A stretch of 64,000 bases of DNA from Truepera sp. (GTDB taxonomy: Bacteria > Deinococcota > Deinococci > Deinococcales > Trueperaceae), in contig JAVSMU010000001.1 in assembly GCA_032027045.1 (NCBI GenBank), positions 404,390-468,389 on the forward strand. Direction: 5' to 3'. Of the stretch, positions 1 to 64,000 are shown piece after piece; position 1 is the stretch's first letter, and every line of letters starts with the position of its first letter. The notes under the pieces are model-generated. The model had not been told where the DNA came from, made no database searches, and worked only from the letters and a program-made list of their open reading frames with translations. The position numbers were made by a program, and so were the translations under genes.

Positions 1-46
1 GCCAGGCGATGGTGACCCACTGCCAGTGAGTGAGGTTAGCGAACAC
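1..46 (-). CDS. ccmD: CcmD-like small protein, 5' part only
   Basis: A GTG codon at 46 opens a frame that runs off the left edge and begins MFANLTHWQWVTIAW. A GGAGG Shine-Dalgarno lies 6 bases before the GTG, and the frame overlaps the end of ccmC by 11 bases, so translational coupling is likely. CcmD proteins are very small, start with a Trp-rich stretch leading into a single membrane helix, and normally follow ccmC. They help release holo-CcmE from CcmABC. Only 15 codons are visible, so the name rests on position, the ribosome site and the W-Q-W-V start. Confidence 0.45.
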   Translation of the reverse strand, partial: MFANLTHWQWVTIAW

Positions 47-782
47 TGACGACCTCCCGCGGGCCCCTGGTTTCGGCGACCTGCGCCGCGTCGGCCGCCT
101 CGTCCGTTGCCAGCGCCATGCGCCCGATGCGGATGCGCTCCGAGATGAAGTAGACGAACACGGAAGCCGCGGCCGCTACGTTGACGAGTAGGACACGCAG
201 CATGGTGGCGTCCATGTGCACGCCGCTGCCGTCTAGGTTGATGCTCTTGGCCGGGTGCAGGGTCCGGAACCATTCCGCTGCCAGGTAGTTGAACGGCAGG
301 CTCGCCAGCACGATGATCATGATCACGGCGCTGACCCTGCCCCTGCGCTGCGGCTCCTCGATGAGCCCCCGCACGATGAAGTACCCGACGATGAGGGCGA
401 GCATGAGCGCCGTGAGCGTCAGCTTGGCGTCCCACGTCCAGAAGGTGTTGAGGGTCGGCTTGCTGTAGGTCATGCCCCCCACGATGGTGAGGGCGGAGAA
501 CAGGAGCCCGGCCTCGGCGTTAGCCACCGAACGGACGTCGTCCAGCCGCCGGCCGCGCCACAGGTAGAGCATGCCCCAGACGGCCGAGATCCCGACCGCC
601 ACGAAGCCTATCCAGGCCACCGGCACGTGGGCGTACATCACGCGGATCAGTTGACCCTGATTTTCGTCGATCGGGCTGATGACGAGGGCGGCGAACATGC
701 CGAAGGCGAAGAGCAATAGGCTGAACACCCCCCAAACCGTCAGCCAGAGAGGGCGCTTGGCGCCCGTGGTCGTGTCTGTCAT
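36..782 (-). CDS. ccmC: Heme exporter/handling protein CcmC
   Basis: This 248-residue polytopic membrane protein belongs to the CcmC/HemeHandling family, which presents heme to CcmE on the outer face of the membrane. The tryptophan-rich heme motif appears as TFWTWD at about residues 113-118. It is flanked by candidate heme-ligand histidines in YAHVPVAW (His52) and LHP (His176). About six hydrophobic helices are visible. The frame is open further upstream to 881, but the ATG at 782 gives the usual family length. It lies 106 bases after ccmB in a minus-strand ccm operon. Confidence 0.93.
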   Translation of the reverse strand: MTDTTTGAKRPLWLTVWGVFSLLLFAFGMFAALVISPIDENQGQLIRVMYAHVPVAWIGFVAVGISAVWGMLYLWRGRRLDDVRSVANAEAGLLFSALTIVGGMTYSKPTLNTFWTWDAKLTLTALMLALIVGYFIVRGLIEEPQRRGRVSAVIMIIVLASLPFNYLAAEWFRTLHPAKSINLDGSGVHMDATMLRVLLVNVAAAASVFVYFISERIRIGRMALATDEAADAAQVAETRGPREVVSVR

Positions 783-888
783 CGTCTCGCTCCTATGGGG
801 CCCACGCCCCGGTCTTGGATAGTTTACGACCCCTTCGGTGCGGGATGCGTTCCAAGGAACGTTTTCGGCGTCTGCCCACACCCTTCAC

Positions 889-1572
889 TCAGTCGTCGAC
901 CACGAAGTGGAAGATGTTGCTGCAGACCACGAGGTACACGAGGTCGAAGCCGGCCAACAGTTGCAGCCAGGAGGACGCCAACCCGACTTCGGCGCTGCCG
1001 AGCAGGGCCGCCTCCGTGGCACGTACGGCGCCCAGCATGACTGGCACCACGACGGGAAACATGAGGACCGGCAGCAACGCCTCGCGGGCCTGCAGGTTGG
1101 CCGTGAGACCGGCGTAGAAGGTGGCGATGACGGCGAACCCGAGCGTGCCCAGCAGCACCGTCAGGATGAGGACCCACCACGTTCCGGGTGGCGCGCTGGC
1201 GCCGTAGAGCCCGAACGCCAGGGGCAACATCACGACCCCAAGCGCGCTCAGGTACGCCCAACTGGCGAGGAGCTTACCGAGGTACAAGGACGCCCGCGAT
1301 ACGGGCAGCAGGAGGAGTTGCTCGAGGGCCCCCTCCTCGAGGTCGGCCTGGAAGCTCTGCGCCGAAGCGATGACGCCGGCGAACGCGAGCGCGACCCAGA
1401 GCACGCCCGGCGCGGCGCTGGCCATGAGCGTCGGTTCGCGGCCGAGGCCGAAGGCCATCATCACGAGGGTGATGGCGGAGAAGAACAGGGTGGCTACGGT
1501 AGTGGCGCGAGAGCGCAGCTCCTGCAAGAAGTCCTTGCGGGCGACCGCCAGGACCGCTACCAGGTCGGTCAT
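889..1572 (-). CDS. ccmB: Heme exporter membrane protein CcmB
   Basis: A 227-residue integral membrane protein of the CcmB family, the permease part of the CcmAB(C) complex that drives release of heme-loaded CcmE during cytochrome c maturation. The N-terminus has the typical cytoplasmic start (ARKDFLQELRSR) followed by six hydrophobic segments, and the length matches the family norm of about 220 residues. Its ATG overlaps the stop of ccmA in an ATGA junction, which implies translational coupling and stoichiometric production with the ATPase. Confidence 0.92.
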   Translation of the reverse strand: MTDLVAVLAVARKDFLQELRSRATTVATLFFSAITLVMMAFGLGREPTLMASAAPGVLWVALAFAGVIASAQSFQADLEEGALEQLLLLPVSRASLYLGKLLASWAYLSALGVVMLPLAFGLYGASAPPGTWWVLILTVLLGTLGFAVIATFYAGLTANLQAREALLPVLMFPVVVPVMLGAVRATEAALLGSAEVGLASSWLQLLAGFDLVYLVVCSNIFHFVVDD

Positions 1573-2264
1573 GCGCCCGCCGCCGGGCCCCCGGGCGCGG
1601 TCTCGGCCATGCGCACTACGCCGCCTCGCAGTTCGAGGACGGCGTCCGGCCCTAGGCGGTCGCGGTCGGACTCGTGAGACGCCATGAGCACCGTGCGCCC
1701 GCGCGCCCTGGCGGCGGCCACACAGCCGTCGACGAGGTCCTTTCCCGAGTCGTCGAGGGCCGCGTACGGCTCGTCGAGGAGCCAGAGGTCGGGATCCAAC
1801 AGGAGCAGCCTGGCCAGACCCAGGCGCTTCTTCATGCCGCTCGAGTAGGTGCGGACGAGCTTGTTCGCCGCGTGGTCGATGCCCACCTGCTCCAGCACCG
1901 CCCCCACCTCCTGCTGGGTGGCCGCGTGGGCGCCGGGCGTGAGGTCGAGGGCGAGGTCCAGGTTCTCCCGCGCGTCGAGCATGGGGAAGCTGCCGCCCAA
2001 GACGCTCAGGAGCCCCAGCCGCGCCCGGGCCATCGCACCCGCCTTGGGTAGTGCGAGGCCGAAGACGCGCGCCTCGCCGCTGGTGGGGCGCAGCCTCGTG
2101 GCGAGTAGCCGCAACAGGGTCGTCTTGCCGGTGCCGTTGGCGCCGCGCAGGACGACCAACCTGCCCGCGGCGATCTCGAGGTTGACGCCGCGCAGCACGA
2201 AGTCGCGACCCATGCGGCGGGTGACGTTCACCAGCTCGATGGCCAACGGCTCCTCGATGCTCAT
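1569..2264 (-). CDS. ccmA: ABC transporter ATPase CcmA (cytochrome c maturation)
   Basis: A 231-residue ABC ATPase. Walker A is GANGTGKT (residues 41-48), the signature region is YSSGMKKR (about 140-147), Walker B is DLWLLDEP (about 159-166), and a switch histidine is in ASHE. It is the energy-coupling subunit for CcmB/CcmC. The frame is open upstream, but the ATG at 2264 overlaps the ccdA stop (ATGA) and gives a normal ABC N-terminus. Neighbours on both sides are ccm genes, which sets it apart from drug-export ATPases of the same fold. Confidence 0.92.
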   Translation of the reverse strand: MSIEEPLAIELVNVTRRMGRDFVLRGVNLEIAAGRLVVLRGANGTGKTTLLRLLATRLRPTSGEARVFGLALPKAGAMARARLGLLSVLGGSFPMLDARENLDLALDLTPGAHAATQQEVGAVLEQVGIDHAANKLVRTYSSGMKKRLGLARLLLLDPDLWLLDEPYAALDDSGKDLVDGCVAAARARGRTVLMASHESDRDRLGPDAVLELRGGVVRMAETAPGGPAAGA

Positions 2265-2968
2265 AGGCGGTCTAGGAGCCAGGTGGGCGTCACGTTGATG
2301 AGCATGGCGTTCAGCGCCGTGTAGGTCCCCGTGATCATGAGGACCCCGGCGATGAGGAGGATGACACCCGCGCCGCGCTCCACCCAGGGCAGGTAACGCC
2401 GGAAGCCCTTGGAGAAGCGCATGAACGGGTCGAGGAGCAGCGCCGCCAGCAGGAAGGGCACGCCGAGCCCCAGGGCATATACGGCGAGGAGGCCGACGCC
2501 GCTCGCGAGGGTTCCCGTGGCGCTCGCCATCGTGAGGATGGCGCCGAGGATGGGGCCGATGCAGGGGGTCCAGCCGGCCGCGAAGGCCATGCCGAGGACC
2601 AACGCGCCGAACGGCGACTTGGTCTCGCCGCTGTACTGCACGCGCGTGTCGCGGTAGAGCCACGGCAGCTTGATGACGCCCAGCATCACGAGCCCGAAGA
2701 GGATGACGAGGGCGCCGCCCACCAGCATGAGCACGCGCTGGTTGGAGCGCAGCACCGAGCCGAGGGCGCTGGCGCCTGCCCCGAGGGCTATGAAGACCAG
2801 TGAGAAGCCGGCTATGAAGGCCAGCGCGTTGCGCACCAGCACGACCCGCTTCGCCTCAGCACTGCCACCGACGTACGCCAGGTACGTCGGCACGAGGGGG
2901 AGCACGCAGGGCGACAGGAAGGAGAAGACGCCGGCGATGAACGCCACGCCGATGCCCGGCGTCACCAT
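2261..2968 (-). CDS. ccdA: Cytochrome c biogenesis thiol transporter CcdA
   Basis: A 235-residue six-helix membrane protein of the CcdA/DsbD-transmembrane family. It moves reducing equivalents from cytoplasmic thioredoxin across the membrane to keep apocytochrome c cysteines reduced. The two redox cysteines are in the expected motifs: FSFLSPCVLPLVP (Cys21) and TPCIGPILGA in a later helix. The start ATG at 2968 gives a typical length, and the upstream in-frame stretch is low-complexity GC repeat. It is the first gene of the ccdA-ccmA-ccmB-ccmC operon. Confidence 0.92.
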   Translation of the reverse strand: MVTPGIGVAFIAGVFSFLSPCVLPLVPTYLAYVGGSAEAKRVVLVRNALAFIAGFSLVFIALGAGASALGSVLRSNQRVLMLVGGALVILFGLVMLGVIKLPWLYRDTRVQYSGETKSPFGALVLGMAFAAGWTPCIGPILGAILTMASATGTLASGVGLLAVYALGLGVPFLLAALLLDPFMRFSKGFRRYLPWVERGAGVILLIAGVLMITGTYTALNAMLINVTPTWLLDRL

Positions 2969-3211
2969 GGCAGTACCGCCGGCGTGGCCGCGCGCCCCGG
3001 CGTGGCCGGGCGCCCCGGCGCCTCGGACGGTGTACACGGGGTGGGGGAGAAGGGTGCAGCCATGACTAATCCAACAATGATACGTGACAAGCCCGCGCCT
3101 CCGGGAGGACATTGTTCCCTGGCGGGCACCCGGGCGCCCGAGGCGGTAACATGTGCGCCTGATTTCCCCCGGACCGTACGCTCAGCACCGCGGTCCCACC
3201 TGGAGGCGAGG

Positions 3212-4255
3212 ATGACCGGACGGACAAGCAAGGCGTTGGGCGTGGCGTTCTTGGCGGTGACGCTTTTCCTGAGTTTCGCCAACGCTCAGGACACGCATGG
3301 GGTGGCTCCGTTGGAGCCCGCCCAGTCGGTAAGGGCGGCCTTCGTGCCCATCCTCAAGTTCGCGACCATGTACGTGGCCAAGGATCGCGGCTTGTTCGAG
3401 AAGTACGGCCTGAACGTCGACCTCGAGTCGGTCGCCTCCGGCACCGAGGCCATCGCGTTCCTGGAGCAAGGGCAGATCGACGTGGGTGGCATCGCCATCG
3501 TCACGTCGCTTTGGAACGGCTGGAACCAGGGCATCGACGTGCGCGTCTTCGCCCCGGGCGGGCTGGAACCGTTCGTCAACAGCCCGACCAAGGTACTCGT
3601 GCGCAAGGACCTCTACGACTCCGGCGCCGTGACCAGCGCCGCCGACCTCAAGGGCCGCACGGTCGCCTTCGCCGGCGGTCCCGGCAGTGGCGGCGAGTAC
3701 CTGACCGCCAAGGCCCTGGAACCGGCCGGGCTCACGATCCGTGACGTGGAGATCGTCTCGCTGGGTAACGCCGACATCCCGGCCGCGTTCGAGAACGGCT
3801 CGATCGACGCGGCCCTCCTCGGTTCCCCCTACGCCGACCAGGTCGAGGCGGCCGGCACCGCCGTGCCGATCGCCACGGACCTGGTCCCTGGCCTCATGAC
3901 GGTGGCCTTCGTCGGTTCCGGCAAGTTCCTCACCGAGCGCCCGGAGGCGGCCAAGCGCTTCGCGCTCGCGCTGCTCGACGCCGCCCGCCTGATGCAGGGC
4001 GACGATTACCTTGCACCGGAGAACATCGCGGCCTACCTGCACTACGTGAACTCCACCGAGGAAGCCATCCGCAAGGGCACCCCCGTGGTCTACGACCCGA
4101 ACCTCACCATCCCGGTCGAGGGCCTCGCCGACGTCGAACGCGTGCACCGCGAGAACGGGCGCACCGACTACGACACGCCCATCGACCTCAGCAAGGTCGT
4201 CACCACCGAGTTCGCCGACTGGGCCGTGGAGGTAGCAGGTACCTACCAGCCGTGA
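3212..4255 (+). CDS. NitT/TauT-type ABC substrate-binding protein
   Basis: A 347-residue periplasmic binding protein of the SsuA/THI5-like (NMT1) family. Residues 1-25 form a signal peptide ending in ANA. The mature part has the family opening FVPILKFATMYVAKDRGLFEKYGL, followed by the gating region with FAGGPGSGGEYLTAKAL. The ATG at 3212 follows a GGAGG-containing ribosome site, and the upstream in-frame sequence lacks coding character. It heads a three-gene importer with the ATPase and permease downstream. Members carry sulfonates, nitrate, thiamine precursors, riboflavin or other small molecules. Nothing here fixes the substrate, and I saw no thiamine riboswitch in the leader. Confidence 0.9.
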   Translation: MTGRTSKALGVAFLAVTLFLSFANAQDTHGVAPLEPAQSVRAAFVPILKFATMYVAKDRGLFEKYGLNVDLESVASGTEAIAFLEQGQIDVGGIAIVTSLWNGWNQGIDVRVFAPGGLEPFVNSPTKVLVRKDLYDSGAVTSAADLKGRTVAFAGGPGSGGEYLTAKALEPAGLTIRDVEIVSLGNADIPAAFENGSIDAALLGSPYADQVEAAGTAVPIATDLVPGLMTVAFVGSGKFLTERPEAAKRFALALLDAARLMQGDDYLAPENIAAYLHYVNSTEEAIRKGTPVVYDPNLTIPVEGLADVERVHRENGRTDYDTPIDLSKVVTTEFADWAVEVAGTYQP

Positions 4256-4276
4256 GGAACGCGCCATAACAGGCCG

Positions 4277-5059
4277 ATGAGCGACAAGATCGTCGCCCGC
4301 AACGCCGGTAAGACCTACCCCTCGAAGGCCGGTACCGTCACGGCCCTCGAGGGGTTCGATCTGACCGTGGCGGACGGAGAGTTTGTCTGCTTGGTGGGAC
4401 CCTCGGGCTGCGGCAAGTCGACGTTCCTTCGCATCCTGGCGGGCCTCGACGAGCTGACTTCCGGCGAAGCCCGCGTCGTGCCGGGCGACGACCCGCGGCG
4501 GCCCCTCAACAACGTGGTCTTCCAGGAGTACGCCGTGTTCCCCTGGAAGACGGTCATCGACAACGTGGCGTTCGGCCTGCAGATGCGCGGCATAGGCAGG
4601 GCCGAGCGCTACGAGGTGGCCGAGCGCTGGCTGGGCAAGGTCGGCCTGAAGCGCTTCGCGAGGTACTACCCGTCGCAGATCTCGGGTGGCATGAAGCAGC
4701 GGGTGTCGATCGCCAGGGCCCTGGCCAACGACCCCGAGGTCCTCCTCATGGACGAGCCCCTCGGAGCGCTCGACGCGCAGACGCGCGCCGTGCTGCAAGA
4801 GGAGCTCATGCGCATCTGGGAGGAGACGCACAAGACCGTGCTGTACGTCACCCACTCCATCGAAGAGGCGGTGTTGTTGGGTGATCGCGTCCTCCTGATG
4901 ACGGCGCATCCGGGTACCAACAAGTCGGAGTTCCTGATAGACCTCCCCAGGCCACGCGACCTCGCCACGACCGCCACCGCACGGTTCGCTTCGCTCACGG
5001 GAGCGATCTGGGAGGACCTGCGCGACGAGGTAAGGCGCGCCATGGAGGCGCAGGCGTGA
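4277..5059 (+). CDS. NitT/TauT-type ABC transporter ATPase
   Basis: A 260-residue importer ATPase of the SsuB/TauB group. Walker A is GPSGCGKS (residues 41-48), the Q-loop region is NNVVFQEYAVFPWKTVIDNV, the signature is ISGGMKQR, Walker B is VLLMDEP, the D-loop is LGALD, and the switch region is LYVTHSIEEAVLLGDRV. It starts 21 bases after the binding protein, and its stop overlaps the GTG start of the permease, so the three form one operon. Confidence 0.93.
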   Translation: MSDKIVARNAGKTYPSKAGTVTALEGFDLTVADGEFVCLVGPSGCGKSTFLRILAGLDELTSGEARVVPGDDPRRPLNNVVFQEYAVFPWKTVIDNVAFGLQMRGIGRAERYEVAERWLGKVGLKRFARYYPSQISGGMKQRVSIARALANDPEVLLMDEPLGALDAQTRAVLQEELMRIWEETHKTVLYVTHSIEEAVLLGDRVLLMTAHPGTNKSEFLIDLPRPRDLATTATARFASLTGAIWEDLRDEVRRAMEAQA

Positions 5060-6120
5060 AGGCTCCCGTCAAGGGGGCCGTGAAGCCCCGCGGCATGGCC
5101 CGGCGGCCCAGTCATGCAGAATGGCTGCTCCCACTCGCGGGCATGGTCGCGGTCTTCGCCGCCGCCAGCCTCCTCGACCTGTGGACCGGCTGGTGGTGGG
5201 CCGTGTTCGGGGTGGCGTTCGTGCTGCTGGTGATGGTGTCGGAGACGGCGGCCCGGCGCCTACCGTTCAGGTACCAAGGGCCTTATGAGAAGGCGCTGGC
5301 CTGGCTCTTTCCCATCCTGGTGTTGCTGTCTTGGGAATGGTTGAGCACGAGTGGGGTGCTGAACCCGCGCTGGTTCCCGCCGCCCTCGCGCATCGCGGGC
5401 GCGCTCTGGGACCTGACCGTCAACTACGACCGCTTCTCGGGCACCTCGTTGCTCGGGCGGCCCTGGCTGATCCCGTCACGCCTGGCCGAGGCGGGTTGGC
5501 CCGGCGTGGCGGCGCTCTTCGCGGAGAGCCACGTCTGGGCCACGCTCTCTCGGGTCATCGTCGGTTTCACGATCGGAGCCATTCCCGCGCTGCTCGTGGG
5601 CATCGTCATGGGCCTGAACCGCACGGTCCGGACGATGCTCGACGCCACCATGTCGGCCGTCTACGTGTTGCCCAAGATCGCCATCTTCCCGATCCTCATG
5701 CTGGTGTTCCCGGACCCGTTCGGTGAGGGCCCGAAGGTGACCGTCGTGGCCATCTCGGCCTTCTTCCTCGTCGCGCTCTCGACCATGGCCGGCGTGCAAG
5801 GGATAGACAAGGTGCTCATCCAAGCGGGCGGCAACTTCGGCGCCAACAGGTGGCAGATGCTCAGGCACGTCATCCTGCCGGGTGCCTTGCCCATCGTCTT
5901 CAACGGACTGCGGCTGGCGCTGGGCACCGCGCTCGTCGTGATTGTCGCGGTCGAGTTCGTGCGCGCCAAGACGGGCGTCGGTTACCTCGTCTATTACCAC
6001 TGGCAGGTCCTCAGCACGCCCAAGATGTACGCCGCCCTCCTCGTCGTCATGGCGCTGGGGGTGGGCCTCACGGCACTTTTGCAGCTGGTCGAACGCTTGG
6101 CGATGCCCTGGAGGCGCTAG
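5056..6120 (+). CDS. NitT/TauT-type ABC transporter permease
   Basis: A 354-residue membrane permease of the BPD_transp_1 family. It has an extra pair of N-terminal hydrophobic segments, then the core permease helices and the EAA-like loop GGNFGANRWQMLRHVILPGA that docks on the ATPase. The start is a GTG whose bases overlap the ATPase stop (GTGA). Its stop overlaps that of the convergent gene at 6117. It should form the translocation channel for the substrate captured by the protein at 3212. Confidence 0.9.
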   Translation: MKAPVKGAVKPRGMARRPSHAEWLLPLAGMVAVFAAASLLDLWTGWWWAVFGVAFVLLVMVSETAARRLPFRYQGPYEKALAWLFPILVLLSWEWLSTSGVLNPRWFPPPSRIAGALWDLTVNYDRFSGTSLLGRPWLIPSRLAEAGWPGVAALFAESHVWATLSRVIVGFTIGAIPALLVGIVMGLNRTVRTMLDATMSAVYVLPKIAIFPILMLVFPDPFGEGPKVTVVAISAFFLVALSTMAGVQGIDKVLIQAGGNFGANRWQMLRHVILPGALPIVFNGLRLALGTALVVIVAVEFVRAKTGVGYLVYYHWQVLSTPKMYAALLVVMALGVGLTALLQLVERLAMPWRR

Positions 6121-7205
6121 CCGTTCGCCCGGCGGCGGATAAGGCTGCCGCCCAGCAGCGGCCCGACGAACATGCGCAGGTAGTAGGTGAGGATCCTCCA
6201 GGCGAGGATCGCCGCCGCGACCGGGGCCCTGGCCTTGGCTTCGTCGTCCGTGGGAACGAGCACCCCGGCCGTACCGGGAGCGCGCTGAAACCCTTCGGCC
6301 GGCACGTCGGGTACTTGCGCCGCCAAGGGTGCGGTTTTCTTCGCCGACTCCTTGGTGCTGAGACGCATCAGGCTGGCGGTCCCGACCTCGAGCAGGCCAG
6401 TGCCCCCCGGTGTCGGGAAGAACGATGCCGCGACGGACGGGACCTGGGCGCTAGCCATGGTCACCAGTAGCGGTGCGTTCGGGCGCACGGCCGCGACCAC
6501 CACGAAGAAAGTGAAGTAGGTGGTGAAGTAGACGGAGAAGGTAAGTAGGTTGAGGGCTCCAGTGAGTCGCCACCCGGCGTGGCGCAAGCTGCGGTTGGCC
6601 TGGTCGATGCGAAGGAGGAAGTCGTCCAGCCTCAGCCGCCAGCGCCTCAGCCCCGGCAACCGCATCACCCAGCTGAGGGTTCTGGTGAGCCAGTTCAGCC
6701 TCAACAGAAGCACGGCGACCAACAGGACGGAACCCGCGAACCAGACGGCCGCCACGATCTCCGGCGTGGCGCTGCCGAGGAGCGTCGTGGAGCGCCCGAG
6801 CAGCAGGATGCTGAGCGGTAGGGACCACGCGAGGAAGATGAGGTCGAGGGTCCACACGCGGATGTTGATGGTCCAGGCCTCGGCGGCCTTCATCCCACCC
6901 GCGACGAGCGTGAGAGCCGCGGCTGGAGCCTGGCCCGTGCTGCCGGGCGTGAGCGCGGCAGTGGACAAGCCCATGGCGTAGGCGCGTAGCGCGCCGAAGA
7001 GCGTCAGGTTCTCGCGAAGGTGGCGCGCGAGAAGCACCAGTCTGATCGCGCCGCTAAGGTAGTTGGCGGCCGCAAGACCCAGGCCGATGAGGTACGCCCA
7101 GGCCGGTACGCTTAGTGCCGTGCTCAGGTCCTCACCGAGGAGCCAGAACGACGCGATTATCCCCGCGACTCCGAGCAGGCTGGCGATCGCTACCGCACGG
7201 ATCAT
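6117..7205 (-). CDS. Flippase-like / lysylphosphatidylglycerol synthase TM-region protein (UPF0104)
   Basis: A 362-residue polytopic membrane protein. It shows the family pattern of a Gly/Pro-rich pore-like motif after the third helix (GLSTAALTPGSTGQAPAA) and a later FFPTPGGTGLLE segment. UPF0104/AglD2-like proteins are thought to flip or modify lipid-linked substrates, and the same transmembrane unit forms the flippase part of MprF. No MprF synthase domain is attached here. It ends tail to tail with the permease at 6120. The exact substrate is unknown. Confidence 0.72.
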   Translation of the reverse strand: MIRAVAIASLLGVAGIIASFWLLGEDLSTALSVPAWAYLIGLGLAAANYLSGAIRLVLLARHLRENLTLFGALRAYAMGLSTAALTPGSTGQAPAAALTLVAGGMKAAEAWTINIRVWTLDLIFLAWSLPLSILLLGRSTTLLGSATPEIVAAVWFAGSVLLVAVLLLRLNWLTRTLSWVMRLPGLRRWRLRLDDFLLRIDQANRSLRHAGWRLTGALNLLTFSVYFTTYFTFFVVVAAVRPNAPLLVTMASAQVPSVAASFFPTPGGTGLLEVGTASLMRLSTKESAKKTAPLAAQVPDVPAEGFQRAPGTAGVLVPTDDEAKARAPVAAAILAWRILTYYLRMFVGPLLGGSLIRRRANG

Positions 7206-7212
7206 GGGGCGC

Positions 7213-8880
7213 TTACGCGTTCACGCGGTTCTTGCCGAGCCTCTTGGCCTCGTAGAGGTTGTAGTCTGCGCGCTTGAAGATCGACGACTCGTCGTCGAAA
7301 GGTTCGCAGGTGGCTACGCCCACGCTCGCGGTGACGTGGACCTCGGCCGACTCCACCTCGAGCCTGGGGATGGCGGTGACGATCTTCCTGGCAACGTGCT
7401 CGGCGCCGTCCGCACCGGTCTCCGCGAGCAGGACGACGAACTCCTCGCCCCCGATCCTGGCCACCAGGTCGACCTCCCTGGTGCAGGCCACCAGGATGTC
7501 GGCAACTGCGCATAGGACCTCGTCGCCGACGGCGTGCGAGAAGGTGTCGTTCACGAGCTTGAAGTCGTCTACGTCGATCATCAACAGGCTGACGGGCAGG
7601 TCCCCGCGCCTGGAGCGCTGCAACTCCACGGTCAACCGCTCGTCGAACGCGCGGCGATTCGGAACGCCAGTGAGCGCGTCGGTTCGGCTCAGGCGCTCGA
7701 GCCGCGCCGCTTGCGCCTCAAGTTGCTTATGGAGCTCGTTGAGGTCGGCGTAGGCCCGCGCAAGCTCGACGTTGCGCAACCGGTCTATCTCTCGGTCCTT
7801 GCGGACGCGCTCGACATCGAGCTGCACCTGTAACACTTGCGTGCGCCGGTCGGAGAGTTGCCGCAGGGTACGGTCGTTCACTTCGTGGAAGCGCTTGAAG
7901 TGCTCCAACGCCTGTTCCCACCTGCCGAGGCCCTCCAGGGCCTCGCTCATGGCGTAGTGTGCTGCCGCCGTCTCGACCGGCGCGCCGCTGGCGGTGGTTC
8001 TGGCCACTGCCTCCGCCAACGGTGCGAGAGCCCGCTCGGGTTCCCCGTGAGCTATGAACACTCGTCCCAGGCCGAGCAGGGCAGTGCACTGGACCCGCTC
8101 GCGCATCTCGGGAGACGCGCGGACGAGACACTCCTCGAAGTGCTGCTGCGCCTCGTCCAGCAGGCCCTCCGCCAGGCAGAGGTCACCGAGGCTGATGACG
8201 GCCAGGCGCTGGCCGTACGCGTCCGAGCGCTCGTAGCACTCCTGGAAGGCTGCACGTGCCGCCGCGAAGTCTCCCTTGGCCTGAAGTGCCTGGCCGATGA
8301 TGCGAAGCGCGGTGGACCTGTCGCGCTGCGCGGTCGGTGACGTGGGGGCCGCGGCGAGTCCGCGCCTTGCGTACTCCAGCGCCAGGTCGACCTGGGCCAA
8401 GTCCAGGTAGATGCGGGCTATCCCGTTGAGGGGCCCGGCCACCGCCTCGGGCCTGACCTTCTCGAGGGCGTCCAGCGCTTCGAACTGGTGGGTGAGAGCC
8501 TGCTCGTAGAGTCCGGCCGCCTGATGACACCAGCCAAGCCCCAGTAGGGCAAAGGCCGTACCCGTCTCGTCATCGAGCTGCCTGCGGAGGTACAGCTCCA
8601 ACTGGGCGAGGTACAGAGCCTCCATGTAGTCCGCTTGGCGGAAAGCGCAGATCGCCATGGCGGTGGTGATTCGCGCAACCGGGTTCAGCTCCGCGTCGCC
8701 GAGCAGCAGAGCGCTCTGATCCCACGTCGCGGGGGAGGCCTTGGGATCGAGCCCGACGAGCACGAGCGCTTCGTAACCGAAGCGCAAGGCATCGTCGTAA
8801 CGGAACTCGTGACTGGCTACTTCTGCCGCCTCTGCCAGGCCTAGCAGCCGGGCAAGCGGTGAACCGACTTCCTGCGCCAT
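7213..8880 (-). CDS. TPR-repeat diguanylate cyclase (GGDEF)
   Basis: A 555-residue cytoplasmic protein. The N-terminal ~330 residues are helical TPR-like repeats (for example YEQALTHQFEALDALEKV and FAAARAAFQECYERSD). A coiled coil follows (about 340-395), then a GGDEF domain beginning SRTDALTGVPNRRAF. The active site is GGEEF at 477-481, and the product-inhibition I-site RxxD is intact (REVD at 468-471). It should therefore make cyclic di-GMP from two GTP under feedback control, with the TPR part as a sensing or partner-binding module. No membrane segment is visible. The gene is 70 bases downstream of no obvious operon partner. Confidence 0.9.
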   Translation of the reverse strand: MAQEVGSPLARLLGLAEAAEVASHEFRYDDALRFGYEALVLVGLDPKASPATWDQSALLLGDAELNPVARITTAMAICAFRQADYMEALYLAQLELYLRRQLDDETGTAFALLGLGWCHQAAGLYEQALTHQFEALDALEKVRPEAVAGPLNGIARIYLDLAQVDLALEYARRGLAAAPTSPTAQRDRSTALRIIGQALQAKGDFAAARAAFQECYERSDAYGQRLAVISLGDLCLAEGLLDEAQQHFEECLVRASPEMRERVQCTALLGLGRVFIAHGEPERALAPLAEAVARTTASGAPVETAAAHYAMSEALEGLGRWEQALEHFKRFHEVNDRTLRQLSDRRTQVLQVQLDVERVRKDREIDRLRNVELARAYADLNELHKQLEAQAARLERLSRTDALTGVPNRRAFDERLTVELQRSRRGDLPVSLLMIDVDDFKLVNDTFSHAVGDEVLCAVADILVACTREVDLVARIGGEEFVVLLAETGADGAEHVARKIVTAIPRLEVESAEVHVTASVGVATCEPFDDESSIFKRADYNLYEAKRLGKNRVNA

Positions 8881-8955
8881 TAGCGGTAACTTTCCTCCGA
8901 TTTCTACGCAAGAACCATCATCACCGACCGCGGAGCCCGCTGGTTAGGACGCCCC

Positions 8956-9945
8956 CTACTGATTCCAGCGGTCCGCGTACTCCGGGCTTGCGGTCACCGG
9001 CAACCTGGCGCGCAGGAAATCACGTTCGCTCTCGAGCCACTCCGGCAGCTTGAAGGCCAGGCCAAGCTCGTCGGCCGGTTCGTCGACCGTGAAACCAGGT
9101 TCGTCGGTGGCCACCTCGAGGATGGCTCCTCCAGGCTCCTTGAAGTATACCGACTTGAAGTAGAGGCGGTTCTTGACGGGCGTGGGAGTGAGGCCCGCGC
9201 TCAGGAGCGCCTCGCGTGCCTCCTCGAGACCGGTGGCCGACGCCCTCAGCGCGACGTGGTGAATGGCCCCGGACCCGAGGCGACCCTGAAGGGCAGACGG
9301 CACCTCGAGCAGATCCAGGTAACCGCCCGGTGGGTAGGAGAGTGGGTCGGCCGCCGGCTTTGGCCCTAGGCGCACGCGACGCGCGGTGCCGGCTTCGTCG
9401 CTTGCGATCACCTGCATGCCCAGTGCTCGTTCCAAGGCGGTCACCGTCGCATCCAAGCGGGGCGCCGAGAGCGTTACGGCATGAAGGCCCTGCGGCGCCA
9501 GGCCGCCAGGCAAGGGGGCCCCGGGCCAGTTCAGGAGCGGGCCCCCGTTCGATGCCTCGACCAGTTCCAGGGGCGTCCCATCGGGGTCCGCGAACGCCAG
9601 AACCCGTTCGCCGAAGCGCTCGAACGAGGAGTGCGCCAACTGGTGGTCGTCCAGCCGCTGCCGCCACGCGTCCAGGGCGCCCGCAGGAACACGGTAGGCC
9701 ACGGCCGTGGTCTCGCCAGCGCCACGGACGGCCGGACCCGCACCAGGCCACGAGAAGAACGTCATCACCGTGCCTGGCTGGCCTAGGGGGCCGCCGAAGT
9801 AGAGGTGCCAGGTCTGCGGGTCGTCGTAGTTGACGGTGCGCTTCACGAGCCGTTGGCCTAGCAGCCTCACGTAGAACTCGACGTTGGCCTGGGGCCTGGT
9901 GGCGATGGCCGTCACGTGGTGAAGGCCTGAAGTTGCGAATGACAT
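8956..9945 (-). CDS. Two-domain VOC / ring-cleaving dioxygenase-like protein
   Basis: A 329-residue protein made of two glyoxalase/VOC halves. The first opens GLHHVTAIATRPQANVEFY and the second GLHAVTLSAP. Metal-ligand candidates are the His of HHVT, the Glu of GTPLELVE, the His of IHHVAL and the Glu of GAILEVATDEPGF. This is the layout of the MhqO/PcpA-type ring-cleaving dioxygenases, many of which are induced by quinones or catechols. The ATG at 9945 is chosen because the family starts with this HHVT strand; the frame is open for a further 250 bases without homologous sequence. Substrate unknown. Confidence 0.8.
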   Translation of the reverse strand: MSFATSGLHHVTAIATRPQANVEFYVRLLGQRLVKRTVNYDDPQTWHLYFGGPLGQPGTVMTFFSWPGAGPAVRGAGETTAVAYRVPAGALDAWRQRLDDHQLAHSSFERFGERVLAFADPDGTPLELVEASNGGPLLNWPGAPLPGGLAPQGLHAVTLSAPRLDATVTALERALGMQVIASDEAGTARRVRLGPKPAADPLSYPPGGYLDLLEVPSALQGRLGSGAIHHVALRASATGLEEAREALLSAGLTPTPVKNRLYFKSVYFKEPGGAILEVATDEPGFTVDEPADELGLAFKLPEWLESERDFLRARLPVTASPEYADRWNQ

Positions 9946-10003
9946 GCAGTAGAGCGTAGCAAGGAGCACGCGCCCCGCGGGCCGCCGCCCGTAACGTTGG
10001 GGC

Positions 10004-10471
10004 ATGACGCCGTGGCCTACGGAGTTCGTTTCGGGCGGAACCGCGCCCTCGCCCAGCGAGGCCGACGGTCGCCTGCCTACCCTCGTCATGTTCTTCAACC
10101 TCGAGTGCGCGGCCTGCGTGGCCCGCGGCGTGCCCTTCATGAAGCGCATGCAGAAGGAACACGGGGAACGCATCAGGACCATGCTCGTCCACACATCCCA
10201 TGGTCACCGGGAGTTGCCGCGAGATCAGGTGGTGCCGACGCTGGTGCGTTTCGCCGAGGAGTTCGCGCGCGTGGAGATGCCCGTCGCCCTCGACCTCTCG
10301 GGCGACCTGGCGCGTGCCTGGAAGATCGAGGGCACGCCGCACTGGTACGTGTTCGACGCTGAAGGCGAGTTGGCACGGTCCGTCTTCGGTTCACAGGACA
10401 ACGCGCGCACCAGGCTCGAGTACCTGCTCGAGGAACTGACAGAGGGGCAAGGGGCGCAGGGCGACGGCTAA
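10004..10471 (+). CDS. Thioredoxin-like protein with CAAC motif
   Basis: A 155-residue TlpA/thioredoxin-fold protein. The strand LPTLVMFFNLE leads into the redox motif CAAC (Cys35-Cys38), and the cis-proline region is IEGTPHWYVFDAEGELARSVFG. No signal peptide or lipobox is visible, so it may be cytoplasmic unless the true start differs. It is a single gene between a divergent dioxygenase-like gene and the rplS promoter. Its likely role is thiol-disulfide exchange or peroxide reduction; the partner is not evident. Confidence 0.75.
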   Translation: MTPWPTEFVSGGTAPSPSEADGRLPTLVMFFNLECAACVARGVPFMKRMQKEHGERIRTMLVHTSHGHRELPRDQVVPTLVRFAEEFARVEMPVALDLSGDLARAWKIEGTPHWYVFDAEGELARSVFGSQDNARTRLEYLLEELTEGQGAQGDG

Positions 10472-10491
10472 GGGGCGGTAGACGTCGGCTA

Positions 10492-10521
10492 TTGAACTAA
10501 GCCGCGTCGTTGGGCTAACAT
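10492..10521 (+). promoter_or_regulatory. Promoter of rplS
   Basis: A sigma-70-type promoter reads TTGAAC (10492-10497), an 18-base spacer, then TAACAT (10516-10521). It lies about 135 bases before the rplS start codon and leaves a leader long enough for regulation. Confidence 0.6.
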
Positions 10522-10542
10522 GGCAAGGCTTGACGCACGGAG

Positions 10543-10573
10543 GCCGGTGACCCTCGCGGTTTTTTCGACCGGC
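10543..10573 (+). promoter_or_regulatory. Hairpin in the rplS 5' leader
   Basis: GCCGGT (10543-10548) can pair with ACCGGC (10568-10573), enclosing a 19-base loop that contains a run of six T. The leader continues about 80 bases to the rplS start and is rich in self-complementary GC sequence. Ribosomal protein leaders often bind their own product, so this may be an autoregulatory site; that role is inference. Confidence 0.35.
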
Positions 10574-10656
10574 ACCCTTCGAAACGCGTCCGCTGCGGGC
10601 GCCCAGGCGCCGCGGCGCGCAGTTGGACCGTCACGGTCAACTACCTGGAGACGACG

Positions 10657-11070
10657 ATGAAGTACAACAAAGGCGCCATCCTGCGCTCTATCGAGCAACC
10701 CTACGTGCGCACCGACCTCCCTGAGTTCGATACGGGTGACACGATCCGCGTCGACTACAAGGTCGTCGAAGGCAACCGCACCCGCGTCCAGGCCTTCGAA
10801 GGCGTGGTCATCGCCCGCAAGAACGGCAAGGGTGCACGCAGCACCATCACGGTGCGCAAGGTGTCGTTCGGCGAGGGCGTCGAGCGCGTTTTCCCCGTGA
10901 ACTCGCCCCTGATCGAGAAGATCGACGTGGTGAAGCGTGGCCGCACGCGGCGGGCCAAGCTGTACTACTTGCGCGAACTGCGCGGCAAGGCTTCGCGGCT
11001 CAAGACCGACGTGGCCCGGCAGGAGCGCGACCGCGCCGTTGCGCGCGCGGCGAAGGCCGACAAGGGGTAG
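10657..11070 (+). CDS. rplS: 50S ribosomal protein L19
   Basis: A 137-residue protein with the full L19 family pattern, including [40 protein letters not shown] and [15 protein letters not shown], followed by a basic tail. L19 sits at the 30S-50S interface and takes part in an intersubunit bridge. A GGAG ribosome site precedes the ATG. It has its own promoter and a strong terminator and is not in the usual rpsP-rimM-trmD-rplS cluster within this window. Sequence resemblance to Deinococcus L19 supports the suggested phylum. Confidence 0.97.
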
Positions 11071-11091
11071 CCCCCGGACCGGAGATCATCG

Positions 11092-11130
11092 AAGCGCCCC
11101 TCGCTTTATGGCGGAGGGGCGCTTTCTTGT
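11092..11130 (+). terminator. Rho-independent terminator after rplS
   Basis: An 11-base-pair stem, AAGCGCCCCTC (11092-11102) with GAGGGGCGCTT (11114-11124), is followed by TCTTGT. It lies 21 bases after the rplS stop. Confidence 0.85.
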
Positions 11131-11216
11131 GCCGGTTCCGGGTCTTGGGCGGATCTGGATTGTGACCGCTTCAGATCGTGTGCGATCTGGATCGGGGCCG
11201 GATGCGGGTGCCCTGA

Positions 11217-12746
11217 TTATTCGACGACCACTATGGCGTTCGGGTCGAACGTGCGCGGCGCAAGCACGGCCGCTGCGGTCGGCGTGGCTAGGAAGCGCTC
11301 GAGCCCGACGAGGGCCGCGCGGTGCATGGCGCCGGCCTTCTCCGCCTCCGACCGCAGTGCCCCGAGGGCGTCGTCGAAAGAGCGCCGCTCGCGGTGCGGG
11401 CGCGGTGCCGTGAGCGCCTCGAACTTGTCGGCCAAACCGAGCAGGATGGCCGTCAGTTCCTCGCGCTGCTGTGCGCTAAGGGTGCTACCCGGCGCGTCGA
11501 GCAGGGAGGGTGGCTCCGTACCCGTGTAGGTTTCGGTAACGGGGGCGAGGTCGGCCAGGTCGAGGACCCGCACGATGGTTTCCTTGGATATCGGGTGCGT
11601 GGAGCGCAGTAACTCGAGTTCGGTGTCGGAGAAAGACTTGCGACTATCCAACACTTCACTGGGCGTGGCCAGAAGGGCCACGTCGTGTAGGAGGGCCGCT
11701 CGCTTCAGGCGCCGCATGGCCGTAGCTCCCAGATGGTACGGCCGGTCGAGTTGCACCGCCGCACCAACGGCGAGTTCGCGAACGCGCTCGGAATGACGGT
11801 AGGTCCAAGGCGATTTGGCGTCGATGAAACGCCCGAAGCCGGTGAAGAGCCGGTCTACCCGCGAGGCCGAGGCGTAGCCGTAACCGTCGGGCTCGACTTC
11901 CAGAAGCAGTGTCTCGATATCGTGCGCGCCAAGCTGCTCCACGAACCGCTCGTCTTCGAGGAGTCGCAGTGAGTGCTCGACGAGGCTCGGGTCGAGCCGG
12001 TTGCCGCTAAGCCGTTTGAGTTCCCCGACCGCGTGCCCCGCTCCACCCTCGAACCAGGCGCTGACCAGGGCTTGGGAGGTGTTGAGAACGCGCCCGTACA
12101 GTGAGATGGCGTCGCCGGCGTAGGCCTCGGGCCTGCTGCGGCCGTCCCAGCGCTCGTTCTGCGAGAGGATCGCCTCGGCCGTGCCCCGGTTGAAGCCCAT
12201 GTCGAGCGCGATGGACGCGCCGGTGCGGCTTCGGCGGCGCTCGATGGCCATCGGCCCACGAGCCTGCCCGATGAGGATATCGACGAAGCCTGCTACGCGT
12301 CCGCGCCACGGCGTGCTCGCCCTTAGAAGCGGCCAGGCCAGGGCGAACGAACCCCGCAAGGTGGTCAGGTCGGCATGGTGGAGCGCGTGGTAGAAGCCGT
12401 TGATGCCGGGCCCGTAAGTGTGCGCTGCAACGGAGCGGGCGCTGGTGGCGCCGAGATCCTTGAGGAGCGCCGCGAAGTAGACGTCCCGCAGCGCCGTGCG
12501 CTCGAGACCGATGGCGTTGCCGAGCTTAACCGCGGTCAGGGCCGTGCGCATGGCATGCGCCTGAGGCAACCCTTCGGCGGCGTCGATGGCCGGGGTCAGC
12601 GGTATCAAGAGCTCAGCAAGCCGTGGAGCCCGCACGGCGTCCGAGGTCGGTTTCGGAGCGACGGATACGGCATCGCGGTAAGCCGGTTTGCCGTAGGAGG
12701 CGGGCGCGACCGGGGGCTTCGAAGAGTTTTCCCGGCCTAGAGTCAT
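11217..12746 (-). CDS. Protein with two tandem degenerate HD-GYP domains
   Basis: A 509-residue cytoplasmic protein. Two HD-GYP-like halves can be traced. The first has LLKDLG in place of LLHDIGK and NERWDGRSRP in place of HHERWDGSGYP. The second keeps one HD pair (RAALLHDVALLATPS) but lacks the following GK and has TETYTGTEPPS where the GYP loop belongs, then DKFEALTAPRPHR matching the usual DxYDALTxxRPYR. HD-GYP enzymes hydrolyse cyclic di-GMP with a metal centre. So many ligands are missing that this protein is probably not catalytic and may instead bind the nucleotide or a partner. The ATG at 12746 gives the whole protein, with a low-complexity first 30 residues. Confidence 0.75.
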   Translation of the reverse strand: MTLGRENSSKPPVAPASYGKPAYRDAVSVAPKPTSDAVRAPRLAELLIPLTPAIDAAEGLPQAHAMRTALTAVKLGNAIGLERTALRDVYFAALLKDLGATSARSVAAHTYGPGINGFYHALHHADLTTLRGSFALAWPLLRASTPWRGRVAGFVDILIGQARGPMAIERRRSRTGASIALDMGFNRGTAEAILSQNERWDGRSRPEAYAGDAISLYGRVLNTSQALVSAWFEGGAGHAVGELKRLSGNRLDPSLVEHSLRLLEDERFVEQLGAHDIETLLLEVEPDGYGYASASRVDRLFTGFGRFIDAKSPWTYRHSERVRELAVGAAVQLDRPYHLGATAMRRLKRAALLHDVALLATPSEVLDSRKSFSDTELELLRSTHPISKETIVRVLDLADLAPVTETYTGTEPPSLLDAPGSTLSAQQREELTAILLGLADKFEALTAPRPHRERRSFDDALGALRSEAEKAGAMHRAALVGLERFLATPTAAAVLAPRTFDPNAIVVVE

Positions 12747-12958
12747 GCGGCGATTATCCTGGGAAATCTCTTACAAAGGTCTTACTACAGCTAATTCCAG
12801 CCCTCCCTGACGCGAGTAGGGCGCGGCTGGGCGTTGCGACGGTTGGGGGAGAAGGCGTTGCCGAGTCGTGACGACCCGGGGCGTCCGGACCAACTAGTGC
12901 GCGCCCGAATCGGTCTCGTCGCATGCCCGAGCCAACCCACCGTCAAAGCGCAGCGAAG

Positions 12959-12988
12959 TTGACACCCCATGGCCGCCGTCTGTACACT
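12959..12988 (+). promoter_or_regulatory. Promoter of the tRNA-Ala gene
   Basis: A perfect TTGACA (12959-12964) and TACACT (12983-12988) are separated by 18 bases, 45 bases before the tRNA. This strong sigma-70-type promoter fits a stable RNA gene. Confidence 0.65.
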
Positions 12989-13033
12989 TGCGTTCGCCCT
13001 CCCGGCCTGTGGCTGGGAGCGAGAACATCCCGT

Positions 13034-13114
<81 letters not shown>

Positions 13115-13138
13115 AATTGCGTCCTAGACGCAACCACG

Positions 13139-13165
13139 AACCCCGGCCAAGCGCCGGGGTTCTGT
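13139..13165 (+). terminator. Terminator-like hairpin after tRNA-Ala (left end)
   Basis: A 9-base-pair stem, AACCCCGGC (13139-13147) with GCCGGGGTT (13153-13161), has a 5-base loop and is followed by CTGTCG. A similar but not identical hairpin follows the right attachment site at 28164-28192, so the element seems to bring its own terminator for the rebuilt tRNA gene. Confidence 0.65.
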
Positions 13166-13178
13166 CGTTACAGGCCTC

Positions 13179-13200
13179 GTACAGCTTATGTACAGCTTAT
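13179..13200 (+). repeat. Left arm-type site: two tandem copies of GTACAGCTTAT
   Basis: Two head-to-tail 11-base copies (13179-13189 and 13190-13200) lie 64 bases inside the left attachment repeat, between it and the integrase gene. The same tandem pair, in the same orientation, lies at 27955-27976 near the right end. Integrases of the lambda type bind such arm sites with their N-terminal domain. The binding role is inferred from position and symmetry. Confidence 0.7.
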
Positions 13201-13263
13201 GAACCCACGTGCTCCTCGCGCGCTTCCGCCACGAAACGCGCCGTACGGGTGCCGAGCCGTTGG

Positions 13264-14397
13264 TTACGTCTGGTCAACCGGGGCAAGGAGTTTCGCGAGC
13301 GGCACTGCGGCTGCTAGGCGTTGCTCCTCGAAGAGGTGTGTGTACTGACGCAGCGTGAAGGCGGGGTTGGTGTGTCCGACACGGTCGGCGATGGTGCTGG
13401 CGTCGAGGCCGTGCCGGACCAGGAGCGAGACGTGGAGGTGGCGAGCGTCGTGGAGGCGAGCGCGTGGGACACCGGCCTGGTCCTGCAGCCGGTGCCAGAC
13501 CCGCAGCACGTTGCGCTGGTCGAGGAAGGTGCCGATCTCGGTCGTGAACATGTGACCCGGGTTCGCCCAGCCTTCGCCTGCCAGTTCTAACTCGGCGTCC
13601 TGGCGCTGCCGGTGTTCCGCGAGGACCTCCAGCGTGTCAGCTGCGAGCGCCACCAGGCGCTGGCCCTTGGTGGTCTTGGTGCTGGCGAGGGTGAGGCGAC
13701 CATCCTGCTTGGTGAGGTTGCGCCGGACGTGGAGGGTGCTGCCCTTCAGGTCGCTCCAGGTGAGGGCAAGTAGCTCGCCTATGCGTAGGCCAGAGGTGAT
13801 GGCCAGGTAGAAGAGGGCGTGGAGGCGGTGCCGTTCGGAGTGCGCTAGGATGCGGCCGACCTGCTCGGTGGTCCATAGCGTCATCTCGCGCTTCTCGGCG
13901 CGGACGGTGTCGACCGCCGCGGCTGGGTTGCGCGGCAGGAGCTGCCACTTGACGGCCTGGTCGAGCGCCGTGCGCAGGGTGCTTCGGCAGTAGTTGCTCG
14001 TGTGGGGGCTTACCTCGTCGGCGATCTCGCCGAGCGCCGCCTGGATGCGTAGCGGCGTGAGCTTGCCGAGCCTCACGCGGCCGAGCTTGGGGGCGATGTA
14101 CTTCTCGACCGTGTAGCGGTAAGACTCCACGGTGCGCGGCTTCACCTGGCGCGCCTTCTCGGTCAGCCAGCGCTCCAGGTAAGCGCCTAGCGTGGGGTCC
14201 TCGATGGGGATGCCAGTGCTGCTGGCTTGCTGGCGCAGATCCTCGAGTTTCTTGCGCACCTCCTCCTTGGTCTTGCCGTAGACGGTCTTGCGCAGCTGCT
14301 TGCCGTTCTCGTCGTAGCCGATGGTGGTGGCGGCCTGCCAAAGGCCGTTCTTGCGGCGGGTGATGCTGCCATCGCCCTTCGCGCGGCGTCGTGCCAT
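13264..14397 (-). CDS. int: Tyrosine-type site-specific integrase
   Basis: A 377-residue integrase. An N-terminal arm-binding region (SITRRKNGLWQAATTIGYDENGKQ) is followed by a core-binding SAM-like domain (about 68-165) and the catalytic domain. The catalytic set is complete: Arg205 (SGLRIGELLAL), Lys in STKTTKGQR (241 or 244), His316 and Arg319 (LHDARH), His342 (VGHTN) and the nucleophile Tyr352 (QYTHLF). It is oriented toward the tRNA attachment site 150 bases away, the usual arrangement for elements that integrate into tRNA genes. A terminator-like hairpin precedes it, so it is probably expressed from its own promoter. Confidence 0.95.
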   Translation of the reverse strand: MARRRAKGDGSITRRKNGLWQAATTIGYDENGKQLRKTVYGKTKEEVRKKLEDLRQQASSTGIPIEDPTLGAYLERWLTEKARQVKPRTVESYRYTVEKYIAPKLGRVRLGKLTPLRIQAALGEIADEVSPHTSNYCRSTLRTALDQAVKWQLLPRNPAAAVDTVRAEKREMTLWTTEQVGRILAHSERHRLHALFYLAITSGLRIGELLALTWSDLKGSTLHVRRNLTKQDGRLTLASTKTTKGQRLVALAADTLEVLAEHRQRQDAELELAGEGWANPGHMFTTEIGTFLDQRNVLRVWHRLQDQAGVPRARLHDARHLHVSLLVRHGLDASTIADRVGHTNPAFTLRQYTHLFEEQRLAAAVPLAKLLAPVDQT

Positions 14398-14430
14398 GCG
14401 GGCGCTCCTTAGAAAGTGGGGGAATGAGAA

Positions 14431-14453
14431 GAGCCCAGCCGGGGGCTGGGCTC
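14431..14453 (-). terminator. Terminator-like hairpin between int and the gene at 14486
   Basis: GAGCCCAGCC (14431-14440) pairs perfectly over 10 bases with GGCTGGGCTC (14444-14453) around a 3-base loop. Read on the minus strand it is followed by TTCTCATT. It probably ends the transcript that comes through the 14486-14962 gene and separates int from it. Confidence 0.6.
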
Positions 14454-14485
14454 GGTGAAGTCGAAGGTCGGGTTGTAGGGAGCTA

Positions 14486-14962
14486 CTAGATGACGGGCAC
14501 GTGCTTCACTGCTTCCGCCAGAATCTCTAGCGCCTCGTCTCGACGCCCGTCCTGAAGAAGACCTAGACCAAGGGCCACGAGGATCTTGGTGTTGAGCATG
14601 CTCGGGGTCATAAGGGGGTTATCCGGTCGTTGGCCGGGCAGCAGGGTGGTCAGCGCGTAGAACGCTATGAGCCGTATGGCGTCATCTGGCACGCCGGTCA
14701 GGTCTACGCCGAAGGTCTCCTCGACTAGCGGGCTGCATGTGAGTGCATCCAGGTCCTGCCAGAACGTGGTGAGGAGGTCGGCAAGGCCTGGGGTTGTGGG
14801 TGGGACGCGTAGCTCCTCCTGAATGTGGAAGGCGGCACGGGGGAGGCGGCTCTTCCAGTTGGCGATCCGGACATTGGCGTCGGTGAGGTGCTTGAAGACG
14901 CTGCCGCTGTAGTCGATGAACTCGCGCGAGCGGTCGATGGAGGGGCGGATGGCGTGGGTCAT
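14486..14962 (-). CDS. Hypothetical helical protein of the element
   Basis: A 158-residue protein of unknown function. The start at 14962 has an AAGGAGA ribosome site 8 bases upstream; a longer frame to 15016 has no such site. The sequence is mostly helical, with a C-terminal segment (LGLGLLQDGRRDEALEILAEAV) that resembles a single TPR-type hairpin. No catalytic motif, signal peptide or membrane segment is seen. It lies between the DUF3987 gene and the integrase on the same strand. Confidence 0.6.
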   Translation of the reverse strand: MTHAIRPSIDRSREFIDYSGSVFKHLTDANVRIANWKSRLPRAAFHIQEELRVPPTTPGLADLLTTFWQDLDALTCSPLVEETFGVDLTGVPDDAIRLIAFYALTTLLPGQRPDNPLMTPSMLNTKILVALGLGLLQDGRRDEALEILAEAVKHVPVI

Positions 14963-15067
14963 GCTGTCTGTCTCCTTAGAGGTGAACGGCCACTGACAGA
15001 GCTGACAAAACCCCATCCGGCTGCGGAGGGTTTCGTCGGTTCTGTCGGTGGCAGCTGGGGTGTGTGG

Positions 15068-16831
15068 CTAGAGGTCGAGGTCGGCTGCGAAGTCGAGCAG
15101 TGGGTTGGTGCGGATGATCTCGGTGGGGCGGCCGGTGCCGGAGGGACTGCCTTCGAGGCGCAGCCAGCCGCGTCCGGCCAGGTGCTCGACGGCCTGCTGG
15201 ACGCTGGCTTTGGTCTTGAGTCCGCGCCAGCCGCGCCGGTAGATGTCCCGCACGGAGCAGCCGTCCTCCAGCTCGCCGGCGATGAGACGGTGAGCGAGCT
15301 GGCGCACGTTCTCCGTCGTGCGCGTCAACTCGGGGGCATAGAGCTTGCGCGCGTGCGCCTCCAGGTACTCAGTCCAGCGGATCGCCAAGCGCAGTGCTGC
15401 GGCGCTCACCGGCCGCAGCTCGACGTCGTCGACGCTGTCGATCAGGTGGAACAGAAGCGCTAGCTTGCCGACGAGCGCTTGGTACTTACCTAGGTGAGCC
15501 TGGAAGGCTGGCGTGTCGCTCAGCTCGCGTGAGCGGAGGCGTCGCATGTGCGCAGTGAACCAGGCGTCGAACTCCTCCTGCGCCTCAGGGGTGAAGCGTA
15601 GGCCGGGCAACCGGCCCAGTTGACGTTCTAGTTCTGGATGGGCGGCCGGGTCGAGGTCGGCGAGCGCCTGGAAGAGGCGTTGCACGCCCTCCCGTACGGT
15701 GGGGTCGACGGGGCGGTCGACGTGCACGTAGTCGGTCAGCGGCTCCGGGTAGACGGCGAGCTGGAAGCGCTGCAGCAGGCCGTCGGACTGCCTGCCGCCG
15801 GAGACGGCGCCCAACACGTAGGCCTCCATCTTCCCGGGCTGCACGCCGCCAACGATGCTTAGCGTGAGGGCGGGCACATGGATGGTGCCGCGGCCGATGC
15901 GGTCGACGGTGTAGTTCGCCTTGGAGTTGAATGCCTCAAGGAAAAACTCGCGGTCGCCTTCACGGCCAGGCTTGTCGCATGAAACGAGCAAGCCCACCAG
16001 TTCGTCGCGAATGACCAGCAGGCCCCGTTCGTTGGTGCGGAGCAGCTCGGTTGCCATCTCTACGGTGGGGTCGTTAGTGGTGTAGCGCTTCACCGGGCGC
16101 TGCAACGCCTCGATCTCCTGGCTGGCGGCGGCGATCTGCTCGGTGAGCGTGATCGCGGGCGACGGGCCTGCCGCCTCCTTGTAGAGCTTCGACAGCTTGG
16201 CCTCTTGGATGGAGACCTTGGCGTCGCGCACGTGGCGGTCGGCTTCGTAGGCGGCTATGGCGTCTGCGGCGAGCCGTTCGATGTGGCGCGTGCCCTCTTG
16301 CAGGGCGGGGGACTTCATGGAGCTAGGCGGCGCGATGACGGCACCCCAGAGGTTGGGGACGACCTGCCAGGTGTCGTAGCGCTTGGGGTAGAGGCCGATG
16401 TTGCGCCCGGCGACGGCTCCTAGCGACACGACGGCTGGGATGGCGATCATCTCGACAGGCACGCTCATGCGCTCGGCCTCGTCGACCAACCAGGCGCGTA
16501 GCGGCTCTGGCAGGAGGTCAGGCGGCATGCCGGGCGCGACCTCAGCCTCGGTCAGGGGCAACGGCTGCGGCCAAGTGGCCTCGGGCTCCTCGGCGTCATC
16601 GGGGCAGCAGGCTCCATCGTGGAGCTGGTCGGCGTCTGCGGTCAGGGCAGCGTCAAGCTCAGCTTCGAGGCTGGCGAGACGCTGTTCGCCGTCCGCAGGC
16701 CAGTCGAAGAGGCTGAGGTGGCGGTACTCGGCGGTGAGCTGGTCGACGCGTCCGGGGGCGGCGGCCGGGCGCTGCGCGAGGGCGGTCAGCTTGCCGTCGA
16801 TGCGCTGGAGGGTGGCGGATGGGGCTGTCAT
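15068..16831 (-). CDS. DUF3987-type helicase/primase-like protein
   Basis: A 587-residue protein of the DUF3987 (YfjI-like) family common in phages and integrative elements. The P-loop region reads IAPPSSMKSPAL, a variant of GxxxxGKS typical of this family. A Walker B-like LLVIRDELVGLL follows, then GRQSDGLLQRFQLAVYPE. The C-terminal ~80 residues look like a winged helix (TKASVQQAVEHLAGRGWLRLEG). Such proteins are thought to act in element replication, alone or with a primase domain, but the biochemistry is poorly known. Its ATG overlaps the stop of the excisionase-like gene (ATGA), so the two are coupled. Confidence 0.75.
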   Translation of the reverse strand: MTAPSATLQRIDGKLTALAQRPAAAPGRVDQLTAEYRHLSLFDWPADGEQRLASLEAELDAALTADADQLHDGACCPDDAEEPEATWPQPLPLTEAEVAPGMPPDLLPEPLRAWLVDEAERMSVPVEMIAIPAVVSLGAVAGRNIGLYPKRYDTWQVVPNLWGAVIAPPSSMKSPALQEGTRHIERLAADAIAAYEADRHVRDAKVSIQEAKLSKLYKEAAGPSPAITLTEQIAAASQEIEALQRPVKRYTTNDPTVEMATELLRTNERGLLVIRDELVGLLVSCDKPGREGDREFFLEAFNSKANYTVDRIGRGTIHVPALTLSIVGGVQPGKMEAYVLGAVSGGRQSDGLLQRFQLAVYPEPLTDYVHVDRPVDPTVREGVQRLFQALADLDPAAHPELERQLGRLPGLRFTPEAQEEFDAWFTAHMRRLRSRELSDTPAFQAHLGKYQALVGKLALLFHLIDSVDDVELRPVSAAALRLAIRWTEYLEAHARKLYAPELTRTTENVRQLAHRLIAGELEDGCSVRDIYRRGWRGLKTKASVQQAVEHLAGRGWLRLEGSPSGTGRPTEIIRTNPLLDFAADLDL

Positions 16832-17025
16832 GCGCTGGTGGCGGCTTCGCGCTCGATGAACGCCTCGACCTCGCGGTGCGGGATGAGGATCTTGCGGCCG
16901 ACCTTGATGTGCCGGATGCGTCCCGCTCGGAGAAGTTCGTAGACGTTGCCGCGGCCGATGGCGCCGCCAAGCGCGTAGCGGAACTCGTCGGGGCTGAGAA
17001 GGGGCTTCGTGTTGCGGTCTTGCAC
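16828..17025 (-). CDS. xis: Excisionase-like MerR/HTH_17 DNA-binding protein
   Basis: A 65-residue DNA-binding protein whose core (LLSPDEFRYALGGAIGRGNVYELLRAGRIRHIKVGRKILIPHREVEAFI) matches the winged-helix excisionase family. I chose the GTG at 17025 because an AGGAG site lies 5 bases upstream; an ATG at 17106 would add 27 low-complexity residues. Proteins of this type bend DNA at attachment sites to favour excision, or act as repressors. It is the first gene of a coupled pair with the DUF3987 gene, and its upstream region holds tandem repeats that could be operators. Confidence 0.75.
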   Translation of the reverse strand: MQDRNTKPLLSPDEFRYALGGAIGRGNVYELLRAGRIRHIKVGRKILIPHREVEAFIEREAATSA

Positions 17026-17464
17026 AAGAACTCCTAGCGCCTCCTCGTGGGCGGAGGTCGCGGTTGATGTAGGGGTGGCTTCTGGCCCACGCCCCTTCGG
17101 CTTCAAGTGGTTCGGGGATCGCGGCGTGACGCCCTACCAGTAGAGGTGAGGGCGCTTCGTGAGGGGCGGCGGGGCTCATTTGTCCGTGGTGCTGGGCTCA
17201 GAGTCCCGCCTGGCGAGGTGGTTAGTTGCTGACGAGCTATGTCTGATATGGCTTCGTGGCGGCCTGATGAAGTCCTCTCGTGCGACCCGAGTTGGGTGGG
17301 CTGCGGCTGCGTTGGGTTCTGTCGGGTGGGGAGCGAAGGGTGCGAGGCTCGTGGCCGCGCGTTCTTCAAGGTTAGTCGGGGCTGCTCAGAGCTTGTTTTC
17401 GCGTTCCCTGTTGAAAGTTCGCGTTCCGTGTTGACAGCTCGGCCTGCGCGAGCAAGAGTGGCTT
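17026..17464. promoter_or_regulatory. Divergent control region between xis-like gene and zinc-ribbon/HTH gene
   Basis: This 439-base spacer separates minus-strand xis/DUF3987 from the plus-strand gene at 17465. No convincing gene is present. It contains two 20-base tandem repeats at 17398-17437 and T-rich stretches near 17394-17400, making it the likely switch region of the element. Confidence 0.45.
17398..17437 (+). repeat. Two tandem 20-base repeats, probable operators
   Basis: TTCGCGTTCCCTGTTGAAAG (17398-17417) is followed directly by a second copy differing at two positions (17418-17437, ending GTGTTGACAG). Each copy contains a TTGAMA hexamer that could act as a -35 element. The 20-base period places proteins on the same face of the helix two turns apart. 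The gene starting at 17465 codes for a DNA-binding protein, so autoregulation is plausible. Confidence 0.55.
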
Positions 17465-18076
17465 GTGGCGGGCGACTTCGAGTACATCCAGCCTTCAGGT
17501 CAGGCCTGCCTCAACCCGGCTTGCTCTTACTTCGAGGTGACCGGTCAAGGAAACATCCAACGCTTTGGAGTCACGGAGCGCCGCGTGCAGCGCTTCCGCT
17601 GCAAAAAGTGTCGGAAGACGTTTACCGAGTTGGCCGGAACGCCGATGCACCGACTGCGCCATGACGAAGCCACGGTGGTCGAGGCTGCAACCAAGGTCTT
17701 GTTGGGTGCGCAGTCGATCAGTGATACGGCTCGCGAGTACGGTGTGCCCTACTCGACAGTGAAGCGTTGGGTGGACGTGGTGCGTCCATACAGCGACCTG
17801 ACCGACCAGGTCGAGTTGGTCCTGAATCGGCGCATGCGGGCCGTAGCCTGGAGGTTGGCTGTCCTGGAGCATGCTCTTTCGCTGGGCCTGTTGACTCGGG
17901 CTCGGTATGACCTGGCGACGGATCACATCACCGAAGGTTCTGAGGACGGCGCTGCTGTCTTTGCGGACGTTCTACGTGAACTGGTGACTATGCACGGCGA
18001 TCTAGCGAAGCTGGGCGCGGCCGTGCGCGAGGAGTACGAAGCAACGCTGCGTGACCTAACCCGTCCAAGCCACTGA
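17465..18076 (+). CDS. Zinc-ribbon / helix-turn-helix protein (IS1-like transposase N-terminal type)
   Basis: A 203-residue protein. It has a four-cysteine zinc ribbon (Cys15, Cys20, Cys46, Cys49; CLNPAC and CKKCRKTF) followed by an HTH (about 78-103: LGAQSISDTAREYGVPYSTVKRWV). This is the DNA-recognition unit found at the N-terminus of IS1/IS1595-type transposases. No DDE catalytic domain follows; the last ~95 residues are helical. It may be a domesticated DNA-binding regulator, or a remnant that kept an intact frame. It starts at a GTG just after tandem operator-like repeats and is the only early plus-strand gene in this half of the element. Confidence 0.7.
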   Translation: MAGDFEYIQPSGQACLNPACSYFEVTGQGNIQRFGVTERRVQRFRCKKCRKTFTELAGTPMHRLRHDEATVVEAATKVLLGAQSISDTAREYGVPYSTVKRWVDVVRPYSDLTDQVELVLNRRMRAVAWRLAVLEHALSLGLLTRARYDLATDHITEGSEDGAAVFADVLRELVTMHGDLAKLGAAVREEYEATLRDLTRPSH

Positions 18077-18093
18077 GTAAGGCGGCAGAGAAG

Positions 18094-18756
18094 TCAGGCG
18101 GCTCGTGGGTCTTGCAGTTCACGGGCGGCTGACCAGACGATGCGAGCTTCGCGCTCCTCAAGGGCGGCGAGGTCGGGTACTTCTCTACCGAGCACGCTCG
18201 TGGCGTAAGCGAGTTGGTCTCGTCGCGCTACGCCGAGCTTGGCAAGCTCCTTCTGCATGAGGGCGGCGCGTTTCGGGCCGATGGCGTCGCTTACCAGCTC
18301 CCGGCTCTGGGGCGCACGCTGCGGTGCTGCGAGCGTGGGTGATCCCTTGAGCTGCTTGGTGTTGGCGTCGTAGTCGACCCACTGGGTGGGTAGCGAGTAG
18401 AGGTAGCGGCCGAGCCCGAACTTGGTGCAGGCTCGCTTGAAGGCTTGCGCTTCGGCGCTGGTGCCGGCGATGTCGGGGTTGCTGTCGCCGCTTTCGCCGG
18501 TGCTGCTTCTGGTGACGTCGAGGATGGTGAGGTGGCAGATGAGTCGGTGTTCGCCCCAGGGGGTGAACTGGACGTGCCACTCTCCGGGCACGAGTAGGTT
18601 GAGGCGGTCTTCGTAGGCGCGTGGGTCGGCGTAGGCGAGGGCGATGGCTTTGGTCTTGTCGCGGTTGGTGGCTCCGGCGCGGTACTTGATCTCGCTGGCG
18701 TCGAACGGTTCGGCGAGGCGTTGGAGCAGGTTGTGCCAGTCGATGTTGTCGTTCAT
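18094..18756 (-). CDS. Rad52/Rad22-family (DdrA-like) single-strand annealing protein
   Basis: A 220-residue protein whose N-terminal ~130 residues match the Rad52/DdrA annealing fold: EIKYRAGATNRDKTKAIALA, YEDRLNLLVPGEWHVQF, and the hallmark AEAQAFKRACTKFGLGRYLYSLPTQWVDYD. Such proteins bind single-stranded DNA and anneal complementary strands. In phages they act as recombinases, and in Deinococcus DdrA protects DNA ends. Here it sits in the recombination module of a mobile element, so an annealing role in element replication is more likely than host radiation repair. The C-terminal ~60 residues (SDAIGPKRAALMQKELAKLGV) look like a separate helical domain. Confidence 0.82.
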   Translation of the reverse strand: MNDNIDWHNLLQRLAEPFDASEIKYRAGATNRDKTKAIALAYADPRAYEDRLNLLVPGEWHVQFTPWGEHRLICHLTILDVTRSSTGESGDSNPDIAGTSAEAQAFKRACTKFGLGRYLYSLPTQWVDYDANTKQLKGSPTLAAPQRAPQSRELVSDAIGPKRAALMQKELAKLGVARRDQLAYATSVLGREVPDLAALEEREARIVWSAARELQDPRAA

Positions 18757-18776
18757 GGCGCTCCTTTCAGGGGCGG

Positions 18777-19232
18777 TTAGTAGATGCGCGGCCTGCGGTG
18801 GCCCGTGGGCGGTGTGGTGGGTTCGAGCAGCTGGGCGTTGTTTAGCGCCGCCTCTAGTTCGACGGTGATGGGGTGCTTGCTGCTGAGTTCGTTCTCGACC
18901 TCGCTAAGTAGGTCTTCGAGCGCCTGATAGTTGGCGGGAGTGACGGGGAGCTTGTGGCCTTGTGTGAGGCGCTGTAGGTGGAGGCGTTGGCTGGGGGTGA
19001 GGGCTCGTAGGTGTTGCCGGACGGCGTTGGTGGGGCTGCTGCCGTCGTCGTTGCGGCCGGTCCCGTGACAGTCGTCGCAGGGTTCTTGGCGTTCGGTGGG
19101 GAGGTAGTTGCCGTGGTAGGTGCTGTAGTAGCCGGGGCCGCCGACGTAGACGAGGTAGCCGTCGCCTTGGCAGGTGTAGCACCAAGGAATGTCGGGCTTC
19201 TCGCTCAGTAGGTCAGTGAGAGTGAGGGTCAT
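18777..19232 (-). CDS. Small protein with two DnaJ-type CxxCxGxG zinc motifs
   Basis: A 151-residue protein. CYTCQGDG (Cys18, Cys21) and CDDCHGTG (Cys52, Cys55) form the two halves of a DnaJ-like zinc finger, separated by a Gly/Tyr-rich loop. The rest is helical (TPSQRLHLQRLTQG). There is no J domain. It lies 20 bases before the Rad52-type gene and is coupled to the upstream gene at 19229 by an ATGA overlap. Its function is unknown; a zinc-stabilised single-strand DNA or protein-binding accessory role fits the neighbourhood. Confidence 0.65.
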   Translation of the reverse strand: MTLTLTDLLSEKPDIPWCYTCQGDGYLVYVGGPGYYSTYHGNYLPTERQEPCDDCHGTGRNDDGSSPTNAVRQHLRALTPSQRLHLQRLTQGHKLPVTPANYQALEDLLSEVENELSSKHPITVELEAALNNAQLLEPTTPPTGHRRPRIY

Positions 19233-19567
19233 GCGGCTAGCTCTCCTTTCGTGCTGGTGGCGCGTACGCGGCCTTCGAGGTCGGTGATGGGGGCGTGGAA
19301 CCGCTTGATGCTGATGAGGCGTGCGGCGTCTTGGTGGAGTGAAGCCGTGAGGGTGAAGCCGTAGTGGTGCAGGAGGCGGTCGACGGCGATGAGCGGTTCG
19401 GGGTTGGTGATGGTGAGGCAGGCGAGCTTGAGGCTGTCGGCCTTGGTCTCGTGGAGGGTCAGGGCGGTCCTGGCGGCGAGGTCGGCTAGTAGCGCGTCGA
19501 CCTGGTGGCCTTCAGGGCAGGTGGTGAGGGCGTGGATGAGGGCGCGGAAGAGTTGCGGGAGGGTCAT
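19229..19567 (-). CDS. Hypothetical protein of the recombination module
   Basis: A 112-residue soluble protein that I do not recognise. It has helical N-terminal sequence (LPQLFRALIHALTTCPEGHQVDALLADLAARTALTL) and a later strand-rich part. Its stop overlaps the start of the DnaJ-motif gene (ATGA), so the two are translated together with the Rad52-type gene. An AGGAGCCAG ribosome site precedes the ATG. No domain or motif points to a function. Confidence 0.6.
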   Translation of the reverse strand: MTLPQLFRALIHALTTCPEGHQVDALLADLAARTALTLHETKADSLKLACLTITNPEPLIAVDRLLHHYGFTLTASLHQDAARLISIKRFHAPITDLEGRVRATSTKGELAA

Positions 19568-19588
19568 GTCTGGCTCCTAAAGCGAAGG

Positions 19589-19619
19589 AGCGCCAGGACC
19601 TTAGTGGATCGCTGGCGCT
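19589..19619 (-). other. Intergenic hairpin upstream of the 19567 start
   Basis: AGCGCCAG (19589-19596) pairs with CTGGCGCT (19612-19619), with further partial pairing inside. On the minus strand it lies between the ardC-like stop and the start of the next gene, followed by CCTTCGCTTTAGG. A short frame preceded by AAAGGAGC sits between the ardC-like stop and the hairpin. It could be an attenuator or mRNA-stabilising stem. Confidence 0.4.
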
Positions 19620-19686
19620 AGTGGGAGTTCGGGTTGTAGGCGGCTCCAGTTGGTGAGTTGGTCAGGCTGGTGCTCCTTTCTGCTGG

Positions 19687-20592
19687 TCAACTGCTGACGA
19701 AGGTGAGTGGCGGGCGTTTGGACGCCTGCCCGGAGGACGTGGACGGGTTGGTGGGTTCCGCTTTTGGCTCGGTGCTGGCGGCGTCGGGGTCGGCCGTCAG
19801 TTGTTCGAGGATCTGGTCGGCGGCTTTGCTGGCTCGGTCTCCGGCTTGGATGAGGTCTTCGAGGCTGTCGGTCCAGCTGGCGAGGTAGGCGAAGGAGTAG
19901 GTGCTGGTGTCGATGCCGATTGCGTTGGCTACGAGGAAGGCGGTTGTTTCGGCCTCCAGCTCGGCGCCGTGGCGGTTCTCGCTGCCGCTGTGCAGGAGCA
20001 TGTGCGCCGCCTCGTGGCATAGGGTCTTGAAGGCTTGGGTGTGGCTGAGGCCCGGCCGGATGGCGATGTGCTTGTCGGCTGGCCGGTAGACGCCGAGGGC
20101 GTGTTCGTGCTGGAAGTCCCAGCTGACGCGGACGCCTTTGCTGGCGCAGAACATGGCGAGGCGGAAGTGGAGTCCGGCGAGCTTTACCTGAGCTTCTGGC
20201 GTGTCCGTGAGCAGGCGGGGGCTGTCGCGTTGTGGGATGGGTTCGCCGTCGGTCTGGGCGAGGTCGAAGACGTAGACGGTCTTGAAGCCGACGAGGTTGA
20301 GCTGGTCGTGGTCGTCAGGATCGCGGACGAGTAGCGGCGCGAGGATTGCGATGCCCTTCTCGCCTTTGCGGACGAAGCGGTTGCTGGCCTGCCAGGTGCG
20401 GTACCCGGCGACGAGCTGCGCGTCGGGGCGCTGGGCGAGGATCAGGAGGGTGTTCATGTAGCTGTAGTTGTGGAAGCGCTGGCGGAACTGCAGGGCTCTC
20501 TTCCAGCCGTCGCTGGTCATGAGGTCGGTGACTCCCTTGTGGAGAATGTCGAGAGCTGCCTGTTTGTTGTCCTGCTTGGCGGTGGTGGTCAT
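19687..20592 (-). CDS. ArdC-like antirestriction protein with zincin domain
   Basis: A 301-residue protein. The N-terminal domain is the ArdC-N ssDNA-binding type (TSDGWKRALQFRQRFHNYSYMNTLLIL, then GYRTWQASNRFVRKGEKGIAIL). The C-terminal part is a zincin with HEAAH at 193-197 and a downstream acidic helix (ELEAETTAFLVA) supplying Glu ligands. The tail is Pro/Ser-rich. ArdC proteins on plasmids protect incoming single-stranded DNA from restriction and can cleave protein targets. It faces a restriction-modification pair on the same element, which would matter when the element enters a host with other restriction systems. Confidence 0.82.
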   Translation of the reverse strand: MTTTAKQDNKQAALDILHKGVTDLMTSDGWKRALQFRQRFHNYSYMNTLLILAQRPDAQLVAGYRTWQASNRFVRKGEKGIAILAPLLVRDPDDHDQLNLVGFKTVYVFDLAQTDGEPIPQRDSPRLLTDTPEAQVKLAGLHFRLAMFCASKGVRVSWDFQHEHALGVYRPADKHIAIRPGLSHTQAFKTLCHEAAHMLLHSGSENRHGAELEAETTAFLVANAIGIDTSTYSFAYLASWTDSLEDLIQAGDRASKAADQILEQLTADPDAASTEPKAEPTNPSTSSGQASKRPPLTFVSS

Positions 20593-20610
20593 GGCGTGCT
20601 CCTAAACGAG

Positions 20611-20642
20611 AAAAGCCCCGACCTTCGTTAGAAGATCGGGGC
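20611..20642 (-). terminator. Terminator or attenuator upstream of ardC-like gene
   Basis: GCCCCGA (20615-20621) pairs with TCGGGGC (20636-20642); after one mismatch CTTC pairs with GAAG around a GTTA loop. Read on the minus strand the stem is followed by TTTTCTCG, so it has the form of a rho-independent terminator. It lies in the ardC-like 5' leader, 18 bases before the start codon, which suggests attenuation. Confidence 0.55.
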
Positions 20643-20743
20643 GGTCTTGTGGTTGCTGGCTGGTGGCTGGAGAGGGGCGACGGTCTACAAGTCTGCTGCT
20701 CCTTTCAGTCTGTGGTGGGCGTTGGGGTTCATGCCTGTGGCAT

Positions 20744-20771
20744 GAGAAAGCCCGCCGTTAGGCGGGTTCTC
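20744..20771 (-). terminator. Second hairpin in the ardC-like upstream region
   Basis: CCCGCC (20751-20756) pairs with GGCGGG (20761-20766) around GTTA, extended by weaker pairs to GAG/CTC. On the minus strand it is followed by CTTTCTC. It has the same GTTA/TAAC tetraloop as the hairpin at 20611-20642. Confidence 0.45.
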
Positions 20772-21003
20772 GGGTGGGATGCAACTGAGTGATGGCGGCG
20801 CTAGTGCCGGCGCTGCTAGGTTTCGAGTTTCCTATTTCGATCGCGACACGAAGCTGACAGGGGGAGGGGGGTCTAACAACCCCGCGGATACTCAAGTGTT
20901 GGGGGGCTACCCGGACCAGGAGGAGGGGGTACTTCTCAGAAGGCAGTACAGCCAGGCGGCCTTTGGCGGCGACAGAAGTCGGCCTTTTCCGCCCGGTCTG
21001 GTT

Positions 21004-21032
21004 TTGCTGCACCTTTCACGCCCAGCTATATA
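21004..21032 (+). promoter_or_regulatory. Promoter of the TIR/SEFIR gene
   Basis: TTGCTG (21004-21009), a 17-base spacer and TATATA (21027-21032) form a sigma-70-type promoter 42 bases before the ATG at 21075. Confidence 0.55.
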
Positions 21033-21074
21033 CACAGACAAGCATCTGACCTGGGGAGTGGGTACGATAGGCCT

Positions 21075-21998
21075 ATGCCACCTAAGGCGTTCATTTCGTA
21101 TGCCTGGGAGTCGGAAGAGTTGCGTTCGTGGGTTCGTGACTTGGCTACCCGGTTCCGAGGAGATGGTGTTGACGTCACTCTGGACCAGTGGCATCTGGCG
21201 CCGGGTGACCAGTTGCCTCAGTTCATGGAAGAGGCAGTCAGAACCAACGACTTTGTCCTCATCGTGTGCACCCCCACATACAAGGCTAAGTCCGACTCTC
21301 GTCAGGGTGGCGTCGGATACGAGGGCGACATCATGACGGCAGAGGTAATGGCCGACAGGCAGCACAGGAAGTTCATTCCCTTACTGCGTATAGGCGAGTG
21401 GGCCGAGAGCGCACCGTCGTGGCTTCGAGGGAAGTACTTCGTTGATATGCGAAGTGGCGCCGCTGAAACCGGTTATTCGGACTTGCTAGCAACGATCCTC
21501 GGTACCCGCCAGCAAGCCCCGCCTGTGGTCGTTCAGAAGCGGCCAGATGGAAGTCAGCGCACGGCTCCCTCGCAGCCGGCTAACGCAGATGAGCCCATGC
21601 GCATCGTCGGCGTTATCGTGGATGAGGTAACCCAACCGACGCTCGATGGAAGTCCCGGAAGTGGACTTTACAGAGTTCCGTTCCGACTTTCGAGGGCGCC
21701 CTCAGTCGAGTGGTCACGGCTCTTCGTGGAGGCTTGGAACCGCCCCCCGCGCTGGACTTCTATGCATCGTCCTGGTATCGCGCGAGTGGTAGGAGACAAG
21801 GTGCTCCTTGATGGGACCACTATGGACGAGGTAAGGCGATACCATCGGGATACGCTTGTCCTTGCCGTTGAGCAAGCAAACGCTGGCCTGCGACGCCTTG
21901 AGGAGCGCCGCAAACTGGCGCAAGAGCAGGAGCAGCGGAAGCGAGAGGAACACGAGGCGCAAGTCCAGAAGTTGGCTAACGAGATTACCTTCGACTAG
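21075..21998 (+). CDS. TIR/SEFIR-domain protein with unknown C-terminal domain
   Basis: A 307-residue protein. Residues 1-145 form a SEFIR-type TIR domain: KAFISYAWESEELRSWVRDLATRF, DVTLDQWHLAPGDQLPQFMEEAV, DFVLIVCTPTYKAK and GGVGYEGDIMTAEVM. Glu83 in GYEGDI is a candidate catalytic residue if the domain is an NADase. A Pro/Ser/Ala linker (about 155-180) leads to a second domain (about 183-270: YRVPFRLSRAPSVEWSRLFVEAWNRPPRW) that I do not recognise. The end is a coiled coil (ERRKLAQEQEQRKREEHEAQVQKLAN). Bacterial TIR proteins often act in anti-phage defence by depleting NAD or making a nucleotide signal. It has its own promoter, and no obvious effector partner lies beside it apart from the restriction genes. 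Confidence 0.85.
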   Translation: MPPKAFISYAWESEELRSWVRDLATRFRGDGVDVTLDQWHLAPGDQLPQFMEEAVRTNDFVLIVCTPTYKAKSDSRQGGVGYEGDIMTAEVMADRQHRKFIPLLRIGEWAESAPSWLRGKYFVDMRSGAAETGYSDLLATILGTRQQAPPVVVQKRPDGSQRTAPSQPANADEPMRIVGVIVDEVTQPTLDGSPGSGLYRVPFRLSRAPSVEWSRLFVEAWNRPPRWTSMHRPGIARVVGDKVLLDGTTMDEVRRYHRDTLVLAVEQANAGLRRLEERRKLAQEQEQRKREEHEAQVQKLANEITFD

Positions 21999-22283
21999 GA
22001 AACAGCGCGTCCTATTCGGCATGTAACGGTAGGTAGCGATAGGCGGCAAGTTCCGCAGTTGTTGCTCACAGGCAGACTCAGTGCGTGCGCTCGTTCCACG
22101 TGCCCGACGAAGCCTCTGTCCGTGCGAGATGTATCTTGGAGAAGGGTGTTTCTGTCCTTCTACTCCTGGGAGCCCGGCAACGCAACTCTCAGGCGGCCAC
22201 TTAGGTAGTTGCAGCCACCTGCGCTTCCTTGTCTACACGTCAAAGCCGACAAGATGGGTATGTGCAAAGGTCAAAGCACACAC

Positions 22284-24920
22284 TTACCTACTCGGGTCCA
22301 CTGCTATGAGAGCGGGCAACTTGGTTCGCCAGTCGTCCATCAGCACCAGTTCGCACTGGACGGTTGTTCCGTCGTCGGTGAGTAGTTCCATCTGTCCGGC
22401 TGGGACGGTCCTGTCCCACTGGAAAGCGCCAGTGAGCAGATCGAGCACGGCCGCCTTGTAGGTGGTGTCGTCGTTACCCCCGAGGTGGTCGCCTTTGGTT
22501 TCTAGTACGGTGATGCGGTTAGCGGTTCCATCGGGTCGTGCGGCGAAGATGAAGTCGGGGTAGATCTTGCCGCGCCGCCAGCCCTGCACGTAGTACTGGT
22601 TACGGGCGACGTTGCGGTGCCACCAGTTGAGGGTTTCTTCGGCGTCAAGGTAGACGGCTACGTCGCGCTCGTCAGGGTTGAAGTCGGCGGCGTACTGAGG
22701 AGCGAAGAGGCTCTTCTGCAGGGGGCCACCGTCGAGCCCTACGACTTGCGGGGCGTTCTCGGGCTCGGTTGTGACGGAGGTAGTCGGCATGCGCCAGGTG
22801 GCGCCGTCGGCGCGGAGGCGGAACTGCACGTTGCCACAGGAGACCTCGTGGCGGAATAGTTGTTCGGCTTTCTCGTCGCGCTTCTCGGCGAGGTACTTGC
22901 GGAGTTCACTGAGGATGAGACTGGAGAGCTGGCCGAGGCGTTCGTCGGTGAAACCGCACGCCCTGAGACCGTCCAAGAGTTTGCCGACGATGTCGCGGGC
23001 TATCCAGGCGTTCTGCACGATGTCGGAGGTGAGCCTGACCAGGTAGGCGGGGTCGAGGGCGTGCACGTTCTTGTTAGCTTCGACCCTCTCGGCGACGATG
23101 CGTTCTTGGCCTTCGGTGAGGGTGATGCGTTGCAGCTGGCTCTCGGCCGCCTGGAAGTTCGTTGGTATGCGAGCGACAAGAGGTCTTACGTCGAGGTCGG
23201 TCCAGTCGATCTGATAGAGGATGTCCGTGTCGTAGTCGAGCAGGCGGGCTTTGCCGCGCTCGATCTTGAGGACTCGGGGTAGGTAGATCTCGGTGGTTCG
23301 GAACTCAGCGCGGCGTGGGATGTTGCGGGGACCCTTTGTCGTGCTGCCCGTTTCGTCCTCCTGGCGGACTTCTCTTACCAAGTCGCCGAGGCCGCCTTCT
23401 TCCAGGCCGGTCTTGACAGCTTGGACGACGTCTGCGGTGGAGGCGTGGTGGGCGTAGACGTAGCACTCGTCAAGGGCTTTGACGTTGGTCTTCTCGGCGT
23501 GAGGCTGCCTGAGTATGCGGCCGACGAGCTGGGTCATGCTGTTGAGGCTGGAGCTGGCTGCTAGCGAGCAGAGGACGTAGGCGAAGGGGTTGTCCCAACC
23601 TTCTTGCAGCGCTTGCTTGGTGATGATGACGCGCACGCGGTTGGTGGGCGCGAGTAGGTCTTGGTTTTCAGGGTTGTTGAGGTCGTTGGTGTCGGCGGTC
23701 TTGATGGCGATCTCGGCGTCCGGGTCGAGCCCGGCTTGCGCGAGCCACTCTTTGACGTCGAGGGCGTGGATGTGGTTGCCGTCGCGTTGGTCTTGGCCGG
23801 TGCGTTCGACTTGGACGAGCATGATGGGGCGGATGTAGTTCCCGCCGTTCGCTCGGTGCTCTTGAGCTGCTTCTTGTAGACGGTTGAGCCGTTCGAGGGC
23901 AGTGTTTAGGGTGTTGCGCCAGTCGGCATCTTGGAGGGTGGCGAGGTTGAGGGGCATCTTGATCATGCCCTCGCGCAGCAGCTCGACTCCTAGGACGTCC
24001 ACGAGGACGTTGGCGTAGCGCGCCTCGCGGGGGTTTCTCCCGCCTCGCGCTGCGACGTCCACGGGAGTTGCGGTTAGTTCGAGGACGAAGGAGGGGTTGA
24101 AGCCGTAGAGCGTCCTGAACGCGAGGTCGCTGATGGCCCTGTGCCCTTCGTCCATAACGACGACGGGGCGGATGAGCCGGAGCGCGTTGCCGAGGGAGTC
24201 CTTGACCATCGGCCACATGCTTCCGGAGCCTGCGGCTGAGCTGTAGGCGTCGAGGTTCGGGGTGGCGTCGAGCGCGGCCTGGTGCGCGGCTTGATCGCCT
24301 TCTGGGGGGAAGAAGCCGTGGACGTCGCCGCGGTCCTGGAACATCTTGAGGGAGTCCTTGGTCTCGCGGTTAGCGGCTTGCAGCATGAGGACCATGACGC
24401 ACAGGTGCGTCTCGACGTCGCGAGCGTTGAGAGGATCGTTCTTCTCCATGATCTTCACGCGGCCCGCCGCTGAGCGGTCCAGCATCTGCCGGTACGGGTG
24501 CTCGCGGTCCTTGAGCTGCTTTAGGGTCTGCGTGTAGATAGCTTCGTTCGGGACGATCCAGAGCACGAAGCCGGAGTTCTGGCCGAGGTAACGGCCCATG
24601 ATCCGAGATAGCGAGGCGGTGGCAAGATAGGTTTTACCGCCGCCGGTGGGCACCTTGAGCACCACGTTAGGTACGCTGCGCCCGACGCCGTCCTTGCGAG
24701 GCGAGAAGGGGATGTTGGCGCGGGTGGCCGGCAGTTTGCCCGCCTGTTTCAGGGCTTCCCAGGCTCTCTCGGCGTGGTCTGGTACTTCCAGGCCGAGGTC
24801 TGGGTCTTGCTTGGCTAGATCGTGGACGCGGTCGGCGCGTTTCTTCTCGTCGATGAGGTGCGTCAGGTAGTCGTCAACGACGGTTAGGACTCGCGCTTGA
24901 TAGTCCAGGTCGCGTAGCAC
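22284..24920 (-). CDS. Type III restriction enzyme, Res subunit
   Basis: An 878-residue superfamily 2 helicase/translocase with a C-terminal nuclease. Walker A is VPTGGGKT (residues 90-97), the DEAD-box-like motif is VVMDEGHR, motif III is LTATPVD, and motif VI is MTQLVGRILRQP. The nuclease core is YPDFIFAARP...VLETKGDH (PD-x-ExK type) near residues 790-815. The start GTG follows the Mod stop by 2 bases. Length and order fit EcoP15I/EcoP1-type enzymes, which need two inversely oriented sites. All motifs look intact, so the system is probably active. Confidence 0.92.
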   Translation of the reverse strand: MLRDLDYQARVLTVVDDYLTHLIDEKKRADRVHDLAKQDPDLGLEVPDHAERAWEALKQAGKLPATRANIPFSPRKDGVGRSVPNVVLKVPTGGGKTYLATASLSRIMGRYLGQNSGFVLWIVPNEAIYTQTLKQLKDREHPYRQMLDRSAAGRVKIMEKNDPLNARDVETHLCVMVLMLQAANRETKDSLKMFQDRGDVHGFFPPEGDQAAHQAALDATPNLDAYSSAAGSGSMWPMVKDSLGNALRLIRPVVVMDEGHRAISDLAFRTLYGFNPSFVLELTATPVDVAARGGRNPREARYANVLVDVLGVELLREGMIKMPLNLATLQDADWRNTLNTALERLNRLQEAAQEHRANGGNYIRPIMLVQVERTGQDQRDGNHIHALDVKEWLAQAGLDPDAEIAIKTADTNDLNNPENQDLLAPTNRVRVIITKQALQEGWDNPFAYVLCSLAASSSLNSMTQLVGRILRQPHAEKTNVKALDECYVYAHHASTADVVQAVKTGLEEGGLGDLVREVRQEDETGSTTKGPRNIPRRAEFRTTEIYLPRVLKIERGKARLLDYDTDILYQIDWTDLDVRPLVARIPTNFQAAESQLQRITLTEGQERIVAERVEANKNVHALDPAYLVRLTSDIVQNAWIARDIVGKLLDGLRACGFTDERLGQLSSLILSELRKYLAEKRDEKAEQLFRHEVSCGNVQFRLRADGATWRMPTTSVTTEPENAPQVVGLDGGPLQKSLFAPQYAADFNPDERDVAVYLDAEETLNWWHRNVARNQYYVQGWRRGKIYPDFIFAARPDGTANRITVLETKGDHLGGNDDTTYKAAVLDLLTGAFQWDRTVPAGQMELLTDDGTTVQCELVLMDDWRTKLPALIAVDPSR

Positions 24921-24922
24921 TG

Positions 24923-26797
24923 CTATTCCCTTTCGACGCGGTAGAGCGCGAACGGGAGCGGGGCGAACTCAACGGGGAGGTCTGCGTCGTTGAGCATCTT
25001 CTGGGACACGAAGCGCGCGGGTGCGAAGACGACATGGCGACCCTCGCGTGTCTCGGCTATGCTCCTTGCCTTGGCGAGGGTGAGGGCGGCGTCGCTCGAC
25101 TTCAGGTACTCCAGGTCCGGCTGATAGATGAGCCATACGTGGACCCCGGCGGCTTCGCCCAGGTAGCCGTGACCCGGCTGACCCAGCGCATCTGCCTCTA
25201 TGGTCTCTGAGGACAGTGGCGTGTTCGTGGCAGTGTGGAAGAGCACGCTCGCCAGCGCCTCAAAGGAGGGCAAGCTCTCACCAGTTAGCAGCCTGTCCAT
25301 GTCGATAGGATCGCCAAGCGTGCAGTAGGTAAACGTACCGCCAAGACCTTCTGCTTTCTCCTCGACCTTTTTCTCCCCAGTAACAACCAACTCTCCGTTA
25401 GTCACCGACTTCCGGATCGTGTCATAGCTGGGGCCATAGGCGTTCTCAAGCCCTTCTACTTTCTCTAACAGCCTGCTGGCTTGTTGGAACTTTGTCCATG
25501 TGATCTTCTCGCGAAGTAGTTCGTCGCGCTGAGTCCCGGTAAAAGAGTAGCCGTTGATGACCCGGCGGACTCGCTCGGCAGTCAGCTGATCGGCGTAGTC
25601 CTCCATTTCGACCAGGATGAACTTTCGGCTACCCTGGTCCTTCGCGTTTTGAGCGAGGACTGCATGGGCCGTAGTTCCTGATCCGGCAAATGAGTCAAGA
25701 ACTAGCGCTTCTGGGTTCGGAAGGAGCTGCAGAAGCTTCTCCACCAAGGCAACAGGTTTTGGGAAGTCAAAGACGTTCCCGCCCATGATTTCTGTAACAG
25801 TTTTTCGGGCCAAGTCCATGTTGAGATCAGCGTCCAACCAAATGGTCTTGGGTTTCGTCCTTGTTTCCTTTCCTTCTTCATCTGCAAGATAGTCCTTGCG
25901 AAAGACCCGCCAGCCACCTTGTGATGACTGACGCCCGACAACTAAGTGGTTTTCGCTTCGTATCTTTGGAATACTCCACGTCCAGCAGGTGGGATTTCCA
26001 GCTGAGTCGAGCGGCAAGGCTTCCTCGCTGTGCTCTTCGTCGCGGTTTGGTGACACCTCGCCGGTGTGGGGATTTATGTACAGAGGGAAGTAGAGGTTTG
26101 GCCGTGTCTTGGGGTTGAAGGCGGAGTTGCGGTTTCGCAGCTCTAGTAGACGGTAGCGACCCTTGTCGTCCTCTTCGTTGTATTCAGCGAGCATTTTCTC
26201 GGTCTTGGGAATGCCAGTTAGCTCGGTTGCGCTCACGTCCTTGGCGAATATGAGTACGTACTCGTGGGTCTTGGCGAAGAACTGGTCTAAGTGCCGACCC
26301 TTCGGGTTGAGGCGAGCAATGATGCGACCGAGATTGTTTTCAGAACCGAAGATATCGTCGAGGATAAGTTCGAGTCGATGCCCCTCGTGCTCATCGATCG
26401 TGACGAACAGGATGCCGGTATCGGCAATGAGTTCGTGGAGGAGTTTCAAGCGCGGATACATCATTGCTGCCCACTTGTCGTGGCGCAGTCCGTCCTCGAT
26501 CGTGATGGGGTTGCTGTTGAGCCACTCACGCAGCATGGGGCTGTTGACGTTGTCGTTGTAGCTCCAGCCCTCTTTGCCTGTGTTGTATGGCGGGTCGATG
26601 AACACGCAGTCCACCTTTCCGGCATACATGGGAAGGAGTGCTTTTAGAGCGTGCAAGTTGTCGCCGTTGATGATGAGGTTGTCATCGAGGCTGGCGTTGC
26701 CTATGCCCTTATCGGCGTGAACCACGAGCGGCCGGAACGGCACGCTTAGGTGATGGTTGTAGACGAACTCTTTACCTTTGAAGACTAGCTCCGGCAC
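24923..26797 (-). CDS. Type III restriction-modification methyltransferase, Mod subunit
   Basis: A 624-residue adenine-N6 methyltransferase of the beta class. The catalytic motif DPPY is at 68-71 (CVFIDPPYNTGKEGWSYND) and comes before the AdoMet-binding motif LVLDSFAGSGTTAHAVL (about 365-380), as expected for this class. The variable middle region should hold the target-recognition domain. The GTG start follows an AAGGGG site. It supplies both self-protection and sequence recognition for the Res protein. The middle of this gene and its upstream region are visibly more AT-rich than the chromosomal flanks, in line with transfer. Confidence 0.92.
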   Translation of the reverse strand: MPELVFKGKEFVYNHHLSVPFRPLVVHADKGIGNASLDDNLIINGDNLHALKALLPMYAGKVDCVFIDPPYNTGKEGWSYNDNVNSPMLREWLNSNPITIEDGLRHDKWAAMMYPRLKLLHELIADTGILFVTIDEHEGHRLELILDDIFGSENNLGRIIARLNPKGRHLDQFFAKTHEYVLIFAKDVSATELTGIPKTEKMLAEYNEEDDKGRYRLLELRNRNSAFNPKTRPNLYFPLYINPHTGEVSPNRDEEHSEEALPLDSAGNPTCWTWSIPKIRSENHLVVGRQSSQGGWRVFRKDYLADEEGKETRTKPKTIWLDADLNMDLARKTVTEIMGGNVFDFPKPVALVEKLLQLLPNPEALVLDSFAGSGTTAHAVLAQNAKDQGSRKFILVEMEDYADQLTAERVRRVINGYSFTGTQRDELLREKITWTKFQQASRLLEKVEGLENAYGPSYDTIRKSVTNGELVVTGEKKVEEKAEGLGGTFTYCTLGDPIDMDRLLTGESLPSFEALASVLFHTATNTPLSSETIEADALGQPGHGYLGEAAGVHVWLIYQPDLEYLKSSDAALTLAKARSIAETREGRHVVFAPARFVSQKMLNDADLPVEFAPLPFALYRVERE

Positions 26798-27094
26798 AAC
26801 CGCACCCCTTCTGCCCGCCGGGCCATGACACTGCTTTGCGCGTCATGTAGGGTAACCCGCCTCGCCGGTCCTAAACCGATGGACGCGATCGGCTGGATGT
26901 ACTCCTGGCTAGTCTCGCTGGCGTTGCAAGCGGGGGAAAACTTCTTAGTGTCATCGCCAGCCGTGCCACACGTGGGCCCGTAACGGAACCTTAGGAACGT
27001 AGAGTTCGTAGCTCACTCACCATGCCCATCTGCAATCTTCTGCCAAGTTCTTAGGCGGCAGCCGGTTGCGGCATTGCTGAGTGTTCCGTTGTCG

Positions 27095-27107
27095 GCGTCC
27101 TAGACGC
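27095..27107. repeat. Internal copy of the GCGTCCTAGACGC palindrome
   Basis: This 13-base palindrome (5-base arms, CTA centre) also lies just outside each 50-base attachment repeat, at 13119-13131 and 28145-28157. The internal copy is about 1 kb from the right end. It may be a binding site for an element or host factor in recombination. Confidence 0.4.
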
Positions 27108-27184
27108 ATCGTCGTGACAAGACGTGACGAACCTCTTTCCATTCACACACGAGCGGTCGTTGTCTCAAACCCCATGCCGCCCGC

Positions 27185-27218
27185 CTAGGGCGAGTACTAC
27201 TCGCTTTAGGCGCCCTAG
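27185..27218. repeat. Nested inverted repeat near the right end
   Basis: CTAGGGCG (27185-27192) pairs with CGCCCTAG (27211-27218), and inside it GCGAGT (27190-27195) pairs with ACTCGC (27199-27204). The two stems overlap, so they are alternative structures. There is no T-run on either side, which argues against a simple terminator. Confidence 0.4.
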
Positions 27219-27515
27219 ATCTCTGGGGTCAGTGCATGCCGGGCGGGAGGATTCCTGAAGCATTCTTCTTTGCGGATCCAGCCTACTTTCGTCAGTTTTG
27301 TCAGCAGCAAGAGACCTTACAGAGGCCGGCGCTTGTTGGATCGCCTTCGACAGAAGCACTGGAGCCTAAGCCTTTGGTACGGCTCAAGGACTTTCCAGGC
27401 TACGACCCGGAGGGGCATCCGATATGGTGGCAGTGCCTGCTCACAACCTAGTTAGGCGGACCATGGGACAGCCGACGCAGTCATCGCGTAGAGATGCAAA
27501 GGTAGGGTCACATAG

Positions 27516-27932
27516 ATGTTGTCAATGAAGCAGTATCACAAGGCGCTCCTACTTGGCGGTGTCCTGTCGCTTGCAGTTGTAGTAACTGGCTGCTCCGCCG
27601 CCTTGCCTCCCGATGCTCAAGGACCCCTTTGGGAAGAAGTGGTCAAGGGTGAGCGGGCGAACGCGGCGCGTGGAGGTTGGACCGGGATAGGGCTGATCGT
27701 TGTCGGTGTGTTGATGATGGTGGGGTCTATTTTCCCGGATCTGGACCTCATGGCGAGAGTCGGCATCCCGTTCATAAGCTTTTTGGGCATCACAGTGAGA
27801 ACTTCGATACCAGTTGGTCTTGCTTTCGTCGCCCTTGGGGTGTGGCTCATCAACAAGACGCAGTACACGGTCAGGGTCTCTACTGGGGAGCCAGAAAAAG
27901 CCGAGAGTAGGGGCCGAGGGAAGAAGAAGTAG
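27516..27932 (+). CDS. Small lipoprotein with two membrane segments
   Basis: A 138-residue protein. A signal sequence with the lipobox-like VVTGC (Cys at about residue 26) is followed by two further hydrophobic segments (TGIGLIVVGVLMMVGSIF and IPVGLAFVALGVWLI) and a very basic tail (ESRGRGKKK). AAAGGTAGGG lies 8 bases before the ATG; a second ATG three codons on is an alternative. It is the last gene before the right arm site. I do not recognise a family; surface or superinfection functions are common for such cargo, but nothing here shows it. Confidence 0.6.
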   Translation: MLSMKQYHKALLLGGVLSLAVVVTGCSAALPPDAQGPLWEEVVKGERANAARGGWTGIGLIVVGVLMMVGSIFPDLDLMARVGIPFISFLGITVRTSIPVGLAFVALGVWLINKTQYTVRVSTGEPEKAESRGRGKKK

Positions 27933-27954
27933 GTGGGGTCCTTCAAAGTCGACC

Positions 27955-27976
27955 GTACAGCTTATGTACAGCTTAT
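27955..27976 (+). repeat. Right arm-type site: two tandem copies of GTACAGCTTAT
   Basis: Two head-to-tail copies (27955-27965 and 27966-27976) are identical to the pair at 13179-13200 and in the same orientation. They lie 114 bases inside the right attachment repeat. Confidence 0.7.
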
Positions 27977-28090
27977 CGGACGATATCGGATGCGCCGCAG
28001 CGATTCATTGCAACATCACATGGCGCCGAAACCGCGTCCAGGAGCACGTTCTGGACTCAGGCGGTTTCGGCCGTCACGTGCTGCTTGCAG

Positions 28091-28140
<50 letters not shown>

Positions 28141-28163
28141 GTTAGCGTCCTAGACGCAAGAGG

Positions 28164-28192
28164 AGCCCCGGCAAGAGGCCGGGGCTATTTTG
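28164..28192 (+). terminator. Original terminator of the tRNA-Ala gene (right junction)
   Basis: AGCCCCGGC (28164-28172) pairs with GCCGGGGCT (28178-28186) and is followed by ATTTTG. It has better terminator form than the element-borne hairpin at 13139, which fits the idea that it belonged to the tRNA before integration. Confidence 0.7.
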
Positions 28193-28388
28193 TGGGGCTT
28201 AGCGATCGGGTTTACTGCCTCCGAAACCCTCAAGCACGGTCGGAAACAGCTTAGGCACCCGGGCTGGGTAAACGGCAGCATGAGACGGCGGCTAATCTGG
28301 GCGACGCCGAAGGTTGCGGTGCTCGGCTTCGGGGAACGGGGTCACGGAACAGCGAAGGCGCGGAGCACCCGGAAGTCGCGACCTCCTG

Positions 28389-28886
28389 CTATCTCCGTCG
28401 GACACCTGCAACGTGGGTATCTCGTGGGGTGCGGGACCGGAGCATGTCCAACACGCTCCCCTCATAGCGCTTCCTCAACAGCATGATGAGCGCCAGAGCC
28501 AAGACCGGATTGGCGAGCGTCCACACTCCCAGTGGCGTTATGCCCAGGAGGAAGACGATGCCTCCCCAAAGACCCCACCGAACGCGCTCGCCCTTACTGA
28601 GGATGAGCAATCCAACGCCGATCTCGTAAGCAGCCGCCAGGAGGCCGAAAAGCGCCGGAGCGAGCACTACCACGTGCTCGAACGCCCAGCGGTAGAGCGG
28701 AACGACAGGTGCGTCCGTGCCCAACGCAACGAACTGCGCGGGGTTGGTCAAGACCAGCACGCCGTTGACGCCGAGCGCCATCACCAGGAAGTAGAGGCCG
28801 ACGAAGAGGCGACCGGCATCAGGCTTCAGCCAGCAAAGGAGCAAGACGAGCAGGCTGAATACGAGAAAGACGATCATGGGCGTCAT
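28389..28886 (-). CDS. Small four-helix membrane protein, unknown
   Basis: A 165-residue membrane protein with four or five hydrophobic segments (MIVFLVFSLLVLLLCWL, LFVGLYFLVMALGVNGVLVL, VVVLAPALFGLLAAAYEIGVGLLIL and WGGIVFLLGITPLGVWTL) and a basic C-terminus. I chose the ATG at 28886 because GAGG lies 8 bases upstream; another ATG two codons earlier is too close to the site. It follows the gene at 28903 by only 16 bases and is probably in the same operon. I do not recognise the family. Confidence 0.6.
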   Translation of the reverse strand: MTPMIVFLVFSLLVLLLCWLKPDAGRLFVGLYFLVMALGVNGVLVLTNPAQFVALGTDAPVVPLYRWAFEHVVVLAPALFGLLAAAYEIGVGLLILSKGERVRWGLWGGIVFLLGITPLGVWTLANPVLALALIMLLRKRYEGSVLDMLRSRTPRDTHVAGVRRR

Positions 28887-28902
28887 GATCATCACCTCGC
28901 CG

Positions 28903-29295
28903 TCATGAACCGGCGAACGCAGCCGAGGGCCAACGTTGCCACAGGATGCTGAACAAGATGCCAAGGCTGATGACCATGCCCAGCACCAGCCACGGGTGCC
29001 AGAACAGGCCCAACAAGAGGAGCGAGGCACCAGCTGCGACGCCCCCAAACACCAGCCAAGCACCGTGAAGGAAAGGCACGCCGAGCACGCCAAGGCCCGC
29101 CAGTACGAAGCCGACCGCCGTAATGACTACGAGTATGAGCCCGAGGACGCGAAGATTGCCCCCGCCGCCTGCGAGCAACCAGGAGTGGCCGAGTTCGAAG
29201 GGCCACGTCTTGGCGTCAGCCGGCCTCGGAGAGAGGTACGAGGCGTGGATGAGGCCATGAGCGACGAGGAACAGCGCGAACAGGCTACGCCACAT
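28903..29295 (-). CDS. Small membrane protein, unknown
   Basis: A 130-residue protein with four hydrophobic helices, starting MWRSLFALFLVAHGLIHASYLSPRP. The pattern AHGLIHA-x4-PRP near the N-terminus, with two histidines in the first helix, is distinctive. GGAGG lies 5 bases before the ATG at 29295. It appears to be the first gene of a two-gene membrane-protein operon with the gene at 28389. Function unknown. Confidence 0.65.
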   Translation of the reverse strand: MWRSLFALFLVAHGLIHASYLSPRPADAKTWPFELGHSWLLAGGGGNLRVLGLILVVITAVGFVLAGLGVLGVPFLHGAWLVFGGVAAGASLLLLGLFWHPWLVLGMVISLGILFSILWQRWPSAAFAGS

Positions 29296-29862
29296 AGGAT
29301 CCTCCAGCGCAGATAACGGTTGCGTTCCGGACAGGCTTGTCCCCGTCAGACTAGGGTGTGGCAAGAGTTGGCCCAAGAAACGGCTGAACGTGCGACGTCA
29401 ACCACCTCCCGTTCTTGCCGAGGAGTCATTGTCGTGAGGATGACGGCTGGAGCCTGGATTGCTGTGAACCAATATCTGCGCGGGTTCACCGGGCTGCAGG
29501 GCGGCGAGCGGAGCGTCCAACGATGGCGTCCTCGCGGGCAGGCCTCGCGACCTGATCCCTAGCGAAATGGTGGAGCTACAGGGCAGCGGCAAGAAGTGGC
29601 GAAAGTCCCTACCTCCAGACCCTACCGTCCGATTCGCGTGGCTTGTCCTGGCCACCCATACCAGGGTGATTTCGCAGCTCCGACTTGGCAGCAAGGTGAA
29701 GGGCGATAAGAAGGGCCAACGAAATTCGCATGAGCGCCTTAGATGGATCAGGTATGGCCGGGGAACCCCTCACCGACAGTGTAATTTGCCAATTGCCTAC
29801 AAGGTCGGCTCAATCAAGATTGCCCGCAACGCAAGCAGCAGGAACCAGAATGTGGGGTGACC
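29296..29862. other. Intergenic region without supported genes
   Basis: Several short frames cross this stretch but none has coding character, a ribosome site or a recognisable product. The last 150 bases are richer in A and T than the surroundings and may hold the promoter for the decayed gene that follows. Confidence 0.4.
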
Positions 29863-30325
29863 ATGAGCACGAGCAAGGCCAAGACCAAGAGCGAATACCC
29901 GCAGACCGACGTCGAACTCACGTCCGAAATACTCGCGCGGCTCTCCGATCCGCCCTCGAAGGGAGCGAAACCGGTGTCGTAGCAACCGGTCGCCATGCCA
30001 TCAGCGGCTCCAACGCCGTCCAAGACCTGATTGACGCCTACCGGTCGGCCGTCATGGAACAGGCCATCGACGACATGCCTCGGGCCGTCCGCGAGCAACA
30101 CGACCACAGCCTCAGGGATTCCGCGGCAACCCTTGGTATCAGCCGCGGCCGCGCCCACCAGCGCGAGCACCCCGACGTCAACTCGCGCTTCGACACGCTC
30201 CAAAGCTTCCAAGCACCTACGGGTGAACCGTCCGCGTAGGACCGGTCCCCAGGGCTCCGAACCAGAAGATCCTCATCGCCGAACCACCCGACGACGGTCA
30301 CCCCGACCCAGACCCCGCTTACTAA
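29863..30325 (+). pseudogene. Decayed helix-turn-helix gene
   Basis: Three coding-like pieces follow each other in different frames. The first is a 39-residue start (29863-29982, MSTSKAKTKSEYPQTDVELT...) with a GGGGTGA ribosome site. The second is a middle piece up to 30239 that includes NAVQDLIDAYRSAVMEQAI and the HTH-like SLRDSAATLGISRGRAHQ. The last ends PPDDGHPDPDPAY at 30325. Together they look like one DNA-binding protein of about 150 residues broken by two frameshifts. The alternative is a short intact 39-residue protein followed by chance frames. Confidence 0.35.
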
Positions 30326-30400
30326 GGCATCCGAACGCAAGACGGGGTCACGTGGCCCGGCGCCTGAGCGTCGTGTGCCGCCCTGAACTATGCTGCGCGA

Positions 30401-31849
30401 ATGCCGGAACCAGACGTCGCAGTCGACCTACCTGCGCTGATCGCCGATCACGCGAGCAGCGGCTTCAGCCCGAGCGGCATGGTCGCCATCGCCAAACGCG
30501 GCGAGGTCGTGCGCTTCGAACCTTGGGGGCAGGACGGCTACACTCCACGCTCTCTGTTCCGCGTCGCGTCGTGCACCAAGAGTTTCACGGCCCTGGCGCT
30601 GCTCATCTTGCGCCGCGCCGGCCGGTTGAGTCTGGACGACGAGATCGCTCTACACCTGCCGGAGTTGACCACAGAGGCGGACGGGGCTTGGCCCGTGCTG
30701 CGCCTAAGGCACCTCATGAGCATGTCGGGCGGTCTGGCCACCGACAACCCGTGGGGTGACCGGCAGGAGTCGATAGGCCGTGAGCAGCTCGCCGCCTGGA
30801 TGAAGGGCGGTTTGAGGCTCATGTTCGCCCCGGGCAGCGCCTACGAGTACTCCAACCTCGGCTATGCCTTGCTCGGCGAGGTCATAACGCGAGTTAGCGG
30901 GCAGGACTACCGACAGTTCGTGCAGCAACGCATCATCGAGCCGCTGGCGCTTCAGGACACCAAGTTCGCCGGCAACGGGCCGGACTCCGTGGTGCCGAGT
31001 TATCACCGCGAGCCGCTCCTTCCGGGCCGGCCGGGGGGCTGGGCGTGGCACGAGCAGTCCACGCCGGGAGCGTTCTCTCCCATGGGTGGGCTGTACTCCA
31101 GCGCCCACGACATGGCGGCGTGGGCCAACCTGTTCCTGGAACGAGACGTGCCGGGCGGGGTCGGTTTCACGCCCGCAGACCTACTGGAGGCGCAGCAGAC
31201 ACAGTGCTTGATCGGCAGTGATCGGGCGGAGGCGCCGCTCGGCGGGCTGGTGACCACCAGCTACGGCTTCGGCCTCAAGATCGAGCGATACGCCGAGCAC
31301 GGCAAGCTAGTGTCGCACGCGGGCGGTTACCCGGGCTTCACGGCGTACATGTGCTGGCACGAGGAGTCGGGCCATGCGGTCATCGCTTCGGCCAACGGGA
31401 GTCACTCCGCGGCGCCGGCGCTGGCGCGGAAGGTGATGCTGCGTCTCGTCGCGCAAGAAGGGCCGGCAGCCCAAAGCCCAGCGCCTTGGGGGGAGACCCT
31501 GACGGCTGTTGCCACCCTGGAGGACCTCGTCCGCTCCGTTGGCCACTTGGGCGCGGGAGCGTTGATCGAGCGGTTCCAAGCCGTGTTCGCGGAGAACGTG
31601 GAACTGGACTTCCCGCTGGCCAGGCGCGTCGATTACTTGCAGCAGGCGCTCGTGAGCCTGGGCGCTGTGCGCCCGGCGGGTCAGGCCGAGCCGCCCGTAT
31701 GCGAGCAGCCGTGCCGCGCCAGGTGGCATGTGCCTACCGAGTTGGGTCGTCTGGAGCTCTTCATCGAGCTTATGCCGGTGGCGCCGTTCGCGGTGCAGAC
31801 CTTCTCCGCCGTGGCCGTCCGCGGGAGCAGTAGGGTGCTGCTCTTTTGA
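30401..31849 (+). CDS. Serine hydrolase of the beta-lactamase/class C family
   Basis: A 482-residue protein. The nucleophile motif SxxK is SCTK (Ser57-Lys60), the second motif is YSN (150-152, in AYEYSNLGYALLGEV), and the third-motif region is SHAGGYPGF. This is the fold of class C beta-lactamases, D-aminopeptidases and esterases. About 130 C-terminal residues after the catalytic domain form an extra domain, as in Pab87-type peptidases. No signal peptide is evident, so a cytoplasmic peptidase or esterase is likelier than a resistance enzyme. Confidence 0.82.
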   Translation: MPEPDVAVDLPALIADHASSGFSPSGMVAIAKRGEVVRFEPWGQDGYTPRSLFRVASCTKSFTALALLILRRAGRLSLDDEIALHLPELTTEADGAWPVLRLRHLMSMSGGLATDNPWGDRQESIGREQLAAWMKGGLRLMFAPGSAYEYSNLGYALLGEVITRVSGQDYRQFVQQRIIEPLALQDTKFAGNGPDSVVPSYHREPLLPGRPGGWAWHEQSTPGAFSPMGGLYSSAHDMAAWANLFLERDVPGGVGFTPADLLEAQQTQCLIGSDRAEAPLGGLVTTSYGFGLKIERYAEHGKLVSHAGGYPGFTAYMCWHEESGHAVIASANGSHSAAPALARKVMLRLVAQEGPAAQSPAPWGETLTAVATLEDLVRSVGHLGAGALIERFQAVFAENVELDFPLARRVDYLQQALVSLGAVRPAGQAEPPVCEQPCRARWHVPTELGRLELFIELMPVAPFAVQTFSAVAVRGSSRVLLF

Positions 31850-31944
31850 AGCCACGGATCATAAGGGGTGCCGCTCGGCGCCTCGGGGTTGCGCGGCCGT
31901 TGCTCCACGGAGGAGCGGCGCCCTGGACGCCAAGAAGGTGGCGC

Positions 31945-33852
31945 CTAGGTCAACCCGGGTAGCGCCTCGAGGAACCGCGTCGTCAGTTCGGGATCGAACT
32001 GCTTGCCCGCCTGGGCCGCCAATTCGGCAACGGCTTCCTCTTGAGTCCACGCTCGCTTGTACGGCCGCTTGCTCCTAAGGGCGTCGTAGACATCCACCAG
32101 GCTGAACATCCTCGCCAGGAACGGGATTTCCTTACCCGCAAGTCTTTCCGGATAACCGTTGCCATCCCACCGCTCGTGATGACTCCTTACGAGCTCCCGC
32201 GTCTGGGTGGGCAGGAACGGGATATCCCTGAGCATGTCGACCCCGAAGAGGGTGTGCTTCCGGATGACCTCGAACTCCTCCTCCGTCAGCCGACCCGGCT
32301 TCAGAAGAAGCGCATCCGGTACAGCGATCTTGCCCAAGTCGTGCAGATACGCTCCCCAGACGAGCGCCTGACTCTCCTCCCTGCTGAGGCCCAACGCCTT
32401 CCCGAAATGCTTGGCCAGCTTGACGACCCTGTCGGTGTGTCCCCGGGTCTCGAGGTCGCGGAACTCGAGGGCGACGCCTAACGAGCGGAACGTCGCTTCG
32501 CGGGTCGACCTGATCTCGTCCAAGTGCTGGGCGCGCTCGAAGGCGTTCTCGAGGCGCTTTGCGAAGCCGCCGGCGATGCGGATCATGTTGTCGTCTATCG
32601 AGGCGTGACGGTCGATGGTGGCGAAAGCTATCGTGTGGACCACTCGTCCACCCTTGCGGATCGGCAACGCCAGCATGGAGCGCACGCCCGTCTCGGCATA
32701 AGGTTTGAAGCTCAGCGGCCACGACGGGTAGTCCTCAACGCCCAAGGGCTCCCCGGTCGCGGCCACCCGACCGTTGACGCCGGCCCCCAACGGTTGAGGA
32801 GCTCGGATTATCCGGGCGATCTCGGCGGCGTTCTTGCCCAAGACGCGCGTGAAATGGACCTCGCCACCGCGGATCTCGCTGAACATGGCCGTGTCGAACC
32901 GAAAGGTCTGGAGGAGGCTCTTCGCCCCATGCTCGATGAGCGCATCGGTGTCGTGGATGGTCTCTATCTCCGCACCGAACTCGGCGAGCTCCTTGTAAGC
33001 AGCAAGAAGCCGCTCCAGGCTTCGCCTCTCCTCGCCGAGTGTCCGCTGCAGGTCGGCATGCTCGAACAGCGCCGAGAGAACATCGGCGAACAGCTGCGCG
33101 AACTCGCGGGCGTCATCGTCGAAGCCGTCCGAAGCCCGAGAGCCGCTGATGTTGAGGAACGCGACCGGCCTGCCCTCGACGTTCACGGAAACGTTGAGGT
33201 TCGCACGCGGCGCATCTTTCGCTGAGGGAGGGACGCGGCTCTGATCCCCCGTGCCGCTTCCTTTCTGGCTTAACTCTTCCGCCTTGAGGAGCAGACCGTC
33301 GAAGGCCTCGATCTCCAGGCCAACGGCAGCAACGGCTCTGAACCTGCCACCGTCCACCACCCAGAACGAACCCGCTTCCGCCCCCGGCACCATCTCGATG
33401 GCTGCTCCTATCAGGCGCTGGTAGAACCGATCGTCGATCTTCTGCCTGAGCGTCTGACCCAAGAACGTCGATAGAACGCGGTCGAAGTTGGCCTTCTTCA
33501 GCAGCTTCTCGGCTTCTTGCGGGGCGGCGGTAACCTCCAGCGCGACCCCCACCACGCCGATGATCGTGTCGCCCCCACCGCGCAGCGGGGAGAGGTTCAC
33601 AAGATATTCACGCTGCGAGACGCTCATCATGTAGTCGGAGCTGATGCCCTCGAGCGCTTGCTTGTGCATCTCGATCGAGCCGGGCGGGAGACCCAAGGCC
33701 TGTTGAACCTCCGAAAGTGCCCGGCCGGCAAACGCCCCGTGCAACGACTCGGGCGTCGCCAGGTTCCCGCCGTGCCACGAAGTAACGCAAAGAGCGGTGT
33801 CCACCGTCCAGGTAGCGGCCGGTAGCCGAGTGATGATCAACTCGCCCGTCAC
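31945..33852 (-). CDS. GAF/HD-GYP cyclic di-GMP phosphodiesterase
   Basis: A 635-residue protein. An N-terminal PAS-like region (about 1-110) is followed by two GAF-like regions (about 125-270 and 305-445) and a C-terminal HD-GYP domain (472-635). The metal and active-site motifs are intact: HTDRV, YLHDLGK (His504-Asp505), RKH, and HHERWDGNGYP (558-568), then DVYDALRSKRPYK. It should hydrolyse cyclic di-GMP under the control of small ligands or redox signals sensed by the GAF units. It is a single gene, divergent from the ABC cassette at 34114. Confidence 0.9.
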   Translation of the reverse strand: MTGELIITRLPAATWTVDTALCVTSWHGGNLATPESLHGAFAGRALSEVQQALGLPPGSIEMHKQALEGISSDYMMSVSQREYLVNLSPLRGGGDTIIGVVGVALEVTAAPQEAEKLLKKANFDRVLSTFLGQTLRQKIDDRFYQRLIGAAIEMVPGAEAGSFWVVDGGRFRAVAAVGLEIEAFDGLLLKAEELSQKGSGTGDQSRVPPSAKDAPRANLNVSVNVEGRPVAFLNISGSRASDGFDDDAREFAQLFADVLSALFEHADLQRTLGEERRSLERLLAAYKELAEFGAEIETIHDTDALIEHGAKSLLQTFRFDTAMFSEIRGGEVHFTRVLGKNAAEIARIIRAPQPLGAGVNGRVAATGEPLGVEDYPSWPLSFKPYAETGVRSMLALPIRKGGRVVHTIAFATIDRHASIDDNMIRIAGGFAKRLENAFERAQHLDEIRSTREATFRSLGVALEFRDLETRGHTDRVVKLAKHFGKALGLSREESQALVWGAYLHDLGKIAVPDALLLKPGRLTEEEFEVIRKHTLFGVDMLRDIPFLPTQTRELVRSHHERWDGNGYPERLAGKEIPFLARMFSLVDVYDALRSKRPYKRAWTQEEAVAELAAQAGKQFDPELTTRFLEALPGLT

Positions 33853-33989
33853 GGTTCGATCCTAGGTGAAGCGGTCATCTAGCCTCCGCGCGAAGTTTCA
33901 CTGCAGGTCGCCACTGCGTCGATCCTGCATACATACACCCGTGAGCAGGCGTGCAGCTAGCCGCACCGAGGCCGCCCCACGCGAACCGC

Positions 33990-34019
33990 TTGACAACGAC
34001 TGTTGCAGGGCCGTATGTT
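33990..34019 (+). promoter_or_regulatory. Promoter of the ABC cassette at 34114
   Basis: TTGACA (33990-33995), an 18-base spacer and TATGTT (34014-34019) lie 95 bases before the start codon. CTGTTG (34000-34005) and CAACAG (34024-34029) form an inverted repeat around the -10 element that could be an operator. Confidence 0.5.
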
Positions 34020-34113
34020 TTCACAACAGAACGTGTACAATCCTGTGGACCCCGTCGATGGCTCACTGATAGTTCGACCTCGAAGACGCCCAAGTGGCGG
34101 AAGGAGCAACCGT

Positions 34114-35625
34114 ATGAAGTGTTTCAGGTGGATCGCGATCCTAGCCCTGGTAACGGTCATTGGCAGCGCCAATGCCAAGTCGTTGTCGTTCGTGCTGGAC
34201 AGTGAAAACAACCGGGCCGACGAGGCCCAGGCCATCGCCGCACAGTTACAAGAGATCGGCATCGACGTGCAGGCGCGCGTTTGGGAGTGGACCGTCCTCA
34301 AGGAACAACTCCTCGCGCACAACCGCGATGCCTACTTGACCGACTGGGGCAGCGCCTACTTCGACCCCTTCGACCTGGCCATCCCGAAGTTCGGGACCGC
34401 CGCTCGCGGGAACTACTCCGGGTACTCGAACGAGTTGGTCGACAAAGCGTTCGAGACCGCCTCCACCACCGTTGACGACGCTACGCGGGCCAACGCCTAT
34501 CACGAGGCCCAGCGGCAGATCTTCAACGACGCGCCTTGGGCGTTCGGATACGTGCTGCAGACCATCGAGGCCGCTTCCACCAAGGTCAAGGGCTGGGCGC
34601 CTGCCGCCGACAACAGCGAGAACATGGCCGGCGTCAGCATCGAGGGCGGCGACAGCGTCGTCGTCGGCATGCGCACCAACGCGCTGGTGACGTTCGACCC
34701 CGCCATGTACCGGGACCGCGACACCGAAGCCGTGCTCAGGAACATCTACGATTCGCTGACGACTGCCTCGCGCGAGGGCCAGGTCGGCCCTGGTCTGGCG
34801 ACCGACTGGCGCGTGGTGGACGACGTTACGTTCGAGTTCGACCTCGTTCCCGGAGTCACCTTCTCCAACGGCGAGCCCCTGACGGCCGACGACGTCGTCT
34901 TCACCTTCGGTCGGGTCCTCACCGAGGGCGCCATCGACGGGGCCAGCAGCCCCCGCGCAGGGCTGCTCGGGCCGCTCGATCACGTCGAGAAGGTCGACGA
35001 CCTCACCGTCAGGTTCGTTTACCAGAAGACCTTCCCGCAGGAGCTGCTGCTTCAGGCGCTCACGCACTTCCAGATCGTCCCGCAGGACTACATCACCGAG
35101 GTCGGCAACGCCGGCTTCGCCAGCGCGCCCATCGGCAGCGGCGCCTTCACCTTCCTGCGGGGCAGCCTCGACTCTCAAGTGGTTCTCCAAGCCAACCCCA
35201 GCCACTGGCGTGGCGCTCCCAAGCTTTCCACCGTCGTGTTCCGCATGATGCCGGAACCCTCGACGCGCATCGCGGCCCTGTTGTCAGGCGAGATCCAGAT
35301 CGCTCAGGCCATCCCACCCGACCTGGTTTCCCGCCTCACCGGAGCGCCGAACGTCACCGTGATGACGGCGTTGGGCACGCGCTCCTACCAGCTGGAGTTC
35401 GACGTCACCAAGCCACCCTTCGACGACGTGCGCGTCCGCAAGGCGATCAACTACGCCATCGACTGGGAGAGCATCCTCACGAACCTCTACCAGGGCTACG
35501 GTGAACGCCTCGCCACCGGGTTCCTCCCCAGCGGCTTCGGTTACGACGCCGACCTCGCTCCTTACCCGTACGATCCTGAGAAGGCGCGCGAACTCCTGAA
35601 AGAGGCCGGGTACGACGTCAAGTAG
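34114..35625 (+). CDS. Circularly permuted peptide-type ABC substrate-binding protein (SBP_bac_5)
   Basis: A 503-residue secreted binding protein with the family's parts in swapped order. After a signal peptide (1-21, ending SANA) comes what is normally the C-terminal segment: LSFVLDSENNRADEAQAIAAQ..., the WGSAYFDPFDLAIPKFG and YSNELVD motifs, and EAQRQIFNDAPWAFGYV (about 23-165). The usual mature N-terminus (GGDSVVVGMRTNALVTFDPAMY) begins only at about 178. It runs through LRNIYDSL, FSNGEPLTADDVVFTF and VRKAINYAIDWESI, and the protein stops at YPYDPEKARELLKEAGYDVK. The end joins naturally to the start: in the normally ordered protein at 46107, YPYDPAKAKELLAEAG runs straight into LRYVYDSARG. 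Length is normal for the family. AAGGAG lies 8 bases before the ATG. Confidence 0.85.
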   Translation: MKCFRWIAILALVTVIGSANAKSLSFVLDSENNRADEAQAIAAQLQEIGIDVQARVWEWTVLKEQLLAHNRDAYLTDWGSAYFDPFDLAIPKFGTAARGNYSGYSNELVDKAFETASTTVDDATRANAYHEAQRQIFNDAPWAFGYVLQTIEAASTKVKGWAPAADNSENMAGVSIEGGDSVVVGMRTNALVTFDPAMYRDRDTEAVLRNIYDSLTTASREGQVGPGLATDWRVVDDVTFEFDLVPGVTFSNGEPLTADDVVFTFGRVLTEGAIDGASSPRAGLLGPLDHVEKVDDLTVRFVYQKTFPQELLLQALTHFQIVPQDYITEVGNAGFASAPIGSGAFTFLRGSLDSQVVLQANPSHWRGAPKLSTVVFRMMPEPSTRIAALLSGEIQIAQAIPPDLVSRLTGAPNVTVMTALGTRSYQLEFDVTKPPFDDVRVRKAINYAIDWESILTNLYQGYGERLATGFLPSGFGYDADLAPYPYDPEKARELLKEAGYDVK

Positions 35626-35688
35626 CATCTAGTTGGAGGGCGCAACAGACCTCCGAGCCGTCGCCTTACTGAAGTTCCAAGGAGTCGA

Positions 35689-36696
35689 ATGCGCCTGCTG
35701 AAACTGCTAGAACGAGTGCTCTCCGCCATCCCGGTCGCGATCGGGGTGGCGGTGATCGCGTTCCTCTTCCTGCGCTTCCTGCCAGGCGACCCGGTAGAGA
35801 TCATGCTGGGCGACACTCAGGTCACCCAGCAACAGATAGACAGCCTCAGGAACCAGCTCAACCTCGATGAGCCCCTCTACCGCCAGCTGTGGTTGTTCCT
35901 CACCGGTCTGGTCCAGGGCGATTTCGGCATGAGCTTCGTGAAGAACCAACCCGTCGTGAAGCTCATTGCCGAAACGCTTCCGGCCACGATCGAGTTGACC
36001 ATCGCCTCCATCCTCTTCGCCATGCTCATCGCCCTGCCGGTCGGGATCATCAGCGCGCTGCGAGAGGGCTCGTGGCTGGACCGCACGGTCTTGTCGGGCG
36101 CGCTGCTAGGCGTAAGCATGCCGGCCTTCTGGTTCGGCTTGCTGCTGATCCTCCTGCTGTCCGTCGAGGCGCACCTCTTGCCGACGTCCGGCCGCATCAG
36201 TTCGACGCTGATGGTAGATCACCGTACCGGCTTCCTACTTATCGACTCGCTACTGGCGGGCGACTTCCGCGCCTTCCGTGACGCCGTCTCCCATCTGATC
36301 CTCCCCGCGCTGACCCTCGGAGTGGTGTTCTCCGCCGTCCTGGCACGCGTGGTGCGCGCCTCGATGATCGAGGCCCTGCATAAGGACTACGTCACCACGG
36401 CGCGCGCCAAGGGGCTCCGCGAGATGGCCGTCATCGTCAAGCATGCCTTGAGGAACGCCCTCATCCCCGCGCTCACGGTGGCCGGGTTGCAGATCGGTGA
36501 ACTGCTCGGGGGCAACATGATCGTCGAGACGGTTTTCGCCTGGCCCGGCATGGGCCGGCTAGTGGTCAGCTCCATCTTCGCCCGTGATTACGTGGTGGTC
36601 CAGGTTGCCGTCATGCTGTACGCGTTCACGTACGTGGGCGTGAACCTCCTGGTCGACGCCCTCTACACGCTTCTCAATCCCCGAATCGCGTTATGA
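35689..36696 (+). CDS. Peptide-type ABC transporter permease (DppB family)
   Basis: A 335-residue permease with the typical N-terminal helix, a long periplasmic loop (FLPGDPVEIMLGDTQVTQQQ...) and five further helices. The EAA-like docking loop is ARAKGLREMAVIVKHALRNALIP. Family features QGDFGMSF, ETVFAWPGMGRL and LLNPRIAL are present. It lies 63 bases after the permuted binding protein and overlaps the next permease by 4 bases. It should pair with the DppC-type permease to import the ligand of the protein at 34114. Confidence 0.92.
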   Translation: MRLLKLLERVLSAIPVAIGVAVIAFLFLRFLPGDPVEIMLGDTQVTQQQIDSLRNQLNLDEPLYRQLWLFLTGLVQGDFGMSFVKNQPVVKLIAETLPATIELTIASILFAMLIALPVGIISALREGSWLDRTVLSGALLGVSMPAFWFGLLLILLLSVEAHLLPTSGRISSTLMVDHRTGFLLIDSLLAGDFRAFRDAVSHLILPALTLGVVFSAVLARVVRASMIEALHKDYVTTARAKGLREMAVIVKHALRNALIPALTVAGLQIGELLGGNMIVETVFAWPGMGRLVVSSIFARDYVVVQVAVMLYAFTYVGVNLLVDALYTLLNPRIAL

Positions 36697-37592
36697 CGCG
36701 CAGCCCTCGGATGATCGCCGGCACCGCCTCGCCCAGACCCCGACCGCTAGGTGCCGTGCTGGCGCTGGCGCGCCGGGTAGTGCGCACGCCCCTGGGCCTG
36801 ATCAGCATGGGGGTGGTGGCGTTGTACATAGTCATGGCCATCTTCGCGCCGCTGATCGCCCCTTACGCGCCCGACGCGACCTCCCTCGGAGCACGGCTGC
36901 GGCCCCCGTCGTTGGAGCACCTGTTCGGTACCGACTCCCTCGGGCGCGACATCTTGAGCCGCACCATCTATGGCGCGCGAGTCAGCCTCATGATCGGGAT
37001 GATCACGGTGGCGATTACCGCGACGTTCGGTACGGCCCTGGGCGCGTTCGGCGGCTATTTCCGCGGCGGGTTCGATGCCGTCACCGGGCGGCTGACGGAG
37101 CTGCTCCTGGCGTTCCCGTACCTGATTTTCGCCATCGGGATGATGGCGTTCTTGGGGCCCGGTTTCATGAACCTGGTGATAGCACTCTCGCTCAAGGGTT
37201 GGGTGGAGTTCTACCGCCTGGCGCGCGGCCAGACCCTGGACCAGGCCCAGCTCGAGTACGTGGAGGCATCGCGCGCACTCGGCCAGCGCGGCCTGCGTAC
37301 CCTTTTCAGGGAGGTCCTGCCGAACGTGCTGCCCGCGACGGTGGTGCTGGCGACCCTACGCGTCGGCTACTTCATGGTGCTCGAGGCCTCGCTCAGCTTC
37401 CTCGGCGTCGGCATCCCTCCCAACATCCCGGCCTGGGGCTCGATGATCGCCGACGGCAGGAACGTACTGTTCATCGCCTGGTGGGTCAGCACGATCCCCG
37501 GCATAGCGCTTCTCATACTGGTACTTGCGATCAACCTCCTGGGCGAGCGCCTCCAGGAGATCTACGACCCGAAGCGAAGGGGCAAGCGATGA
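36693..37592 (+). CDS. Peptide-type ABC transporter permease (DppC family)
   Basis: A 299-residue permease. Diagnostic segments are HLFGTDSLGRDILSRTIYGARVSL, the docking loop ASRALGQRGLRTLFREVLPNVLP and FLGVGIPPNIPAWGSMIADGRN. It begins in an ATGA overlap with the DppB-type gene and ends in another with the C26 peptidase, so the four genes from 34114 to 38314 are one operon. No ATPase gene is present, so the permeases must borrow one from elsewhere in the genome. Confidence 0.92.
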   Translation: MTRSPRMIAGTASPRPRPLGAVLALARRVVRTPLGLISMGVVALYIVMAIFAPLIAPYAPDATSLGARLRPPSLEHLFGTDSLGRDILSRTIYGARVSLMIGMITVAITATFGTALGAFGGYFRGGFDAVTGRLTELLLAFPYLIFAIGMMAFLGPGFMNLVIALSLKGWVEFYRLARGQTLDQAQLEYVEASRALGQRGLRTLFREVLPNVLPATVVLATLRVGYFMVLEASLSFLGVGIPPNIPAWGSMIADGRNVLFIAWWVSTIPGIALLILVLAINLLGERLQEIYDPKRRGKR

Positions 37593-38314
37593 AGCCACGC
37601 ATCGGCATCACCGTCCACATGGCGGAGCACTCGGAAGGCCGCAACCAAGCGGAGGTCAGGTTCTCACTCACCGCGCGTTACGCAGAAGCGGTGCTGGAGG
37701 CGGGCGGCCTGCCACTCCTTCTGCCGACTCACCCCGACTCCGCGGCGCCTCCGGCCGAGGTCGTGAGCATCGTCGATGGCCTGCTCTTGAGCGGTGGCGG
37801 CAGCCTCCCGCGCCAGTACTTCGCCGACAATCCCAACCCCAGCCTGCGCCAGACCAACCCGCTTCGCTTCGATGTCGAAGTGGCGCTGGTTCGAGCAGCC
37901 CGCGCCGAACGCCTGCCCATCCTAGGGATCTGCCGCGGCCACCAGACGATGCTGGAGGCCCTCGGCGGCGCCCCCGTCAGGAACCTAGATGCCGAGGCGG
38001 GCGACGCCGACCACTACCAGAGCCAGCCGAGCGACGTTACTACGCATGGGCTTCGGACCGTGCCCGGGTCGCGCCTGGCCGGTTGGCTTGGCGAGGAAAC
38101 GCGCGTGAACAGCTTCCACCGCCAGGTCGTACAAGAAGTGCCGCCCGGCTGGCGGGTCGCGGCGTGGTCGGACGACGGGCTCGTCGAGGCGATCGAGGCC
38201 AGCGAGGGCTTCGCCATCGGCCTACAGTTCCACCCCGAGTGGCTGGAGCAGCGAGAGCCCGCGTTCCGCCGGATATTCGAGGCGTTCGTGGCGGCCGCCG
38301 CCGCTCGTTCGTGA
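37589..38314 (+). CDS. Peptidase C26 / gamma-glutamyl-gamma-aminobutyrate hydrolase-like protein
   Basis: A 241-residue class I glutamine amidotransferase-like hydrolase. The nucleophile elbow GICRGHQ contains Cys115, and the His-Glu pair is FHPEW (His215, Glu217). The loop DGLLLSGGGSLPRQYF is typical of PuuD-type enzymes that cleave gamma-glutamyl amides. Translational coupling to the importer suggests that it processes the imported compound, perhaps a gamma-glutamyl or muropeptide-like molecule; that is inference. Confidence 0.85.
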   Translation: MKPRIGITVHMAEHSEGRNQAEVRFSLTARYAEAVLEAGGLPLLLPTHPDSAAPPAEVVSIVDGLLLSGGGSLPRQYFADNPNPSLRQTNPLRFDVEVALVRAARAERLPILGICRGHQTMLEALGGAPVRNLDAEAGDADHYQSQPSDVTTHGLRTVPGSRLAGWLGEETRVNSFHRQVVQEVPPGWRVAAWSDDGLVEAIEASEGFAIGLQFHPEWLEQREPAFRRIFEAFVAAAAARS

Positions 38315-38334
38315 GCGCGGCCCTGCCGCTCCCG

Positions 38335-39369
38335 TCAGTCCCGGTTGAAGTGTTGCCAGGCCTGCTCGGCCGCGGCCAGCCTCTCCGAGGCCTCCGGTAG
38401 GGCGGCCTCGACCAAGGTAAGCAGCACGTGGCTGACGCTTACGAGGGCCGTGTACGAGTCGAGCACGCCAGTGCTCCCGGTGTGGGCCCTGAGAATGCGT
38501 GCGCCGTGTGGAACGTTGTTGCCTGGGCTGGCATCGGTCAGCACCGTCACCGGCACCCCCGCCGCGGTCAGGTAGCGAAGTGTCCGCTGCACCTCGCGCG
38601 AATGGCGCCTGAGCGAGACCACGAGCACGAAGTCGTCGGAACCGAGGTCGAAGAGTTGGTCGACCGAGGCACCACCGGGCGTAGGCGCCGCATCGACCAG
38701 CTGGCGCATGGTGCGCAGGACCAAGGCCATATGCAGGGCTATCGGGTACGAGAAGCGCCGGCCGAACAAGACCACCCGTCGCCCCTTCGCCAGGCCCTCC
38801 GCGGTGGCCTCGAGCGCATCCTGGTCGAGGTGGGCGTAACTGCGCTGCAGGTTCCTTTGATCGCGGTGGTACACGGCCTGGACCTGGCGGCTCCCGCCGG
38901 CGCCGGGATCGGTGAGGACCAGGTCGGAAGGTGTCGAGACCACCTCCAGGTAGGCGGCGCGCGCCGCCTCCTGAAGCTCTGGATAGCCCTGGAAACCGAC
39001 GTGCTGCGCGAAGCGCACGATGGTCGAGCGGTGAACACCAAGCTCCGCAGCAACCTCCGTGCTCGAGAGGTAGCCCCAGCGGTCGAGGTGCTCGAGCATG
39101 TGTGCAGCCAGCCGCCGCTCCTGGGGGGTCAGGGCCTCGGCGGTGTGGTCCAGTCGGTCGAGTATGGCCGCAGACTGATGGGCGGTCGGTGCGCCGGCGT
39201 TTTCGGCGTTCGTACCGGCGCCCGCGGCGTCCGCACCGGAGGCCGCGGCGTCCGCATCGGGCCCGTCACCTGGTCGCCCGGGAACTGCACCTTGTTCCGC
39301 GCCTCGTTGCCCGGGAGCTGCACCGCGTTTCTTCGATGTGCCCCGAGCGGCCTTGGGCTTTGACGCCAT
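38335..39369 (-). CDS. RpiR-family transcriptional regulator (HTH + SIS)
   Basis: A 344-residue regulator. A low-complexity Ala/Gly/Asp-rich N-terminus (about 1-65) precedes an RpiR-type HTH (STEVAAELGVHRSTIVRFAQHVGFQGYPELQE) and a SIS sugar-phosphate-binding domain (VVLFGRRFSYPIALHMALVLRTM, then LVVSLRRHSREVQRTL). RpiR proteins usually sense phosphosugars or amino-sugar compounds. It ends 20 bases from the convergent C26 gene and is the likely regulator of that import operon. The ATG at 39369 is the first in-frame start with plausible protein sequence. Confidence 0.88.
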   Translation of the reverse strand: MASKPKAARGTSKKRGAAPGQRGAEQGAVPGRPGDGPDADAAASGADAAGAGTNAENAGAPTAHQSAAILDRLDHTAEALTPQERRLAAHMLEHLDRWGYLSSTEVAAELGVHRSTIVRFAQHVGFQGYPELQEAARAAYLEVVSTPSDLVLTDPGAGGSRQVQAVYHRDQRNLQRSYAHLDQDALEATAEGLAKGRRVVLFGRRFSYPIALHMALVLRTMRQLVDAAPTPGGASVDQLFDLGSDDFVLVVSLRRHSREVQRTLRYLTAAGVPVTVLTDASPGNNVPHGARILRAHTGSTGVLDSYTALVSVSHVLLTLVEAALPEASERLAAAEQAWQHFNRD

Positions 39370-39478
39370 ACCGCCTAGCCTAAAGGAATATCCACGTAGG
39401 GGAGTGGCAACTTCGACGCACCCGCGGGTGCGTCGAAGCAGGAGCCGACCGCGGCGCGACCGCGAATAGAATGTTCCC

Positions 39479-39919
39479 GTGGACGCTCGGGTCAACTTCA
39501 TCACGCTCGCGGTGGCGGATCTCGGCGCCTCGCGGGCCTTCTACGTGGACGGGCTCGGCTGGGAACCCGCTTTCGAGGCGTCGGGCGAGGTCCTGTTCAT
39601 CCGCCTGTCGCCAACGTTGGTCCTGTCACTCTGGCGAGCGGAGGAATTCGAGGATGAGGTCGGCGCCATACGCGAGGGACCAGGCGCGTCGCCCTTCACG
39701 CTCGCCCACAACGTTGGATCTCCGGCAGCGGTCGACGCAGCGCTCGCTATGGCGGTCGAGGCGGGCGGCGCCATCCTCAAGCCCGCAATGCAGCGCGACT
39801 GGGGCGGTTACTCGGGCTATTTCACCGATCCCGACGGCTTCGTTTGGGAAGTTGCATACAACCCCGGCCCTATCGGCGTGTCGCTGTTGCAGGCCACGGA
39901 TCCGTACGAACCTCGGTAG
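39479..39919 (+). CDS. VOC-family glyoxalase-like protein
   Basis: A 146-residue single-domain VOC protein opening VNFITLAVADLGASRAFYVDGLGWEP and closing GGYSGYFTDPDGFVWEVAYNP, which supplies the usual Glu ligand. It starts at a GTG. The family covers glyoxalases, bleomycin- and fosfomycin-type resistance proteins and dioxygenases. The first-strand ligand position here is a Thr or Asn rather than His, so activity may differ. No operon partner. Confidence 0.75.
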   Translation: MDARVNFITLAVADLGASRAFYVDGLGWEPAFEASGEVLFIRLSPTLVLSLWRAEEFEDEVGAIREGPGASPFTLAHNVGSPAAVDAALAMAVEAGGAILKPAMQRDWGGYSGYFTDPDGFVWEVAYNPGPIGVSLLQATDPYEPR

Positions 39920-40025
39920 CTCCCGGGCGCGAACGACGCCATCCGTGGCCTACTCCGGCCAGAGGGCCGCAACTCATACGAACGGGCGATATCCAGGCAG
40001 GGCGTTGAGCGTCTAAGCTGCATGA

Positions 40026-40988
<963 letters not shown>

Positions 40989-40990
40989 CG

Positions 40991-42160
40991 GTGCGGGCGG
41001 CCCTCCTCATCGCGCTCAAGGACCTGCGGCAGCGGCTGCGGGATCGGTCCTTCTTCATCTTCGGGCTGCTGGCACCCCTCTCGATCGCCTTCGTCTTCAA
41101 CCTCCTGATCGGCCCGCTTACGCAGGGCACCCCGAACGTGCCGGTCATCGGCTACGTGGATGCGGACGCAAGCGCCGCCTCGGCGGGAATGCGTGCCGTG
41201 CTCGGCGCGGCGCAGGACGCCGGCCTGATCACGTGGCGGAGCTTATCGGACGAGGACGAGGCCCGCCAGGCCGTGCGTGCCGGAGACGTCGGGGCCGCTG
41301 TGGTGGTGCCCGCCGGGTTCTCGGGGGCCCTGGGCAGGTCCGAGGTCACCGCTCTGGTCGTCACCTCCAACCGAGCCGACTACGCGGCCCGGCTGGCCGA
41401 GACGCTCACCGACTCGTACCTCGCCAGGGTGCGCGCCACCTCATGGGCGGTGGCGGCAGTGGGTGAGAAGGGCGGGGTGGCGTTGAGCCCCCTGATCGCA
41501 GCGCAGCTGGCCACGGCGCCGCAGCCGGTGCAGTTGGTCCAGCGTCCCACGTCGGCGCGGCAGCTCGACATGGTCACCTATTACGCCGCCGGCATGGCCG
41601 TGTTCTTCGTCTTCTTCATCGTGCAGATGGGCGTGGCGGGCCTCCTCGACGAGGAGAAGGACGGCACCATGACGAGGCTGCTCGTCGCCCCGATCGAGCG
41701 GCGGTCGATCATCGGGGGCAAGGTGTTGGGAAGCATCGTGATCGGGGTGCTCAGCCTGCTCGTGCTGTGGGGCGCGAGCACGGCGATCATGGGTGCCAAG
41801 TGGGGCCAACCCGTCGGGGTGCTGCTCCTGATCGTGAGTGTGGTGGCCGCCGCGGCCGGCGTGCTGATGGCCGTAGCGGGCGTCGCCAGGAGCGCGGAGG
41901 CCGCCGGCAACATGCAAGCTATCGTCGCCGTCGTCCTGGGCGCCCTGGGCGGCGTCTTCGTGCCACTGCCCGAGGGCGGTGGGGTGCTCTCGTACCTCAG
42001 CCGGCTGTCGCCGCATTACTGGTTCCTGCGCGGGCTGGGCGACCTCGCGGGCACGGGCAGTCCGGCGGGGGTGCTCATCGACGTTGCCGCCATCCTCGCG
42101 TTCGCGGCCCTGGCGGGCGGTATCGGCTGGGCGCTCATGGGGCGGAGGCTGGACCGATGA
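40991..42160 (+). CDS. ABC-2 type permease
   Basis: A 389-residue permease starting at GTG. It has one N-terminal helix (DRSFFIFGLLAPLSIAFVFNLLI), a large extracytoplasmic domain (about 50-190), and a C-terminal block of five helices with the ABC-2 signature LLDEEKDGTMTRLLVAPIERRSIIGGKVLG. It overlaps the next permease gene by 4 bases (ATGA), so the exporter is probably a heterodimer. Confidence 0.9.
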   Translation: MRAALLIALKDLRQRLRDRSFFIFGLLAPLSIAFVFNLLIGPLTQGTPNVPVIGYVDADASAASAGMRAVLGAAQDAGLITWRSLSDEDEARQAVRAGDVGAAVVVPAGFSGALGRSEVTALVVTSNRADYAARLAETLTDSYLARVRATSWAVAAVGEKGGVALSPLIAAQLATAPQPVQLVQRPTSARQLDMVTYYAAGMAVFFVFFIVQMGVAGLLDEEKDGTMTRLLVAPIERRSIIGGKVLGSIVIGVLSLLVLWGASTAIMGAKWGQPVGVLLLIVSVVAAAAGVLMAVAGVARSAEAAGNMQAIVAVVLGALGGVFVPLPEGGGVLSYLSRLSPHYWFLRGLGDLAGTGSPAGVLIDVAAILAFAALAGGIGWALMGRRLDR

Positions 42161-43317
42161 CCAAGGTCTTCGCGCTGGGCCGAGTGAACCTCGTCAGGTT
42201 CTTCCGCGACCGCTCCAACTACTTCTTCGCCCTGCTCCTGCCCCTCGGCCTGGTCTTCGTGCTCGGCATGAGCTTCGGTGCCCAGTCGCGGCCCACCATC
42301 GGCGTGGTCGGCACCGGCGAGGTGGCCGAGAGGTTCTTTGAAGCGCTCTCCGAGAAGGAAGGGCTGGTCGTGACGCGCGTGGACGACGCCGGCGCCCTGC
42401 GAGACGGCGTGGAGCGCGGCCGGTTCGTCGTCGGCGTGGCGCTGCCCGCTGAGTTGGACGCCACCCTGGAACAGGGACTCACGGCGCAGGCCGAGCTGTA
42501 CGGCAGGTCCGGAGGCGGGGGCGAGGGCTACCGCTTCGACGTCCTCTCGGCGCTGGACGAAGCTAGTGCGCCGGCCCTGGCGGCGGCGTACCTTGCGAAG
42601 CGCTACGAAGAGCCGATCGGGTCGGCCTTCGTCGCCATCGACGAGGCCTCGCGCAGGGTGCCGCCCGTCAACGTGAGGGTGTCTTCCGTTGACGAAGGCC
42701 CTGCCGGGTTCGGCTACGCGGCCTTCGGCGTCGCCGCCGCCAGCCAGCTCGTCCTCTTCGTCTTCCTCACGGGGCTCACCAGCGCCACCAGCCTGGTGGA
42801 CAGCCGCAGGCTGGGCGTCAGCCACCGCATGCTCGCTTCGCCCACGAGCCCCGCCGTCATAGTGCTGGGCGAGGGTTTCGGGCGTTTCCTCGTGACGCTG
42901 TTCCAGGGGCTCTACATCGCGGTCGCCTCGGCGCTCCTCGTCGGCGTGGTCTGGGGCGACCCGCTTGGGGTCTTCGTCATCCTCCTCTGCTTCGCCGCCG
43001 TGGCGGCGGGCGCCGGCACCCTGATCGGGGCCATGTTCTCGAGCAGCCAGCAGGCGTCCGGCGTGGCGATCATGGCGGGCCTGCTGCTCGCGGCCCTGGG
43101 CGGCTGCATGTTCCCGCTCGAGCTCTTCGGCCCGACCATGCGGTCCGTCGCCAACGCCGTGCCCCACGCGTGGGCCGTCGACGCCCTGAACGTCCTCATG
43201 CGCCAGGGCGGCAACTTAGCGACCGTGCTCCCCAACGTGGGCGTCCTGCTTGCGTTCGCCACAGTACTGTTCGCCCTGGCCGCGTGGCGACTTCGCGTCG
43301 GGCTCACCAAGGGTTGA
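42157..43317 (+). CDS. ABC-2 type permease, second subunit
   Basis: A 386-residue permease with the same layout as its neighbour: an N-terminal helix (FFALLLPLGLVFVLGMSF), an external domain, and a C-terminal membrane block with SLVDSRRLGVSHRMLASPTSPAVIVLGEGFGRF. The two share the overall fold but little sequence. Expression is coupled to the first permease. The trio 40026-43317 makes a complete exporter. Confidence 0.9.
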   Translation: MTKVFALGRVNLVRFFRDRSNYFFALLLPLGLVFVLGMSFGAQSRPTIGVVGTGEVAERFFEALSEKEGLVVTRVDDAGALRDGVERGRFVVGVALPAELDATLEQGLTAQAELYGRSGGGGEGYRFDVLSALDEASAPALAAAYLAKRYEEPIGSAFVAIDEASRRVPPVNVRVSSVDEGPAGFGYAAFGVAAASQLVLFVFLTGLTSATSLVDSRRLGVSHRMLASPTSPAVIVLGEGFGRFLVTLFQGLYIAVASALLVGVVWGDPLGVFVILLCFAAVAAGAGTLIGAMFSSSQQASGVAIMAGLLLAALGGCMFPLELFGPTMRSVANAVPHAWAVDALNVLMRQGGNLATVLPNVGVLLAFATVLFALAAWRLRVGLTKG

Positions 43318-43364
43318 GCGAGGGTTCCGGCTCGGGTGTCGACAAAAGGTCGGCTAGACGCGGC

Positions 43365-44171
43365 TCACAACTCCATGACGGTGTCCAACCCTCGGGCCAG
43401 CCCCAGAAGGGTCCCCACCCGCCGAACGGCCAACAGCGCACCGTCGACGTAAGGCTCCGCAGACGCTCCGGCGTCCTGTCGGATGCTCAGTCGCTGGCCG
43501 GGCAGGCCGAATATCACCTCGACCCCCACGGTGTAGCCGGGCAGGCGCACCGAGTGGACCTGGGCGCCACCTATCGTCGCGCCACGCGCCTCCCTCTCGC
43601 CCACGGTCCGGCTGACCGGGATAGCAGGATCGTTGCGGCCGGCGGCTCCAAGCCTCGCTGCGAGCTCGCGCGCAGTACCGCTGGGCGCGTCCTCCTTGGC
43701 CGCCCCCGCGTAATCGATGACTTCCCAGTGAGGTATCAGCCTGGCGGCGGTCTCGGCGAACTTCTGCAGTAGAACGACGGTGAGGGAGAAGTTGCCGACC
43801 GCGAGAACGCCGCGGTCGGCGGCCCTGGCTGCCGCGTCGATCTCGGCATAGTCCTCGTCCGTCAGGCCCGAGGTGCCGACCACCACGTGAGCCCCATGCG
43901 CCAGCGCGGCCAGGACGTTGGCCTTCGCCACCTCGGGCTTGGTGTACTCGACGAACACGTCGCAAGCGCGTTCGTTTAGCGCCTCGGCAGCACTGGCAAA
44001 GACGGTTGCTGCCAGTCCCGGCTCGTCCAACGCCTCGCCAAGTGACCTCCCGGCCGCCGACCGCGACACCGCGGCCACGAGCTCGATGTCGTCGGCTCTC
44101 GCCATCCCTCTCGCCAGGGCCGAGCCTGCCCACCCGGTGGCTCCTGCCAAGCAGACTCTGATCTTGTCCAT
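43365..44171 (-). CDS. DapB-like reductase lacking the catalytic His pair
   Basis: A 268-residue protein with the DapB fold. The nucleotide-binding motif is CLAGATGWAGSALARGM (7-23), then EYTKPEVAKANVLAAL, VVGTSGLT, GNFSLTVVLLQKFAE, and the substrate loop with KEDAPSGTA (159-167). In dihydrodipicolinate reductase this loop normally begins E-x-HH-x-x-K-x-DAPSGTA. Here Ala155-Gly156 replace the two histidines, of which the first is the proposed proton donor in E. coli DapB. Lys159 and DAPSGTA remain. It may be a DapB with altered chemistry or a paralogue with another substrate. It is a single gene, divergent from an EamA transporter. Confidence 0.75.
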   Translation of the reverse strand: MDKIRVCLAGATGWAGSALARGMARADDIELVAAVSRSAAGRSLGEALDEPGLAATVFASAAEALNERACDVFVEYTKPEVAKANVLAALAHGAHVVVGTSGLTDEDYAEIDAAARAADRGVLAVGNFSLTVVLLQKFAETAARLIPHWEVIDYAGAAKEDAPSGTARELAARLGAAGRNDPAIPVSRTVGEREARGATIGGAQVHSVRLPGYTVGVEVIFGLPGQRLSIRQDAGASAEPYVDGALLAVRRVGTLLGLARGLDTVMEL

Positions 44172-44414
44172 GGAGTTCAGACTAACGCGGCCGGGTCCGT
44201 TGCCCTTAGCGGCCATGGGCCACTTCCAGGCCGGCCGCCGAATCTCGTACCCGCGCCCGGCCTCGTGCTTCGCGTGCTAACACACGGCGGCTTGCCCGTA
44301 ACGGGTAGAGTTGCAAGCTGGTGAGCGAGGCGCGGCGTACAGCGCCCTTCGGCGCCCACCTCCCAGACGACGCGGCTCCCACGGGTGGCGTCCAGCTAAG
44401 GATTAAGGGAACAG

Positions 44415-45458
44415 ATGAAGCAATCCTTCCCGCTCGGAATACTACTGGCGCTCGCGTCGGCCGCCGCGTTCGGCACCTCCGGCTCGTTCGCCAAGGGCCT
44501 GTTGGCGTCCGGCTGGACGCCGGCGGCGGCCGTCACGTGGCGGGTGGCCATCGGCGCCCTGGCGCTGGTCGTTCCCGCCGCCCTGACCATGCGCGGCCGC
44601 TGGCAGCTGCTGCGGCGGGGTTGGCCCACCGTGCTGCTCTTCGGGTTGATCGCCGTGGCGGGTTGCCAGCTTGCCTACTTCCTCGCCGTCGAGCGCCTCT
44701 CCGTGGCCGTGGCACTCCTCCTCGAGTACCTGGGACCCGTGCTGGTCGTCGGGTGGCTGTGGTTGCGGCGCGGTCAGCGTCCACGGCCGCTCACGGTCGT
44801 GGGTGCGGGCTTGGCGATCGTCGGGCTCGTCTTCGTGCTCGACGCGTTCGGAGCCATTTCGGTGGACCTCGTCGGTGCGTCCTGGGGCATCGTTGCCGCC
44901 TTCGGGTTGGCCACCTTCTTCGTTATCTCGGCCGACAACAGCCACGGGCTGCCCCCGCTGGTCGTAGCGGCCGGGGGCCTGATCGTCGGCGCACTGGCCC
45001 TGTTGCTCGCAGGCGCCGTGGGGCTTACGCCAATGCGCTGGAACACCGACGTCGTGTTGCTGGCCGGCGTGGGCGTGCCGTGGTGGCTGGACGTCGCCGG
45101 CCTGGGCCTGATCGCCGCCGCCTTCGCCTACCTCACGGGCGTGTTCGCGAGCCGACGCCTGGGTTCCAAGCTCGCCTCGTTCGTCGGCCTCTCCGAGGTC
45201 CTCTTCGCCGTCCTATGGGCCTGGTTGCTCCTGTCGGAGCTGCCAAGGCTGGTGCAGCTCGTCGGCGGGCTACTCATCCTGGCAGGCGTCACGCTGGTCA
45301 AGCTCGACGAGCGGCCGAGGCCGTTGCCCCGCGCCTTTCCGGCGGTAGAGCCCTTGCCGGCGGTAGAGCCCTTGCCCGCCGTGCAGGCGTCGGCTGAGGG
45401 GCCGCAGGCGACTACCCCGCAGGCTACTGCCCCGCAGGCGCCTGCCCTCCGCCGATGA
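44415..45458 (+). CDS. EamA/DMT-family transporter
   Basis: A 347-residue transporter with ten hydrophobic helices in two EamA repeats (ILLALASAAAFGTSGSFAKGL and WGIVAAFGLATFFVISADNS). The C-terminal ~50 residues are Pro/Ala/Gln-rich with a short tandem repeat (AVEPLPAVEPLPAV) encoded by two copies of an 18-base unit, which is probably slippage-prone. Family members export amino acids or other metabolites. Substrate not evident. Confidence 0.85.
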   Translation: MKQSFPLGILLALASAAAFGTSGSFAKGLLASGWTPAAAVTWRVAIGALALVVPAALTMRGRWQLLRRGWPTVLLFGLIAVAGCQLAYFLAVERLSVAVALLLEYLGPVLVVGWLWLRRGQRPRPLTVVGAGLAIVGLVFVLDAFGAISVDLVGASWGIVAAFGLATFFVISADNSHGLPPLVVAAGGLIVGALALLLAGAVGLTPMRWNTDVVLLAGVGVPWWLDVAGLGLIAAAFAYLTGVFASRRLGSKLASFVGLSEVLFAVLWAWLLLSELPRLVQLVGGLLILAGVTLVKLDERPRPLPRAFPAVEPLPAVEPLPAVQASAEGPQATTPQATAPQAPALRR

Positions 45459-45525
45459 GGCACGAACGCCCCACGGGCCGCGCGCGCGAAGGTGCGCTCG
45501 CGCCGTCGGCCCCGGCCCTCCGCCG

Positions 45526-45999
45526 ATGAGCCTGCTCCAGAAGCTCATCGGGGCGGGCCTAAGGCCTTACATCAAGCGCCGGGCACGCGGGCTCACTGTC
45601 GAGCAGGTGGCCGTGAACCTAGGGACGTCTCGCGACGAGCTGTTGCCGCGCATCATGCGCGCCACCGACACACCCGGCAACCGCGAGGCGCTCAACCACT
45701 GGGTGGGCATCGAGCGTTGGAGCCAGAGCCGCCTGCGTGTGGCCCTGGGAGCACCGTTCGTCGAGGACCGCTACGCCGGCTACCGCATGCCGGCCGCCAG
45801 CACGCTAGCCGAGCTTCAGGCCGGATTCGCCCGTGCTCGCGAGGAGTCCATCCAACTCGCGCGGGAGTTCGCTCGGTTGGGCGTCGATCCCAGCACGTCG
45901 GTGAGGCACAACGACCTCGGCGACCTGAGCGTGACCGAGTGGTTCACGTACATCGAAGATCACCCCCGGCGCGAAGTCTTCAGGTTGAAGGGGCGCTGA
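45526..45999 (+). CDS. DinB-like small protein
   Basis: A 157-residue protein that looks like the DinB/YfiT four-helix type: NREALNHWVGIERWSQSRLRVALG in helix 2 and a terminal H-x-DLGDLSVTEWFTYIEDHPRRE. Typical members carry three His metal ligands, and only some are evident here. It begins 67 bases after the EamA gene. The 16-base string around its start codon (45515-45530) is a copy of the sequence at the EamA stop (45444-45459). Function unknown; possibly a thiol-dependent transferase. Confidence 0.55.
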   Translation: MSLLQKLIGAGLRPYIKRRARGLTVEQVAVNLGTSRDELLPRIMRATDTPGNREALNHWVGIERWSQSRLRVALGAPFVEDRYAGYRMPAASTLAELQAGFARAREESIQLAREFARLGVDPSTSVRHNDLGDLSVTEWFTYIEDHPRREVFRLKGR

Positions 46000-46106
46000 G
46001 GGTTCTTCTCGACCGCCCTTGCCGCTGGACCTGCCATGAGCCACCGGTGCTAGATTGTGTGAGAAAGCCCACCACCTCGCACTCGTCTCGAAAGGTAGGT
46101 CCCCCG

Positions 46107-47666
46107 ATGCCCTGGTTAAACCCAAAGCGCGCGCTGTTCGTTCTCGCCGCGCTTCTGCTCGCCGCCCCGGCCCTGGCGCAGGACACGCCCGTCAAGGGCG
46201 GCACCGCCATCGTCGTTCTCGGATCCGACCCCGAGCACCTCAACCCGGGCATCAGCACCAGCTACCCGGTGGGCGCCGTGGGCGCCAACGTCTTCAGCGG
46301 CCTGGTACGCCTTGCTGCTAGCGGCCGCCCCGAGGGTGACCTCGCCGAAAGCTGGACCGTGTCGGACGACAACCTCACGTACACCTTCAAGCTGCGGCAG
46401 GCGAACTTCCACGACGGCACCCCGGTGACCAGCGCCGACGTCGTCTACTCCATGGTCGAGATAGAGGCCCCGAATCACGGGCGCTTCAAGACCGCCTACG
46501 ACAAGATCGCCTCGATCGAGGCCCCGGACGCCGAGACCGTGGTCATCACGCTCAAGGAACCGTACGCGCCGCTCTTGAGCCTGCTCTCCGTGTTCGACGC
46601 CCCCGTGCTGCCGAAGCACCTCTACGAGGGCACCGACCCCCTCACCAACGCGGCCAACAACGCCCCCGTCGGCAGCGGCCCCTTCAAGTTCGCCGATTGG
46701 GTGCGCGGCGAGCGCGTCGAGATCGTGCGCAACGACGACTACTACCTGGAACCCGCCCTGCTGGACAAGCTCATCTTCCGCATCGTGCCGCAAGACGTTG
46801 GGCGCTCCACCGCGCTCGAGGTCGGCGAGGCAGACCTGCTGTGGGGCTTCTACATGCCGCCCGCCGATCTCCCGCGCCTGGCCGCCGACAAGGACATCAA
46901 CACCTGGACGGGCATCACCATCCCCGCCCTCTACTTCGTCTTCATCAACACCAACACGCCCGGCCTCGACGACGCGCGCGTGCGCCAGGCCATCATGTAC
47001 GCGGTCGACCGCGACCAGGTCGTCGAGCAGGCCCAGGGCGGCCTCGGCCAGGCCGGCTCGGGCCCCTTCGGCGCCGGCTTCCCCTACGCCTACGATGAGG
47101 CGACCGACTACCGCACCCTCTACCCCTACGACCCGGCGAAGGCCAAGGAACTGCTCGCCGAGGCGGGCGTCACGGGCCTCAAGCTGCGCTACGTGTACGA
47201 CTCCGCACGTGGCGCGTTCGCGGCCGCCGGCGACATCATGCGCGACCAGCTCAAGCAGGTCGGCATCGACCTCGTGCTGCAGCCGGCCGAGCGCGCCGTC
47301 ATGGTCGACCGCGTCTACAAGGGCGACTATGACCTCAGTATGCAGTCGTTCACCTCGGGCGGCGACCCGGCCATCGGCTACCACCGCATCTACCACAGCG
47401 CGGAGCCCGGCACGCCGTTCGTGAACGCCACCGGCTACGCCGACCCCGACGTCGACTCGTGGCTGGCCGAGGCCGGCGGCCTCGCAGACCAGAACGCGCG
47501 CGCCGTTTACTACCACCTGCTCGACGAGAAGCTCTCGAAGGACGTGCCGGTGATGGTCATGTTCGACGAGCTGGCGTCCGAGGCCTCCTCGGCCAACCTG
47601 CGGGGGATGCGCACGCTCCTCGACCAGCGCGACGGCCTCGAGTTCCTCTGGTTCGCGAAGCCGTGA
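46107..47666 (+). CDS. Peptide/nickel-type ABC substrate-binding protein (SBP_bac_5)
   Basis: A 519-residue secreted binding protein in the normal domain order. The signal peptide is 1-25 (ALAQ), the mature start is GGTAIVVLGSDPEHLNPGIS, then ESWTVSDDNLTYTFKLRQANFHDGTPVTSADVVYSM, VRQAIMYAVDRDQVVEQA, YPYDPAKAKELLAEAG, and the C-terminal lobe. AAAGGTAGGT precedes the ATG. It heads a cassette with two permeases and three enzymes of nucleoside and peptide breakdown. This suggests that its ligand may be a nucleoside, purine or peptide; family members bind all kinds of oligomeric ligands. Confidence 0.92.
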   Translation: MPWLNPKRALFVLAALLLAAPALAQDTPVKGGTAIVVLGSDPEHLNPGISTSYPVGAVGANVFSGLVRLAASGRPEGDLAESWTVSDDNLTYTFKLRQANFHDGTPVTSADVVYSMVEIEAPNHGRFKTAYDKIASIEAPDAETVVITLKEPYAPLLSLLSVFDAPVLPKHLYEGTDPLTNAANNAPVGSGPFKFADWVRGERVEIVRNDDYYLEPALLDKLIFRIVPQDVGRSTALEVGEADLLWGFYMPPADLPRLAADKDINTWTGITIPALYFVFINTNTPGLDDARVRQAIMYAVDRDQVVEQAQGGLGQAGSGPFGAGFPYAYDEATDYRTLYPYDPAKAKELLAEAGVTGLKLRYVYDSARGAFAAAGDIMRDQLKQVGIDLVLQPAERAVMVDRVYKGDYDLSMQSFTSGGDPAIGYHRIYHSAEPGTPFVNATGYADPDVDSWLAEAGGLADQNARAVYYHLLDEKLSKDVPVMVMFDELASEASSANLRGMRTLLDQRDGLEFLWFAKP

Positions 47667-47690
47667 GAAAGGTAGGGCACTAGCTCCGAG

Positions 47691-48680
47691 GTGGCGGCAG
47701 AGGGCGGAGGGAGCGGCCTAGCGCTTTACGCGCTGCGGCGGGCGTTGAACGCCATCCCCCTGATCCTTGGGGTGGTCGTGGTCAACTTCGTCCTCATCGC
47801 GCTGGCGCCCGGCGACCCGGTCACCTCCCTGATAGGCGAGTACCCGGCGCCACCCGAGTACGTCGAGCGCGTGCGGCACGACTTCGGACTCGATCGCAGC
47901 CTCCCCGAGAGGCTCGGGCTCTACCTGGTGAACGTGGCGAAGGGGGACCTGGGGTTCTCCTTCGCCAACCGCCAGCCCGTCCTGGACCTCCTGTTGCAGA
48001 GGCTGGGCCGCACTCTCATCCTCATGCTCAGCACCGTCGTGGTGGCAACCACGGTCGGCCTCGTTCTCGGCGTGCTGGCGGTTCGCAAGCCCGGCTCCCT
48101 CACCGACCGCGGTGCAACCGGCTTCGCCCTGCTGGGTTACGCCGTACCGGAGTTCTGGCTCGGGCAGCTGCTCATCCTCGTCTTCGCCGTCTCGCTCGGC
48201 TGGTTGCCGGCGGGCGGCTTCAGGAGCGTGAGGGTCGAGTACACGGGCCTGGCCGCGGTGCTCGACACCCTCAAGCACATGATCTTGCCCATGGCCGCGC
48301 TGTCGTTCAGGTACATGGCCATCACCACGCGCCTGACGCGCGCCTCACTGCTCGAGGTCATGAGCTCGCAGTACATCGTCGCGGCGCGCGGCCGAGGCCT
48401 CTCCGAAGCAGCGATCCTGTGGCGGCACGCGCTAAGGGCGGCGGCCCTGCCCGTCGTCACCGTGATCGGCTACAACTTCGCCTTCATCGTGGCGGGGTCG
48501 GCACTGGTGGAGACGGTCTTCGGCTGGCCCGGCATCGGGCGGCTCATGTACGACTCCATCTACACCCGTGACTACCCGGTGCTGCTGGGAATCCTGCTCT
48601 TCGTGTCGGTCACGGTCATCATCGTCAACCTCATAACGGACGCGCTCTACGCCGTCCTCGACCCCCGGGTGAGGTACTGA
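47691..48680 (+). CDS. Peptide-type ABC transporter permease (DppB family)
   Basis: A 329-residue permease starting at GTG. LALYALRRALNAIPLILGVVVVNFVL forms the first helix, followed by LAPGDPVTSLIGEYPAPPEYVERV and the GDLGFSF motif. The docking loop is AARGRGLSEAAILWRHALRAAALP, and ETVFGWPGIGRLMYDSI closes the core. Its stop shares a base with the next start (TGATGG). No ATPase is encoded in this cassette. Confidence 0.92.
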   Translation: MAAEGGGSGLALYALRRALNAIPLILGVVVVNFVLIALAPGDPVTSLIGEYPAPPEYVERVRHDFGLDRSLPERLGLYLVNVAKGDLGFSFANRQPVLDLLLQRLGRTLILMLSTVVVATTVGLVLGVLAVRKPGSLTDRGATGFALLGYAVPEFWLGQLLILVFAVSLGWLPAGGFRSVRVEYTGLAAVLDTLKHMILPMAALSFRYMAITTRLTRASLLEVMSSQYIVAARGRGLSEAAILWRHALRAAALPVVTVIGYNFAFIVAGSALVETVFGWPGIGRLMYDSIYTRDYPVLLGILLFVSVTVIIVNLITDALYAVLDPRVRY

Positions 48681-49570
48681 TGGACGACGCCGCCAGGGCC
48701 GAGGCCATGAGCGTGGAGTCGAGCGTCGGCCGCTCCAACGCCTCGGCAGGGTGGCGACGCTTCAGGCGCAGCAGCTCGGGAGTCTTCGGCCTGGCGGTGG
48801 TGGCGCTGTTGCTGCTCACTGCCATCTTCGCCCCCGTGCTGGCGCCGTTCGATCCTCACGCCACCTCGCGGGCGGCGTTCACCGCCCCGTTCGGCGCGGA
48901 ACACTTCCTCGGCACCGACAACCTGGGGCGCGACGTCCTCAGCCAGGTCATCTGGGGCTCGCGCGTGTCCTTGATAGTAGGGCTCGCCGCCGCGGCCACT
49001 GCCACCATCATCGGCGTGTTGGTCGGCGCCCTCGCGGGCTACCTGGGCGGCTGGTTCGACGAGCTGCTCATGCGCGTCACGGAGTTCTTCCAGGTGATCC
49101 CGCGCTTCGTCCTGGCGCTCATCGTGGTGGCGTTCTTCGGTTCGGGCCTCGTGAACCTCATCCTGGTCATCGGCCTACTGAGTTGGCCCCAGACGGCACG
49201 GTTGGTGCGCAGTCAATACCTGAGCCACAAGACGCTGCCGTACGTGGACGCGGGGCGCGCCCTCGGCATGCGCAACGCGCGGATCATGTTCATGCAGATC
49301 CTCCCCAACGTCATGGGGCCGGTGCTGGTGGTGGCGTCCCTCGACGTGGCGCAGGCCATCCTCCTCGAGGCCAGCCTCGGCTTCTTCGGCCTGGGCGATC
49401 CCAACCTCACGAGCTGGGGTGGCATGCTCAACAGCGCGCAGACCTTCATCCGCCGCGCGTGGTGGATGAGCGTGTTCCCGGGCATCGGCATCACGCTGGC
49501 CGTGCTCGGCTTCAACCTCTTCGGAGACGGCCTCACCGAGGCGTACGACCCCCGCATGGCGCCGCGGTGA
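48680..49570 (+). CDS. Peptide-type ABC transporter permease (DppC family)
   Basis: A 296-residue permease with FLGTDNLGRDVLSQVIWGSRVSLIVG, the docking loop AGRALGMRNARIMFMQILPNVMGP and FFGLGDPNLTSWGGMLNSAQ. A cytoplasmic N-terminal tail of about 35 residues precedes helix 1. Coupled to the DppB-type gene by a 1-base overlap. The next gene starts 40 bases later with its own GAAGGAG site. Confidence 0.92.
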   Translation: MDDAARAEAMSVESSVGRSNASAGWRRFRRSSSGVFGLAVVALLLLTAIFAPVLAPFDPHATSRAAFTAPFGAEHFLGTDNLGRDVLSQVIWGSRVSLIVGLAAAATATIIGVLVGALAGYLGGWFDELLMRVTEFFQVIPRFVLALIVVAFFGSGLVNLILVIGLLSWPQTARLVRSQYLSHKTLPYVDAGRALGMRNARIMFMQILPNVMGPVLVVASLDVAQAILLEASLGFFGLGDPNLTSWGGMLNSAQTFIRRAWWMSVFPGIGITLAVLGFNLFGDGLTEAYDPRMAPR

Positions 49571-49610
49571 CCGCCGAGTCCCGGGCGCTCCTGCCCAGAA
49601 GGAGCTAGAC

Positions 49611-50348
49611 ATGTCAGACATCCAGCGACACCTGCGCGCCGTCACCGGCGACGTAGCGCCCTACGTGTTGATCCCGGGCGACCCGGGGCGGGCCGAGCGC
49701 ATCGCCGAGACGTTCGTGGGCGCCAAGCTGATCGCGCGCAACCGCGAGTACGTCACCTTCACCGGGCGTACCCAGGCGGGCACGCCGATCAGCGTCTGCT
49801 CGACGGGCATCGGCGGGCCGTCGGCGTCCATAGCGGTCGAGGAACTCACGCGCATAGGCGCCACGCACTTCATCCGTGTGGGCTCCGCGGGCGGCCGCCA
49901 GCCGGGCACGCCCATCGGCTCGGTGGTGGTAGTCACGTCCGCGTTCCGCGGCGAGGGCACGTCCGTCGACTACATCCCGCTCGGCTACCCCGCCGCCGCC
50001 GACCTCGACGTGACCCTGGCCCTGCGCCAGGCGGCCGCCGAGTACCTTGGCCGGCGCGCCATCGAGGGCGTCGTCTACACCCGCGACGCCTTCTACCGGC
50101 GCGACGATGGCCTGAACGCCCGCCTCACCGCCGCCGGGGTCGTTGCCGCCGAGCAGGAGTGCTCGACCGTCTTCGTCGTGGGCTCCCTCCTCGGCGTGAA
50201 GGTCGGGGCGGTGCTAGGTACCGACTCGAACATCCACTTGGACCCACAACCCACCCGCGAGGAGAAGGAGGCCCTGTTCCGCGGCGTGGAGCAGGACACC
50301 ATCCGCATAGCCACCGCCGCCGTCGACCGCCTCCACGCAGCGCAGTGA
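49611..50348 (+). CDS. Uridine/purine nucleoside phosphorylase-family protein
   Basis: A 245-residue PNP_UDP family enzyme. The phosphate-binding motif is LIPGDPGRAERIA (about 20-32), the ribose/phosphate motif is VCSTGIGGPSASIAVEELTRIGATHFIRVGSAGG, and AEQECSTVFVVGSLLGVKVGAVLG matches the nucleoside-site helix of uridine phosphorylases (which usually read EMExAT). It should split nucleosides into base and ribose-1-phosphate. It sits between importer genes and adenine deaminase, so salvage of imported nucleosides is likely. Base specificity cannot be read from sequence alone. Confidence 0.88.
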   Translation: MSDIQRHLRAVTGDVAPYVLIPGDPGRAERIAETFVGAKLIARNREYVTFTGRTQAGTPISVCSTGIGGPSASIAVEELTRIGATHFIRVGSAGGRQPGTPIGSVVVVTSAFRGEGTSVDYIPLGYPAAADLDVTLALRQAAAEYLGRRAIEGVVYTRDAFYRRDDGLNARLTAAGVVAAEQECSTVFVVGSLLGVKVGAVLGTDSNIHLDPQPTREEKEALFRGVEQDTIRIATAAVDRLHAAQ

Positions 50349-52114
50349 ACCCGCCGTTCGCCCCGAGCCTTACAGGGCGCGACCTGCTGGTCACCAACGC
50401 CATGCTGGTCGACGTCGTCACGCAAACCAGCTACCGTGGCTGGTTCACGGTGGAAGGCGGCCACTTCGTCGAGGTCGAGGAGGGTGACCCGGGGTCCGCG
50501 GACCTGGGCGGCCTGAGCATCCGTGAGCGCCGCGATTTTGGCGGCGCCTGGGTGCAACCGGGCATGCTCGACGTCCACATGCATATCGAGAGCAGCCTGG
50601 TGACGCCCCGGCGCTTCGCCGAGGCTGCCCTGCCCCACGGCACCACCACCATCTTGCAGGACCCGCACGAGGTAGCCAACGTGCTGGGCGCGGCCGGCAT
50701 CCGCTGGATGCTCGAGGCGAGCAGGGGCCTGCCGCAGCGCGTTTTCACGGCCATCTCCAGCTGCGTGCCGGCGACGTCACCGGACATCGAGACGCCCAAC
50801 GCGTCCATCACGCCGGCCGAGGTCACCGAGCTCGCGCAGGAGGCCGAGGTCATCGCCCTCGGTGAGGTCATGGACTACCAGGGGCTCGTGGCCGGCGACA
50901 GCCACCTGCGCGCCATGGTCGCCGCCGCCAGGCGCGCCGGCCTGAGCGTCGAGGGGCACGTTCCGAGCCTCACGGGCGCCGCGCTCTCGCGCTACGTGGC
51001 GCACGGCGTGCGCTCCGATCACACCCTTGCCACCCCCGCCAAGCTCCTCGAGGAGCTCCGCAAGGGAGTGTGGGTGATGATCCAGGAGAAGTCACTCACG
51101 CCGGAGGTCGTCGAGACGGTAGTGGCGCTTAACGACCGCAGCCGCCTGCTGCTCGTCACCGACGACGTCATGCCCGACCGCCTGCTGGAGGGCCACATGA
51201 GCCGGCTCGTGAGCCTGGCCGCCCGGTTGGGCTGGCCCGTGCACGACGCCCTGGCCTCGGCCACCCTGCGGCCCGCGAACTACCTCGGCCTCCACGACCT
51301 GGGGCTGCTTGCGCCTGGCGCCCGCGCGGATTACCTCGTCACCGGCGGCCTGGCGGAGTTCCCGCCGCTCGAGGTTCACGTGGCCGGTCGGCTCGTGGCG
51401 CGAGCGGGGGAGACCGTCGCCGGCGGCGGGGCAGCGGCAACCGGCCCGAGCGCGCCGCTCGAGGCGCAAGTGTTCGAGCCCGGCAACGTCAGCCAGGCCG
51501 ACCTGCGCTTCGGAGGACCGGCGTTCCGCGACGGGGCCAATACCGTGTCGGCACGCATCATCGAGGTCAACAAGACGAACAGCTTCACCACCCTGGGCGA
51601 GCGGCGCGTGACGCTGCAAGACGGGGTACCGACCGACCCCGACCTGGCGCTGGCCTGCGTGGTGCCGCGGGCGGCGCTGCGGCGCGGTGCCGGCGGGTAC
51701 GAGCCCGTCGTCTGCCTCGTCGCCGGGACGGGGCTGGAGCGCGGCGGCTACGCCTCGAGCTTCGCGCACGACAGCCACAACGTCTTCCTGTTCGGCCGTG
51801 ACCCCGCAGCGCTCATGACGTCGCTAGCGGCCCTGGCGCGCTCGAACGGCGGCATGGCGTTCACCGACCGAACGGGCACCACGCTCCTGCCGCTGCCGCT
51901 GGCGGGGCTGCTGTCGGACGAGCCGGTCACCACCGTCGGGCGGCAGTTCGCCGCCCTCGAGGGCGCGCTGCGCGCCGCCGGCATGAACGTGAAGGCCCCG
52001 GTGCTGCTCCTCACACTCCTGCCCCTCAGCGTCAGCCCCGACTTCAAGGTGACCGACAAGGGCGTCGTCGACGTGCAGGCCCGCCGCATTCTGCAACCGC
52101 TGGTGGAGCCGTGA
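50345..52114 (+). CDS. ade: Adenine deaminase
   Basis: A 589-residue amidohydrolase that turns adenine into hypoxanthine and ammonia. Metal-site motifs are LDVHMHIESS (His78, His80), LQDPHEVANV, LGEVMDY, EGHVPSL, RSDHTLAT and VTDDVMPD. The C-terminal part carries the family segment EVNKTNSFTTLGERRV and FAHDSHNVFLFG. The start is GTG at 50345, overlapping the phosphorylase stop (GTGA). It follows naturally from a nucleoside phosphorylase that releases adenine. Confidence 0.93.
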   Translation: MNPPFAPSLTGRDLLVTNAMLVDVVTQTSYRGWFTVEGGHFVEVEEGDPGSADLGGLSIRERRDFGGAWVQPGMLDVHMHIESSLVTPRRFAEAALPHGTTTILQDPHEVANVLGAAGIRWMLEASRGLPQRVFTAISSCVPATSPDIETPNASITPAEVTELAQEAEVIALGEVMDYQGLVAGDSHLRAMVAAARRAGLSVEGHVPSLTGAALSRYVAHGVRSDHTLATPAKLLEELRKGVWVMIQEKSLTPEVVETVVALNDRSRLLLVTDDVMPDRLLEGHMSRLVSLAARLGWPVHDALASATLRPANYLGLHDLGLLAPGARADYLVTGGLAEFPPLEVHVAGRLVARAGETVAGGGAAATGPSAPLEAQVFEPGNVSQADLRFGGPAFRDGANTVSARIIEVNKTNSFTTLGERRVTLQDGVPTDPDLALACVVPRAALRRGAGGYEPVVCLVAGTGLERGGYASSFAHDSHNVFLFGRDPAALMTSLAALARSNGGMAFTDRTGTTLLPLPLAGLLSDEPVTTVGRQFAALEGALRAAGMNVKAPVLLLTLLPLSVSPDFKVTDKGVVDVQARRILQPLVEP

Positions 52115-53259
52115 GTGCCGGCCGCTTCCTGACGGGCGAGCCGCTCGTGGCCGCCTTGCAGGAGCGCCTGGTCGACCTCTGCCGCGTGCCGAGCCCCAGC
52201 CGCAGCGAGCGCCTCATGGCGGACCGCTTGCGTGAGGCCTTCGAGGAGCTCGGCATGCAAGTCAGGGAGGACGACGCACGTAACAGTACAGGCGGCGACG
52301 CCGGTAACCTCATCGCGGAGCTCAGCGGCGGGGCGGCAGGCCGCATAGTCCTGGCCGCTCACATGGACACGGTGCCCCTGACGCCGGGGGTGCCACTGGC
52401 GCCGGAGGTCGAGGACAGCGTGGTGCGCTCGGGCGGCGAACAGATCCTGGGGGCGGACGACAAGGCCGGCGTCAGCGTGGTGCTCGAACTACTGGAGCGG
52501 GCCGCGCACACCCCCTTCGAGAAGCGACCGACGCTGGTGGCGGTCATCACCGTGTGCGAGGAACTCGGACTGCTCGGCGCCAAGCACCTAGGCGTGGCGT
52601 CGCTGCGCGCCGACTACGCGTACTCGTTCGACGGCGAGGTGCCGGTGGGAGAGCTCATCACCTCGGCCGTCTTCAAGGAGGACGTGAGCATCGAGGTCAT
52701 CGGGCGCGCCGCGCACGCCGCTTTGGAGCCAGAGCGGGGCGTCCACGCCATCAAGGCCGCCGCGGCCGTCGTGGAGGCCATCCCGCTCGGGCGGGTGGCG
52801 GACGATCAGGTCCTCAACATCGGCGCCATAACGGGCGGCGGACCGACCAACGTGGTTCCTGCCCGAGTGAGCATGCGCGGCGAGTTCCGGGCGTTCAGCG
52901 TCGAGCGACTCGAAGAGCTGGCCGGCAGGGTGAAGGGGCTAGCCGAGGCCGCCGCCGGCAGGCACGGCGCGCTCGTGGAGCTGGAGAGGAGGCGGCTCTA
53001 CGACGGTTACACGCTCGACGACGATGCTGCGCCCATCAGGCGCCTGGCGGCCGTGGCCGAGAGCGCCGGCGTGCGCCTTCGTACGGTGGCCTCGATCGGC
53101 GGCTCCGACACGAGCATCCTCAACCAGAAGGGCCTGCAGACGGTGAACGTCGGCCTGGGGATGCACGAGATCCATTCGGTGAACGAGTGGATCGACGCGC
53201 GCGACCTGGCGCGCGTGGTCGAGTGGGTCGGAGCGGCGCTCGGCCTCACTGGAGCCTGA
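52111..53259 (+). CDS. M20-family peptidase (PepT-like)
   Basis: A 382-residue dinuclear zinc peptidase. Ligand motifs are AAHMDTVPL, LGADDKAGVSVVLELLE, the catalytic CEELGLLGAKHL, AYSFDGE, and MHEIHSVNEW. The inserted dimerisation domain (about 180-290) is present. The start is GTG overlapping the adenine deaminase stop (GTGA). PepT enzymes remove the N-terminal residue of tripeptides. Its place at the end of an ABC import operon suggests it trims imported peptides or a related amide. Confidence 0.88.
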   Translation: MSAGRFLTGEPLVAALQERLVDLCRVPSPSRSERLMADRLREAFEELGMQVREDDARNSTGGDAGNLIAELSGGAAGRIVLAAHMDTVPLTPGVPLAPEVEDSVVRSGGEQILGADDKAGVSVVLELLERAAHTPFEKRPTLVAVITVCEELGLLGAKHLGVASLRADYAYSFDGEVPVGELITSAVFKEDVSIEVIGRAAHAALEPERGVHAIKAAAAVVEAIPLGRVADDQVLNIGAITGGGPTNVVPARVSMRGEFRAFSVERLEELAGRVKGLAEAAAGRHGALVELERRRLYDGYTLDDDAAPIRRLAAVAESAGVRLRTVASIGGSDTSILNQKGLQTVNVGLGMHEIHSVNEWIDARDLARVVEWVGAALGLTGA

Positions 53260-53320
53260 CCTCTGGGGCCGCCCCGCGCGAACTACCCGTAGGGCCCGGT
53301 CCCCGGCTTAGCATCCAAGC

Positions 53321-54166
53321 ATGGACGCATTGCGCTTGGGCCCCCTCGTGATCTCCGCCCCCCGCTTCTACGCGGCCCTGGGCCTCGTGCTGTTCGTGGG
53401 TCTGGCCGAGTTGTTCGCGTGGCGCGCCCGGCGCCGCGCCGCTGGTTCAGGCGAGGGATCGCCGCCCCGGAACGCCAACTGGGCCTGGAACGCGGCCTTC
53501 GCGGTCCTGCTAGGTGCGCGCCTCGGGTTCGTGCTCGAGAACCTCGGCTACTTCGGGGGCAGGCCCCTCGACGCCCTCGCCTTCTGGCAGGGCGGCTTCT
53601 CGCCCTGGTGGGGCTTGGCCGCGGGGGCGCTGCTGGTCGTGTGGTCGTTCAGGGGTCGCCTCGGCGGCCTCCGCGTGGCTGCCACCCCCGCCGCGGTAGC
53701 GCTGGCCGTCTGGCTGATCGTTCCCGCACTTCTGAGCCCCGCGGGCGGCGAGGCCAAGGCGCTGCCGGCGCTCGAACTGGAACGGCTGACCGGCGGCGAG
53801 GTGAACCTCGCCGAACTGAGCACCGGCCCGCTCGTGGTCAACGCTTGGGCCACCTGGTGCCTCCCCTGCAGGCGCGAGATCCCGCAGTTGGCGCGCGCGG
53901 CTGCGGAGCACCCAGACGTCACCTTCCTCCTGGTGAACCAGGGCGAGCAGCGCGAGGCCGTCCTCGCCTTCCTGGCCGCCTACCCCGCCGTTTCGCTGGA
54001 CAACGTCCTGCTGGATCACGGCATGGAGGTCTCGTCGCGCCTGGGTGGGGTGGGGTTACCCACGACCTACTTCTTCGCCGGGGGCGGCCGGTACGTCACC
54101 ACGCACGTGGGCGAGATCTCGGGCGCGGCGCTGGAACGCGCGGTGCGCGGCCTTGTCAGCGACTGA
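53321..54166 (+). CDS. Lgt-like membrane domain fused to a TlpA-type thioredoxin
   Basis: A 281-residue protein. The first ~140 residues are membrane helices resembling part of prolipoprotein diacylglyceryl transferase: LGARLGFVLENLGYFGGRPLDALAFWQGGFSPWWGLAAG. The catalytic-site HGG of Lgt is replaced by WWG, so transferase activity is unlikely. Residues ~145-281 form a TlpA thioredoxin with NAWATWCLPC (Cys180, Cys183) and a cis-Pro at LPTTYFF. It should be a membrane-anchored extracytoplasmic thiol oxidoreductase, and could serve cytochrome c maturation together with CcdA. Confidence 0.8.
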   Translation: MDALRLGPLVISAPRFYAALGLVLFVGLAELFAWRARRRAAGSGEGSPPRNANWAWNAAFAVLLGARLGFVLENLGYFGGRPLDALAFWQGGFSPWWGLAAGALLVVWSFRGRLGGLRVAATPAAVALAVWLIVPALLSPAGGEAKALPALELERLTGGEVNLAELSTGPLVVNAWATWCLPCRREIPQLARAAAEHPDVTFLLVNQGEQREAVLAFLAAYPAVSLDNVLLDHGMEVSSRLGGVGLPTTYFFAGGGRYVTTHVGEISGAALERAVRGLVSD

Positions 54167-54286
54167 CGGCGGAACGTTGCGGGGGTCATTGGGCTGACGG
54201 GCGAGCAGACGGGCCGCCGGCGCCGCCACGAGCCCCTCCGGGAACGGGTGTTCTGGAGTACCGCTAACGCGGCGCTGAGCCCACTC

Positions 54287-55048
54287 TCAACCCGCCAACC
54301 AGCCCCCGTCGATCGGATAGTAGGCGCCGGTGATGTACGAGGCGTCGTCCGAGCAGAGGAACACGATGAGCTTGGCGATCTCGCCCGGCTCCGCGAAGCG
54401 CTTCATCGGTGTGACGCTCTTGAGCCACGCTGTGGTCTGTTCGTCCTCGAAGATGGCCTCCGTCATGCCGGTCTTGACCACGCCGGGGCCTATGCAGTTG
54501 ACGCGCACGCCTTGCGCCGCGTAGGTGAGGGCCGCCGACTTGGTGAGCCCGCGTACGGCGTGCTTGCTGGTCGTGTACGACGGGTCGCCGGGGCTGCCCC
54601 GCTCGGCCATGGTGCTGGCCAAGTTGACGACGCCCGCGCTGCCGGCCTTGAGGAGCTCGGGGATGGCGTGCTTGAGGCCCAGGAACGTCCCAACCACGTT
54701 GACGTCGAGGACGCGCTCGAAGGCCTTGAGCTCAACCTCGTGCAGCGGCACGTTCGGGCCCGCGGCCGAGATGCCCGCGTTGTTGACCAGGAAGTCGATG
54801 CGGCCAAGCGTCTCCACGGTCGTCTTCACCATGGCTCGCACGGAACCCTCGTCGGCCACGTCAACCTTGACGGCGGCGGCCTTGCCGCCTCCCGCCTCCA
54901 CCTGACGCACGGTCTCCTGTGCGCCCTCGATGTTGTAGTCGGCGACCATCACCGCCGCCCCGCGCGTGGCGAACTCGAGGGCGACAGCCCTCCCGATACC
55001 CGAACCAGAACCCGTAACCAGCGCTACCTTGCCAGCCATGTCGGCCAT
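54287..55048 (-). CDS. Short-chain dehydrogenase/reductase
   Basis: A 253-residue classical SDR. The cofactor motif TGSGSGIG is near 13-20, NNAG near 90, the catalytic Ser is in NLASTMAE, and YTTSK holds the active Tyr and Lys. GPGVVKTGMTE and the C-terminal ITGAYYPIDGGWLAG complete the fold. The Asp after the second strand (VADYN) suggests NAD rather than NADP. The ATG at 55048 gives the standard length. The substrate cannot be deduced. Confidence 0.9.
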   Translation of the reverse strand: MADMAGKVALVTGSGSGIGRAVALEFATRGAAVMVADYNIEGAQETVRQVEAGGGKAAAVKVDVADEGSVRAMVKTTVETLGRIDFLVNNAGISAAGPNVPLHEVELKAFERVLDVNVVGTFLGLKHAIPELLKAGSAGVVNLASTMAERGSPGDPSYTTSKHAVRGLTKSAALTYAAQGVRVNCIGPGVVKTGMTEAIFEDEQTTAWLKSVTPMKRFAEPGEIAKLIVFLCSDDASYITGAYYPIDGGWLAG

Positions 55049-55112
55049 GTGGCACCTCTTTCTCCCCCCCAGCGTACGAAGACCGGCCCAGGACAATTGG
55101 CCGCCCACCAGG

Positions 55113-55757
55113 TTAGGGCCGCCGGAACGCCTGGTACTCCCACAGCAGTCCGCCGCCACCGGCGACGAACTCGAGCCCCGAGCTCTCGGCCGCGGCCCGG
55201 ATGGCGGCGCCGGGCCGCACGTAGAAGCGGAACCGGTGGCGCGTCAACCGCGCCAGCCAGTGTTGGGCGCGTTGAGCGAACCGCGCCAGCGCCGTGGACC
55301 TGGGGAAGCTAAGGAGCAATGTGCCCTCGGTCAGGTGGGCGGCCACGCCCACCAGTTCGAGGCCCTCCGCAGAGCAGCACACCACGCGGTTGAGGACCAC
55401 CACCCCGGCGGCTTCCACCTCGCCCGGGTTTGCCAGCACGTCGGCCACGCGGAAGGTGGAACGGCCCGCGACGCCTGCCCAGGCGGCCAGCTCCGCCGCC
55501 GAGTGGCGGTAGGCCTCCACCAGTTCGATGACCTCGCCGGTGCTCGCTCCTCGTTTCAGGAGCTCGGCCTGGATGGCGCCTACGCCGCCGCCGATCTCGA
55601 GGACCCGCTGGTCACGGATGTCTGCCGCGCTTAGCGCGGCGAGCATCCTTCGCTCCAACGCTCCCACGCCGTGACGCTGGTAACTCCTTAGGTACCAACC
55701 CGCCAGTCGCTCATCGAAGAGCTCCTCGCAAGGCGCCGCGCGGCAGCAACTGCTCAT
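55113..55757 (-). CDS. Class I SAM-dependent methyltransferase
   Basis: A 214-residue methyltransferase. Motif I is VLEIGGGVGAIQAEL and the acidic loop is VIELVEAYR. A cysteine cluster at the N-terminus (SSCCRAAPC) is unusual for a methyltransferase and could bind a metal; similar CC starts occur in one family subgroup. LVGVAAHLTEGTLLLSFPR matches the late strand region. Target unknown. It precedes the SDR gene on the same strand. Confidence 0.78.
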   Translation of the reverse strand: MSSCCRAAPCEELFDERLAGWYLRSYQRHGVGALERRMLAALSAADIRDQRVLEIGGGVGAIQAELLKRGASTGEVIELVEAYRHSAAELAAWAGVAGRSTFRVADVLANPGEVEAAGVVVLNRVVCCSAEGLELVGVAAHLTEGTLLLSFPRSTALARFAQRAQHWLARLTRHRFRFYVRPGAAIRAAAESSGLEFVAGGGGLLWEYQAFRRP

Positions 55758-55796
55758 GCTTGCGATGATATGACCGGCATGCCGCGTCCGCTCCGC

Positions 55797-57470
55797 TCAG
55801 TGCACGGCGAGGCGCGTCCCGTGGATCAGCCAGGCGCTCTCCCGCAGGCTGGGGCCCAACATGCGCAACCAGGTGCTCGGGTCGTCGGCGCTGGGGATGA
55901 CGTACTTGCCCGGCGCTTCCACCTTCCAAGCCCCGGCGTCGGGCGATAGTCCGGCCAGCTCCTTGGCTCGGGCCAGCGCGAGCCGCACGCCCCCGAGTTC
56001 GTCGACGAGGCCGAGCCCCAACGCGTCGGCGCCCGACCAGATGCGCCCGCGGCCGATCTCGTTCACCCGCTCGACCGAGAGCTTCCGGCCAGCGGCCACG
56101 CGCGCCACGAAGCGCTCGTAGACCTCGTCGATGTAACGCTGCATGAGGGCCCGCTCGGCATCGTCGAAAGGCTTGTGCGAGCCCATGATGTCTGCGAACC
56201 GTCCGCGCTCGATGCTCTCCACGTTCACGCCGAAGCGCTCGTAGAGTTCCTGCAGCACGGGCTTGAGAGAAACTACCCCGATGGAGCCCGTCAGAGTCGT
56301 GGCCTCGGCCAGCACGCGCGTCGCGTGCGTCAGAACGTAGTAGCCCCCGCTGCCCGCCACGCCGCCCATGACGGCGACGACGGGCATGCGCCGGGCGAGG
56401 AGCTCGACCTCACGACCGATGAGGTCGGAAGCCAGCGCCGACCCCCCGCCCGACTCGACGTGGAACACCACCGCCTTCGTGCGCTTGTCACGGCCGGCGA
56501 GGCGCAGGGCCCTGACCAGCGTCTCGGAACCCGCCAGCTTGCCTCCCAGAACGGGCACGGGCACCGGTGACGACCTGCTCGGGCCGGTGATGATGGCGCC
56601 TTCCAGCGACACGAGCGCGACGCGCCCCGCCTCCACCGAACGCCGCCTGCCGGGGATGAAGCGGCGGGCGGCCGCAAGGCTCTTGTCGGCCTCACCCAGC
56701 ACCTCGTCTTCGTACTTGACCTCGTCGATCATGCCGAGCGCCGCCGCCTGCTTGGCGGACGTCACGCCCTCCTCGACCCAGCCCCGTACTTCCTCGGGCG
56801 TCTTGCCCCGAGCCTCCGCGATCGCGCCCGAGGTCGTGCGAACGAGGCTGTCCAGGTAGGCGCCGTACTGCTCGCGCTGCGCGTCGCTCATGTGGGCACG
56901 GGCGAGGTTGTCGCCGGCGTTCTTGTACTCCTTGATGGCGAGCTTGTCGAAGCGCACGCCGGCACGCCCAAGCGCGTCGCCAAGGAACGTGGTGGTGAGG
57001 GCCAGGCCGTTCACGTGGAACTCGGCGCTCTCCGGAGCGACGATCCGGTCGGCGGCGCTCGCCAGGAAGTAGGTGGCGTTGCCGAGCTCGTTGACCAGCA
57101 CCTCGACCCGCTTGCCGCCGGCCCGCAGGCGCTCGAACTGGCGCCTCATGGCCACGGCGGTCGTGAAACCGATGGTCAACCCTGAGAACCTGAACACCAC
57201 CGCCTCGAGCCAGGGAACGCCAACTAGGGCGTCGACCAGTCGCTCGAACTCCTCGAAAGAAGTGCCGGCGGGCCTCGCCTGAAGGAGGCGGGCAGGGAAC
57301 TTGCGGCGCTCCATGAAGGCGGGGTAGGAGCCACTCAACTCGATGACGATGCGCTCTGGGCGCTTGCCGGGCAGCGCCGAACGCAACAGGTCCGCCAGGG
57401 ACGTTGCGGCGTTGCCGATGGCGGCGAGGGCCGCCGGATAGTTCCAGCCGAGGTCTTCCTTCTTCGCCAT
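55797..57470 (-). CDS. sppA: Signal peptide peptidase SppA-like S49 protease
   Basis: A 557-residue two-repeat S49 protease of the long SppA type. The N-terminal half supplies the Lys base in LAIKEYKNAGDNLARAHMSD. The C-terminal half has the Ser nucleophile in MGGVAGSGGYYV and TTLTGSIGVVSLKPVLQELYERFGV. Unlike E. coli SppA, no strong N-terminal membrane anchor is visible, so it may be cytoplasmic or peripheral. It degrades cleaved signal peptides or misfolded membrane proteins in known cases. Confidence 0.88.
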   Translation of the reverse strand: MAKKEDLGWNYPAALAAIGNAATSLADLLRSALPGKRPERIVIELSGSYPAFMERRKFPARLLQARPAGTSFEEFERLVDALVGVPWLEAVVFRFSGLTIGFTTAVAMRRQFERLRAGGKRVEVLVNELGNATYFLASAADRIVAPESAEFHVNGLALTTTFLGDALGRAGVRFDKLAIKEYKNAGDNLARAHMSDAQREQYGAYLDSLVRTTSGAIAEARGKTPEEVRGWVEEGVTSAKQAAALGMIDEVKYEDEVLGEADKSLAAARRFIPGRRRSVEAGRVALVSLEGAIITGPSRSSPVPVPVLGGKLAGSETLVRALRLAGRDKRTKAVVFHVESGGGSALASDLIGREVELLARRMPVVAVMGGVAGSGGYYVLTHATRVLAEATTLTGSIGVVSLKPVLQELYERFGVNVESIERGRFADIMGSHKPFDDAERALMQRYIDEVYERFVARVAAGRKLSVERVNEIGRGRIWSGADALGLGLVDELGGVRLALARAKELAGLSPDAGAWKVEAPGKYVIPSADDPSTWLRMLGPSLRESAWLIHGTRLAVH

Positions 57471-57524
57471 GCCCCAATCTTACGTGAGGCCCCCCGATGC
57501 GCCCGTCGGCGGTAGCATCTGCCC

Positions 57525-58046
57525 ATGAGCCCTCGTGATGCTTCCAACGCCGTCGGCACCCTCTTCCTGGCGGAGATCGAGCGCGGTTACCACGCTCAGA
57601 AGTCGCTAGCGGAGCGCGCACTCGATCAACTCGAGCCGGAAGACTGGCACCGCGTGTTGGACGATGGCAGCAACTCCGTGGCCGTCATAGTGCGCCACCT
57701 GGCGGGCAACCTGAGGTCGCGCTGGCGCGACTTCCTCACGAGCGACGGCGAGAAGGCCGACCGGCAGCGCGACGACGAGTTCGAGGAAGGCGATCACACG
57801 GTGCCCAGCATGCTGGCGGAGTGGGAGGTCGGTTTCAGCGAGGTCTTCGGAACCCTGGCCGGCATGACTCCCGCCGACCTGAACCGGACCATCACCATAA
57901 GGGGCGAGGAACTGAACGTGGTGCGCGCCATGCTCCGCAACCTCGAGCACACGAGTCACCACGTGGGCCAGATCGTGATGCTCGCCAAACATTGGCGCGG
58001 CGACGAGTGGCGCACGCTGTCGATCCCCAAGAAGCCCAAAGCGTGA
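57525..58046 (+). CDS. DUF1572/DinB-superfamily protein
   Basis: A 173-residue four-helix protein of the DinB superfamily. The likely metal-binding histidines are in IVRHLAGNLRSRW and the pair LEHTSHHVGQIVMLAKHW. DUF1572 members are damage-inducible or thiol-linked in some bacteria. Single gene, convergent with the EamA gene at 58055. Confidence 0.8.
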   Translation: MSPRDASNAVGTLFLAEIERGYHAQKSLAERALDQLEPEDWHRVLDDGSNSVAVIVRHLAGNLRSRWRDFLTSDGEKADRQRDDEFEEGDHTVPSMLAEWEVGFSEVFGTLAGMTPADLNRTITIRGEELNVVRAMLRNLEHTSHHVGQIVMLAKHWRGDEWRTLSIPKKPKA

Positions 58047-58054
58047 ACTGATCC

Positions 58055-59011
58055 TCAGTGGCCCGGCCGCATGGCGCGCATGGCGCGCTGCTCCTTGAGG
58101 GAGATGGCCACGCCCGCACCCACGACGACCAGGATCCCCAGCCAGCTGAGGGCGTCCGGGAGGTCGCCGTACGCCAGGAAGCCGTAGATGACCGCCGTGA
58201 CCATCTCGAAGTAACCCACCGGTGCCAACCACGTGGCGGGTGCGTAGTCGAACGCTTTGATCAGTAGGAAGTGGCCGCTGGCCGCGAACGCGCCGAGGCT
58301 CACCATGATGCCGAAGTCGCCCAGCGAGGGCGGCTGCCAGAGGAACGGCATCAACAGCGACATGACCACCGCCCCGACGACCGCGGTGTAGCCGAGGGTG
58401 ACGAGTGGCGGTGCGCTGCCCGCCAGGCGCCGCGTGAAGAGCATGTAGAAGCCGTGTATGACGCCTGCGGCAAGCGCCAGGAGCGCCCCCCACCCGAAGC
58501 TGCCCGACCCCGGCCTCAGGATGAGCATTATCCCTGCGAAGCCGACCACGACCGCCAACAGCCGCCAACCGCCGACGCGCTCGCCCAGCAGGACGGGCGC
58601 CAGGACCGTGACCACGAGCGGCGAGACGAAGAACAGCGCCAGGGCGGTGGCCTGAGGCAGCAACGACAGCGCGAAGAAGAAGAGCGCCGTACCCCCGAGA
58701 AGGAGCCCGCCCCTGACCAGCTGCAGGCCGACCCGCCTCGGCACCAAGCCGTGCCAGCCGAAGCGCCACAAAAGGATCGGCAGCATGCAAAGCAGGTGGA
58801 AGAGGTAGCGGGCCCACACGATCATGGGTACGGGGTTGCGCTCGCTAAGGCCCTTGGCGAGGCCGTCCATCACGGGCAAGAGCACCATGGCGACCAGCAT
58901 GAGCGAGGTGCCAAGGAGCAGGTTCGTCTTCGGGGCGACGGCGGTGCCGGCGGGCCGCCTCACCCGCGCCCGCCGCGGCGCGCGGGACGACTGCGCTTTC
59001 GCGTAGCGCAT
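58055..59011 (-). CDS. EamA/DMT-family transporter
   Basis: A 318-residue transporter with ten helices in two EamA repeats. A basic N-terminal tail (about 1-28, RAPRRARVRRP) is probably cytoplasmic, and a start at a downstream codon is possible. Motifs include VMDGLAKGLSERNPVPMIVWARYLFHLL and PATWLAPVGYFEMVTAVIYGFLAYGD. The substrate is unknown. It is distinct in sequence from the EamA protein at 44415. Confidence 0.85.
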   Translation of the reverse strand: MRYAKAQSSRAPRRARVRRPAGTAVAPKTNLLLGTSLMLVAMVLLPVMDGLAKGLSERNPVPMIVWARYLFHLLCMLPILLWRFGWHGLVPRRVGLQLVRGGLLLGGTALFFFALSLLPQATALALFFVSPLVVTVLAPVLLGERVGGWRLLAVVVGFAGIMLILRPGSGSFGWGALLALAAGVIHGFYMLFTRRLAGSAPPLVTLGYTAVVGAVVMSLLMPFLWQPPSLGDFGIMVSLGAFAASGHFLLIKAFDYAPATWLAPVGYFEMVTAVIYGFLAYGDLPDALSWLGILVVVGAGVAISLKEQRAMRAMRPGH

Positions 59012-59144
59012 GGGCCCTCGCGGTGAAAGCTCGCCGGCAACACGCGGCCGCTACCTGGCGCGGCGGTGGCGCGGGACGCTGGCGGGTGCTTCATCCTGCC
59101 GATGATAAGGGAGGCGCGGGGCAAGGGGCGGCTATGATCCTGGC

Positions 59145-60008
59145 GTGGCCGCACGTTACAGCCTGCGTAGCTTCGAAGACGCCCGGCGCTTCGTGTCAGC
59201 CTCGGAGCCTTACCTGCTCGAGCGCGAGGTGGCGCACTGCCTGATCCTCGGCCTCCTCCCCGTGCTTGGTAGTGAGGGCATGCAGCAAGCCTTCATGGGC
59301 CTGGTGCAAGACGCCGCCGGCGCCCCGGTGTTGGTGGCGCTGCGCACGCCACCTCACCGCCTGATTCTGAGCGAGCTCGCGGACGGTCACGAACCACGCG
59401 AGGTCGTGGAGCCGTTGGTGGCCGCCGTGGCCACGACGCCCGGGGTTCTCGGGGCGCCCAGCAGCAGCGGCGCCTTCGCCAGAGCCTGGGGAGAGGCAAC
59501 TGGGCAGGCCGCGGAGCTGACCCAGTCAGAACGGGTCTACGTGTGTACGGAGGTCGTGGACGCTCGAAGCACCGAGGGCGTCATGGTGCGGGGCGGAGCC
59601 GACGACTTGGGGCTCCTGATCGACTGGCTGCTGGCGTTCCGCCTCGAGGCCACCCCGACGGATCCGCGCAGCGGCCGGGCGGCCGCCGTGCAGGACGTGA
59701 AGCGCGACCTGGCCGCCGCCGACGGCGGCCTGTGGTTGTGGCAGGTGGGCGGCCGCCCGGTCAGCATGGCGGGCGCCCGCGGCCCGACTCGCAACGGCAT
59801 CCGCATCGGCCCCGTCTATACGCCGCCGCAACTGCGTGGCAACGGTTACGCCGGCGCCCTGACCGCGGCCCTGACGCGGGAACTGCTTGCCGGGGGCAGG
59901 CGCCACGTCACGCTCTTCGCCGATCTGGGGAACCCCGTCGCGAACCACATATACCAGAAGATCGGCTATCGCCCTGCTGCCGAGCAGCGCGTGTACGGCT
60001 TCCGCTGA
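59145..60008 (+). CDS. GNAT-family N-acetyltransferase
   Basis: A 287-residue protein starting at GTG. The C-terminal ~110 residues hold the GNAT fold, with the acetyl-CoA loop VYTPPQLRGNGYAGALTAALTREL and the final ADLGNPVANHIYQKIGYRPA. The N-terminal ~170 residues are a second, more diverged GNAT-like half. Such two-part proteins act on small molecules or protein N-termini. Acceptor unknown. Confidence 0.85.
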   Translation: MAARYSLRSFEDARRFVSASEPYLLEREVAHCLILGLLPVLGSEGMQQAFMGLVQDAAGAPVLVALRTPPHRLILSELADGHEPREVVEPLVAAVATTPGVLGAPSSSGAFARAWGEATGQAAELTQSERVYVCTEVVDARSTEGVMVRGGADDLGLLIDWLLAFRLEATPTDPRSGRAAAVQDVKRDLAAADGGLWLWQVGGRPVSMAGARGPTRNGIRIGPVYTPPQLRGNGYAGALTAALTRELLAGGRRHVTLFADLGNPVANHIYQKIGYRPAAEQRVYGFR

Positions 60009-60094
60009 AGCAGGGCCGGGCAGGAAACCTCGCGCTGTGGGTGGCGCACGGCGGAGTCTGTCGCCCAAGGCTAGTATGAGAGGAGTCTCGACGC

Positions 60095-60113
60095 CCGGCG
60101 CCAATGGCGCCGG
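60095..60113. repeat. Perfect inverted repeat upstream of osmC
   Basis: CCGGCGCC (60095-60102) and GGCGCCGG (60106-60113) flank AAT, 36 bases before the osmC start. It could be an operator or an mRNA hairpin in the leader. Confidence 0.4.
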
Positions 60114-60149
60114 CAGCGTAAATTCACTCGACTTCACAAGGAGGCAGAC

Positions 60150-60587
60150 ATGCCGATCACCAAGGCTGATGCAAGTTGGAAAGGCTCGCTGAAAGAAGGC
60201 AAGGGCGTCATGAAGGTCGCGAGCGGCGCCTACTCCGGTCCATTCTCGTTCGCGTCTCGCTTCGGCAGCGGCGCCGGCCCTGAAACCGGCACGAACCCCG
60301 AAGAGCTCCTCGCCGCGGCGCACGCCGGCTGCTTCTCGATGGCGTTGTCCGGGCGGTTGGCCGACGCGGGACACGTGGCCGACAGCATCGATACGACGGC
60401 CTCCGTCACCATGGAGCGAGTGGACGGCGCTCAGACCATCAGCAAGAGCCACTTGGTCACCAGGGTGAAGGTGGCCGGGATGGACGACGCCACGTTCCAG
60501 GGGCATGTGCGCGCTGCGGCTGAGAGCTGCCCGGTTTCGCGCGCACTGGCCGGCGTGGCCATCACGGTCGAGGCGACGCTAGCCTGA
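60150..60587 (+). CDS. osmC: OsmC-family peroxiredoxin
   Basis: A 145-residue OsmC protein with both redox cysteines: Cys61 (EELLAAAHAGCFSMAL) and Cys127 (AAESCPVSRAL). Arg and Glu partners are present in SRFGSG and PEEL. It reduces organic hydroperoxides with lipoyl or thiol donors. AAGGAGG lies a few bases before the ATG, which implies strong translation. Confidence 0.93.
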   Translation: MPITKADASWKGSLKEGKGVMKVASGAYSGPFSFASRFGSGAGPETGTNPEELLAAAHAGCFSMALSGRLADAGHVADSIDTTASVTMERVDGAQTISKSHLVTRVKVAGMDDATFQGHVRAAAESCPVSRALAGVAITVEATLA

Positions 60588-60610
60588 CGCATCGCCGAGA
60601 GCTTCACCAG

Positions 60611-60640
60611 CGGGCGCCTACGGGCGCCCGTTCTACTCTT
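60611..60640. terminator. Terminator between osmC and the DUF454 gene
   Basis: CGGGCGCC (60611-60618) pairs with GGCGCCCG (60623-60630) around a TACG tetraloop, followed on the plus strand by TTCTACTCTT. It lies between convergent genes and may serve osmC. The minus-strand side has no T-run. Confidence 0.65.
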
Positions 60641-61205
60641 CCGGCGCCCGAGTTGCCTCTTCCGGCGCCGGAGTTGCCGCCTCGGGCTTCTTGGTCGGCA
60701 CGTTGAAGACGTACCAGACGCCGAAGATGGCCGCGGCCGCTATGGCCACGCCCACCCAGGTGTTGCCCCGCTTGATGCCCACCAACCACGTGCTGAAGGC
60801 GGAGAAGCCGAGGATCATGGCGGAGGCGTACCACTTGACCCACCCTGGGATGCCCTTGCCGGCGCGGTAGTCGCGGAGGAGCGGACCGAAGAGCCGGTGG
60901 TTGAGCACCCAGTTGTAGAAGCGCGGACTCGACTGGGCGAAGAACCAAGTGGCGATGACGAAGAAAACCGTACCCGGCATGCCGGGCACGACGTAGCCGA
61001 CCACCCCGAACCCCACCGACACGAGCCCGGCGCTCACGAACATGACCCGCAGCGCCGGATGCTTTATGACCCTCAGCTCGGCGCTGTAATCGACCCATTC
61101 CCGAGTGGGCGGCTTTCTAGTTGCCCGCTCGTTCGTCGGCGTGGGTGCCGGTCGATCGGGCAGGTCGACCGGGGGCGCTTCGGCGCTGGTGGGTGTGCGC
61201 TGCAT
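60633..61205 (-). CDS. DUF454/YbaN-family membrane protein
   Basis: A 190-residue protein. After a Pro-rich cytoplasmic N-terminus come three or four helices with the DUF454 core GFGVVGYVVPGMPGTVFFVIATWFFAQSSPRFYNWVLNH and GPLLRDYRAGKGIP. The C-terminus has a short repeat (PAPEEATRAPEE). Function of the family is unknown. It is convergent with osmC. Confidence 0.82.
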   Translation of the reverse strand: MQRTPTSAEAPPVDLPDRPAPTPTNERATRKPPTREWVDYSAELRVIKHPALRVMFVSAGLVSVGFGVVGYVVPGMPGTVFFVIATWFFAQSSPRFYNWVLNHRLFGPLLRDYRAGKGIPGWVKWYASAMILGFSAFSTWLVGIKRGNTWVGVAIAAAAIFGVWYVFNVPTKKPEAATPAPEEATRAPEE

Positions 61206-61654
61206 GTGCGCCCGAGTCTACCCGACCGCTGAGCGGGCTTGGTGCCGAGTCCGGACATCGGTATGGGGACAATTGCCAGTATCCACGTTGCCCACGAGGC
61301 CTCATCCTTAGCGGAGGTGAGTGAACCTCGGCCGAGAGAAGCAGACCTCGGCTGAGTGCCAATGGTCAGGCGAGCTGAGTACGCGTGGTCAAGTGAACTG
61401 CTCACCGCCCTGCCGCGAACATCTACGACAGGCTCCGGTCGAACTCCGACCACGACCGCTCGGATGGCGGTGCAATCGTGGTTCCCCGGTTCGCGTTCGA
61501 CGTTGAGTGGTCCATCCACTCGCTTACCCAACGACCAGGTCCGATCCAGAGGCGCCGCCGCCGGCTCTAGGGCGGTGTGGTTCCGGGCCCACCACCCGCT
61601 GGCCCCAGGCGTCTTGGGCGGGCAACCCCCCGGAAATGCGAAGGAGAAGAACAC
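61206..61654. other. Intergenic region with paired palindromic repeats
   Basis: No gene is supported in these 449 bases. Two 12-base near-identical sites, ACCTCGGCCGAG (61325-61336) and ACCTCGGCTGAG (61345-61356), are spaced 20 bases apart and each is itself close to a palindrome. They are candidate binding sites for a dimeric regulator of the flanking genes. Confidence 0.4.
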
Positions 61655-62293
61655 ATGAGACCTCAAACTCGCCCCTTATGGGCATACCTCCTCATAGGCC
61701 TGGGCGTGTTCTTCCTAGCTGTCAACGTCGGTTGGCTCGACTGGGTGGGCGATTGGCAGTGGGCGTTACTGTGCCTCGGTGGCGGCGCGGCGTCCTACTA
61801 CTACTACGCCACCCACTCGACCGAGTGGTGGGCCCTGATCCCCGGCTTCGCGCTCGCAGCCATCGGCGTCGGCATCTTGGCGGGCGACGCTGGCGGCCCC
61901 GTGTTCCTCGGACTCGTCGGAGCCGGATTCGCGGGCGTCTACCTCACGCGTCGCCGGCTTTGGTGGGCGATCATTCCCGCTGGAACGCTCTTCACCCTGG
62001 CGCTCGTCGCCTGGTTGACCGAACGTTCTCCCGGCCTGGATACGGGTTGGGTGTTCTTCCTGGGACTCGCCGTCACCTTCGCCCTCCTGTTCTTCCTGCC
62101 CGACGGCCAGGGCAAGCAGCGCTGGGCCGTCTATCCGGCGCTTGGGGTCCTGGCCCTCGTGGCGTTGACCGCCTTCCCAGACGTGCTCGGCGAAGTGTTC
62201 CTGCCACTCCTGTTGGTGCTCGCGGGCATCATCCTGCTCTGGCGTCGGGGAGGCTCGAGCAAGGGTCCGACGCTGCCTCGCGGGAGCGCATGA
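61655..62293 (+). CDS. Hypothetical membrane protein with paired small helices
   Basis: A 212-residue membrane protein with about eight short hydrophobic segments, beginning MRPQTRPLWAYLLIGLGVFFLAVNVGW. Its composition (WALLCLGGGAASYYYYATHS, LLVLAGIILLWRRGG) resembles LiaI/DUF5668-like small membrane proteins repeated in tandem. AAGGAGA precedes the ATG. One base separates its stop from the next gene, so they form an operon with 62295, 63494 and 63625. Confidence 0.6.
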   Translation: MRPQTRPLWAYLLIGLGVFFLAVNVGWLDWVGDWQWALLCLGGGAASYYYYATHSTEWWALIPGFALAAIGVGILAGDAGGPVFLGLVGAGFAGVYLTRRRLWWAIIPAGTLFTLALVAWLTERSPGLDTGWVFFLGLAVTFALLFFLPDGQGKQRWAVYPALGVLALVALTAFPDVLGEVFLPLLLVLAGIILLWRRGGSSKGPTLPRGSA

Positions 62294-62294
62294 G

Positions 62295-63497
62295 ATGGCG
62301 ACAAGTGAGCGCTGGCCATGGCCCCCAATTCCGGTGCTGAGTAGCGCGGCGAAGAGCCGGGGCGCAAGGAGACGGCCTCCACCCGCTGGGTCGCCGAAAC
62401 CGCCGCTGCGGGTGAACCGCGCTCCTTGCAGGCTGACGGTCATCTACGTTCTGGCCTTGCTCGGGTTCAGCAGCTTCGGCTTCGCTCAGCTCTCGGCTGC
62501 GGATCTGTCGCGTGCCGCCGGGGTCGAGCAGCTCTTGACGACGCACGCTGCGTCCGTCTGGCCGGGATGGGGGCCGCATGCGCTACTGGTCCGCAAGGGG
62601 GGACACGAGTACCTGATAGCCCACCCTTCGCCGCCCGAAGGCTTCGTGCCGTTGAAGGACGTGGAGATTGCAGGTAGCCGAGTTCACGTGCTGACGGGGC
62701 ATCTCACGCCCGGACCGGTCGCCACCAGTTGGCCCGTCGGAGGACTCTGGAGCGTGGCCGTGCCCGCTCTCGACGACTTCCAGGAGGCCATCGACGGGCT
62801 CCTGGGGGAAGGGGTCGTGCTGCTCGACGATCCGAGCTACATCCGGGCTGTGATACACGAGGCCTTCCACGCCTTCCAGATGAACACCTTCGGAGGACCT
62901 GGCGGCCTGCCGAGGGCCGACGAGGCCATCGGTGAGAGAGAGGTCCTGGCCGCCCTGGAGCAGCGCAGCGACCTGAACGACCGGCACCTTCAGCAGGGGC
63001 TGGCGCTGGCTCGTGCCTTGAGTGCGGATACCGAGGCCGGGGTCCGGCAAGCGGCACTGCAGTTCCTCCAGTTTCGGGCGAGCTGGCGGGCGGTCGCGCC
63101 CGCGGGAACGCGGGCACTGGAGCGCCAGATCGAGTGGATCGAAGGGCTCGCCCGCTACGCCGACACGGCGCTGATGTCGAGCGTCGGTGTCGAAGAGGCC
63201 GCGAGTGCGTCCGGCCTCGAGCCCTACCCACAGCCCGAGCAGGTTCGGGAGGAGTTCCTCCGCCAACTCAGCGACCCCGCCTCGATTCCCGGCGGCTTGC
63301 GAGACCGCTACTTCGTCCTGGGCGCCGCCCAGGGCTTCGTGTTGGATCAACTCATGCCGGACTGGAAGGCGCGCACACTGCCCGGCGGGGAGGCGCTAGA
63401 GGATCTGCTCGCCGAAGCGGCCGGCGGGTCAAGTCAGGGAGGCGACGATGACGCCATCTCGGCCGGCGGCCCTGTTGCCGCCGAAGGAGGTCGATGA
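62295..63497 (+). CDS. Secreted or anchored HExxH metallopeptidase-like protein
   Basis: A 400-residue protein. A basic N-terminal stretch (1-46) leads to a hydrophobic segment (47-64, LTVIYVLALLGFSSFGFA) that acts as a signal or anchor. A zincin motif HEAFH is at 188-192 (AVIHEAFHAFQMNTFGG), and a downstream Glu helix, IEWIEGLARYADTAL, can supply the third ligand. The true start may be later, near the hydrophobic segment. No known family is assigned. It is coupled to the small frame at 63494 by an ATGA overlap. Confidence 0.65.
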   Translation: MATSERWPWPPIPVLSSAAKSRGARRRPPPAGSPKPPLRVNRAPCRLTVIYVLALLGFSSFGFAQLSAADLSRAAGVEQLLTTHAASVWPGWGPHALLVRKGGHEYLIAHPSPPEGFVPLKDVEIAGSRVHVLTGHLTPGPVATSWPVGGLWSVAVPALDDFQEAIDGLLGEGVVLLDDPSYIRAVIHEAFHAFQMNTFGGPGGLPRADEAIGEREVLAALEQRSDLNDRHLQQGLALARALSADTEAGVRQAALQFLQFRASWRAVAPAGTRALERQIEWIEGLARYADTALMSSVGVEEAASASGLEPYPQPEQVREEFLRQLSDPASIPGGLRDRYFVLGAAQGFVLDQLMPDWKARTLPGGEALEDLLAEAAGGSSQGGDDDAISAGGPVAAEGGR

Positions 63498-63628
63498 CTC
63501 CAGGAGCCACGGGAAACGGAGCGGGAGAGACGACACGGGTCGAACGAGCAACTAGAAGGGCTGTGCTAGAGACGAGGGACATCGCCGACAGCCCGGGCAC
63601 CGAAGAGAGGCAGGCAGCAACTCCATGA
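63494..63628 (+). CDS. Small coupled open frame, 44 residues
   Basis: AAGGAGG, the best ribosome site in this operon, lies just before an ATG that overlaps the stop of the metallopeptidase-like gene. The 44-residue product is hydrophilic (MTPGATGNGAGETTRVERATRR...) and unrecognised. Its stop overlaps the ATG of the next gene. It may be a true small protein or a translational-coupling leader for the membrane protein that follows. Confidence 0.4.
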   Translation: MTPGATGNGAGETTRVERATRRAVLETRDIADSPGTEERQAATP

Positions 63629-64000
63629 AAACCATCCTTGGGACCCCGCCGCGCGGGCGGCGGCGCGCCACGACGGCAGGCGGCCACCGGGTCATCACTC
63701 CAGTGACCGCTTCCGTTGCCATCGCGACCAGCATGACGATCGCGCTCGCCGTCTTGGCCGGACTGCTCACCGGCGTCCTAATGCCGCGCGGACCAGTGAC
63801 GACGGCTCAGGCATCGATCGTGCTGGTCACCAGCTTCGCGCTGGGAGCGGCCGCAGGCCTGATCATGCGTTCTCGTTGGCCCATGCTGCTTACGCCCGTC
63901 GCCTACGCCCTCGCGTTCGAGCTGGCGCGCTGGGGCGCTGTCGGGCCGACCGTGGATGCGCCGAGGCTAGACAGCAGCTACGGCATCCTCGCCCTGCTGC
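63625..64000 (+). CDS. Membrane protein, 5' part only
   Basis: An ATG at 63625 opens a frame that continues off the right edge (125 codons visible). Residues 1-25 are basic, followed by three hydrophobic segments (VTASVAIATSMTIALAVLAGLLTGVLM, IVLVTSFALGAAAGLIM, MLLTPVAYALAFELA). It overlaps the small frame before it by 4 bases. Too little is visible to name a family. Confidence 0.6.
   Translation, partial: MKTILGTPPRGRRRATTAGGHRVITPVTASVAIATSMTIALAVLAGLLTGVLMPRGPVTTAQASIVLVTSFALGAAAGLIMRSRWPMLLTPVAYALAFELARWGAVGPTVDAPRLDSSYGILALL

Follow-up and report, generated by a model that had tools for sequence, protein, structure and literature searches.

Tandem 20-base repeats in a mobile element of Truepera sp.: a candidate one-sided promoter/operator of the adjoining gene

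A mobile element of ~15 kb (13065-28140), integrated in a tRNA-Ala gene within the 64,000-nucleotide stretch of the Truepera sp. genome analysed here (the window), carries two abutting 20-base repeats just ahead of a gene for a predicted DNA-binding protein. Are these repeats a genetic switch, a replication origin, the control site of a single gene, or simply a duplication? Copy 1 (17398-17417; TTCGCGTTCCCTGTTGAAAG) and copy 2 (17418-17437; TTCGCGTTCCGTGTTGACAG), both identified on the plus strand from the sequence and with a repeat finder, lie head-to-tail and are identical at 18 of 20 positions. Each contains a TTGAMA hexamer (TTGAAA at 17411-17416 and TTGACA at 17431-17436), and 27 bases separate the pair from the GTG of the plus-strand ORF 17465-18076 (hereafter the 17465 gene). 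An earlier note had described this arrangement of two copies, two differences, one hexamer each and a 27-base gap, and all of it is present. The 439 bases upstream of GTG 17465 are probably non-coding: codon-position GC is flat at 0.60-0.68, and that of the 17465 gene is 0.67/0.46/0.71. Because this gap has no codon-position pattern, and because the 20-base period is not divisible by 3, the pair is not a coding repeat. It partly covers the 60-base step of lowest GC in 16800-18100 (17360-17419, 50% GC), and the RNA of 17380-17470 was predicted to fold no better than shuffled sequence (z 0.54).

Table 1. Positions in the window of the features of the mobile element discussed in the text.
Feature	Position	Strand	Remarks
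att repeat	13065-13114	+	50 bases; overlaps the 3' part of tRNA-Ala
Tyrosine integrase	13264-14397	-	
DUF3987 protein	15068-16834	-	helicase-like
HTH_17 excisionase-family protein	16828-17025	-	65 aa; probable GTG start with AGGAG
Candidate promoter TTGACA-17-AAGAGT	17431-17459	+	9/12 to sigma-70 consensus; weak -10
203-aa protein (17465 gene)	17465-18076	+	IS1/IS1595-type zinc-binding domain and helix-turn-helix; C-terminal part predicted helical
att repeat, second copy	28091-28140	+	50 bases; identical to the first

Besides the genes in Table 1, the element encodes an Erf-like annealing protein and an ArdC-like protein, and Rfam models returned only the tRNA from 12900-28300. Defence cargo occupies 21075-26797: a type III restriction-modification pair lies there with a TIR/SEFIR protein, for which bSEFIR was the best PADLOC match. 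The protein of 18777-19232 has CxxCxGxG-like motifs and no family match, and occurs in nine other genomes of 111. Within each end of the element (13179-13200 and 27955-27976) there are two tandem copies of an 11-base sequence unlike the 20-mer, GTACAGCTTAT. This tandem was absent from the rest of the window and from 148 other loci; these pairs are probable integrase arm-type sites, and likelier ones than the 20-mer.

Our leading, though tentative, reading is that the repeats form part of a promoter/operator region of the 17465 gene that is one-sided rather than divergent. The TTGACA of copy 2 would serve as the -35 box, followed by a 17-base spacer and by AAGAGT as a weak -10. AAGAGT ends five bases before GTG 17465, which places the candidate +1 at or next to the start codon, and we infer that transcription from the GTG would yield a leaderless mRNA. 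The two in-register copies, offset by 20 bases or about two helical turns, could then be bound by a DNA-binding protein; the simplest candidate is the product of the 17465 gene itself, with its zinc-binding domain and helix-turn-helix, which would cover the -35 box and tune its own expression. In the window, TTGACA-17-AAGAGT is among only four of 63,970 plus-strand positions that score at least 9/12, and on the two strands of 17026-17480 it is the only pair that reaches at least 8/12.

These scores, however, carry no discriminating power in the host genome. At a threshold of at least 9/12 to the sigma-70 consensus, the host sample held 41 sites vs 40 for a reversed-hexamer control; four vs six had a candidate start within 150 bases, and one vs one lay 4-8 bases before a candidate start. 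Exact TTGACA formed no peak before candidate starts (six occurrences over 60 offsets in the host sample), and a stricter standard promoter scan returned no promoter in 16800-17700. What does stand out ahead of the host's genes (319 ORFs with 1,903 candidate starts) is TANNNT at 11-13 bases before candidate starts, where 3 of 12 offsets collected 44 of the 92 counts; the 39 sites listed resemble TAGNCT and have no clear -35. This excess fits leaderless genes, which are common in Deinococcus deserti (PMC9031893). TTGACA-17-AAGAGT lies at the leaderless distance, but its -10 matches only three of six positions and is without the first T of TANNNT. What favours a promoter here is its position, together with one perfect hexamer, TTGACA. 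The control role proposed in the earlier note is plausible on the side of the 17465 gene, where this pair lies, even though the stricter scan came out empty and the scores are uninformative.

The strong rival to a promoter/operator, and a close second as a realistic if somewhat less probable account, is neutral tandem duplication, in which a slip doubled 20 bases that by chance held a TTGAMA hexamer, and the copies, now changed at 2 of 20 positions, are diverging. Against shuffled sequence the pair is striking: in 60 rounds of dinucleotide shuffling, the window never gave a tandem pair of 20 bases with two or fewer mismatches, nor one with any period from 15 to 30 and >=90% identity. Real sequence makes it less so. 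Within 442,847 unmasked bases of the host genome (the window and twenty 20-kb stretches), the repeat search gave 16 rows of tandem pairs with periods from 15 to 30 and >=90% identity, or ~1 per 28 kb, and seven of these rows, making up six arrays and including the pair at 17398-17437, had a period not divisible by 3. Duplication would also account for there being two copies only, with no other site within the element: at three or fewer mismatches the 20-mer matched the window only at the two copies (0.02 matches expected), and the whole genome of 2,919,400 bases added one match, with three mismatches. Nor did HTH_17 loci elsewhere (20, spread over 17 other genomes of 111) show a comparable adjoining repeat when tandem pairs of period 15-45 at >=88% were sought within 1.5 kb on each side (21 loci including the element's own). 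This search returned the element's own pair, a 24-base pair in L066, poly-C runs in L079, and nothing in the other 18 loci. The 24-base pair lies inside an ORF of L109 read as a helicase. Among 14 related loci tandem rows occurred in L038, L040 and L109 only, the row in L109 being this helicase-ORF pair. Less expected of a neutral duplication, although seen post hoc, is that the repeats end 27 bases before a start codon and supply the -35 of the one promoter-like pair in this gap.

A two-sided switch between the 17465 gene and the divergent operon of the excisionase-like (xis-like) HTH_17 gene and the DUF3987 gene, as the earlier note had envisaged, finds no support. The HTH_17 domain was called on a longer ORF (16828-17106), and its start was read from the sequence; AGGAG stands five bases before GTG 17025, where the gene probably starts. 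Given that start, the operon begins 372 bases to the left of the repeats, and it has a Shine-Dalgarno of its own. With the operon at that distance and no promoter-like site on the minus strand near the repeats (none of at least 8/12 in 17026-17480), the divergent arrangement is left unsupported, although consensus scores of this kind do not discriminate in the host genome. We also considered that the HTH_17 protein might use the repeats as operators, working at att as well as in a switch region in the manner of Apl of phage 186. An excisionase-family gene does lie nearby, and such proteins are described as using direct repeats at att and in the switch region, with the Apl/Cox sites of phages 186 and P2 spaced by one turn, present in five to seven copies and recurring at att (PMC7498355). 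Here, by contrast, the spacing is 20 bases, no family with the 10-11-base spacing of Apl/Cox arrays was found among the repeats and the 20-mer has no 10-base sub-repeat, while the att flanks hold no similar site (the best match, at 13223, differs at 6 of 18 positions and the next ones at 8). Together with the remoteness of the operon start, this makes HTH_17 operators improbable.

The other role suggested earlier, that of iterons, fares no better. The repeats would in that case mark a replication origin of the excised element, for which the 17465 protein or some other protein would act as initiator. Direct repeats of 20 bases next to the gene of a DNA-binding protein do resemble an iteron-initiator pair. 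DUF3987 proteins are predicted replicative helicases of mobile elements (PMC5862659). Homologues of the element's DUF3987 protein occur in 14 other genomes of 151, all distant (best 41% identity), and in one phage record and seven plasmid records; two contig scans returned none. The repeats themselves speak against an origin: there are only two copies, sites in the element with five or fewer mismatches number two vs 0-4 in 20 shuffles, no stretch is strongly AT-rich (the lowest GC being 50%) and the nearest DnaA-like box, with one mismatch, is at 20538, 3.1 kb away. We therefore regard iterons as highly improbable.

The first half of the product of the 17465 gene matches IS1/IS1595 zinc-binding models and, below the cut-off, transposase models, and the protein is a DNA-binding candidate on its predicted domains. 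Its C-terminal half is helical in a single-sequence structure model of low confidence (mean pLDDT 64), and a family-model search found no transposase catalytic domain. Solved structures included no convincing relative of either this protein or the HTH_17 protein. In 39 genomes of the family the 17465 protein had five weak matches in three other genomes, and from their translations all five read as whole or partial DDE transposases; at E 1e-6, a search of 111 genomes of the phylum matched one other genome, which is among these three. There was no match in viral contigs, phages or genome contigs, the contig scans having used one protein as the query and thus reaching close relatives only. The one plasmid record matched has an ORF that appears to end in the start of a transposase catalytic domain. 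No close relative was found in the family, phylum, viral, phage, plasmid or genome-contig searches.

This transposase flavour and the plasmid ORF would suit a repeat that is the remnant of an end of the insertion sequence that brought in the 17465 gene. Yet none of the eight inverted pairs in 17026-18200 brackets the gene, a result that largely rules out an insertion-sequence end. The gene also has no second copy in the genome, and the C-terminal half, predicted helical, matches no transposase catalytic model, leaving such a remnant very doubtful. The protein might instead be the DNA-binding half of an IS1595-type transposase, domesticated as a regulator of the element and controlling itself through two 20-base operators over a leaderless promoter; we consider this full scenario unlikely, although less so than the remnant.

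Relatives of the element say little about the repeats. The closest, and the only close one found, is L112 (genome G020, same genus). Its DNA is 84% identical to 18774-20415, a match that runs to the end of the L112 contig, and the protein encoded at 18777-19232 has an 83% identical counterpart there. Its similarity to the window stops at 18774, and the whole repeat region and the 17465 gene are missing from it. Past that point, ORFs of the related element (6724-12685 of L112) read as an IS3-like transposase pair, and an HTH_17 gene adjoins an apparent different helicase. A more distant element in genome G024 (L109) has an integrase, an HTH_17 gene, a zinc protein and ArdC, and held no match to the 17465 protein; the 18777-19232 protein is present in both L109 and L112. 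In L111 (7832-9134; genome G036), a tRNA-Ala match adjoins a related integrase gene that contains a single internal TAG. At the DNA level, 17026-17480 had no blastn match at E 1e-3 among the loci fetched, own-genome loci (L001, L002, L003, L004, L010, L028, L063, L084, L118 and L128) left out, and a search with 16800-18100 matched nine other genomes of 151 in short pieces (26-61 bases) that all fell outside the repeats. The 18 fixed bases of the repeat had no exact match in viral contigs. On these comparisons the repeat region belongs to the variable part of the element, and its absence from L112 is therefore uninformative on function where the 17465 gene is present.

No finding lifts the pair above an everyday control site or a neutral duplication. 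Should the repeats prove to be operators, a mobile element from a bacterial family that has received little study would gain a small, testable regulatory site, and there might be a case in which the DNA-binding half of a transposase has been reused as a regulator. Otherwise, the value of the analysis lies in a limiting claim, that both a two-sided switch and an origin are without support.

Three known systems bear comparison with the pair at 17398-17437. Plasmid iterons are likewise direct repeats of ~20 bases beside a DNA-binding protein gene, but are usually more numerous and accompanied by DnaA boxes and an AT-rich stretch, which are not seen near this pair. The operators of Apl and Cox in phages 186 and P2 are also direct repeats in a control region close to an excisionase-family gene, and differ from its two copies, 20-base spacing and absence from att. 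The third system is the autoregulatory operator of bacterial repressors in general, overlapping a -35 box; the pair described here, a candidate operator, differs from these in having direct rather than inverted repeats, but resembles them in its abutting copies with a -35-like hexamer before the gene of a putative DNA-binding protein.

Follow-up and report, generated by a model that had tools for sequence, protein, structure and literature searches.

Evidence for a natural circular permutation in the cluster C (SBP_bac_5) solute-binding protein of a Truepera DppB/DppC-type operon

Natural circular permutations have usually been inferred between very distant proteins. Among solute-binding proteins (SBPs), Tp0684 (TpMglB-2) of Treponema pallidum, a Type I protein assigned to 'cluster Bc', is naturally permuted, has kept binding and closure, and has tethered members; its break lies within the N lobe, and the moved part is 13% similar, such that a different source for it could not be excluded (PMC4990184). 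Glycine-betaine-binding and molybdate-binding proteins, at <24% identity, stand in a permutation relation that was found by structure (CPSARST, PMC2395249). The kind of event is thus not unprecedented, having been published for these other binding-protein classes. For cluster C (SBP_bac_5), a limited search of the open-licence literature found no published permutation, which agrees with the statement of an earlier note on this DNA that none had been described in the family. In the cluster C protein DppA of Escherichia coli, R383 and D436 hold the two dipeptide ends, with D436 at the amino end (PMC12136057).

The window analysed here is a stretch of 64,000 nucleotides from Truepera sp. (contig JAVSMU010000001.1). 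It encodes an SBP_bac_5 protein whose segments occur in rotated order, and a normally ordered paralogue:

34114-35625, + strand: permuted SBP_bac_5 gene, an ORF of 503 codons plus stop
34114..34179, + strand: signal peptide, residues 1-22, MKCFRWIAILALVTVIGSANA; pLDDT is low at residues 1-19
34180..34644, + strand: C-terminal lobe of SBP_bac_5 in first place, residues 23-177, of which 24-176 correspond to linear profile positions 385-537
34645..35622, + strand: N-terminal part of SBP_bac_5 in second place, residues 178-503, ending YPYDPEKARELLKEAGYDVK; residues 179-500 correspond to linear profile positions 63-377, and Pfam PF00496 covers 224-501
46107..47666, + strand: normally ordered paralogue from another operon, serving as internal control, with a single PF00496 stretch (75-432 corresponding to 2-364)

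The order proposed earlier, signal peptide then C-terminal lobe then N-terminal part, is confirmed by Pfam, phmmer and profile matches; each part is indeed present once, and the proposed boundaries (23, 177, 178 and 503) agree with the profile alignments to within one or two residues. PF00496 is matched in two stretches (283.2 bits, cut-off 32.4). By phmmer, the C-terminal-lobe segment, which contains Arg34 and the DWGSAYFDP motif, matches the C-terminal ends of PDB SBPs, and PDB 5u4o is matched in swapped order, with residues 187-500 on chain positions 50-359 and residues 37-161 on 378-505. The Pfam matches include no Type I SBP families, and the PDB sequence matches shown are of the family-5 type. 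The protein encoded at 46107, taken by the earlier note as its reference, is normally ordered as stated, but as a paralogue it is distant, and other genomes encode linear sisters that are much closer.

Rotation of the sequence restores the family order. A first linear profile, for which 11 homologues of normal order were used, matches the unrotated protein in the two stretches listed above, and matches the rotated protein in one stretch, model 64-536, at 393.6 bits versus 298 for the best stretch of the protein as is. A second profile represented the nearest linear subfamily, and all rotations of the protein were scanned against it in steps of 5; the optimum was a rotation of 155 residues, which scored 592.7 bits over model 2-482, while the protein as is gave two stretches of 399.4 and 173.5 bits. 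The linear-order alignment, which by the earlier note's own criterion would refute the permutation if it scored as well, scores far below the rotated one. The swapped profile stretches, and their union into a single stretch only after rotation, support the proposed circular permutation; since the collinear family order is absent, the protein is a permuted variant of SBP_bac_5 rather than an ordinary member. It has the same segments, rotated and each present once, with the old termini joined, and it shares an ancestor with the linear form.

A normal fold is predicted for the permuted chain. AlphaFold, run on 29 permuted sequences alone, gave pLDDT 91.7 and pTM 0.86, with high confidence across the joint of the old termini. 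Foldseek, which is bound to sequence order, aligned DppA, AppA, NikA and relatives over about 340-385 columns at TM of about 0.46-0.57, and none of the 50 best matches listed covered the whole chain; because Foldseek needs the same order, such partial alignment, to the N-part only, is as expected for a permutation. Four close permuted pairs have dN/dS of 0.06-0.14.

Recurring end points mark the permuted form in some 47 different proteins, which come from Deinococcota, Bacillota, a small phylum labelled Armatimonadota/Bacillota, and single genomes elsewhere; the form has been retained over long evolutionary time in several bacterial phyla. One genome-collection scan found 29 loci labelled Deinococcota/Trueperaceae, Bacillota (many Fermentithermobacillaceae), Armatimonadota and Deltaproteobacteria, and the full-length members among them have the swapped stretches with end points differing by a few residues at most. 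Six Deinococcota genomes, including that of the window, have intact copies. The survey of a Bacillota-side phylum found 24 full-length permuted proteins and one cut by a contig end among 398 genomes, several of them on a single multi-megabase contig; the phylum of locus L046 yielded nine among the 43 genomes surveyed, and two further phyla yielded single cases. Each of 13 individually scanned genomes has one permuted copy, scoring 690-950 bits against <=285 for other paralogues.

This distribution bears on whether the gene is a product of faulty assembly, in which two neighbouring normal copies were misjoined, as could be imagined in a genome family rich in SBP_bac_5 paralogues. The other five Deinococcota copies, at 66-69% identity, have identical joints, the gene lies on complete chromosomes in some cases, and the permuted proteins form one clade with low dN/dS. 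Orthologues in these relatives and in dozens of other genomes share the joints, and identical end points in independent assemblies exclude chance and misassembly; we reject the latter, suggested by the earlier note as a possible refutation, as vanishingly improbable.

Some individual loci require comment: (i) Also among the Deinococcota, Meiothermus rufus DSM 22234 (L021 9385-10145 and L022 1-1377) has a broken permuted gene: an insertion-sequence-like end (GGACTTACGCAGTTG...GCAACTGCGTAACTCC) interrupts it at the C/N joint, and the gene's 3' part and the start of the permease are absent. (ii) One permuted gene (L032 5180-6916, the same place as L084) has one in-frame TAG at a conserved-residue position, which may be a sequencing error, a pseudogene mutation or a recoded stop. 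(iii) A 324-aa frame in genome G315 was rejected as a split gene, since the end of the contig cuts it. (iv) Matches in G110:C8 and G229:C1 that start before the old N terminus proved to be ordinary linear proteins (tree rows N_L133 and N_L123).

In the Bacillota-side phylum, about 20 genomes encode proteins with unusually strong matches to the permuted-family profile, though in two pieces. For the best five (L097-L101) the rotated profile gives a single uninterrupted match of 700-767 bits, which marks them as un-permuted sisters; they are 47-60% identical to permuted members once rotated, and one of them, L098, has normal order with a single PF00496 stretch. Between the permuted L031 and L098, 483 residues align at 58.8% identity, and the sole internal gap falls at the break, where LLKEAGYAVK and AKTLSLVID, on its two sides in L031, face LLKEAG-VRDLKVVID. 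The best permuted/linear pair is L031 with L099, at 60.0% identity. The old termini are almost directly fused, with the linear C terminus NLHDVGLK and the linear mature N terminus GGTIVIAL represented by NLHDVTLKDGDTIVVGM.

A tree of 92 rows was built by quick search with SH-aLRT support. Its 47 permuted rows form one clade (98), lying beside the linear L097-L100 (99) and within a larger linear group. Trees of the N-part and of the C-part each keep the permuted clade (95 and 95), although that of the N-part leaves its exact sister unsettled. This placement shows that the permutation happened once, within a subfamily whose other members are normally ordered.

The same layout would result if a C-lobe fragment of one binding protein had been fused upstream of a different protein's N-part, which is formally possible and has been raised as an option for Tp0684. 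Each half, however, gives the same single clade in the same linear subfamily, which argues against such a chimera; furthermore, both halves find strong matches in the linear sisters (about 530 and 225 bits), gaps are nearly absent from the rotated alignment, and none of the linear proteins seen lay much nearer to one of the halves. We therefore reject a chimera as very unlikely. Nor is it at all probable that the permuted order is ancestral in the subfamily and that L097-L132 reverted to normal order, a scenario that we judge extremely unlikely and reject on tree placement. The midpoint root of the tree serves for drawing only, and so does not itself speak against reversion, but normal order holds throughout the outer SBP_bac_5 lineages, with every matched solved structure among them, and linear rows surround the permuted clade, so that reversal would need more changes.

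We are highly confident that the gene encodes a functional, exported SBP_bac_5 (cluster C) protein, the product of a single circular permutation in an ancestor of normal order. One tandem duplication followed by trimming is the simplest and most likely history. A normally ordered SBP gene would have been duplicated in tandem, and the C-terminal part of copy 1 fused to the N-terminal part of copy 2; the outer halves would then have been lost, with the signal peptide of copy 1 retained and now lying ahead of the C-terminal lobe. The old N and C termini are joined with almost no linker (NLHDVxL-xGDTIVVGM), and the new termini lie in the loop that follows the helix YxYxPEKAKxLLxEAG. A duplicated intermediate was not found among the genomes examined. 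The product would take the ordinary two-lobed clam shell fold and would hand its solute to the adjacent DppB/DppC permeases, presumably powered by the only DppD/DppF ATPase pair of the genome, which lies at another locus. The window protein lacks the lipobox that is present in several Bacillota members (L031 and L050 have the lipobox-like LVPGC/AVPGC).

The permuted gene heads an operon with these surroundings:

33990..34019, + strand: probable promoter/operator, with TTGACA at 33990-33995, an 18-base spacer containing TGTTGCA, and TATGTT at 34014-34019; ACAACA follows
35689..36696, + strand: DppB-type permease (PF00528 and PF19300)
36693..37592, + strand: DppC-type permease (PF00528 and PF12911 OppC_N)
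37580..38314, + strand: Peptidase C26 / class-I glutamine amidotransferase-like (PuuD-like) gene, overlapping the permease end (PF07722, 178 bits); start codon chosen within the ORF
38335..39504, - strand: RpiR-family regulator (HTH_6 and SIS; PF01418, PF01380); translation may truly begin further downstream than the ORF start given here

Permuted and linear-sister loci share the order SBP-B-C, frequently extended by D and F ATPase genes, and in most of those examined a DppB-type gene comes after the SBP. The C26 gene recurs beside both types of operon, and C26, GntR/RpiR regulators, AtuA (PF07287) and DUF4387 recur near permuted genes. AtuA-like and DUF4387 genes, often paired, adjoin the permuted-SBP transporter at L023, L025, L026, L021, L030, L051, L136, L141 and L144; the AtuA-like gene of the window genome is far from its permuted gene (G000:C1:2888337-2889395). 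The window genome has many Dpp-type SBP genes versus a single DppD/DppF-type ATPase pair. This sole oligo_HPY pair is distant from the operon (C1:1549434-1550671), and being single and distant it is probably common to several of the genome's importers.

An element (33990-34030; TTGACAAC...TGTTGCA...ACAACA) overlaps the sigma-70-like promoter upstream of the permuted gene. It is kept in four other Deinococcota genomes, hence in five Trueperaceae-type genomes, and weakly in Meiothermus rufus, with the consensus TTGACAACn3TGTTGCA...TATnTTn...ACAACAG...GTGTA, from which we read 33990-34019 as a probable promoter/operator. RpiR homologues adjoin the permuted gene in genomes G002, G005 and G009, in M. 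rufus and at L056; the RpiR-family gene of the window is a candidate regulator of the operon, and 33990-34030 a candidate RpiR operator.

One permuted protein departs from this setting. At L048 (7929-13604) a single 1892-aa frame fuses a permuted SBP to three SBP_bac_3 domains, one PAS domain and a receiver-bearing histidine kinase, and two response-regulator-like genes follow. From its domain content this fusion reads as a sensor kinase whose input domain is permuted. It could suggest that permuted proteins do not work in import and have another role, such as signal input, but this locus is one of about 47 and most others examined head a permease operon; a role other than import is very unlikely for the window protein.

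As to the ligand, DppA R383 aligns within one residue of Arg34, in an alignment made to a linear sister and off by one; Arg34 is nearly invariant in an alignment of 29 permuted proteins. DppA D436 aligns to Ala81. From these two alignment columns, the substrate is probably a carboxylate-bearing solute and not a plain dipeptide. Peptidase C26 enzymes include gamma-glutamyl hydrolases, so our first guess would be gamma-glutamyl compounds.

This case is of special value because a close un-permuted sister shares its operon context. With permuted and un-permuted forms up to 60% identical, colinear bar the cut, and in the same operon type, one can test directly how permutation affects folding, lobe closure, membrane tethering and permease docking; with un-rearranged close cousins in the same cluster type, the event is open to before/after study. 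The native cut and joint are ready positions for engineering cluster C biosensors. Automatic annotation reports a partial SBP_bac_5 match and misses the rearrangement. Perhaps one ancient permutation gave rise to a stable new cluster C subclass because its new termini bring an advantage, a tentative idea that we consider rather doubtful; if it is true, the free C terminus, like the signal peptide or anchor, leaves from the other lobe, altering docking or tethering, and C-terminal fusion to sensor kinases becomes possible, as at L048.

Compared with known systems, the window protein is like Tp0684 in being a naturally permuted solute-binding protein, but Tp0684 is a sugar binder of an unrelated SBP class, and no MglB or Type I SBP homology was found in Pfam or in the PDB sequence matches shown. 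The glycine-betaine/molybdate pair likewise exhibits a permutation between binding proteins, but joins very distant families outside cluster C. With DppA, OppA, AppA and NikA (PF00496, cluster C) the window protein has in common all segments, the signal peptide, the DppB/DppC-type operon and probably the fold; it differs in the rotation of the segments, with the new termini between the YPYDPEKARELLKEAG helix and the following strand, and, versus DppA, in the alignment column of the Asp at the dipeptide amino end, where it has Ala81. Closest are the linear sisters L097-L101, up to 60% identical after rotation, with the same SBP-B-C-D-F operon order and, in one case, an adjoining C26-like gene; they differ from the permuted proteins in their normal order.
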